This document shows positions 1 through 26,549 of a DNA stretch of 26,549 bases, piece after piece (the stretch's first letter is position 1; each line of letters begins with the position of its first letter). The notes beneath the pieces were generated by a model that was not told the origin of the DNA, ran no database searches, and worked only from the letters and a program-made list of their open reading frames with translations. The position numbers and the translations under genes are program-made. Source of the DNA: a virus; IMG/VR virus record IMGVR_UViG_3300027852_000154, positions 1-26,549 of that record; one strand, given 5' to 3'.

Positions 1-292
1 CGACTTTGTTACCGGCACCCGCCGCACGCTGCCAGTCCTTTTGGCTGCGCTGCAGGCGCTCAAGCGTCTGGTTCAGCTCTTCGTATTCGCGGTCCAGGTG
101 ATCAACCGCCTTGCCCTCCTTCTCCAGCACCTTGCGCTGTTTGGAGAGCTCGCGCTGACGATCGGTGACCTGCTTGATCTCGCTACCCACACCACGCAGG
201 CCAGCCTGCAGAAAGCCGATCCGGTTTTTAACGGACGACTGCAGGGCGGCCCCGATGGTTATGGTTGCATCAAGTCTTTGCCGTTTAGCCAC
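1..292 (-). CDS. T: Tail tape measure protein, N-terminal part (P2 gpT-like)
   Basis: This is the N-terminus of the tape measure protein, which sets tail length and is packed inside the tail tube. It runs off the left edge with 97 codons visible. It begins at a GTG (290-292), the first possible start after an in-frame TGA. It overlaps the end of the frameshifted E' reading frame, as in P2 where T follows E/E'. The visible protein starts MAKRQRLDATITIGAALQSS and continues into a strongly charged heptad-rich stretch (about residues 40-90, rich in K, E, R, Q and L) typical of the coiled-coil head of tape measures. No upstream SD is obvious, so translation may be coupled to E+E'. Identification rests on position and on the N-terminal pattern; the diagnostic membrane segments lie outside the window. 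Confidence 0.8.
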   Translation of the reverse strand, partial: MAKRQRLDATITIGAALQSSVKNRIGFLQAGLRGVGSEIKQVTDRQRELSKQRKVLEKEGKAVDHLDREYEELNQTLERLQRSQKDWQRAAGAGNKV

Positions 293-667
293 GCTTTGGT
301 AACCCGTCCCACCACCACATGAACTTGCTGGTGGTCATGCTGCTGATTTCGGCCAGTGACCAGCCGGTATGAGAGGCCAGGGCGATCACCATGGCCCTGA
401 GGTCGGTGCCTCTTATTCGGTAAAACCCATGAAGGCGACCTGCAGCTGCTTGTAGTCACGCAGCGGCAGACGCTTAATCGCGTCCGGAGCGACTTCGCAC
501 AGGTTGGCGATGAGGGCCACTTCTTGCTCGGCCGCGCCGCCTTTCATGGCGTCGGCGTCCAACTGATCCTGCACAGTCGGCTCACGCATGCGCAGCTTTG
601 TGACATCAACACCATCCACGTTCACCGGCTTGCTCAGTTCAATATCGGTATAGTCCTGGTTCTTCAT
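285..667 (-). CDS. E+E': Tail assembly chaperone E+E' made by -1 ribosomal frameshift
   Basis: P2-like phages make a longer chaperone by slipping from gene E into E' just before the tape measure gene. On the minus strand the last sense codons of E read ATG GGT TTT ACC GAA TAA. This contains the heptamer G_GGT_TTT (422-428), which fits the X_XXY_YYZ rule in the E frame. After a -1 slip the frame stays open to a TAA at 285-287 and adds 45 residues after Phe82, giving 127 aa. The added part contains HTGWSLAEISSMTTSKFMWW, which resembles E' tails of P2-type phages (helical, Trp-rich end). The chaperone is thought to bind the tape measure during tail assembly. No measurement of slippage is possible here; the call rests on heptamer position, frame openness and synteny. 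Confidence 0.82.
413..667 (-). CDS. E: Tail assembly protein E (unshifted product)
   Basis: An 84-aa small acidic protein made when ribosomes do not slip. It lies between the tube gene and the tape measure gene, which is the normal place of P2 gpE. Start ATG at 667 has an AGGA ribosome site about 8 nt upstream. The sequence begins MKNQDYTDIELSKPVNVDGV and carries the pattern 'L..P....G..V..L.MREPTV.DQL' common in Mu gp41/P2 gpE-type tail assembly proteins. Its last codons contain the slippery heptamer described for E+E'. It is not part of the finished virion in P2; the inferred role here is the same. Confidence 0.85.
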   Translation of the reverse strand: MKNQDYTDIELSKPVNVDGVDVTKLRMREPTVQDQLDADAMKGGAAEQEVALIANLCEVAPDAIKRLPLRDYKQLQVAFMGFTE

Positions 668-713
668 GCTGTGTTTCCTGTGGTGATCGGCCGGCGATTA
701 CCGACCGGTGGAA

Positions 714-1220
714 TTAGATGCCGAGCGCTGCGCGGATCTCGGCCAAACGGTCGACGCCATTGACGATGCGGATCATGTTTTCCACATCGATCTCATGCAC
801 GACCTGCCCGCCATGCTCTTCCTTGTAGTAATCCAAGCGCATGGTGATCTGCAGAGATGGCTTCTGCCCTGCTGCCCAGGTACCGCGTGCCACACTGGTG
901 ACCTTGCCGCGCATCTTGTGCACTACTGGTGTCACGGTGCCATCATAAGACTCCAGTGCGCCGCGGGCGGTCAGTGGAACCGCATTGCCCTCAGCTACGC
1001 CATACAGCGCCAGCACATCGCGGTCGTATGCAATCAGAGTAAAGCTGGTTTCCAGCCCCTCCATGCCCATGTCCAGCGCCACCGGCGCATCCATGCCGCC
1101 TGCACGATAGTCTTCAGTGACCAGGGTCAGATCTGGCGGGTTGTACTCATCGAGCTGGCCGGCATAACCGCGACCGTCGACAAACAGGTTGATGTTCTTC
1201 AGTACGTCACGAGCGGCCAT
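714..1220 (-). CDS. FII: Major tail tube protein (P2 gpFII-like)
   Basis: A 168-aa protein that polymerises into the inner tube of a contractile tail. Start ATG at 1220 overlaps the sheath stop as TAATG, with GGAGGT upstream, indicating coupled expression with the sheath. The N-terminus (MAARDVLKNINLFVDGRGYA) and the segment around YDGTVTPVVHKMRGKV followed by 'LQITMRLDYYKEEHGGQVVHEID' are characteristic of the phage major tail tube family, whose usual length is about 170 aa. Sheath, tube, E, E' and T follow P2 order exactly. Confidence 0.93.
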   Translation of the reverse strand: MAARDVLKNINLFVDGRGYAGQLDEYNPPDLTLVTEDYRAGGMDAPVALDMGMEGLETSFTLIAYDRDVLALYGVAEGNAVPLTARGALESYDGTVTPVVHKMRGKVTSVARGTWAAGQKPSLQITMRLDYYKEEHGGQVVHEIDVENMIRIVNGVDRLAEIRAALGI

Positions 1221-2437
1221 TAGCTGAATACCTCCTCGATGTAGTCATTCACCAGGTGTGAACGGAACGTGATGTGCTCAGCCGGGTACGGCGGCGTGAA
1301 GTCAAAGTTGAAGTACACCTTGCCCTGGGTGATGTTGGCCGGGGTGTTCAGATCCGGATCCGCCCAGCACTCACCGCCCAAGATCGCGCCCAGGCTGGTC
1401 AAGGTGCGCAGGTAGGCGTTGACGCCTTCCACCACGTCTTCGACATAGGTTTTGGTGATGTTGCGGTCAACCGCCCACAGGTGTGCACGCTGCAGAGACT
1501 CATTAATAATGTCAGCCGTGCGGCGCACCGACAGAAACGCCCACTTGGGGTCACTGGCGAGTGTTCGGTTACCCCAGAGGCGATAGCCATCCTGGCGAAT
1601 GATGGTGGCCACGTTCTGTTCGTTCAACAGGTTGGCGCGGCTGTTCGCATCACCCAACTTGAAGTCCACCGGGCGTCCTGTGCCGATAATGCCGTTGATG
1701 TTCTGGTTGGATGGAGACCACCAGAAGCCCTTGTCGTTGTCGGTCTTGGCCAGCATGCCCGCTACACGGGCAGACGCCGGCTCGGTAACGATGTTGCCAT
1801 CGGCATCCAGCACTTTGACCCAAGGATCAACAACGAAAACACGAGGGCTGCCGAAGTCGCCCGAGTATGCAATGGCGTCAGCGTCCACGGTGTTGGGGCC
1901 ATCAGCAATGATCACCGCACGCAGGCGCTCAGCAATGCCGATGAGCTCAGAGACGACCGGGTTAGCCAGATAGGTTCCCGGTGTTCCAGGGTCTTCAGGT
2001 CGCTGATGGGTAAAGCCGGGGGCGCACAGAATGCGCGGGGCAAAGCCAACAACTGACTCGGCACCCAGCAGGGCCTGGACACCTTCAAAATCACCCGTAG
2101 TCGCATTCATGCCACCGATGACATTGGCCATGGTTTCGGTATCGTCTGCGCCCTCATCGACGCGCACGACAATAACCACAGCGCCGATCTGGTCCATAAT
2201 GCCATCAAGCGCGGCTTTCAGTGTGCCGCCGCCGGTGCCATCAACGGTCGCATCCAGCTTGGCCGCTTCGGCGCGGCTGCCTGCAATCAGAACCGGGGTG
2301 TTCAGGGGAAATGCATCAGCGTCAGCGCCAGGCGCAGTGCCGACAATACCAATGACGGATGACCGCACTGTGCGGATGGGGCGTGGTCCCGCATCAATCT
2401 CCGCGACTTCCACGCCATGCAAAAAGGTTTCTGCCAT
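1220..2437 (-). CDS. FI: Tail sheath protein (P2 gpFI-like)
   Basis: A 405-aa contractile sheath subunit, close to the P2 FI length of 396 aa. The N-terminus MAETFLHGVEVAEIDAGPRP and the early segment SSVIGIVGTAPGADADAFPLN are family hallmarks. So are the middle WWSPSNQNINGIIGTGRPVD and the C-terminal AEHITFRSHLVNDYIEEVFS, which carries the strand that links subunits. Start ATG at 2437 has a GAGGA site. Upstream are a perfect 14-bp palindrome (2450-2463) and one of the five late-promoter motifs (2511-2527), so sheath, tube, E and T probably form a late transcription unit. Confidence 0.96.
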   Translation of the reverse strand: MAETFLHGVEVAEIDAGPRPIRTVRSSVIGIVGTAPGADADAFPLNTPVLIAGSRAEAAKLDATVDGTGGGTLKAALDGIMDQIGAVVIVVRVDEGADDTETMANVIGGMNATTGDFEGVQALLGAESVVGFAPRILCAPGFTHQRPEDPGTPGTYLANPVVSELIGIAERLRAVIIADGPNTVDADAIAYSGDFGSPRVFVVDPWVKVLDADGNIVTEPASARVAGMLAKTDNDKGFWWSPSNQNINGIIGTGRPVDFKLGDANSRANLLNEQNVATIIRQDGYRLWGNRTLASDPKWAFLSVRRTADIINESLQRAHLWAVDRNITKTYVEDVVEGVNAYLRTLTSLGAILGGECWADPDLNTPANITQGKVYFNFDFTPPYPAEHITFRSHLVNDYIEEVFS

Positions 2438-2449
2438 GCCACTATTCCT

Positions 2450-2463
2450 CGTCTGGCCAGACG
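2450..2463. promoter_or_regulatory. 14-bp perfect palindrome next to the sheath ribosome site
   Basis: CGTCTGGCCAGACG is a perfect palindrome that on the minus strand ends right at the GAGGA ribosome site of the sheath gene. It could be a protein-binding site or a small mRNA hairpin affecting sheath translation. No T-run follows, so it is not an intrinsic terminator. Function is unknown. Confidence 0.3.
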
Positions 2464-2510
2464 TTAATAATTCAGGTCAGGGTAATGGTGGCAGTGGGTG
2501 TTGGTGGTAG

Positions 2511-2527
2511 CCTCTGGCGTGATTTCC
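2511..2527 (-). promoter_or_regulatory. Late-promoter activator site E (before tail sheath)
   Basis: This copy of the repeated motif reads CCTCTGGCGTGATTTCC on plus. It lies in the 134-bp gap upstream of the sheath gene, about 75 bp before its start, so it would drive sheath, tube, E and tape measure. The -10 candidate at the expected distance is poor (CATTAC is a few nt off). The site is called from its match to the other four copies. Confidence 0.6.
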
Positions 2528-2571
2528 AACCCAACTCACTGAGAGGAGTGGCGTGTGGGTAGATAGAAATT

Positions 2572-3228
2572 TTACATAGCGGCCATCTGCCAAGCGGTGC
2601 AGATGAATTCGTTCCAGACGATGATGCCCCAGGTAAGCCAGAAGAAAAGCCAGGGCATGATCCAGTCGGTGAAAGCTGTGCCGTGGAATGACACTTGGTA
2701 TATGCAATGGGCTTTAAACCGAATTGCTCCTGATCCGGTGATAACAGAGCCGTAGTCTAGCAAACCGTTCGACGGTGATAAGAACACATCTTTTCCATTT
2801 TCTTTAGGCATACCAGTTTTAAAATATATAACCCATGGAGCTAATGGCCCTTTTATAATTGGTGTGGCAATTTGATGGGCTAAAAAAATATCCTTGCGAC
2901 TACTCATTTTTCTAATATCTTCGTATTCATCCTTAATCGAAGAAAAAAGCCATGCGTGATACTTTTCTGGAATTTCTTTTGTAATGTACTCTGTGATCGC
3001 GCTCGAAATCGCCGAAGGTGTCGCCCTGCTATACTGATAATACCGCCACGCATAATACAGATACATCACCAGAATCATCGCCTTTAGCTGCCATGCCTCC
3101 AGCGTGTGAAGTCCCAGGTTCTTCAGCAGCCCGATCTCGTTGAAATCCCCCGGCCCCATGTAAAACAGAATGATCCCGATGCAGGTGATCATCAGGTTGC
3201 GCCGCTGGCGGTAGACCTTCTCTTCCAT
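2572..3228 (-). CDS. Unknown membrane protein, probable cargo gene (moron)
   Basis: A 218-aa protein I do not recognise. ATG at 3228 is chosen because it has an AGGGA ribosome site; the open frame extends 14 codons further up without one. Hydrophobic segments lie at about residues 12-25, 46-63 and 187-208, so it is probably an inner-membrane protein. A soluble, charged middle section (about 75-185) includes an EYEDIRKMSSRKD stretch. The central part is clearly richer in A and T than neighbouring tail genes (about 2750-3000 has many A/T runs), which suggests separate acquisition. It sits between tail-fibre assembly/peptidase genes and the sheath, where P2-like phages carry lysogenic-conversion or exclusion genes. 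A superinfection-exclusion or host-surface role is conjecture. Confidence 0.65.
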   Translation of the reverse strand: MEEKVYRQRRNLMITCIGIILFYMGPGDFNEIGLLKNLGLHTLEAWQLKAMILVMYLYYAWRYYQYSRATPSAISSAITEYITKEIPEKYHAWLFSSIKDEYEDIRKMSSRKDIFLAHQIATPIIKGPLAPWVIYFKTGMPKENGKDVFLSPSNGLLDYGSVITGSGAIRFKAHCIYQVSFHGTAFTDWIMPWLFFWLTWGIIVWNEFICTAWQMAAM

Positions 3229-3270
3229 GTGCTGTCCCTCATGTCCTGTTGAACGGGCAGAGTACCGCAT

Positions 3271-3717
3271 TCAGATGGCGGGCTGAATACCTGCAGGCAC
3301 GGGTGCGAGATACGGCGACAGCAGCAGATCCCTCGGGGTGATGCGGTGGTGGCCCGCACTGCGCAGCAGCGGATGGCCGGCGGACTCGAACGCCCAGGCG
3401 ACCAGCTCGCTGCAGAACCAGCGGTCGGGCTGTTGCCAGTTGCGGCGGGTGACGATGCCCGCGATCGCGGACCAGTCGTAGGGCTTGCCGAGCTGCTCCA
3501 GGGCGGTGTCGATCACGCATCCCGGCGCATCGACGGTGAAGCGGGTGACTGTCGGGAACGACTCAGGCTCACGGATCGCCACGCCGCCATCGCCCCTGGC
3601 CCCCAATAGACGGCCGTCCGGCAGTACCAGGTCAACATGGGAATATGGCGACCAGGTAAAGCGCCGGACCAGCCAACTGGCTGGCCCGGTACCGGTGCTG
3701 AATTGCAGGGTGATCAC
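3271..3717 (-). CDS. Permuted NlpC/P60-type (YiiX-like) cysteine hydrolase
   Basis: A 148-aa protein with a circularly permuted papain-like layout. A His comes first (PYSHVDLV, His27) and the likely nucleophile later (WFCSELVAWAF, Cys102), as in YiiX/DUF830-like NlpC/P60 relatives. Such enzymes cleave peptide or other amide/ester bonds, often in cell-wall material. Start GTG at 3717 overlaps the stop of the fibre-assembly gene (GTGA), so it is translationally coupled to it. A tail-region position could mean local wall digestion during DNA entry, or a conversion factor modifying the host. There is no signal peptide. The substrate cannot be told from sequence. Confidence 0.75.
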   Translation of the reverse strand: MITLQFSTGTGPASWLVRRFTWSPYSHVDLVLPDGRLLGARGDGGVAIREPESFPTVTRFTVDAPGCVIDTALEQLGKPYDWSAIAGIVTRRNWQQPDRWFCSELVAWAFESAGHPLLRSAGHHRITPRDLLLSPYLAPVPAGIQPAI

Positions 3718-4280
3718 GGCTTCATCGCGTTCAGTTGGTCGATGTACGGCTGAGCGATTGCGGCGAGGTCAGCATCGTCGGCCGCGTTATCGACCGCCAC
3801 TTTGCCATCCAGGCGCAGCTTGCGGATCGTCAGCAATACCGTCTCCCAAGCGGCAGCGGTCTGCTCGATGCTGACAGCGGCCTCCTCGGCGGTGATGCCT
3901 GTGGCCGTGGCCCAATCTTGGATGGCTTGCGGCACCGAATTAGGCGGGTTGCCAGCGGCACGCCATTGCTGCGTCTGCTGCAGGGCGAGGCGGTACTCTT
4001 CCTCGATTAGCTGTCCGGCGCTTACGTATCGTGCGCGCGCATTACCGGCTGCGGTATCCACTGCACGCTTGGTGCTGGCGCGGCGTTCTGCTGCCGGAAC
4101 AGGCGGCGGGTCAACAAGGATAGGGCGGCCGTTCTCGTCTGCCTGGATCTGCTTACCCTGGTTCTGACCATCCATTAGTGCGCGGTACTCTGAATCCGTA
4201 ATAATTACTACGTCATCAGGCATATTCTCGCCATTAATAGACTGGTCATAGAATCCGTTTTTTGATTTAGAATAAAACAT
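3714..4280 (-). CDS. G: Tail fibre assembly protein (P2 gpG-like chaperone)
   Basis: A 188-aa fibre chaperone directly downstream of the fibre gene (9-bp gap). ATG at 4280 has a strong AAGGTGAG site. The N-terminus MFYSKSKNGFYDQSINGENM matches the 'FYS...NGFYD' opening of caudoviral fibre assembly proteins. The typical 'ITDSEYRALMDGQNQGKQI..DENGRPILVDPP' segment follows. The rest is helical and Ala/Gln-rich (residues 60-188). It assists folding or trimerisation of the fibre and is not usually a virion component. Confidence 0.9.
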   Translation of the reverse strand: MFYSKSKNGFYDQSINGENMPDDVVIITDSEYRALMDGQNQGKQIQADENGRPILVDPPPVPAAERRASTKRAVDTAAGNARARYVSAGQLIEEEYRLALQQTQQWRAAGNPPNSVPQAIQDWATATGITAEEAAVSIEQTAAAWETVLLTIRKLRLDGKVAVDNAADDADLAAIAQPYIDQLNAMKP

Positions 4281-4289
4281 TATCTCACC

Positions 4290-5834
4290 TTAATATCCTA
4301 TTGCTACCCAGAACATTTGCACGGTCAAAGCGCTCGAATTTGGACGTGAAATTTTAAGTGAAGTAGCCCCTGAAAATTCAACAGATGCAACAACGTCCTG
4401 GGCATTTACAGGCGAACCAGCAATTCGCGTAGCTGTTGCGAACACACCACCAACCGGAAAAGTGACCGGAAGCGTAACAGTTGCAGTTGAAACGGCGCCT
4501 ACTGATACAGTCCCCCACTGAATAATCATCCCGCTTGGCAGCTTCTGCCAGCCATTGCCAGATAACGATGAGGCAAAGCTGCTATCAACTGACGGCACTA
4601 TAAAACAGTTCCAGGTGGCACTTCCCAGCGCAGTGATAATAGCAGTTTCACCCAGCCCAATCTGAATACTGGCCGCTGAAGTGGCTCCCGAATCAATAAC
4701 GTCAGACCCGCTGGTCTGAATGATCATATTTCCGGCGGTGCCAGTATGCTGGATTGTAAACACAGATCCCACGCGAACAGCTGCCGCTGACGGCAGCGTG
4801 TGCGTGACGCCAGCTCCACCGAGGCGGATCAGTTTTCCAGCATCAGCTGCAGAAATGGTGCCAGCGGATGAATAGCTGATAACGTCAGCCAGATTGCCCA
4901 GGCGTTCCTGCACACGCGCAGGCGTCATATAATCAGTATCATTCGCCCCAGCCAACGCTGTTGTTATATCTGCCTTTGCAAGATTCCCAGTGTGGTGCAA
5001 TTCAACCCAATCATTCCACGCACCAGAAGATGCGTTTTTCTGCCTGAAAAATATATCTGGTGATCCAGTGGATCCGGCTTCAATAAAATATTGAGCTTGT
5101 GTATTTGCGTTGACGGCAGGTAGAGGAATCAAAATTCCCGCACCTACACCAGTAGGCTTTCCAGATGCCGTACTATTTAGCCAAATTGGACGGCCAGGAA
5201 GTCCGTAGTTGTCTGCTGATCCATACGTGTTATCGCTATATCCAGCAATAGATAAGTCACCAACCTTTAAAAACCTGCCGGTTTGTATATCAGAAATACT
5301 CTGCGTGACCCTGCTTTGCAGGCCAGCAGGAGTGATGGCGCGCGCATTATCAGTTCCTGCCTGCGTCTCTGCATTACTTGCAAGCGCAACCACTCCTGCT
5401 ACCGTTTCACTGGCTGGCGGATTGCTGAAACTGGTATCCCCAAAGGTCAGGCTGTTGGCATCCAACGTGCCCAGCACGATATCCACTGCCAGCAGCAGCG
5501 CAGAGGCGCCTGCTTTCTGAGCGATCGGATTGACCGGGTCGGAGTAGACGGCGAACAGGGTGCCGCTGTCGGTGAACAGGCCGATCTCGTTGACGGTGTA
5601 GGCATCGCCGGTTTCGTCTTTGATGGTGACGTGGATGGTATCGGCTGAGACTACCTGCCCGGCGATGGTGGCCAGACGCTTGGTTTCGGCGGTCAGGGCA
5701 GTCTGCTCAGGTGCTGGTTCGTACTGGCCGGTGCCAAGGCCGATCTCGGCGATGGCAACCGGGCCGGTACCGGTGTTGGTGGCGTTGATCACTTCGGCAC
5801 GGCCGGCGTCAGTGATAGTGATCTGCAGCGGCAT
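4290..5834 (-). CDS. H: Tail fibre protein (P2 gpH-like)
   Basis: A 514-aa receptor-binding fibre. Residues 1 to about 150 form the DUF3751-type N-terminus that attaches to the baseplate (MPLQITITDAGRAEVINATN, then NEIGLFTDSGTLFAVYSDP). A phage-fibre repeat follows (SETVAGVVALASNAETQAGT, about 141-175), then a second similar segment near DYMTPARVQERLGNLADVIS. The C-terminus opens SLSGNGWQKLPSGMIIQWG, the gp53-like end domain, which is probably the receptor-contact part. ATG at 5834 has an AGGAGG site. It begins 1 bp after gene I ends, completing the P2 order J-I-H-G. At 514 aa it is shorter than P2 H (669 aa), which suggests a different host receptor. Confidence 0.93.
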   Translation of the reverse strand: MPLQITITDAGRAEVINATNTGTGPVAIAEIGLGTGQYEPAPEQTALTAETKRLATIAGQVVSADTIHVTIKDETGDAYTVNEIGLFTDSGTLFAVYSDPVNPIAQKAGASALLLAVDIVLGTLDANSLTFGDTSFSNPPASETVAGVVALASNAETQAGTDNARAITPAGLQSRVTQSISDIQTGRFLKVGDLSIAGYSDNTYGSADNYGLPGRPIWLNSTASGKPTGVGAGILIPLPAVNANTQAQYFIEAGSTGSPDIFFRQKNASSGAWNDWVELHHTGNLAKADITTALAGANDTDYMTPARVQERLGNLADVISYSSAGTISAADAGKLIRLGGAGVTHTLPSAAAVRVGSVFTIQHTGTAGNMIIQTSGSDVIDSGATSAASIQIGLGETAIITALGSATWNCFIVPSVDSSFASSLSGNGWQKLPSGMIIQWGTVSVGAVSTATVTLPVTFPVGGVFATATRIAGSPVNAQDVVASVEFSGATSLKISRPNSSALTVQMFWVAIGY

Positions 5835-5835
5835 G

Positions 5836-6447
5836 TTATGCCTCCTGTAGTGTCAATCGGGTGTAGGTAACGGGACGGGCAGCGCCCTGCAGGCCCATGC
5901 CGCCTTGGAAAGGTTTCTCGGTCAGGCGCAGGCGGGCAAACGCTGCGGTGCGGATGATGCCGCCAAGGCCCAGCCCGCCAGTCGCTGACAAGCCTGCGGT
6001 AAATGTAAAGTGGCTGCGCACGGGCTTGGTGCGGCGTACCTCTGCAATGATGTCTTCCTGGTACTCGGCCGTGGCAGGCACGCTGCCACCCAGCTTCAGG
6101 ACCAGCTCGAATGTGTGCGGCGTGCCTGCAGGGTCTTTCTGCCACCACTCGCGCATGGCAAGGCCACCACCGAATGACTCAACCACATCACGCACCGACT
6201 GTGCGGTGCCTTTGCGGCGCTGGATCTCGATCGCCTGGCGAATGCGCTGCCGCTTCACGGCCTCGGGCCAGTAGTCTTTCCAGGAGTCGATGGACAGCGC
6301 CCATGCCAGCCAGGGCAGCAGATCGGCCGGGCATGTATCCGGGTTCCACAGCTTTCGCAGTGGTACCGGCAGACTGGTTGCACGATCGGTGGTGGCCTCG
6401 ATCGCGCGCTCGGTGTCGGTGGCGTTAGGGGGCAGCAGGCTACTCAT
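5836..6447 (-). CDS. I: Baseplate/tail protein I (P2 gpI-like)
   Basis: A 203-aa baseplate wedge protein that links the baseplate to the fibre. ATG at 6447 is preferred over the TTG one codon upstream, because GGAGG lies 5 nt before it. The start lies inside the end of gene J. The N-terminus MSSLLPPNATDTERAIEATT and the motif LRKLWNPDTCPADLLPWLAWALSID are typical of phage tail protein I (P2: NPxxCpxxlLPyLAwxlsvD), as is the following WPEAVKRQRIRQAIEIQRRKGT. Length agrees with P2 I (176 aa) plus a C-terminal extension. Confidence 0.95.
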   Translation of the reverse strand: MSSLLPPNATDTERAIEATTDRATSLPVPLRKLWNPDTCPADLLPWLAWALSIDSWKDYWPEAVKRQRIRQAIEIQRRKGTAQSVRDVVESFGGGLAMREWWQKDPAGTPHTFELVLKLGGSVPATAEYQEDIIAEVRRTKPVRSHFTFTAGLSATGGLGLGGIIRTAAFARLRLTEKPFQGGMGLQGAARPVTYTRLTLQEA

Positions 6448-7339
6448 CAATGCCTCCGTTGGTCAGCGTGATGCCGGTGCAATAGGTGGCCTGCTGACGG
6501 TCCACCACGATATCGGCGGCCGGTGAGGTCAGGTCTACTCGTTGCACGCCCGGCTGATGCAGGGCGGCGTAGATGCCGGAGAGCATCACATCACGGCCAA
6601 GTGCATGCTGCTCGGCGGCGTAGGCCTCGGCTGCCGCCTGTGCAGCGGCCATGACTTCGGCACTGCCGGGACCGGCGTAGAAATACAGGGTCGCGGTGAT
6701 TGCGTAATCGACGATTGCGGCGCTTTGTACGGTGACGTGATCAGTCAGAGGCCGGACGGACTCGGCGGACAGGGTCGCGTCCACGGCATCGAGCAGCGCC
6801 TGATCGGCGGTGCCGTCACCGGTGCGGGACAGGACGGTTACCACCACATCGCCGGGAGTCGGGCTGATTGCACTGGCATCGAGCACATCGCCATCGGCGC
6901 TGAGCGTGTGGAATATGTACGCGCCCTCCGGGCCTGCGGTGCTGTAGCCTTCCAGCGCGAGGGTGATGCGGCGGCGGTAGTCCTCGTCGGCTTCGTAGGT
7001 AGCCGGTACCGGCGGTACCGCATCTGGATCACCGGCATCGATCAGCAGGCGGGTGACGCCGAACAGGGCGCCGAGGTTGTCCAGGTCGGTGCCCAGGGCA
7101 TAGGCGAGCATGTTGGCCTTGGCGGCTTCGTTCACGCGTTGGCGCAGTAGAACCTCGCGATAGGCTGCAACTTCCAGAATCTTGTAGGCAGGATCAGACT
7201 CGACCATGGCATCAAAACCAGAATCCCTGGCTTTGAGATCGGCCACCATCTCCGCAAGGATGACCTCAAAGTCCAGCTGTTCCACTACATCTGGCGGAGC
7301 CAGGCGGGAAAGGTCGACCGCTGTAAATCCACCTGCCAT
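6440..7339 (-). CDS. J: Baseplate assembly protein J (P2 gpJ-like)
   Basis: A 299-aa wedge component of the contractile-tail baseplate (P2 J is 302 aa). It contains the family segments 'YKILEVAAYREVLLRQRVNEAAKANMLAYALGTDLDNLGALFGV' and 'DEDYRRRITLALEGYSTAGPEGAYIFHTLSAD', and a C-terminal 'GIYAALHQPGVQRVDLTSP'. ATG at 7339 overlaps the stop of W as TAATG. It is part of the V-W-J-I-H-G block. Confidence 0.96.
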   Translation of the reverse strand: MAGGFTAVDLSRLAPPDVVEQLDFEVILAEMVADLKARDSGFDAMVESDPAYKILEVAAYREVLLRQRVNEAAKANMLAYALGTDLDNLGALFGVTRLLIDAGDPDAVPPVPATYEADEDYRRRITLALEGYSTAGPEGAYIFHTLSADGDVLDASAISPTPGDVVVTVLSRTGDGTADQALLDAVDATLSAESVRPLTDHVTVQSAAIVDYAITATLYFYAGPGSAEVMAAAQAAAEAYAAEQHALGRDVMLSGIYAALHQPGVQRVDLTSPAADIVVDRQQATYCTGITLTNGGIDE

Positions 7340-7668
7340 TAGTTCACCACGATGCCTTCCAGGGTAACCTTCTGCCCATCCGGCAGGTATTCCCCTGTTA
7401 TTGTCAGTACAACGCGCCCGGGCTCAGCCGATACGGCGCGCACTTGTGTAAGCTTCAGACGGGGTTCCCAGCGGCGCAGTGCTTCGGCTGTAGCCGCATA
7501 TAGCTGCAGCAGCGTGCTTCTATTGATAGGAGCATCAACCAGCTGATATAGGCGGCTGCCATACTCGCGGCGCATCACCCTGCTGCCCACCGGGGTGGTC
7601 AGGATATCGGTGATGCTCTGCCGTAGATGATCAATACCGCTGAGGCGTGCGCCAGTGTTCGCATTCAT
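7339..7668 (-). CDS. W: Baseplate protein W (gp25/lysozyme-like family)
   Basis: A 109-aa baseplate protein of the T4 gp25/P2 gpW (baseplate) family that helps trigger sheath contraction. The segment DHLRQSITDILTTPVGSRVMRREYGSRLYQLVD is the family core; the conserved 'TPxGsRvmrpeyGs' turn is clear. ATG at 7668 (MNANTG) is preferred over ATG at 7677, since a GGA-type site precedes it. The late-promoter motif D lies 42 bp upstream, so W may be the first gene of a baseplate/fibre unit. Confidence 0.93.
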   Translation of the reverse strand: MNANTGARLSGIDHLRQSITDILTTPVGSRVMRREYGSRLYQLVDAPINRSTLLQLYAATAEALRRWEPRLKLTQVRAVSAEPGRVVLTITGEYLPDGQKVTLEGIVVN

Positions 7669-7709
7669 TCCGTCCATGCTGCAATGATGGACAGCTCATG
7701 CGGGCCGAT

Positions 7710-7726
7710 CCTCTGGCGCGTTTTCC
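7710..7726 (-). promoter_or_regulatory. Late-promoter activator site D (before baseplate W)
   Basis: CCTCTGGCGCGTTTTCC on plus, starting on the base next to the V stop codon and filling most of the 58-bp V-W gap. It is identical to site C across all 17 bp. A CATCAT hexamer (7684-7689 on the minus strand) lies 20 nt downstream and could serve as -10. It would direct transcription of W, J, I, fibre and fibre chaperone. Confidence 0.65.
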
Positions 7727-8347
7727 TTACTGTGCGGGTCCGGTGGTGCCGCCGCTGTCACCCGGGTGGGTGTGCTTTTTCACGCTGATGCCGTCTGCGG
7801 TCAGGTCGCCGCCAGTGATCTTGACGTTGCCCTGGATGCTGGCCGTTGTGCCGGTACCGCCACTACCCGCCATGCCTGCCTGATAGGTCAGCAGCCCCTG
7901 CACGGTAAGCTTGCCGGTGACGGTGGTCTGAGGGCTGTCGATGGTGACAAGAGTGGGTGTTTTCACTGTGACGTTGCCGACGCATTCGGCAGTCAGGTGA
8001 TGGCTGCTGCTGTCGTACTGCAGGCGAGTTCCATCCTCGAACTCGATGAGATCAAGATCAGGATTGGTTGAGGGGGCATCCAGGCTGCTGGAATACAGCA
8101 TGCAGATGATGGTTGCCTGCGCCAGCTCACCAGACGGTGCAACCATAACCACCTGCTGCCCCTCACGCAGTGGGCGCCAGCGTCTGAAGTTGCGGCCCAT
8201 TTCCACCGGCCACGGCAGCCAGGCGCTGTTCATGCCGCCCGCTTCCACGCGGATCTTTTTGGCCGCATGATCCACAGCGCTGATCACGCCGATTTTCACC
8301 ATGTTGGCCAAACGACGCTCTACTTCAGATAGACCCCAGGCGTTCAC
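7727..8347 (-). CDS. V: Baseplate assembly protein V (central spike, P2 gpV-like)
   Basis: A 206-aa protein forming the membrane-piercing spike at the tail tip (P2 V is 211 aa). The OB-fold part contains KIGVISAVDHAAKKIRVEAG and WLPWPVEMGRNFRRWRPLREGQQVVMVAPSGE. A beta-helical stretch (VTVKTPTLVTIDSPQTTVTG...) is followed by the C-terminal 'GDLTADGISVKKHTHPGDSGGT', whose HTH is the iron-binding-type tip motif of gpV-like spikes. Start GTG at 8347 has a perfect GGAGGAGAT site and overlaps the previous stop (GTGA). Confidence 0.95.
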   Translation of the reverse strand: MNAWGLSEVERRLANMVKIGVISAVDHAAKKIRVEAGGMNSAWLPWPVEMGRNFRRWRPLREGQQVVMVAPSGELAQATIICMLYSSSLDAPSTNPDLDLIEFEDGTRLQYDSSSHHLTAECVGNVTVKTPTLVTIDSPQTTVTGKLTVQGLLTYQAGMAGSGGTGTTASIQGNVKITGGDLTADGISVKKHTHPGDSGGTTGPAQ

Positions 8348-9033
8348 CGATCTCCTCCATCCAGACGATCATAATCCTGCTCATGGTCTACCCCGATGTC
8401 AGGATCGTGGCTATACAACACTCCATCACTTGCAGGTGCAGGCACCTCTTGCCATGCTCCAGCAGGATTCTCTGGGTCTACCGGCGCAGCAAAGACTGGC
8501 TGGCCGCTACGCAGCTGCACCTCAATCGGCTGTTTCGGGTCGTACACGTTGCCACCCAGCTGGATTTCCATCCGTGCTGGGAAGTTATTGCCATCCCAGA
8601 CAGTCGCGCCCAAGTGGATGATATGCTGCCACTCAATGCGCCAGACCTCGTACTGGTCCAGCTCAGGACTGAAGTCGTCCGGCGTAATGGCCGTGACCTC
8701 AGCAGGAGAAATCGGCTGTCCAAATCGGTTGGCCTGAATGAAAACACCAATCGCGGCGGCCAGTTTGCGGATCTCGCGCTTGGCATTCGCGGTGCGGAAT
8801 CCAATGATGATGCGCGCTTCAAAACGCGCCAGCATCGCCAGCTGCTCAGTACCCGGGGCATCATCCGGCGAGCCTTCCATATCAGCCAGTTCGATCAGGC
8901 ACGCAGGGGAGGCCAACCGCTTTCGCTCTTCGTGATAGTCATCAACCGTGGCCAGGTCGGGGAACTGCAATGCGATCGCATCAATGATGGACTGGTGTAG
9001 TTGGTTCAGATCGATCTCGGTGTTGGCATCCAT
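8344..9033 (-). CDS. Probable tail terminator/tail completion protein (Mu gp37-like)
   Basis: A 229-aa protein between the gpZ-like gene and the spike gene, a position usually held by a tail terminator (the ring that ends tail polymerisation). Residues 1-140 have an alpha/beta pattern like Mu gp37/U-type terminators: LHQSIIDAIALQFPDLATVD, then ARFEARIIIGFRTANAKREIRKLAAAIGVF, then a conserved-looking EVWRIEWQHIIHLG. The C-terminal 80 residues (PVDPENPAGAWQEV...) are Pro/Asp-rich and probably disordered. ATG at 9033 overlaps the upstream stop (TAATG). The family assignment is by context and pattern and is not certain. Confidence 0.62.
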   Translation of the reverse strand: MDANTEIDLNQLHQSIIDAIALQFPDLATVDDYHEERKRLASPACLIELADMEGSPDDAPGTEQLAMLARFEARIIIGFRTANAKREIRKLAAAIGVFIQANRFGQPISPAEVTAITPDDFSPELDQYEVWRIEWQHIIHLGATVWDGNNFPARMEIQLGGNVYDPKQPIEVQLRSGQPVFAAPVDPENPAGAWQEVPAPASDGVLYSHDPDIGVDHEQDYDRLDGGDR

Positions 9034-9587
9034 TACTTGCGCCCTACTCCGTAAATCACACGCGCTCTTAGATCGGAGGAAAAGTGCTTGAAGAAGATTG
9101 AGCCCAGGTTCTCATCAGTGAAAACCTCGTCCTCGATGTAGGTCTGCATCTGGTCGCTGACGGGCAGCGTCTCCTCATGTATCGGGAGACGTGCCTCTTT
9201 GCTGCGCTTGAAGATTGAACGTTTCCCGTTTCCCACTTTCGCAACAAAACCGCCCGGGAAGTCATGCCCTCTGAATGAGGCACCGGTGCGGGTCTTCGTT
9301 GGCGTGCCCTTAAAGGAAGAGACAGCCATATCGTTGGCACCAAACCAGATCTTCACCTCATCCAGCGTGGATGTTTTTTTCAGGCGCAGGGTTTTAAGTC
9401 GCCGGCGCAGCTCTTTTGCATTGCGTAGCCCAAGTTCTGATACCAGTCCTTTGCTGGCAATGCGTCGCAGGCTCTTGGCTGTGCGGTTGATTGCCCGTCC
9501 ATATGCCATCTGAACCTGCTTTTCCGTTGCACCCAGTTCATCTTGAAGGTCGACAATCTGCTGGTAGTCGATATCCATGTACAGCAT
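9033..9587 (-). CDS. Minor tail/tail completion protein (lambda gpZ-like)
   Basis: A 184-aa protein resembling the prophage minor tail protein Z family, which helps join or complete the tail. The segment VQMAYGRAINRTAKSLRRIASKGLVSELGLRNAKELRRRLK is typical (lambda Z: 'A..rAlNrta..lrt...r.la...gl......r.rl'), as are FRGHDFPGGFVAKVGNGKRSIFKRS and the C-terminal FFKHFSSDLRARVIYG. ATG at 9587 has a GGGGGT site 5 nt away; ATG 9578 is an alternative. It follows head-tail joining genes, as in lambda. Confidence 0.82.
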   Translation of the reverse strand: MLYMDIDYQQIVDLQDELGATEKQVQMAYGRAINRTAKSLRRIASKGLVSELGLRNAKELRRRLKTLRLKKTSTLDEVKIWFGANDMAVSSFKGTPTKTRTGASFRGHDFPGGFVAKVGNGKRSIFKRSKEARLPIHEETLPVSDQMQTYIEDEVFTDENLGSIFFKHFSSDLRARVIYGVGRK

Positions 9588-9590
9588 GGA

Positions 9591-9905
9591 CTACCCCCGT
9601 GGCGCCAGATCCAACAACGCCATGCCTGTTCCATCCGGCTGCGGGCTGGTCATGATATCCATCACCATTCCATCGATGCTGATGGTGTCGCCTCGCGTCA
9701 CGCCCTGGACGTCCGCTTCCTTGCAGGTAAAACGAGGCCGTCTGGTATCCATATCGTATTCGCCCAGCTCTGCATTCAGGTAGGGGTCATCATAGATACC
9801 CGTAACGGTTCGGCTGGTGGCGTCCTGCAGATCGATGACCGCCTGAACGGCAAACTCTTCGGCGTCCAGGAAATCGTCCAGATCTTCCCAGTCAGGGGCT
9901 GGCAT
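9591..9905 (-). CDS. Head-tail joining protein (lambda gpFII-like)
   Basis: A 104-aa protein with the features of the lambda FII attachment family. There is an N-terminal acidic segment (DWEDLDDFLDAEEFAVQAVI), then a beta-rich core with 'TVTGIYDDPYLNAELGEYDMDTRRPRFTCKEADV' and 'RGDTISIDGMVMDIMTSPQPDGTGMALLDL'. FII caps the filled head and provides the tail docking site. ATG overlaps the upstream stop as TAATG at 9905. Confidence 0.8.
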   Translation of the reverse strand: MPAPDWEDLDDFLDAEEFAVQAVIDLQDATSRTVTGIYDDPYLNAELGEYDMDTRRPRFTCKEADVQGVTRGDTISIDGMVMDIMTSPQPDGTGMALLDLAPRG

Positions 9906-10216
9906 TACTGATCAGCCTCGGAAGCCGCTTCAATCGCTGCGATCAGCTCGTCTTTCTTCATCGACTTGAAGCCTTCGATGCCGATATCACCGGCCAGCTT
10001 CTGCAGGTCCGCCACGGTCATTTCTGTCAGGTCAGCGTCAGCTGCAGATTCCACATCCCGCTCATCCGCAACAACCGCTTTACCTCGTGCCAGCAGGTTG
10101 CGGGCTTCCTTCTCGGTCACTTCAATCAGGTTGCCCGCGGTGACGATCTCGCCTTCCATCACGATGGCAGAGGTCAGTTCAAGCACGATGAGGTCGGTTT
10201 TTTTGGCCATGCTCAT
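9905..10216 (-). CDS. Small head-region protein with SAP/Rho-N-like C-terminus
   Basis: A 103-aa protein directly downstream of the capsid gene. Residues 1-50 form a DUF7210-like beta domain (DLIVLELTSAIVMEGEIVTAGNLIEVTEKEARNLLARGKAVV) found in small phage proteins next to capsids. Residues 65-100 (LTEMTVADLQKLAGDIGIEGFKSMKKDELIAAI) look like a SAP/Rho-N helix-extended-helix nucleic-acid-binding motif. Position matches lambda FI or head decoration genes. ATG at 10216 (or 10210) follows GAGAGAG. A packaging accessory role is inferred from context only. Confidence 0.65.
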   Translation of the reverse strand: MSMAKKTDLIVLELTSAIVMEGEIVTAGNLIEVTEKEARNLLARGKAVVADERDVESAADADLTEMTVADLQKLAGDIGIEGFKSMKKDELIAAIEAASEADQ

Positions 10217-10233
10217 ACTCTCTCAGTTGTCAG

Positions 10234-10259
10234 AAAAAAGGGCTGCGCCGGGCAGCCCT
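10234..10259 (-). terminator. Intrinsic terminator or attenuator after the capsid gene
   Basis: On the minus strand an 8-bp GC-rich stem (AGGGCTGC / GCAGCCCT) with a 5-nt loop is followed by six T residues (plus: A-run 10234-10239, arms 10239-10246 and 10252-10259). It begins 13 bp after the capsid stop. It would end or reduce late transcription after the most abundant head protein, leaving less message for the joining and tail-completion genes. Confidence 0.82.
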
Positions 10260-10271
10260 GGTGATGAGGGG

Positions 10272-11645
10272 TTAGGTTGCGTCACGACCCAGACAGAAGG
10301 ACTCGACACGGCGCAGGATGAAGTCCACATCCTGCATGGCTACTACGCGGACACGACCCTTGGCGCTGTGGGTATAGGGGTCAACGGTCAGATCCAGGCC
10401 GCCCCACATGCCGATCAGCAGGTCAGCGAAGTTGCCGAAGAACATGTCACCATTCTGAATCTGGTTGGTGACCTGGGTGCCATAACCGTTCACCGTATTG
10501 CCCGGCTCCCAGATCGGAGAGCCATCGGTGCCGCTGAACTTCTGGGTGGTTTTGAAGTGACCGCGCATGCCGCTGTTCATCACATAGGCCATGCTGTTCA
10601 CATCAGCGTTGTCCGCCGCAATCTCCGACTCCATTTTCACCACTTCGGCATAGGTCGGCAGTGCGCCTGTAGCACCAGAGGTCGCACCAGCAAAGTCCAC
10701 GGCATTGATGCCGGTGGCATTGGCGATGCCCAGCGGCTGGTTGCCAGAACCGGTTCCGTAAAAACCAGCTTTGTCGATGGTCAGCGCCAGCGCGCTGGCC
10801 AGGTCGCGACGGATCAGCGCTTCAACATCCAAGCTGGACTGCATCAGCAGCTTGCGGGTGACTTCAGACAGCGCGGCGACTGTCTTCGGAGTCATCCCGA
10901 TCTGATCCAGCTCCAGGCCGTCTTCAGTCGCGTCTTCGTCTTCACCGATCCAGTAACCGGTAGCACCAGCAGACTGACGCGGAATGGCGATGTTGCCGAC
11001 CAGTCCACCCATGGTGGTACCCAGCTGCATCAGTACCGCACGGTTACGCAGCATCTCCACGAAGGACTGGCTCATCAGGTCGGTGCTGATGGAGTAGCCG
11101 CCGGTATCACCGGCTGCGGTACCAGTGGTGGTGGAGTTCAGCGCACGGCGCAGCACATCCGCAGGCACCAGGATGCCTTCCGGCTCCTTGCCGGCACGCT
11201 TGGCAGCGGCGCGACTGGCTTCATATTCGAAGGCAGCCGCCTCCTGAGCCCGCTTGTCAGTCGGGTTGGCCAGTGCACGCAGCGCACGGATGAAACTGAA
11301 CTGACGCACTTCGTTGTCAGACATGCCGATGTCGGCACCGGTTTCGTCACCCAGCGGCTTACTGCGCTCAGCGTTCATGTGGTCCAGCAACTGACGCTGG
11401 AAGTCAGCCACGCTGGTGTTGCCTTTGACCGCATCGCGGGCCAAGTCTTCAGCACCGTACTGCTCAGCCATCTCCATGATGGAGCGGACTCGGTTGCGTT
11501 CGGTTTCGGAGCCTGTGCGCTGTGCAGCACGCTCACCGTCACCGGCCTTTTCCAAGGTTTCGAGCACCTTGGTGATGTTGCCATCTTCGTCGACCAGCGC
11601 TCGCACCAGGTTGCCCTGGGCGTCTCGCAAAATCTTTTCGTTCAT
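10272..11645 (-). CDS. Probable separate capsid product from an internal start
   Basis: An in-frame ATG at 11645 (Met215 of the fusion) begins MNEKILRDAQGN, a natural-looking capsid start. It would give a 457-aa HK97-type coat protein without the protease. An AGGA lies about 10 nt upstream. Site C with a TAATAC -10 element (11689-11694) predicts a transcript start near 11682, so the internal message would have a leader of about 35-40 nt ending at this ATG. This would supply capsid in excess over protease. Lambda-like phages use nested head genes in a comparable way (C/Nu3). Inferred, not shown. Confidence 0.5.
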   Translation of the reverse strand: MNEKILRDAQGNLVRALVDEDGNITKVLETLEKAGDGERAAQRTGSETERNRVRSIMEMAEQYGAEDLARDAVKGNTSVADFQRQLLDHMNAERSKPLGDETGADIGMSDNEVRQFSFIRALRALANPTDKRAQEAAAFEYEASRAAAKRAGKEPEGILVPADVLRRALNSTTTGTAAGDTGGYSISTDLMSQSFVEMLRNRAVLMQLGTTMGGLVGNIAIPRQSAGATGYWIGEDEDATEDGLELDQIGMTPKTVAALSEVTRKLLMQSSLDVEALIRRDLASALALTIDKAGFYGTGSGNQPLGIANATGINAVDFAGATSGATGALPTYAEVVKMESEIAADNADVNSMAYVMNSGMRGHFKTTQKFSGTDGSPIWEPGNTVNGYGTQVTNQIQNGDMFFGNFADLLIGMWGGLDLTVDPYTHSAKGRVRVVAMQDVDFILRRVESFCLGRDAT

Positions 11646-12287
11646 ATCGGCGGGTTCCTGTTTGTCCGGATTGCCAGAATTATCGTCAGTATTACCAGAC
11701 CGCTGCCCCTCATCCTCTGGCGCGTTTTCCATACTTCGACCCACCCCCACGGTGGGATCAGCAGGCACGCTGACCAGACTTATTTCATAGGGCTCCCAGT
11801 CAGTGACGGTCACCAGATCTGCCATGCCGCTGCGCTCTTCGATCTCCACCCTGTGGACTCGATAGCCAACGGAAACGTGCCGGATGATCTCGTCAACTAC
11901 GTCCTGGAACATTTCGCTGGCACGCGCGCTTTTGCCAAAGCGCACCACTGCACGGCCCCGCCGATCAGCGCCAATCTCTATGCTCTCAACCACTGCAACC
12001 TGGTCTTCCCAGTTGTGCATCCACAGCACAGGTGCCCCGTTTTCAAGGCGTTCTGTGCGCATGGCACCGGGTGCATGGCTCAGGACTTCAACACCGAACC
12101 AGCGCTCGACCTCAGCCTCAGAGCTGAACGCCAGTTCGACAGTGCGTTTCGCTTCATCCATGACGCGGGTGACTTCCGCAAAACGGAACACCCCGCCGTC
12201 ACGGGTATTGATCTGCTCAGGCGTGATGCTGCGCTTGAAGTACGCGCCGCTAATCGCCAGCATTTTGTTCAGTGCTTGCCGGTTCAT
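10272..12287 (-). CDS. Fused prohead protease and HK97-fold major capsid protein
   Basis: A 671-aa protein with two parts. Residues about 15-185 are an S78 (HK97-type) prohead protease: catalytic His91 in WMHNWED, Ser139 in RHVSVGYRV, and the end segment YEISLVSVPADPTVGVGRS. After a polar linker (about 187-213), a capsid part starts at Met215 (MNEKILRDAQGNLVRALVDE). It has a helical delta/scaffold-like region to about 330, then the HK97 coat (VPADVLRRALNSTTTGTAAGDTGGYSISTD to the C-terminus GRVRVVAMQDVDFILRRVES). ATG at 12287 has GGAGG and overlaps the portal gene by 38 bp. A late-promoter motif and an internal ATG lie inside the gene. Fusion of protease and coat is seen in other phages; self-processing is expected. 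Confidence 0.92.
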   Translation of the reverse strand: MNRQALNKMLAISGAYFKRSITPEQINTRDGGVFRFAEVTRVMDEAKRTVELAFSSEAEVERWFGVEVLSHAPGAMRTERLENGAPVLWMHNWEDQVAVVESIEIGADRRGRAVVRFGKSARASEMFQDVVDEIIRHVSVGYRVHRVEIEERSGMADLVTVTDWEPYEISLVSVPADPTVGVGRSMENAPEDEGQRSGNTDDNSGNPDKQEPADMNEKILRDAQGNLVRALVDEDGNITKVLETLEKAGDGERAAQRTGSETERNRVRSIMEMAEQYGAEDLARDAVKGNTSVADFQRQLLDHMNAERSKPLGDETGADIGMSDNEVRQFSFIRALRALANPTDKRAQEAAAFEYEASRAAAKRAGKEPEGILVPADVLRRALNSTTTGTAAGDTGGYSISTDLMSQSFVEMLRNRAVLMQLGTTMGGLVGNIAIPRQSAGATGYWIGEDEDATEDGLELDQIGMTPKTVAALSEVTRKLLMQSSLDVEALIRRDLASALALTIDKAGFYGTGSGNQPLGIANATGINAVDFAGATSGATGALPTYAEVVKMESEIAADNADVNSMAYVMNSGMRGHFKTTQKFSGTDGSPIWEPGNTVNGYGTQVTNQIQNGDMFFGNFADLLIGMWGGLDLTVDPYTHSAKGRVRVVAMQDVDFILRRVESFCLGRDAT
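11714..11730 (-). promoter_or_regulatory. Late-promoter activator site C (inside protease-capsid gene)
   Basis: CCTCTGGCGCGTTTTCC on plus. It lies in the linker-coding part of the fused gene (coding ENAPEDEG). On the minus strand it is followed after exactly 19 nt by TAATAC (11689-11694), the same hexamer at the same distance as at site A. Together they form a good activator-dependent promoter without a consensus -35, placed just before the internal capsid start. Confidence 0.72.
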
Positions 12288-13797
12288 TCCCAGCGCCTCC
12301 CATCTTGATGCCCATGGCCGTGCTGATAAATTCGTCGGGGATGCCTGCTGCCTTCATCGCCTCAATATCCCGCGCCAGCTCACGCCACACGGTTTGCGGA
12401 TCCCGTCCCTGGTTGCGGATGACCTGACTGGGTGAGTCGATCAGGTTCTGAACGCTGCGCTCGGCGGCATCCATATCGGCCCGTGGATCGATCCATTCCC
12501 AACGGCGCGGCTGCCAGCTGACATTGCGGTACTTATCCAGCCGTTCAGCCTTCAGAGGCTTGCCGTTTACCTTGATGCGGCCCGCCAACAGCTGACGCGG
12601 CAGCCAAGCCTCGAACACCGGCTCGATCAGTTGTTCAATGAGCCATTCCTGCAGGTCTTTCCAGTTGTCGCGCTCATCCAGCTTGCCCTGGCGGATAGAG
12701 CTGAAGTTCACACCCTCAAGGTCATTGGCCAGGTTGTTGTAAGCCACACCCCACCCACTGGCGAAGCCTCGCAGCATCGACTTGTGGAACGGCGCAAATT
12801 CGCCAGACGGGTACTGAGGATTCCACTCTCGAAAGCGCACCCCGGCCGGCAGCTCCTGAAAGCTGCCCGGGTCTGCATCCATGTAGAGCTCTTCATCCTC
12901 GTCCTGCTCAGGGCCGTAACCTTCCTCCCACTCGAAGAAGCCACCCTTGGCCGCTGACACGCGGGCATTGACCAGTGCTGCCTTCTCGAAACCTTCCAGC
13001 ATCTTGGCGCGCCAAAGACCCGTGGCCATCCAGGGCAGGCCTCGCTTCTGCCCAACGATATCCGGCAGAAAACCGTGAATGATCTGCTTGGCAGGTACAC
13101 GCACGTAGTGGCGACCGCCATAGGAATAATCGGCGTCGGCAGCTTCAGTGGTGGTGAAGTAGTAGGCCAGCGGTTTACCGTAGCGGTTGAACTCGATTCC
13201 GTGACGGACGAACTTGCCGCCGGTCATCTTCTCCTGGTCAAAGTCCACCGGGCAGCGCTGGGGGTCCAGCACCTGCAGGGCAAAGCCCCATTCACCCGCA
13301 TCGCTGCCGGTGATGATGCGCACCATGAATTCACCATCCTTGGCCGCGCTGGTGGTACAGATCGACTGCAGCGAGCGCCAGGACAACTGGCCGGTTACAT
13401 CACAGTTCTGGCGTTTTCCCCAGGCATGCCATGCCGCCTCGATGGCATCGTTTGCCAACTGGTCCAGCTTGCCGGACGGGTCTCGACTCTGCGCCTGCAG
13501 CTGCACCCCGCGCTGGCCAACGATGTTCTGGCGGCACATGCGTAGATAGGCCTTGGCATAGTCGTTATTGGCTGCCTGCTCACGACTTCGCGCCACGATC
13601 ACCCGCTGGTTGCGGCGGACAATATCGTCCGCTGTCAGCGGCATGGTGCCCCAGCTTTCGGTCAGCCGATCCGACTGACCGGCGTCAAACATGCGAGCGA
13701 GGTGACGACCAAGACCAGTGAACTTGCGGCGGGCTTTTTCATCCTGCTGCACAGGGGCGGTCGCTTGTTCCTGGTTACGCTTTCCGAATCCAAACAC
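12250..13797 (-). CDS. Portal protein (lambda gpB-like)
   Basis: A 515-aa portal, forming the dodecameric DNA channel at the capsid vertex (lambda B is 533 aa). Family hallmarks: AKAYLRMCRQNIVGQRGVQLQAQ, EAAWHAWGKRQNCDVTGQLSW, GFALQVLDPQRCPVDFDQEK, HGIEFNRYGKPLAYYF, IIHGFLPDIVGQKRGLPWMA and SSIRQGKLDERDNWKDLQEW. Start GTG at 13797 has a GAGGT site; no ATG fits better. It lies between the gpW-like gene and the protease-capsid gene, as in lambda W-B-C-Nu3-E order. Confidence 0.96.
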   Translation of the reverse strand: MFGFGKRNQEQATAPVQQDEKARRKFTGLGRHLARMFDAGQSDRLTESWGTMPLTADDIVRRNQRVIVARSREQAANNDYAKAYLRMCRQNIVGQRGVQLQAQSRDPSGKLDQLANDAIEAAWHAWGKRQNCDVTGQLSWRSLQSICTTSAAKDGEFMVRIITGSDAGEWGFALQVLDPQRCPVDFDQEKMTGGKFVRHGIEFNRYGKPLAYYFTTTEAADADYSYGGRHYVRVPAKQIIHGFLPDIVGQKRGLPWMATGLWRAKMLEGFEKAALVNARVSAAKGGFFEWEEGYGPEQDEDEELYMDADPGSFQELPAGVRFREWNPQYPSGEFAPFHKSMLRGFASGWGVAYNNLANDLEGVNFSSIRQGKLDERDNWKDLQEWLIEQLIEPVFEAWLPRQLLAGRIKVNGKPLKAERLDKYRNVSWQPRRWEWIDPRADMDAAERSVQNLIDSPSQVIRNQGRDPQTVWRELARDIEAMKAAGIPDEFISTAMGIKMGGAGNEPASTEQNAGD

Positions 13798-13800
13798 AGA

Positions 13801-14334
13801 TTAAAACCTCACCATGACGTTGCGGCCCAGCAGTGACTGGCCCTTGGCAGCCGCCTTGGCGCGGCGAACCTCCTCCTTGAAAGTGCTGCGCAGCTTCAGT
13901 AGGTCACCGATTGGTGTGCGCTCCAGCTCCCGGTTGTTGATCTTGTACTTCTGCTGATCCTTGGTGGCACGGCCCTGAATAACAGCCTCAATGGCATCCA
14001 GCACCTTCTCGGCGTAGATGCGGCCATCGTAGCCTTCAGGCATCGCGGCCAGATCGGGCTTGATGGTGAGCGTGCCCTGATCCACCTCATGCACATTGGC
14101 ACCGTCCGACACGCGCACACTGAACCAGTAATCCCCCGGCAACCATGCGGCTGTTGTGATGGCGTCTACTTGGATCAGGTGCTGAGGATCAGAAGCGGTG
14201 GCGGTCAGGTCGATCGACTGAGGACCGCGCAGAATGACAGACAGGCTCCAGCTCGGTGCCGGATACGCCGTCAGCGTAATCGGTACATCCAGGGTAAGCC
14301 CTGCGGTAATGCTGTTCGGTAATAGATCTGACAC
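13801..14334 (-). CDS. gpW-like head protein with an N-terminal beta domain
   Basis: A 177-aa protein between terminase large subunit and portal, the place of lambda gpW. Residues 1-95 are beta-rich, like a small Ig-type domain (LDVPITLTAYPAPSWSLSVIL, GDYWFSVRVSDGANVHEVDQG). Residues 105-160 resemble gpW-type segments: an alpha helix and turn 'AIEAVIQGRATKDQQKYKINNRELERTPIGDLLKLRSTFKEEVRRAK'. The C-terminus is basic and ends NVMVRF. gpW stabilises filled heads and readies them for gpFII. Start GTG at 14334 has GGTGA. The fusion of the two parts is longer than lambda W (68 aa). The assignment is by position and pattern. Confidence 0.62.
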   Translation of the reverse strand: MSDLLPNSITAGLTLDVPITLTAYPAPSWSLSVILRGPQSIDLTATASDPQHLIQVDAITTAAWLPGDYWFSVRVSDGANVHEVDQGTLTIKPDLAAMPEGYDGRIYAEKVLDAIEAVIQGRATKDQQKYKINNRELERTPIGDLLKLRSTFKEEVRRAKAAAKGQSLLGRNVMVRF

Positions 14335-14340
14335 TTAGAA

Positions 14341-16371
14341 TCACCAGCCATTGACCCAGCCCCCTTTGCGCTTGCCGGATTTGCGAGCGCGGCTGGATTG
14401 CCTTATGCGCTTAGTCTTGCGGACTGGCTTGGCTTGATCCTCTGGCGTAGTTTCCACGGCCAGTTTGGATTTCGTCTCAACTCGATTACTGGTCAGCACA
14501 TCACGCAGCTTGATGGCTGTTTCAGCCACCTGCTCTGACCAATCGTCATCAATGGCTGGATCGGTGTCATCCTCCACTACCAGCCGCTTTGCAAGCCGCG
14601 CCATGTTTGGGTTCAGGATCTTCAGGGCAGCGAGCGCGTACACACGGCAGTCAAAGGCCTCATTTCGGTCACGGGTCTTGTGCCACTCCCTGATCGGGAA
14701 GCCTTTGATGTACTTGGTGATCAGTTTCTCGGCGGTAATCTGGTGGAACCACTCGGCGTCACGCTCATCCGGAAAGTGGCAGTAACCCGGCCCCGGCGCT
14801 TTGATTGCCAGTCGCTTGGCCACGATCATCTTGGCTTCATCGGTACCGATGGTGAACAGGTCGACTGGACGCTGGCCACGGCCGGTACGCTTCCGGCTGG
14901 GTGCGCTAACGATCGGACGGCCCCAACCGCCCACGCCTTTGATGGCAAACAGACGGCGACCCGTCTTGCCCTTGGCGTATTCATAGGCTGCCTGTGTGTA
15001 ACCGCTGTTGCCGCCGGTATCCAGGCAGGCGGCGCTGATCGGCAGTTGAGCGCCAGACTGGTGCATCCACGTCTTTGCCAGGTAATCGTCCAGATCATCC
15101 CAGACATCGCCCTGCAGCGGATCCCCCCATAGCACTTGGTAATCGACGGACCATGACTCATCGCCCAGACCCCATGCCACGGTCTCGACTTCCAGTCGGT
15201 CCTGCTGCATGTCCACCCCGGAGGTCAGCACCAGCCCTCCCGCCGGTACCGGGGCGCGGTATTTCTCAGCGCGCTCAATCAGCCCGGTACTGTCGACCTG
15301 ATCGCCCCGCTCCTCCCACGTTTCAGCCAGACTGACGTTAACGAAGGTCTGCAGGTCGCCGGCAGCCTTCTTATCCAGGAACGACTGAACGATGTCGCCC
15401 AATCGGCGAAAGGTACTGTAAAGCTCGTTCAGGTGGTAGGAGGCGTGACCGCGGAACGGCTTGGCGGCTTTCCAGCCGGCGCCAATCTCCTCGGCGGTCC
15501 TGATCGCCGCGATGCGCTCGGCATCCGTCCAGCCTGGGGCACAGCCATTCACGCACATATAGCGCGCAGTCTCTGGCAGGTGGTTGCCCTCTTCATCCTG
15601 CTCCCACGTCACGTTCTGCCACTTGAGCGGCTGATGTTCACCGCAGTGCGGGCAGGCTACGTGAAACCGGCGCTGATCGCCCTGCTCGAAACTGGATTCG
15701 ATCCAGCTTGCCCCTTTCGTGGTAGGCGTGCTGATCTCCAACAACAAGCGCTGATCACCAAAGGTGGCCGCACGCTGCCACAGCAAGCCGACCGGATGGC
15801 CCTCGTTGGTACGGTCATAGCCGTCCGTTTCGTCGCAGACGATGAACGGAGCCGACCGACCTCGCATGGTCTTCGGACTGCCCGACCAGCTGAACATCAT
15901 GAAACCGCCTGGGTAGGACTTCATGCGCTGGTTGTTCACACCGTCACGGCCGCGCGGCTTGGCGATGAGCTCCTGCAGCTGGTCGTTGTTCTCCACCAGT
16001 GGGTTGAACTTGGTTTCCAGCCAAGTGGTCAGGTCGCCCTGACTGGGCTGCATCATGATCTGGCTACAGGGGTTCTGGGCAATGCGGTACGACTGGGCAC
16101 ACAGCGCCAGCATAGTTTTACCTACCTGAGCACCCCATTGCAGCGTGATCCGCTGGCAGCTGGGGTCCGCCGTCATATCAAGTGGCTCTCGCTGGTAGGG
16201 AGCGTTATCAAAGCGGATAAGACCGGGCACTGCGTTGCCGATCGGGATCTTGACGTTGGCTTCGGCCCAGCTGGAAGGCTTAAGGTCGGGCGGTGGCTTG
16301 AAGTGCACCTGAGCGGCACGCACCGCTTTGACCAGGCCGTTCAGGTTTCGGAACTGTAGCGCTGCCGTCAC
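14341..16371 (-). CDS. Terminase large subunit (lambda GpA family)
   Basis: A 676-aa packaging motor and nuclease (lambda A is 641 aa). ATPase: Walker A-like GAQVGKT at residues 80-86 and Walker B FIVCDE at 176-181. Zinc-ribbon-type cysteines at 240/243 (CPHC) and 273/277 (CVNGC). The nuclease domain begins with LTSGVDMQQDRLEVETVAWG (Asp387 as a likely metal ligand) and continues with AACLDTGGNSGYTQAAYEY. A basic C-terminal tail (KTKRIRQSSRARKSGKRKGG) probably contacts portal or DNA. Start GTG at 16371 overlaps the small-subunit stop (GTGA) with GAGGAAG upstream. GpA-type enzymes normally make staggered cuts at cos. Confidence 0.97.
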   Translation of the reverse strand: MTAALQFRNLNGLVKAVRAAQVHFKPPPDLKPSSWAEANVKIPIGNAVPGLIRFDNAPYQREPLDMTADPSCQRITLQWGAQVGKTMLALCAQSYRIAQNPCSQIMMQPSQGDLTTWLETKFNPLVENNDQLQELIAKPRGRDGVNNQRMKSYPGGFMMFSWSGSPKTMRGRSAPFIVCDETDGYDRTNEGHPVGLLWQRAATFGDQRLLLEISTPTTKGASWIESSFEQGDQRRFHVACPHCGEHQPLKWQNVTWEQDEEGNHLPETARYMCVNGCAPGWTDAERIAAIRTAEEIGAGWKAAKPFRGHASYHLNELYSTFRRLGDIVQSFLDKKAAGDLQTFVNVSLAETWEERGDQVDSTGLIERAEKYRAPVPAGGLVLTSGVDMQQDRLEVETVAWGLGDESWSVDYQVLWGDPLQGDVWDDLDDYLAKTWMHQSGAQLPISAACLDTGGNSGYTQAAYEYAKGKTGRRLFAIKGVGGWGRPIVSAPSRKRTGRGQRPVDLFTIGTDEAKMIVAKRLAIKAPGPGYCHFPDERDAEWFHQITAEKLITKYIKGFPIREWHKTRDRNEAFDCRVYALAALKILNPNMARLAKRLVVEDDTDPAIDDDWSEQVAETAIKLRDVLTSNRVETKSKLAVETTPEDQAKPVRKTKRIRQSSRARKSGKRKGGWVNGW
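14439..14455 (-). promoter_or_regulatory. Late-promoter activator site B (end of terminase large gene)
   Basis: CCTCTGGCGTAGTTTCC on plus, within the last 115 bp of the terminase coding region and about 105 bp before the gpW-like start. It encodes ETTPEDQ in the terminase frame. The sequence at the expected -10 distance is weak (AAGACT). As a promoter it would boost gpW-like, portal and protease-capsid expression. Called by match to the four other copies. Confidence 0.5.
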
Positions 16372-16880
16372 GCCGCTTCCTCTTCGATCTCGTCTTCGAA
16401 GTCACACTCGGTCAGCAGGCTGCTCGAAGACAAGGCCTCAAGCGACTGATCAATCTCGGAGATCAACACCTTCTTGATCCGGGTCTCGTCTTCTTCGCCG
16501 ATGAGCCTGCCAGCAACGCGGCCGGGGATGTTGCGCATGTTCGCCTTCACTTCCGCGAACACCTTGGCCAGCCCTTTCTGGATATCCTCGACCACCGCCA
16601 CTTCACTTTTAGCCTTGGCCAGATCCAGCTCGGCCTTGGCGGTCTCGGCGGCCAGCTTGCGCCGCTTCAGCTCATCCTCATCTACAAAGTCACCGCCGCC
16701 GGTGGCGTTGATGATCGCCTGCTCTTCGCGCCACTCAGCCACTGCCGTTGAATCAAACACCCACTCTTTACCGCGCCCGCCCTTCTTCACATAGGGCATG
16801 CCCTGACGCACCCAGGCCATGATGGTCTGGCGGTGCTTGCCGTAGTGATCTGCGAGTTCGGAAGTGTTCAGCTTGGCCAT
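16368..16880 (-). CDS. Terminase small subunit (Nu1/DUF1441-like)
   Basis: A 170-aa DNA-recognition subunit (lambda Nu1 is 181 aa). It opens with a winged-helix/MerR-like fold, MAKLNTSELADHYGKHRQTIMAWVRQGMPYVKKGG, followed by WVFDSTAVAEWREEQA. A helical dimerisation part follows (DEDELKRRKLAAETAKAELDLAKAKSEVAVVEDIQ), then 'EVKANMRNIPGRVAGRLIGE'. The C-terminus is very acidic (DFEDEIEEEAA) and should bind the large subunit. ATG at 16880 has only a weak site (GAG about 8-11 nt upstream). The 123-bp gap before it is the expected place of cos. Confidence 0.93.
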   Translation of the reverse strand: MAKLNTSELADHYGKHRQTIMAWVRQGMPYVKKGGRGKEWVFDSTAVAEWREEQAIINATGGGDFVDEDELKRRKLAAETAKAELDLAKAKSEVAVVEDIQKGLAKVFAEVKANMRNIPGRVAGRLIGEEDETRIKKVLISEIDQSLEALSSSSLLTECDFEDEIEEEAA

Positions 16881-17003
16881 CTGCTCAACTCAAATGACGA
16901 TGATGAAATGAATCTGGAAGTCCACGCACAAGTATAAAAATGCGCGGCCGTGTCACCCGCAAGGGTGCCCCCTGAGAAAGTACCTTGGGAAACAATGGCT
17001 TGG
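16881..17003. other. Intergenic region before terminase; candidate cos site
   Basis: This is the only sizeable gap in the lysis-head block. On the minus strand it contains GGGGGCACCC followed by TTGCGGGTG, with a short inverted repeat CACCC/GGGTG (16954-16967), then ACGGCCGCGC and an AT-rich TTTTTATACTT. A GC-rich nick-like segment followed by CGCGGG-like sequence and then an AT-rich stretch, placed just upstream of a Nu1-type gene, is how lambda-type cosN/cosB regions look. No exact cut position can be given. No T-run follows the hairpin, so a terminator is unlikely. Confidence 0.4.
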
Positions 17004-17549
17004 TTACTTGGCATCTTTCCTAACGCCTCGCTGTGCCACCACGCCTGCGATACTGTCGACCCCTTTGCCGACCTGACGCAGGCCTGCATACGCCCAGGGT
17101 AGTGTCAGCAGTAGCCCCAGCACATACACGTCAGGCTCTTCATTGGCGAACACATAGCCCAACGCAGCGAACAGACTGACCCATGACTGACCAGGGCGCG
17201 TGCGCCGAACGAACTGATCCTCGGCCCGGTCAGCATTACGGATAGTCTCCTGAGTGGTGTGGTGAGCGGCCTGCTGATCCTGCAGCTCAAGCTCCTTCAT
17301 GGCCCGGATGTGCTCACGCACACTGGCCTCATTCTGGTAATACAGCTCCTTGAGCCTCACCAGCGCATCAGGATTGGTCTGTAGTTGCTGCAGGGCCTGT
17401 ACTGGATCATCGGTCCCTGTTGCCCCACTCACCAATGAGATGCCGGCGGCAACCGCACCGGGCGCATTCCCGGTCAGTAGCGAGCCAACCAGTGCGGCAC
17501 CGGTACCGGCGTTACCCTTTATCCAATCGCCAACGTCTGACCAGCTCAT
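17004..17549 (-). CDS. 3TM-type phage holin family protein
   Basis: A 181-aa protein of the holin_3TM (GTA-holin-like) type. There is a Gly/Ala-rich amphipathic N-terminal segment (GTGAALVGSLLTGNAPGAVAAGISLVSGATG, 14-46) and a charged helical middle (QALQQLQTNPDALVRLKELYYQNEASVREHIRAM). Two C-terminal membrane segments follow (SWVSLFAALGYVFA and DVYVLGLLLTLPWAYAGL). The 'RRTRPGQSWVS' lead into the membrane segment is typical of the family. ATG at 17549 overlaps the endolysin stop (ATGA) with GAGGTGG. It makes membrane holes releasing the endolysin, or acts as a second holin or antiholin. Confidence 0.8.
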   Translation of the reverse strand: MSWSDVGDWIKGNAGTGAALVGSLLTGNAPGAVAAGISLVSGATGTDDPVQALQQLQTNPDALVRLKELYYQNEASVREHIRAMKELELQDQQAAHHTTQETIRNADRAEDQFVRRTRPGQSWVSLFAALGYVFANEEPDVYVLGLLLTLPWAYAGLRQVGKGVDSIAGVVAQRGVRKDAK

Positions 17550-18046
17550 GCCGCCACCTCGGCTTCGATCTTGGCGCTCGCCATGGCCGTCTTAACCGTT
17601 CTGGTGCTCCAGCCCCGACCGAACCGCTGCCACCCTGCAAGGGCCGCATAGTGCGCCAGCCGCTCTGATGCAAAGCTCGGCAGGATATGAGCCGGATCGG
17701 CCTTGTTGGCAGCCGCTCGGGTGACCGGCCCCATGATCCCATCATCCTTCACGCGCAATGCTCGCTGCAGTAGCTGGACGGCCTGACGCACCCCCATGTT
17801 CACCGCCGTATCAAACAGGAACACAGCCACGCACGGCTGCAGTTCAGGGCAGTCAGCAGCCAGCCAGTAGTCATTGAAGTAAATGCTGCGCACCTGCTCA
17901 TGAGACGGCCGGCCATTGCTCCACGCATCAGGATGAGCCCGAGCACTGATCCCCAAGTACGTTTCACCGCCCGGATCGGCGGGGTCGTTGACGTAGCCAC
18001 CCTCGTGTTCCAACACCAGCGCCAGCGCAAAATCGAACAGCTCCAT
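17546..18046 (-). CDS. Endolysin, glycoside hydrolase family 108
   Basis: A 166-aa peptidoglycan-cleaving lysozyme-like enzyme. The catalytic Glu (about residue 15) is in LEHEGGYVNDPADPGGETYLGIS, the GH108 signature. A PG_binding_3-type C-terminal part includes FDTAVNMGVRQAVQLLQRALRVKDDGIMGPVTRAA. ATG at 18046 is chosen because AGGGGGTG stands 5 nt upstream; a GTG two codons earlier overlaps the previous stop. There is no signal peptide, so export must depend on the neighbouring holins. No Rz/Rz1-like spanin gene is recognisable beside it. Confidence 0.95.
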   Translation of the reverse strand: MELFDFALALVLEHEGGYVNDPADPGGETYLGISARAHPDAWSNGRPSHEQVRSIYFNDYWLAADCPELQPCVAVFLFDTAVNMGVRQAVQLLQRALRVKDDGIMGPVTRAAANKADPAHILPSFASERLAHYAALAGWQRFGRGWSTRTVKTAMASAKIEAEVAA

Positions 18047-18048
18047 GA

Positions 18049-18336
18049 TCACCCCCTATGCCCAGAAAACGCCCTGACAAACAGCTGCAGGCCCACCAGC
18101 ATGCCGAAATGAACCATCTGCCAGGCCAGCAGTGTCAGAGAGTCGTGGTATTGCTCGGCATCCTTTGCGATCCAGGTGAATGCCAGAAAGAAGAAGGCCA
18201 GCCCGCAGAATATGGGCATGACCAATGGGCGTGGATCACGCCCTTCAACCTTGTGATGCAGAGCTGCAATCGCGCTAATCACCAACCAGGCGGCAGCTCC
18301 CATATTGACCAGCGTGAACAGTGAGTTGATCGACAT
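18049..18336 (-). CDS. Small three-segment membrane protein of the lysis cassette
   Basis: A 95-aa protein with three hydrophobic segments at about residues 8-27, 37-57 and 67-90. The first loop is charged (HHKVEGRDPR) and the C-terminus basic (GHRG). ATG at 18336 overlaps the previous stop (TAATG) with GGGAGG. Size, topology and place between another holin-like gene and the endolysin suggest a holin or antiholin. I do not recognise the exact family. Confidence 0.75.
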   Translation of the reverse strand: MSINSLFTLVNMGAAAWLVISAIAALHHKVEGRDPRPLVMPIFCGLAFFFLAFTWIAKDAEQYHDSLTLLAWQMVHFGMLVGLQLFVRAFSGHRG

Positions 18337-18665
18337 TACCGCCTCCCTCTGAAGATCACCTCCAGCAGCGTTTCGGGTTGCTCCCGTATCCGCTTGCCGA
18401 GCGCCAGCAGGGCCATGATCAGATCCTCAGCCAGAACAGCTGAAACCCCGACGATTGCACCGCGGGTGCCATCACTCATCCCGTCCACATCGCCCAGGTA
18501 CAGATTCACCATGCTGCCCACAAACAAACCGACCGTAACGCCCCGGGCAATACCCAACAGCGTCAAACGGTTCACACTGAACAGCAGGCGGACGGCAACG
18601 GCCACCAATGCAATCGCAATTGGCACTCCCCACTGTATGGCCAGACGTTCCGCTTCATTCCTCAC
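18336..18665 (-). CDS. Holin (LydA/Hol-like, three membrane segments)
   Basis: A 109-aa protein with membrane segments at about residues 13-29, 36-58 and 69-90, and a charged C-terminus (GKRIREQPETLLEVIFRGRR). The 'NEAERLAIQWGVPIAIALVAVAVRLL' opening and 'GAIVGVSAVLAEDLIMALLALG' fit LydA-type phage holins. Start GTG at 18665. It is the first gene after late-promoter motif A and so the first late gene. It times lysis by opening the inner membrane to the GH108 endolysin. Confidence 0.82.
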   Translation of the reverse strand: MRNEAERLAIQWGVPIAIALVAVAVRLLFSVNRLTLLGIARGVTVGLFVGSMVNLYLGDVDGMSDGTRGAIVGVSAVLAEDLIMALLALGKRIREQPETLLEVIFRGRR

Positions 18666-18726
18666 GAGATACCCACCATGCTCTGATCCATCATGCTGGG
18701 AGTATTACTGTTGCTCGCCCCAGGTT

Positions 18727-18743
18727 CCTCTGGCGTCCTTTCA
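18727..18743 (-). promoter_or_regulatory. Late-promoter activator site A (before lysis/terminase genes)
   Basis: CCTCTGGCGTCCTTTCA on plus (one mismatch to the common pattern at the last base), beginning 6 bp downstream of the Mor-like gene stop. On the minus strand a TAATAC hexamer (18702-18707) follows after 19 nt, exactly as at site C. It lies in the 83-bp gap before the holin and would drive lysis and terminase genes, right next to its presumed activator. Confidence 0.72.
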
Positions 18744-18748
18744 CCCTG

Positions 18749-19183
18749 TCAGAACAGGTCTATTTGCTTCCAAGCAGGCCCTGCTTTACCAATGTCCCGC
18801 TGATACCCTTCCTTCGGCTCCATTGCCCACAAAATGTTGCGGACACTGCGCTCCGTCATCTGAATGGCGTCCGCTATATCGCCGATATCCATACCGTCCT
18901 CGTACATGCGCGCCACCGTCTGGTTCCGGTAATGCCTCAGCACGTTGCGACAGGTACCCAGCTGCAGGATCATGCCCCCGAAAGCAGCCACCAAGGCCTT
19001 GGCATCCTCCCAGCCCAACAGCTCAACGAGCATGTGGTCACTCGAAAGCTGCTGCGGCACATACAGCACAACCCGCCATGCTCGCTTGCCGCATCTGGGT
19101 AGCTGCCCCACCAGATACAGGGCGCGCTCTCGTCCTATGACATCAGCGATCTCTTGAACAGATTGCGGCAATGCTGCACCCAC
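18749..19183 (-). CDS. Mor/C-type transcription activator of late genes
   Basis: A 144-aa protein of the Mu Mor family, which activates middle or late promoters lacking a good -35 by binding a dyad just upstream of RNA polymerase. The N-terminal half is the dimerisation domain, with LVAAFGGMILQLGT (residues 64-77) matching Mor's conserved Gly-Gly turn. The C-terminal helix-turn-helix is at about 86-120 (YRNQTVARMYEDGMDIGDIADAIQMTERSVRNILW). Start GTG at 19183 has a GAGGTG site. It is the last early gene, and the five repeated motifs downstream are its likely targets. Mor here replaces the lambda Q or P2 Ogr function. Confidence 0.9.
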   Translation of the reverse strand: MGAALPQSVQEIADVIGRERALYLVGQLPRCGKRAWRVVLYVPQQLSSDHMLVELLGWEDAKALVAAFGGMILQLGTCRNVLRHYRNQTVARMYEDGMDIGDIADAIQMTERSVRNILWAMEPKEGYQRDIGKAGPAWKQIDLF

Positions 19184-19197
19184 GGTGACACCTCGCC

Positions 19198-19482
19198 TTA
19201 ATCGATTTTGCTGCCGATTGATTGTGCTGGCGCCAGCCTCGCATTGATCTGCTTAAGCTCTGCGATATCGCGCTTGGCAGAGATCAGCGCACTCGCAAGA
19301 GCGTCAGCCAGGTCGTGGTAATAGTCCTGCTCCACGTCCACCAGACCCAGCCCGCCACACTGGCCACAGGTGTACTCAGATACAGCCCCACGGATCACAC
19401 CTGTACCGAGACACTGATCGCAACGTGTGCCCTTGGGCGCTTCAATCCTGAGCGGACGATTCTTGAGCTTACGCTTTTGCAC
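19198..19482 (-). CDS. Small zinc-ribbon protein (DnaJ-type cysteine repeats)
   Basis: A 94-aa protein with two CxxC motifs in DnaJ zinc-centre style: CDQCLGTG (Cys21/24) and CGQCGGLG (Cys39/42). The N-terminus is basic and the C-terminal helix (residues 53-85, ADALASALISAKRDIAELKQ) may pair in a coiled coil. Start GTG at 19482 has a GGAGG site, overlapping the resolvase gene end by 14 bp. It lies between resolvase and late activator, where lambdoid phages carry Ninx-type small proteins. Function unknown; nucleic-acid or protein binding through zinc is likely. Confidence 0.75.
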   Translation of the reverse strand: MQKRKLKNRPLRIEAPKGTRCDQCLGTGVIRGAVSEYTCGQCGGLGLVDVEQDYYHDLADALASALISAKRDIAELKQINARLAPAQSIGSKID

Positions 19483-19945
19483 GCTGCTGCCTCCTTGCTA
19501 CCGACAGCGCCAGCATGGCGGCGTCTCGAGTGTCTTCGTTACTGCGCCCGGTCCAGCCGGTCAGCTTCTTGAACAGATCCGCCTTCCGTTTGGATGCCTT
19601 GGCAGTACCGCCCAGCGGTTTGACCAGTGTGTAACTGGCGCCGATCCGGTCCAACCACATCACGATCAGCTCACCACTGTGCTTCACCCGGCCAACCTTC
19701 TGGCTGATGCAGTTCATCTGAGCCTGTTCTTTCTGTCGCGAGCCCCGCTGGATGTTGCGGGCGTAGGTCGCTTTATTGGTCTGGACATTCTCAACTGCGA
19801 AGTGAGCGCCAGCCTGGTGCTGCTCTATGGTCCACTCCTGCAGGTCAAAGAAGTTCATGGTCTTGAGGTCAACCAGCTGGCCATCCTGAACAATGCCGAC
19901 CCCGCTCTTCTTTGAATCTGGATCAATACCTATAATCAAACTCAA
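19469..19945 (-). CDS. RuvC-like Holliday junction resolvase
   Basis: A 158-aa RNase H-fold nuclease. The first strand carries GIDPDSKKSGVGIV (Asp8), then FAVENVQ (Glu52), then a C-terminal SNEDTRDAAMLAL (Asp138 and Asp141). These are the four acidic metal ligands in RuvC order. Start TTG at 19945 overlaps the upstream stop (TTGA), with GAGGA 7 nt before. It would cut branched DNA before packaging, the role of RusA or Rap in lambdoid phages. RuvC itself is 173 aa. Confidence 0.85.
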   Translation of the reverse strand: MSLIIGIDPDSKKSGVGIVQDGQLVDLKTMNFFDLQEWTIEQHQAGAHFAVENVQTNKATYARNIQRGSRQKEQAQMNCISQKVGRVKHSGELIVMWLDRIGASYTLVKPLGGTAKASKRKADLFKKLTGWTGRSNEDTRDAAMLALSVARRQQRAKA

Positions 19946-20232
19946 AACGGAATCCTCTCATCTTCTGGTAACCGCACAGCCAGTGCGCGTAGATAGTGAA
20001 ACCGGTAACACCCCTCAGTGATCCACTGATACCCGGGCAAATCATTCACCGTGCGCACATCAATCAAGTGGTAGGCAAGCTGCTGTAGGGAATGGTCAAT
20101 CCGACAGCGCTGGAGGCGATCACCTGCCGGGATCTGGATCCCATTAAACCGGCAGTCCTGTTCAAGGGCTGAAAATTCAACCCGGGCCGCGCGCCAGCAG
20201 CTGCGCCACAAGTCTCGTGCATTAATATCCAT
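19942..20232 (-). CDS. Early-region protein of unknown function
   Basis: A 96-aa protein I do not recognise. It begins MDINARDLWRSCWRAARVEF and contains Trp, Arg and Cys-rich helical stretches, and a pattern 'LQQLAYHLIDVRTVNDLPGYQWITEGCYRFHYLRALA'. There is no membrane segment or clear metal site. ATG at 20232 has an AGGAAG site, with an 11-bp overlap with the previous gene and a TTGA overlap with the resolvase. Tight packing shows it is a real gene of the early operon. Confidence 0.7.
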   Translation of the reverse strand: MDINARDLWRSCWRAARVEFSALEQDCRFNGIQIPAGDRLQRCRIDHSLQQLAYHLIDVRTVNDLPGYQWITEGCYRFHYLRALAVRLPEDERIPF

Positions 20233-20407
20233 GATTCTTCCTTTTGATCCTGATCATGCGTTCCCGAATATCGTCACGGAGCGAGGCCGTTTGTCGTTTT
20301 GCCCATTTCACCTGCTGGGCCTGAGGCTGGCTCAACAACCAGCGGGCTAAGCAATCACGGCGATAGTCTTCACTGGTGTTGGACTGATTTGGGCTCATCA
20401 CAATCAC
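20222..20407 (-). CDS. Small early-region protein of unknown function
   Basis: A 61-aa basic protein (or 58 aa from ATG at 20398). It contains DYRRDCLARWLLSQPQAQQVKWAKR..., a pattern seen in small phage proteins next to replication genes. GTG at 20407 overlaps the stop of the replication gene (GTGA); ATG at 20398 is the better codon with GGTGA upstream. It has one helix with conserved-looking Arg/Trp and a Lys/Arg-rich C-terminus. Possibly nucleic-acid binding; not assigned. Confidence 0.62.
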   Translation of the reverse strand: MIVMSPNQSNTSEDYRRDCLARWLLSQPQAQQVKWAKRQTASLRDDIRERMIRIKRKNHGY

Positions 20408-21348
20408 CAGTTGTGGTCGTCATTCATAACCCCATCCATCACCAGCGCGGAAACCGCTGCCCTTCTTTGCTGGCGCGAACCCACAACAGCGCCTGTTGCC
20501 GCCGCACCTGCTGTCATCACGCGTTGTAGCTGGCGCAGCAGCTTGTGCTCCCACTGGGCCTGAGTTGCCTGATCTCCACGGGCCTCCCAGTAGCTCCGGA
20601 ATTCACCCAGAATCTCCTCCTGCTGGGCAGGCTCCAGGCGTTGCAGGCTCACACCCGCCATCCGGCAGCGCTCGGCAAACCACTCGCTGGGCACCCACTC
20701 GAAGTGCATGGCGAAGCGCTTGCCTGCGCCAGCAGTTGCAGCGGTGGCCGGTAGCGTCTCGCTGGGTTCAGGGTTGAACAGGTTGGACAGGTTGGACAGG
20801 AACGGATCCTCAGCCTCGGTGCTGGCGCTGGCTAGTCGATCAGCATGATCGGTCGCCTGCTCGTCGCTGCTGGACGCGTCAGCGTCATCAACAGGTTCAA
20901 TGACAGGTTCCTTGGTAGGTTCGGTGATAGGTTTGGGTGCAACGGTTGCACCCCCATTCGGAAACGGTTGCACCCCCTCCCCGCAATCGTTGCACCCCCC
21001 TGTGTCGCCATTTGCGGGGTAGGGTGCAGTATTTGCACCCCCGTTGTTGCGGGCCTTGCGCGTGCGCACGATCTGGGGCGCATTGTGCAACATCAGCCGG
21101 TAAAGGTTGCTCGACGTTGAGCCAGACTGAGTTTTGCGGGTACGGATCTCGATAATCCCCTTCTCAGCAAACTCAGCCAGATAGTTCTGCACAGAGCGCT
21201 CCGACACACCCGCATCCAGCGCCAGCGTGGATACTGACGGATAGCAGAAGCCGTACTCATCGGCATAGTTGGCCATCATCATCAGCAGGCACTTCTTGTT
21301 GCCAGGCAGATCAACATCAACGGCGGCAGCCATCGCTTGAAAGCTCAC
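20404..21348 (-). CDS. Replication initiation protein: HTH_36 plus DnaT-like domain
   Basis: A 314-aa lambda-O-like protein. Residues 14-90 are a winged helix of the HTH_36 type (LPGNKKCLLMMMANYADEYGFCYPSVSTLALDAGVSERSVQNYL). Residues 100-205 are a low-complexity linker with repeated 'EP' (ITEPTKEPVIEPVDD) and acidic/Ser runs. Residues about 217-275 resemble the DnaT DNA-binding domain (FEWVPSEWFAERCRMAG... EFRSYWEARGDQATQAQWEHKLLRQLQR), which loads primosome components. GTG at 21348 is chosen: GGAGGTG lies 5 nt upstream and the codon overlaps the antirepressor stop. Longer upstream frames lack a site. The linker-coding part carries iterons, so the protein probably binds within its own gene, as lambda O does. 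No separate helicase or DnaC-like gene is seen. Confidence 0.85.
   Translation of the reverse strand: MSFQAMAAAVDVDLPGNKKCLLMMMANYADEYGFCYPSVSTLALDAGVSERSVQNYLAEFAEKGIIEIRTRKTQSGSTSSNLYRLMLHNAPQIVRTRKARNNGGANTAPYPANGDTGGCNDCGEGVQPFPNGGATVAPKPITEPTKEPVIEPVDDADASSSDEQATDHADRLASASTEAEDPFLSNLSNLFNPEPSETLPATAATAGAGKRFAMHFEWVPSEWFAERCRMAGVSLQRLEPAQQEEILGEFRSYWEARGDQATQAQWEHKLLRQLQRVMTAGAAATGAVVGSRQQRRAAVSALVMDGVMNDDHNW
20935..21042. repeat. Iteron array, candidate phage replication origin
   Basis: Direct copies of CGGTTGCACCCCC start at 20943 and 20965. TCGTTGCACCCCC starts at 20987 and TATTTGCACCCCC at 21030. A decayed copy (CATTTGCGGGG) starts at 21009. Start spacings are 22, 22, 22 and 21 bp, two helical turns. 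Inverted half copies GGGTGCAAC (20935) and GGGTGCA (21022) make the first and last copies palindromic. The array lies within the linker-coding region of the replication gene, matching the lambda ori layout inside gene O. No strongly AT-rich flank is evident. Confidence 0.75.
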
Positions 21349-22106
21349 TGCATCACCTCCGCGGCATGGCCGATCTTGCCGTTCCAGGTCTTTTTCATGG
21401 GGAGTTCTTCTTTGGTGTACAGCTTGAAAAGGCGGACAGCGCCAGCACGCAGCAGAACCGGGTAATAACGCTCCTGCTCCTCTCCAGTGTTGGGGTTTGT
21501 CCAAATAGTGGTGCGTTCGGCCAAATACGTGTCACGGGCCTTGCTGTTCACCCGCCAGCCACTGAAGCCGTCACGACGCAGCCAGCCGATCGCGGCCAAG
21601 TACTTCTGGATCTCTTGGCAGTTCACCCCGTTGAGAGTGCGCGCAAAGTCAGTAATGCGCATACCATCAGTGAAATGCGCCTGCAGGTGCTCCAGATCCT
21701 GACGAACCTGCTGATTCTCCAGCGCCAGCTGCTGGCCCCGCTCAACAGCATCAGCCCAAGCGCGGGCGGCAACGGCGGGATTGTTGAAGTCGGGCAACTG
21801 GTAAGCATTATTTACATGTTGCTGCTCGAGCTGGGGCCAACGGTCCACGATGGCGGCGCGGTACTTGATGCTGTAACCAGCCACCAGGATGTCGCACTCA
21901 CGGCGCGGCAGGTTGAAGCAGTCATACTCCTGACCATTGCCAGCTTTATACACTCCTGAAAATTCAGGAGTGGCCAACCCGAGCTCAGCCAGCATCTTGC
22001 GAACATCAGCCATCACGTTGTCGTGACGCTTATCGCACAGCCTGGCAATCTCGATGCTGCTCATAGTAAGCAGCTGATTGTTGTCGATCTTCATCATCTG
22101 GTTCAT
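21345..22106 (-). CDS. Phage antirepressor (Rha-type N-domain, KilAC C-domain)
   Basis: A 253-aa protein. The N-terminal Rha/BRO-like part is SSIEIARLCDKRHDNVMADVRKMLAELGLATPEFSGVYKAGNGQEYDCFNLPRRECDILVAGYSIKYRAAIVDRW. The C-terminal KilAC (ANT) part begins near residue 135 and contains RITDFARTLNGVNCQEIQKYLAAIGWLRRDGFSGWRVN and ends with AVRLFKLYTKEELPMKKTW. ATG at 22106 has a GAGG site and overlaps the stop of a 35-aa ORF (ATGA). Such proteins inactivate CI-type repressors and are kept silent in P1/P22 by C4 antisense RNA. Structured DNA upstream here supports similar control. Confidence 0.92.
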   Translation of the reverse strand: MNQMMKIDNNQLLTMSSIEIARLCDKRHDNVMADVRKMLAELGLATPEFSGVYKAGNGQEYDCFNLPRRECDILVAGYSIKYRAAIVDRWPQLEQQHVNNAYQLPDFNNPAVAARAWADAVERGQQLALENQQVRQDLEHLQAHFTDGMRITDFARTLNGVNCQEIQKYLAAIGWLRRDGFSGWRVNSKARDTYLAERTTIWTNPNTGEEQERYYPVLLRAGAVRLFKLYTKEELPMKKTWNGKIGHAAEVMQ

Positions 22107-22210
22107 AATGAAACCTCGTTTTGAGTTAACCCGGTGCGGCTCCCCAGCCATTCAGCATCGGGTTTTCTTTTGCCTGATCGAAGCGTTCCTTCGGTACGAT
22201 TCGTGCGCAT
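22103..22210 (-). CDS. Possible 35-aa leader peptide coupled to the antirepressor
   Basis: An ATG at 22210 with an AAAGGA site opens a 35-codon basic peptide (starting MRTNRTEGTLRSGKRKPDAE) whose TGA overlaps the antirepressor ATG. In P1 the small icd ORF overlaps ant and its translation is required for ant. This ORF is well placed to play that part. The long stem (22220-22290) ends one base before its ribosome site. Too short for homology judgement. Confidence 0.45.
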   Translation of the reverse strand: MRTNRTEGTLRSGKRKPDAEWLGSRTGLTQNEVSL

Positions 22211-22219
22211 GGTTCCTTT

Positions 22220-22290
22220 GCAACTGAACAGCACCCTCATTCCCTGCCGCCCCGATACGTTTTAAAGCAGCGAGGATGCTGTTCAGTTGC
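22220..22290 (-). promoter_or_regulatory. Long stem-loop (19-bp arms, 33-nt loop) upstream of antirepressor
   Basis: Arms at 22220-22238 and 22272-22290 pair over 19 bp with one mismatch; the inner 14 bp are GCAACTGAACAGCA and its exact complement. A second 6-bp stem CCCCTC/GAGGGG lies just upstream in the transcript (22291 onward). There is no T-run, so it is not a terminator. Its downstream foot abuts the AAGGA ribosome site of the 35-aa ORF, so folding could occlude or expose that site. Confidence 0.6.
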
Positions 22291-22608
22291 CCCTCTCTGT
22301 CGCCACCGGCGAGGGGTACCGGTATTCCGTGAACCTTCATGGCTTGCAGATTGTCTTGGGCGCCGATCTGCCAGCGGCACTGCTCACCCTGGGTAAGATG
22401 TTCTGCCCGTCTTTCCGAGCTGTCCGCGACCCTACTTGTACCCGGCTCTGCCCCACTGCAGGGGCCCGATCTGTTCGGGAGGACGCCTGACTAAGCCCTG
22501 AGGCCCAAAGGAGCGCCATCGTCCTGCTGCCGAGGTTTTTCCATGTCCAGGCACTCACGGCTTATCCTGGTCGGCGCCTTCCCCCGCCGCTGGGTCGCTG
22601 CAGGCCGC
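22291..22608. other. Gene-poor structured stretch between early genes
   Basis: This 318-bp stretch, plus the stem-loop beyond it, holds no convincing gene. Open frames across it (22152-22340 and 22337-22558 minus) lack good ribosome sites and have biased, Arg/Ser-rich translations. The stretch contains the C4-like hairpins and several GC-rich inverted repeats. It is most likely an untranslated regulatory part of the early leftward transcript. Confidence 0.55.
22383..22479 (-). ncRNA. C4-like antisense RNA candidate (antirepressor control)
   Basis: On the minus strand two adjoining GC hairpins, CCCGA-ACAGA-TCGGG (22465-22479) and CCCC-TGCAGT-GGGG (22451-22464), are followed by a conserved-looking segment and a CTTAC/GTGAG hairpin (22383-22397). 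They lie in the same transcript and upstream of the antirepressor, the layout of C4 RNAs in P1, P7 and P22-type phages. The hairpin loop contains GAACAG, complementary to CTGTTC in the stem next to the small-ORF ribosome site. I recall similar segments annotated near phage antirepressors, but the match to the C4 family model cannot be tested here. Exact ends unknown. Confidence 0.5.
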
Positions 22609-23166
22609 TTACACGTCCGGCTGGTAAACTTTTTCCAAATGGTTAGCACTGCAATTCAGCATGGCCGCAGCAACTGGGTAACGCGCCTGCACACAGCCGG
22701 AAAACTCACGCAAGAAGAGGATGCAGTCATCAAAGTTTGCGGGCTTGCGCGGCTGCGCAGTCAGGTGGCGAACTTCCGCCAGCGCCACATCGATGGTGCA
22801 CTGGTCCAGATCAATCACCGGAAGCGGTTGATCAAACACCACCTCTTCCAGCACCACGTTGTCATCGGTGCCAGCTGACGCATCAGAGCTTTCAAGATCG
22901 TCAGCATCGGCATCAGCGCCAGCCGGCGCGACTTCGATCAAGCCGTGCAGCTCCGTGTGCCCTTTGTCAGTCAGGTGGTACTGGCTTTTCTCACCCAGCC
23001 CAACGCGCAGCACCAGACCGCTCTCGGTCAGATCCATAAGCACTTTGTTGAAGTCCCCTGCCTTGTTACACGTCAGGGAGCGAGACATCGCCAGCCCAGG
23101 CGCAATGCCCGGCGCGTCAGCAATGATCTTCAAGATCTCGGTTTTGCGGGTTTCGTGCTTGTTCAT
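22609..23166 (-). CDS. Winged-helix-type early protein, function unknown
   Basis: A 185-aa protein. Residues 1-80 look like a small winged helix (RKTEILKIIADAPGIAPGLAMSRSLTCNKAGDFNKVLMDLTESGLVLRVGLGEKSQYHLTDKG). Residues 82-105 are an acidic Ala/Asp linker (APAGADADADDLESSDASAG). Residues 110-185 are helical with VIDLDQCTIDVALAEVRHL. ATG at 23166 has AGGTGA. It is the second gene of the early operon, beyond the terminator after the Cro-like gene. A regulator role (in the place of cII or an antiterminator) is inferred; no family recognised with confidence. Confidence 0.68.
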   Translation of the reverse strand: MNKHETRKTEILKIIADAPGIAPGLAMSRSLTCNKAGDFNKVLMDLTESGLVLRVGLGEKSQYHLTDKGHTELHGLIEVAPAGADADADDLESSDASAGTDDNVVLEEVVFDQPLPVIDLDQCTIDVALAEVRHLTAQPRKPANFDDCILFLREFSGCVQARYPVAAAMLNCSANHLEKVYQPDV

Positions 23167-23203
23167 TTTTCACCTGTATGGATTTACATGAGCCGGGCCG
23201 GAT

Positions 23204-23240
23204 AAAAAAAACAGGCGCCAGCAGGAATACTGGAACCTGT
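23204..23240 (-). terminator. Intrinsic terminator just after the Cro-like gene
   Basis: On the minus strand an 11-bp stem with one wobble and one mismatch (ACAGGTTCCAG / CTGGCGCCTGT) has an 8-nt loop and is followed by eight T residues. It starts at the Cro-like stop codon. It corresponds to lambda tR1 and would limit early transcription past the first gene unless it is read through. Confidence 0.85.
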
Positions 23241-23464
23241 CAGGCGGCGACTAATTCGGGCCAGATAACACGCCAATCGTCAGGCCGCAGCTGCTTTCTG
23301 GTAACAGCTCCGCAGGTTTCTTTTTCGAGACGCGCGGCCAGCTCAGCAGATGCTGTCTTGTTTCCGTAGGCGATCTGGCGCAAGTACCCGCGAGTGGTTT
23401 TGGTGCGCTTCACCTGTTCATCGCTTGCTGTCTTGGCCCAGTCCAGCAGTGCTTTGTTCTTCAT
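23240..23464 (-). CDS. cro: Cro/YdaS-like regulator
   Basis: A 74-aa helix-turn-helix protein of the Cro/YdaS-like type: QVKRTKTTRGYLRQIAYGNKTASAELAARLEKETCGAVTRKQLRPDDWRVIWPEL. The ending RPDDW..IWPEL is the hallmark of this group. It is divergent from the CI-type repressor with a 109-bp shared control region and directly downstream of the leftward promoter. It should repress the repressor gene and tune early transcription. ATG at 23464 has only a weak site. Confidence 0.87.
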   Translation of the reverse strand: MKNKALLDWAKTASDEQVKRTKTTRGYLRQIAYGNKTASAELAARLEKETCGAVTRKQLRPDDWRVIWPELVAA

Positions 23465-23496
23465 TCGGTTTCGGTCCGTTGGTCAGACATAGCGCA

Positions 23497-23525
23497 AGTA
23501 TTACCCTTGGGTAATCATATTTCAA
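23497..23525 (-). promoter_or_regulatory. Early leftward promoter (PR-like)
   Basis: On the minus strand TTGAAA (23520-23525, 5/6 to -35) and AATACT (23497-23502, 4/6 to -10) are 17 nt apart. Operator 1 lies between and overlaps the -10, so repressor binding would block polymerase. It reads into the Cro-like gene about 30 bp downstream. A convincing promoter for the divergent repressor gene could not be found. Confidence 0.7.
23501..23514. promoter_or_regulatory. Operator 1 for repressor/Cro
   Basis: TTACCCTTGGGTAA, a palindrome with 6-bp half sites (TTACCC/GGGTAA), overlaps the spacer and -10 of the early promoter. It shares 12 of 14 positions with operator 2. Confidence 0.75.
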
Positions 23526-23539
23526 TACCTGCAGGACAT

Positions 23540-23553
23540 TTACCTTTGAGTAA
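23540..23553. promoter_or_regulatory. Operator 2 for repressor/Cro
   Basis: TTACCTTTGAGTAA, the second copy, centred 39 bp from operator 1 and 14 bp upstream of the -35 of the leftward promoter, 20 bp before the repressor ATG. A lone half site GGTAA (23559-23563) nearby may be part of a weaker third site. Confidence 0.72.
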
Positions 23554-23573
23554 CAACTGGTAAGACTTGGGAC

Positions 23574-24332
23574 ATGGAAACTCGAGAGATACGCCGGAAA
23601 AACCTCAAGGCATTAATGGACCACCTGTTTGGAGCAGAACGTGGGGCTCAACGCCGCATGGCAGAAACGATAGGTCGTCAGCCTGACTACATATCAAGAT
23701 GCCTATCTGACCCTTCCAAAAAGGGCGCAAAGGCAATTGGTGAGGACTTGGCGCGGGAGATAGAGAATGTATTTTCCCTACAGCGCTATTCTTTGGACTC
23801 TGTCGAGTTCTCACCGAGCACTGGCGGATCTACTGGTGACAATCGAAAGGAGCAAAACAAGGACAGCAACGTGATAGCCGCAGATTTCCAGAAAGGACGC
23901 CTCAAGGAAGGCGAAATCTCCATTCCCCAGTTTGATGTACGTGCGGCAATGGGCCCCGGTCAGGTCGCGCCTGATTACGTCGAGACAATCCGGCATCTGA
24001 CACTCCACCAGGGTTATTTATCCACACTAGGCGTGCGTTATACGCAGCCTGGCAATTTGGCGATCGTGACCGGTTACGGTCAAAGCATGGAAGGCACCAT
24101 CAACGACGGCGATCCGGTCATTATCGACCGCGGTGTACAGACGTTCATTGGCGATGGCGTGTACCTGCTCACCTGGAATGATTTGCTCTTCATCAAACGC
24201 CTGCAGATGGTGTCGGCCACAGAAGTCGAGCTGATCAGCGACAACCCAATGCATAAAGACAGGGTTGTGAGGTTGGATGAGCTCACCATCCACGCAAAGG
24301 TGTTATTGGCCTGGAACGCCAGAAAGCTTTAG
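23574..24332 (+). CDS. cI: CI-type repressor with S24 (LexA-like) protease domain
   Basis: A 252-aa lysogeny repressor. The N-terminal part (residues 5-70) is a helix-turn-helix with AQRRMAETIGRQPDYISRCLSD. The linker (80-115) is polar. The C-terminal S24 domain starts near IPQFDVRAAMGPGQ. It has catalytic Ser171 in GYGQSMEGTINDGD and Lys208 in LLFIKRL, so RecA-stimulated self-cleavage is expected and induction should be SOS-linked. ATG at 23574 has a weak site (TTGGGAC). It faces the Cro-like gene across two operators. An antirepressor gene in the early operon suggests a second way to lift repression. Confidence 0.94.
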   Translation: METREIRRKNLKALMDHLFGAERGAQRRMAETIGRQPDYISRCLSDPSKKGAKAIGEDLAREIENVFSLQRYSLDSVEFSPSTGGSTGDNRKEQNKDSNVIAADFQKGRLKEGEISIPQFDVRAAMGPGQVAPDYVETIRHLTLHQGYLSTLGVRYTQPGNLAIVTGYGQSMEGTINDGDPVIIDRGVQTFIGDGVYLLTWNDLLFIKRLQMVSATEVELISDNPMHKDRVVRLDELTIHAKVLLAWNARKL

Positions 24333-24363
24333 ACCAACCGGCCACCGTGCAAGGAGTGCTGCC

Positions 24364-25242
24364 ATGTCGATCCATTTACTGCCCTCCGATAAATTTGTTG
24401 GGCAGATTGCACCACCAAAGAAAACGGGGATTAGCGCTTTATTCAGAGCAAAGATTGAATTAAACGACTCACCTGAGTGCTGCTTCGTTAAACCGTTGCC
24501 AGACCTTATATACTGCCCCGTTGCACAATCTCCGGTTCCTAACCGCGAGGCAACAGCTGAAGCGATTGGATACGCGCTGGCAAAACGATCAGGCTTTGAG
24601 GTGCCCGCCGAGGCCGGCATCATCCTGCTAACGCTTGAGCAAATTCCTCAGGAACTACATGCCAAGCTTATAGAAGGCGGTGGCGAGTTACAGCAAGACT
24701 ACCTGTGCTGGTTCAGTAAGGATATGGCGTATCCTAATATCATTCAGCACATCAACCTCGACGACCTCCCCTGCGATACTGTTGCTCAGGCGTTAAGGCG
24801 GGTTGTCGAGGAATTGGCACAAAAGCCCGAAACATGCAGGATTGTTGCTTTCGATGACTGGCTTGCCAACTCTGACAGAAACCTAGGCAATCTCCTTGCC
24901 GCACCTGTTAATCCCATGCTTATCGACCACGGAAGGATATTTTTCTACCCCAACTGGTCACCGGGTCAGCTTGGCTTTCCAGAGCCAGCCAATGCAAACC
25001 TGCTACTTAATGCACTGGAGTCCGTCTCGCCAGGTTGGAGTGACAAGCTTCCAAACAAAAGCGCGCGGGCAATGGCTTATGCTTCATTCATCAAAATCAT
25101 GCGTGCCGATGAGTGCAAGAAGGAGCTATCAGCTTTCCTCGCTGAGTTTTTCGACCAGTCTCAAATCAATGCTATCATCCAGCTTCTGGAAAGCAGGCTA
25201 GATACTGACAACTACAACCAGAAGATAGGACTTATTGCATGA
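24364..25242 (+). CDS. HipA-like (HipA_2) kinase family protein
   Basis: A 292-aa protein starting at ATG 24364 with AAGGAG 7 nt upstream; the longer open frame into the repressor is unsupported. Kinase-like features: ATP-binding Lys (CCFVKPLP, Lys43), Glu62 in NREATAEAIGYALAKRSGFEVP, catalytic loop DDWLANSDRNLGNLL (Asp171, Asn176) and metal-binding LIDHG (Asp188). This is the HipA/PI3K-like pattern. The protein is smaller than HipA (440 aa) and lacks its N-terminal subdomain, like the HipA_2 family. It lies 31 bp behind the repressor with no clear promoter between, so it is probably expressed in the lysogen. Substrate unknown; HipA phosphorylates Glu-tRNA synthetase. No HipB-type partner is next to it apart from the repressor itself. 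Confidence 0.8.
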   Translation: MSIHLLPSDKFVGQIAPPKKTGISALFRAKIELNDSPECCFVKPLPDLIYCPVAQSPVPNREATAEAIGYALAKRSGFEVPAEAGIILLTLEQIPQELHAKLIEGGGELQQDYLCWFSKDMAYPNIIQHINLDDLPCDTVAQALRRVVEELAQKPETCRIVAFDDWLANSDRNLGNLLAAPVNPMLIDHGRIFFYPNWSPGQLGFPEPANANLLLNALESVSPGWSDKLPNKSARAMAYASFIKIMRADECKKELSAFLAEFFDQSQINAIIQLLESRLDTDNYNQKIGLIA

Positions 25243-26114
25243 ACAGCAGCCTCAGAGGGAAGCTTCGCAAGGAAGGAGGCCAGAGCCCTGTTTCAGGTCG
25301 CTGGCAGAGCATCCAGCTGTGCATCGATGAAGACACCCGCGAATTCTTCAATGTAGGTGTTGTGTTCAGCAATGAGAATGTCATCGAGGTACGCATGTTG
25401 GACGCATACGATCGCCTCAATTGCCTGTTTGATACTCGCATCGACAAAAACTCACTATCTCACACCCTTCACGACATTGAGTCAGCCATCATCGAACTGA
25501 AGGGTAATCTCCCAGATACCCTAGGCCACAATATCAAGCTTGGGGTTCCTCTATACGCAGCGGGCCGGTCTCCAGAAGAAATCGTTGATGAGTTCTTCAA
25601 CCATGTTGTGACATTGGCAAAGCCCAAAAATAGCAAGGATAGTCAGCGCTTCCGTTATCGTGCCACGGGCAAGGTGAGGAGCACCGTTATGGACCTCATG
25701 CGCGAATCATTTCCGCTCGAGGCTGATAGAATTATCCAGAAAGAGCGTTACGTTCTCAGGCTTAAATCAGGTGGCAAGCTGGATCTTGATATCCCTTTGA
25801 TCAACGACACGGCCTCCGGTGCCATTGTCTCAGCTTGGTACAAAGATACGCTAAAGGTGGAGAACAGTTTGCTAAGGGCTTCGGCTGATCTCAACTTGAT
25901 CAGGAGCAACACCGACCGCAAACAAGCAGCTGTTTCCGTGCTGATTCCCGACACCAAAAGCGGTCTATCACAGACTGAATTCAACAAGCTGCACACAGTC
26001 ACCATGAGGCAGCTGGATAGAATCCGGGCAACCGGCGTAGAAGTAATCGAGGCCATCACAACGCAAGAGCTTGCCGCTCAAACCTCAAACTGGTGGATGC
26101 AGCGCGCCAGCTAA
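25239..26114 (+). CDS. DUF3037-like partner of the HipA-like kinase
   Basis: A 291-aa protein whose ATG overlaps the kinase stop (ATGA), so the two are co-translated. Residues 22-70 (WQSIQLCIDEDTREFFNVGVVFSNENVIEVRMLD) resemble DUF3037, with its 'E..NvGVv' motif; DUF3037 genes commonly sit beside HipA_2 kinases. The remainder, about residues 95-290, is alpha/beta and not recognised; it is longer than typical DUF3037 proteins (about 120 aa). It has no catalytic motif, signal peptide or membrane segment. It could regulate, guide or neutralise the kinase; this is inference. Confidence 0.68.
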   Translation: MNSSLRGKLRKEGGQSPVSGRWQSIQLCIDEDTREFFNVGVVFSNENVIEVRMLDAYDRLNCLFDTRIDKNSLSHTLHDIESAIIELKGNLPDTLGHNIKLGVPLYAAGRSPEEIVDEFFNHVVTLAKPKNSKDSQRFRYRATGKVRSTVMDLMRESFPLEADRIIQKERYVLRLKSGGKLDLDIPLINDTASGAIVSAWYKDTLKVENSLLRASADLNLIRSNTDRKQAAVSVLIPDTKSGLSQTEFNKLHTVTMRQLDRIRATGVEVIEAITTQELAAQTSNWWMQRAS

Positions 26115-26198
26115 TCCAAACTGCTAGCTTTGATTATCGCGACCAAGCTTTTGATAGGCCGCGCATATCACAGCCATTAACACTACCAAGGAGACGCA

Positions 26199-26549
26199 AT
26201 GGAACGCATCAAAAAGATCTTCGCTTATACAGCCATGGCGCTATCTATAGCCTTTGTCACCTATCTAGTTGTCGATGAAGACACACCTGCACAGCCTGTC
26301 GCAGAGCAAGCAGCGCCAGCATTCCAGCCCACACCCGAGATGCTGGCCGCAGTCGATCCCGGTGAAGGATTCAGGGAAGATGGCTGGATCTTCGAGATCG
26401 GCGAGTTCACTGAACGCGGTGTCGATGTCCGTGCGTACTGGCCGGCAGGACAGCAGGCAACGCAACCAATGGTACAAATGATGGGTGAGGCTCTTGTTGT
26501 CGATACGGTTACCAGACTCAGGAAAGCTGGCTTTGATGCAAAGGAGCGC
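26199..26549 (+). CDS. Exported or membrane-anchored unknown protein, C-terminus cut off
   Basis: The first 117 codons of a protein running off the right edge. ATG at 26199 has a strong AAGGAG site. The N-terminus MERIKKIFAYTAMALSIAFV has a Lys/Arg start and a hydrophobic stretch to about residue 25, a signal peptide or anchor. A Pro/Ala/Gln linker follows (DEDTPAQPVAEQAAPAFQPT), then a folded-looking part (GWIFEIGEFTERGVDVRAYWP). It is separated from the DUF3037-like gene by 84 bp without a visible terminator, so it may belong to the same operon. Not recognised. Confidence 0.68.
   Translation, partial: MERIKKIFAYTAMALSIAFVTYLVVDEDTPAQPVAEQAAPAFQPTPEMLAAVDPGEGFREDGWIFEIGEFTERGVDVRAYWPAGQQATQPMVQMMGEALVVDTVTRLRKAGFDAKER

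What the first reader, a model, noticed from the sequence alone, without database searches (positions are those of the whole stretch)
24364..26114. HipA-like kinase and DUF3037-like pair behind the prophage repressor
A compact kinase with intact catalytic residues and a 291-aa DUF3037-like partner overlap by 4 bp and probably share the repressor's transcript in the lysogen. HipA-type kinases act as growth-arresting toxins. A prophage that expresses one next to its repressor may use it for superinfection exclusion, lysogen stability or persistence. The partner is longer than usual DUF3037 proteins, so its C-terminal about 200 residues may be a new domain. No HipB is present, so the DUF3037-like protein or the repressor may act as the control.
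Basis: partly seen in the sequence, partly recalled or inferred. Interest (0 to 1): 0.75.

Follow-up and report, generated by a model that had tools for sequence, protein, structure and literature searches.

The report
HipA kinase–DUF3037 pair behind prophage repressor
A bacterial virus hidden in its host's genome carries, just behind its own off-switch gene, a kinase toxin and its likely antidote that belong to an already known anti-virus defence family, so it probably protects the host cell from other viruses.

Summary
A 292-aa kinase gene (24364-25242) and a 291-aa DUF3037 gene (25239-26114) overlap by ATGA and start 31 bp behind an S24-type phage repressor (23574-24332), with a clear ribosome-binding site and no terminator between. 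The kinase model is confident (pLDDT 93.9) and matches CtkA, PI4KII and HipA structures; K43, E66, D171, N176 and D188 are invariant in 56 relatives. The pair is not new in kind. It is a divergent member of the HipA_2-DUF3037 two-gene systems (PADLOC PDC-M66; DS-6, renamed HipAD). Published work shows phage defence that needs the kinase, and toxicity when the DUF3037 gene is deleted. So the DUF3037 protein, not the repressor, is the likely antitoxin. Its length is normal for the family, so the C-terminal part is the family's usual unnamed half. What is added here: the pair sits behind an HTH or S24 repressor in about half of the non-redundant viral relatives; the repressor type is exchanged while the pair stays; the closest relative (68%/73%) stands alone in a chromosomal defence-like neighbourhood; another defence-associated gene occupies the same slot in a related Pseudomonas locus. 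Best reading: a rexAB-like lysogenic defence cassette acting by abortive infection.

The parts
24364..25242 (+). HipA_2-type protein kinase, 292 aa, presumed toxin/effector; K43, E66, D164, D171, R172, N176, D188 invariant in 56 relatives
   Evidence: ORF; HipA_2 E 0.0019, below cut-off; AlphaFold2 pLDDT 93.9, Foldseek to CtkA, PI4KII, HipA; profile-profile match to canonical HipA_2 E 1.6e-15; residues
25239..26114 (+). DUF3037 protein, 291 aa, presumed antitoxin/sensor; N-terminal DUF3037 (about 20-128), C-terminal alpha/beta domain (about 143-290)
   Evidence: PF11236 23.4 bits, cut-off 22.6; PDC-M66B E 5.9e-6; AlphaFold2 pLDDT 85; nearly full-length profile-profile match to canonical partners E 4.7e-10
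23574..24332 (+). CI-type repressor with S24 domain (252 aa), promoter-proximal gene of the presumed lysogenic operon
   Evidence: Peptidase_S24 E 1.2e-18; PHROG 4 transcriptional repressor E 3e-30
23501..23514 (+). operator-like palindrome TTACCCTTGGGTAA in front of the repressor
   Evidence: 3 matches against 0.19 expected
23540..23553 (+). second operator-like site TTACCTTTGAGTAA
24351..24356 (+). ribosome-binding site AAGGAG, 7 bases before the kinase ATG
   Evidence: sequence
23240..23464 (-). small divergent ORF (74 aa) in the Cro position; not part of the pair
   Evidence: ORF and position only; inference

Best explanation
The pair is a prophage-borne, divergent HipAD/PDC-M66 toxin-antitoxin defence cassette placed like lambda rexAB, directly behind the repressor gene, so that the lysogen makes it together with the repressor. 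The DUF3037 protein binds and silences the HipA-type kinase. Infection by another phage disturbs the complex, by a trigger not known here. The freed kinase phosphorylates a host target and stops growth before the intruder multiplies, which protects the neighbouring lysogens and the prophage. Shown by computation: the two genes, the kinase fold, the intact catalytic site, purifying selection, near-constant pairing, the recurrent place behind repressors. Shown by others for relatives: kinase-dependent defence and toxicity on loss of the partner. Inferred: co-transcription, complex formation, trigger, target, abortive infection in this host.
For: Partner matches DUF3037 and PDC-M66B, and both proteins match canonical HipA_2/DUF3037 pairs by profile. 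61 of 64 non-redundant kinase loci have a partner hit in the same locus, nearly all directly adjacent, 30 with the same 4-bp overlap. Kinase fold and invariant catalytic residues. Constraint on both proteins. Defence-like context: closest relative L008 beside HEPN-RES, a PDC-S11-like protein and NOV_C; kinases directly behind brxL (L029, L032); the pair is the main cargo of 3.5-4 kb enterobacterial plasmids. Repressor-linked place in Pseudomonas, Moraxella and Acinetobacter phages. Literature: kinase deletion abolishes defence against Bas51 and DUF3037 deletion is toxic (PMC12548924); a catalytic mutation in DS-6A abolishes defence and DS-6A/DS-6B are predicted to bind (PMC13092281).
Against: The window kinase is below the HipA_2 cut-off and does not match PDC-M66A; canonical members of the family are distant relatives (13-21% identity in the profile alignments), so function is carried over a long way. 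No expression or phenotype data. The complex could not be modelled. Trigger and target are unknown.
Confidence: 0.75

Rival explanations
1. The pair is a functional part of the lysogeny switch: the kinase or the DUF3037 protein acts on the repressor (phosphorylation, binding) and tunes induction, or the repressor gates the kinase.
For: Position directly behind the repressor in many lineages. In the window's own subclade most repressors carry a shared C-terminal module with a charged tail that overlaps the kinase start by about 23 bp; all 13 module hits in viral contigs have the pair next door.
Against: The repressor type is exchanged within the subclade (L097 S24 against L105 module, sister kinases); the window has an S24 repressor without the module; L008 has no repressor; many relatives sit elsewhere, on plasmids, behind brxL, near lysis or tail genes. 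The core of the module also occurs in Pseudomonas regulators without the pair (17 of 24 hits, one of them with the full tail).
Confidence: 0.12
2. A stabilisation or persistence toxin-antitoxin module without a specific anti-phage role: loss of the prophage frees the stable kinase and kills or arrests cured cells.
For: Kinase toxin plus neutraliser architecture; carriage on very small plasmids fits addiction; HipA homologues cause persistence (general knowledge).
Against: Homologous pairs were found by defence screens and defend against phage (PMC12548924, PMC13092281); association with BREX and other defence-like genes.
Confidence: 0.1
3. The genes are passenger remnants with no present function.
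For: Lower GC (0.49-0.51) than the rest of the contig (0.58), as for recently gained cargo.
Against: Both ORFs intact, catalytic residues kept, synonymous differences 3.5-5 times the non-synonymous ones per site.
Confidence: 0.02

Closest known systems
HipAD / DS-6 (Laub laboratory; PMC13092281, Brenes and Laub 2025 cited there)
   Same: Two genes, HipA-family kinase plus DUF3037 protein, no HipB; found in E. coli prophages according to the cited title; kinase site needed for defence
   Different: Window proteins are divergent (below the HipA_2 cut-off; kinase about 50 aa longer than canonical ones); no DUF1829 match in 52 relatives; place behind the repressor is not reported in the passages read
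PADLOC candidate PDC-M66 and the Retron-Sda1 pair (PMC12548924)
   Same: Same two families; DUF3037 deletion toxic, kinase needed for defence, retron parts not needed
   Different: Sda1 pair lies within a retron operon; window pair lies in a phage immunity operon; PDC-M66A does not match the window kinase
Pseudomonas phage vB_PaeS-D14P and P. aeruginosa prophage genes (PHROG 11186 and 14695 are the matching phage families, function unknown)
   Same: Closest phage homologues (50%), same order repressor-kinase-DUF3037
   Different: Repressor is HTH plus C-terminal module, without S24 domain
Lambda rexAB and RexABpp of Pseudomonas putida (PMC12894663)
   Same: Two-gene exclusion cassette behind the CI-type repressor
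   Different: Unrelated proteins; analogy of place and purpose only
HipAB
   Same: HipA-family kinase fold and catalytic residues
   Different: No HipB; kinase 292 aa against about 440; partner is DUF3037

Membership tests
HipA_2-DUF3037 pair (PDC-M66 / HipAD / DS-6) | HipA-like kinase gene directly followed by a DUF3037 gene | tested here: met
   61 of 64 relatives likewise
HipA_2-DUF3037 pair (PDC-M66 / HipAD / DS-6) | Kinase reaches the HipA_2 or PDC-M66A model | tested here: inconclusive
   HipA_2 E 0.0019, 17.9 bits against cut-off 27; no PDC-M66A match for the window kinase, weak for siblings; profile-profile to canonical HipA_2 E 1.6e-15
HipA_2-DUF3037 pair (PDC-M66 / HipAD / DS-6) | Partner reaches the DUF3037 and PDC-M66B models, with family-like length and two-domain build | tested here: met
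   23.4 bits against 22.6; PDC-M66B E 5.9e-6; 236 aligned columns, E 4.7e-10; canonical lengths 273-287 aa
HipA_2-DUF3037 pair (PDC-M66 / HipAD / DS-6) | DUF1829 in the partner, as reported for DS-6B | tested here: not met
   DUF1829 is not among the families matched by the 52 relatives; the four canonical Enterobacterales partners tested do not match it either, so it does not define the family
HipA_2-DUF3037 pair (PDC-M66 / HipAD / DS-6) | Intact kinase active site | tested here: met
   K43, E66, D171, N176, D188 invariant in 56 sequences; kinase fold
HipA_2-DUF3037 pair (PDC-M66 / HipAD / DS-6) | Kinase toxic, neutralised by the DUF3037 protein; phage defence | not testable with these tools
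   shown for relatives only (PMC12548924, PMC13092281)
HipAB | HipB-type HTH antitoxin and full-length HipA with N-terminal subdomain | tested here: not met
   only HipA_2 reported for the kinase, no N-terminal HipA family; kinase 292 aa; adjacent upstream gene is an S24 repressor
RexAB | Homology to RexA/RexB | tested here: not met
   no such Pfam, PHROG or NCBIfam match; positional analogy only

The most novel reading that the evidence does not exclude
The cassette is wired to prophage immunity: in this subclade the repressor, through its C-terminal module or by its level, takes part in holding the kinase-DUF3037 complex off, so that loss of immunity or attack on the repressor by another phage (for example by an antirepressor) fires the kinase. 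The pair would then guard the repressor.
Probability: 0.08. Interest if true: 0.75.

Novelty: new member of a known kind. Interest (0 to 1): 0.36.

Why it matters
It extends the HipAD/PDC-M66 defence family to a divergent clade that current kinase models miss, and shows that this family repeatedly occupies the rexAB-like slot behind prophage repressors in several proteobacterial lineages. That makes the slot a practical place to look for lysogen-encoded defence: another defence-associated family (GmrSD_N/DUF262) already turns up behind the same repressor type. It also yields a clean test of whether HipAD-type systems need or sense prophage immunity.

Tried and rejected
A new C-terminal domain unique to this partner: rejected, canonical partners align along nearly the whole length. 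C-terminal fold by Foldseek: only weak resemblance to PD-(D/E)XK/XPF-type nuclease folds (Can2, Hef, FANCM; no E below 0.001, TM to query at most 0.3); the best conserved residues (S198, D217, P237) are not a nuclease motif, so no nuclease claim is made. The repressor C-terminal module as a strict third component: the first searches looked exclusive, but a profile search of 349 Pseudomonadaceae genomes found its core without the pair in most hits, so only linkage of the module-plus-tail form is kept. First viral scan with the single kinase found nothing; the alignment query solved it. Two module scans failed or found nothing. Brenes and Laub 2025 is not in the library. The window is itself a 26,549-bp virus record, so no host genome could be examined.

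Full report
Observation. The repressor gene ends at 24332. The 31-bp gap holds AAGGAG seven bases before the kinase ATG, and the pattern scan found no plus-strand terminator between cI and the kinase. The repressor has an S24 domain and sits beside two operator-like sites. The window is a complete virus record of 26,549 bp. Its DNA has short stretches similar to Vibrio phage VHML/MAR tail sheath and ECOO78 terminase, so it is probably a fragment of a sheath-bearing temperate phage.

Identity. The kinase hits HipA_2 weakly (E 0.0019) and the partner hits DUF3037 just over the curated cut-off. PADLOC recognises the partner as PDC-M66B. PHROGs put them in families 11186 and 14695 of unknown function. 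Profiles built from more than 50 relatives match the canonical Enterobacterales HipA_2 and DUF3037 pairs with E 1.6e-15 for the kinase and 4.7e-10 for the partner, the latter over 236 columns. So the window pair belongs to the same superfamily as PDC-M66/HipAD but to a divergent clade. Canonical partners are 273-287 aa, so the window partner is not longer than usual.

Structure. The kinase model is very confident (pLDDT 93.9, pTM 0.92) and its best solved neighbours are CtkA, PI4KII and HipA. K43, E66, D164, D171, R172, N176 and D188 are invariant in 56 sequences. The partner model shows two domains with good local confidence (pLDDT 85, pTM 0.53). Its solved-structure matches are weak.

Relatives and setting. 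Scans of phages, plasmids, viral contigs and genomes gave 64 non-redundant kinases; 61 have a partner hit in the same locus, nearly all adjacent, 30 with the same 4-bp overlap. Upstream genes were typed by Pfam and by profile: S24 repressors in nine representatives, HTH repressors with a shared C-terminal module in eleven (the module is weak in two distant ones), other HTH proteins in three. Pseudomonas phage D14P, Moraxella phages Mcat18/22 and an Acinetobacter locus show the order repressor-kinase-DUF3037. Other copies lie behind lysis or tail genes, directly behind brxL, or on 3.5-4 kb plasmids. The closest relative (kinase 68%, partner 73%) is in a Marinobacterium profundum contig with HEPN-RES, a PDC-S11-like protein and NOV_C, and no repressor beside it. 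The kinase tree joins the window to this copy and places both inside the repressor-linked subclade; within that subclade S24 and module repressors alternate, so the pair is kept while the repressor is exchanged.

The module. In Pseudomonadaceae, seven of the eight best module hits carry the pair directly behind; one (L145) carries a GmrSD_N (DUF262) gene there instead. GmrSD-type proteins are known in phage defence (general knowledge), so the slot looks like an exchangeable defence site. Sixteen weaker hits are regulators without the pair, so the core of the module is not exclusive.

Function. Two studies tested relatives. In the Retron-Sda1 operon the HipA-like kinase is needed for defence against Bas51, the retron RT and ncRNA are not, and deletion of the DUF3037 gene is toxic (PMC12548924). 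In DS-6/HipAD a catalytic mutation of the kinase abolishes defence and the two proteins are predicted to bind each other and DNA (PMC13092281). With the intact active site and purifying selection here, the best model is a kinase toxin held by its DUF3037 antitoxin, made in the lysogen with the repressor as lambda rexAB is, and released during infection by another phage. RexABpp of P. putida shows that prophage defence pairs in this place are active (PMC12894663). Trigger and target are unknown, and co-expression is inferred from spacing only.

Verdict. New points are the divergent clade, its repeated rexAB-like place, and the exchange of repressors in front of a constant pair. Interest moderate to low.

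Noticed in passing
L040, L104, L105, L089, L090, L094, L095, L009, L010 (gene upstream of the kinase): HTH repressors with very different N-terminal halves share a C-terminal module (PRSR..L..I..AA..GRL...D..LL..IA.R) plus a charged tail (RLR.KL..DD) whose codons overlap the kinase start by about 23 bp in most; the S24 domain is missing.
   Followed up: partly
L145:150-1253 (G329:C17:21770-22177): Behind a module-type repressor lies a GmrSD_N (DUF262) gene instead of the HipA_2-DUF3037 pair, suggesting an exchangeable defence slot.
   Followed up: partly
L008:911-4114: The closest relative's neighbours are HEPN-RES, a DUF4268/PDC-S11-like protein and a NOV_C protein: a possible defence island in Marinobacterium profundum.
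   Followed up: partly
L004 (NZ_AP022141.1) and other 3.5-4 kb enterobacterial plasmids: Small plasmids (one typed ColRNAI) carry a HipA_2-DUF3037 pair as nearly their only cargo.
   Followed up: partly
L029 and L032: HipA_2-DUF3037 pairs 40 bp behind brxL, probably inside BREX loci.
   Followed up: partly
window 26199-26549: ORF of at least 117 aa with an N-terminal hydrophobic segment, cut by the contig end; no Pfam, PHROG or NCBIfam match.
   Followed up: no
window 1238-1552 and 14909-15483: Short similarity to tail sheath of Vibrio phages VHML/MAR and to ECOO78 large terminase: a sheath-bearing temperate phage.
   Followed up: no
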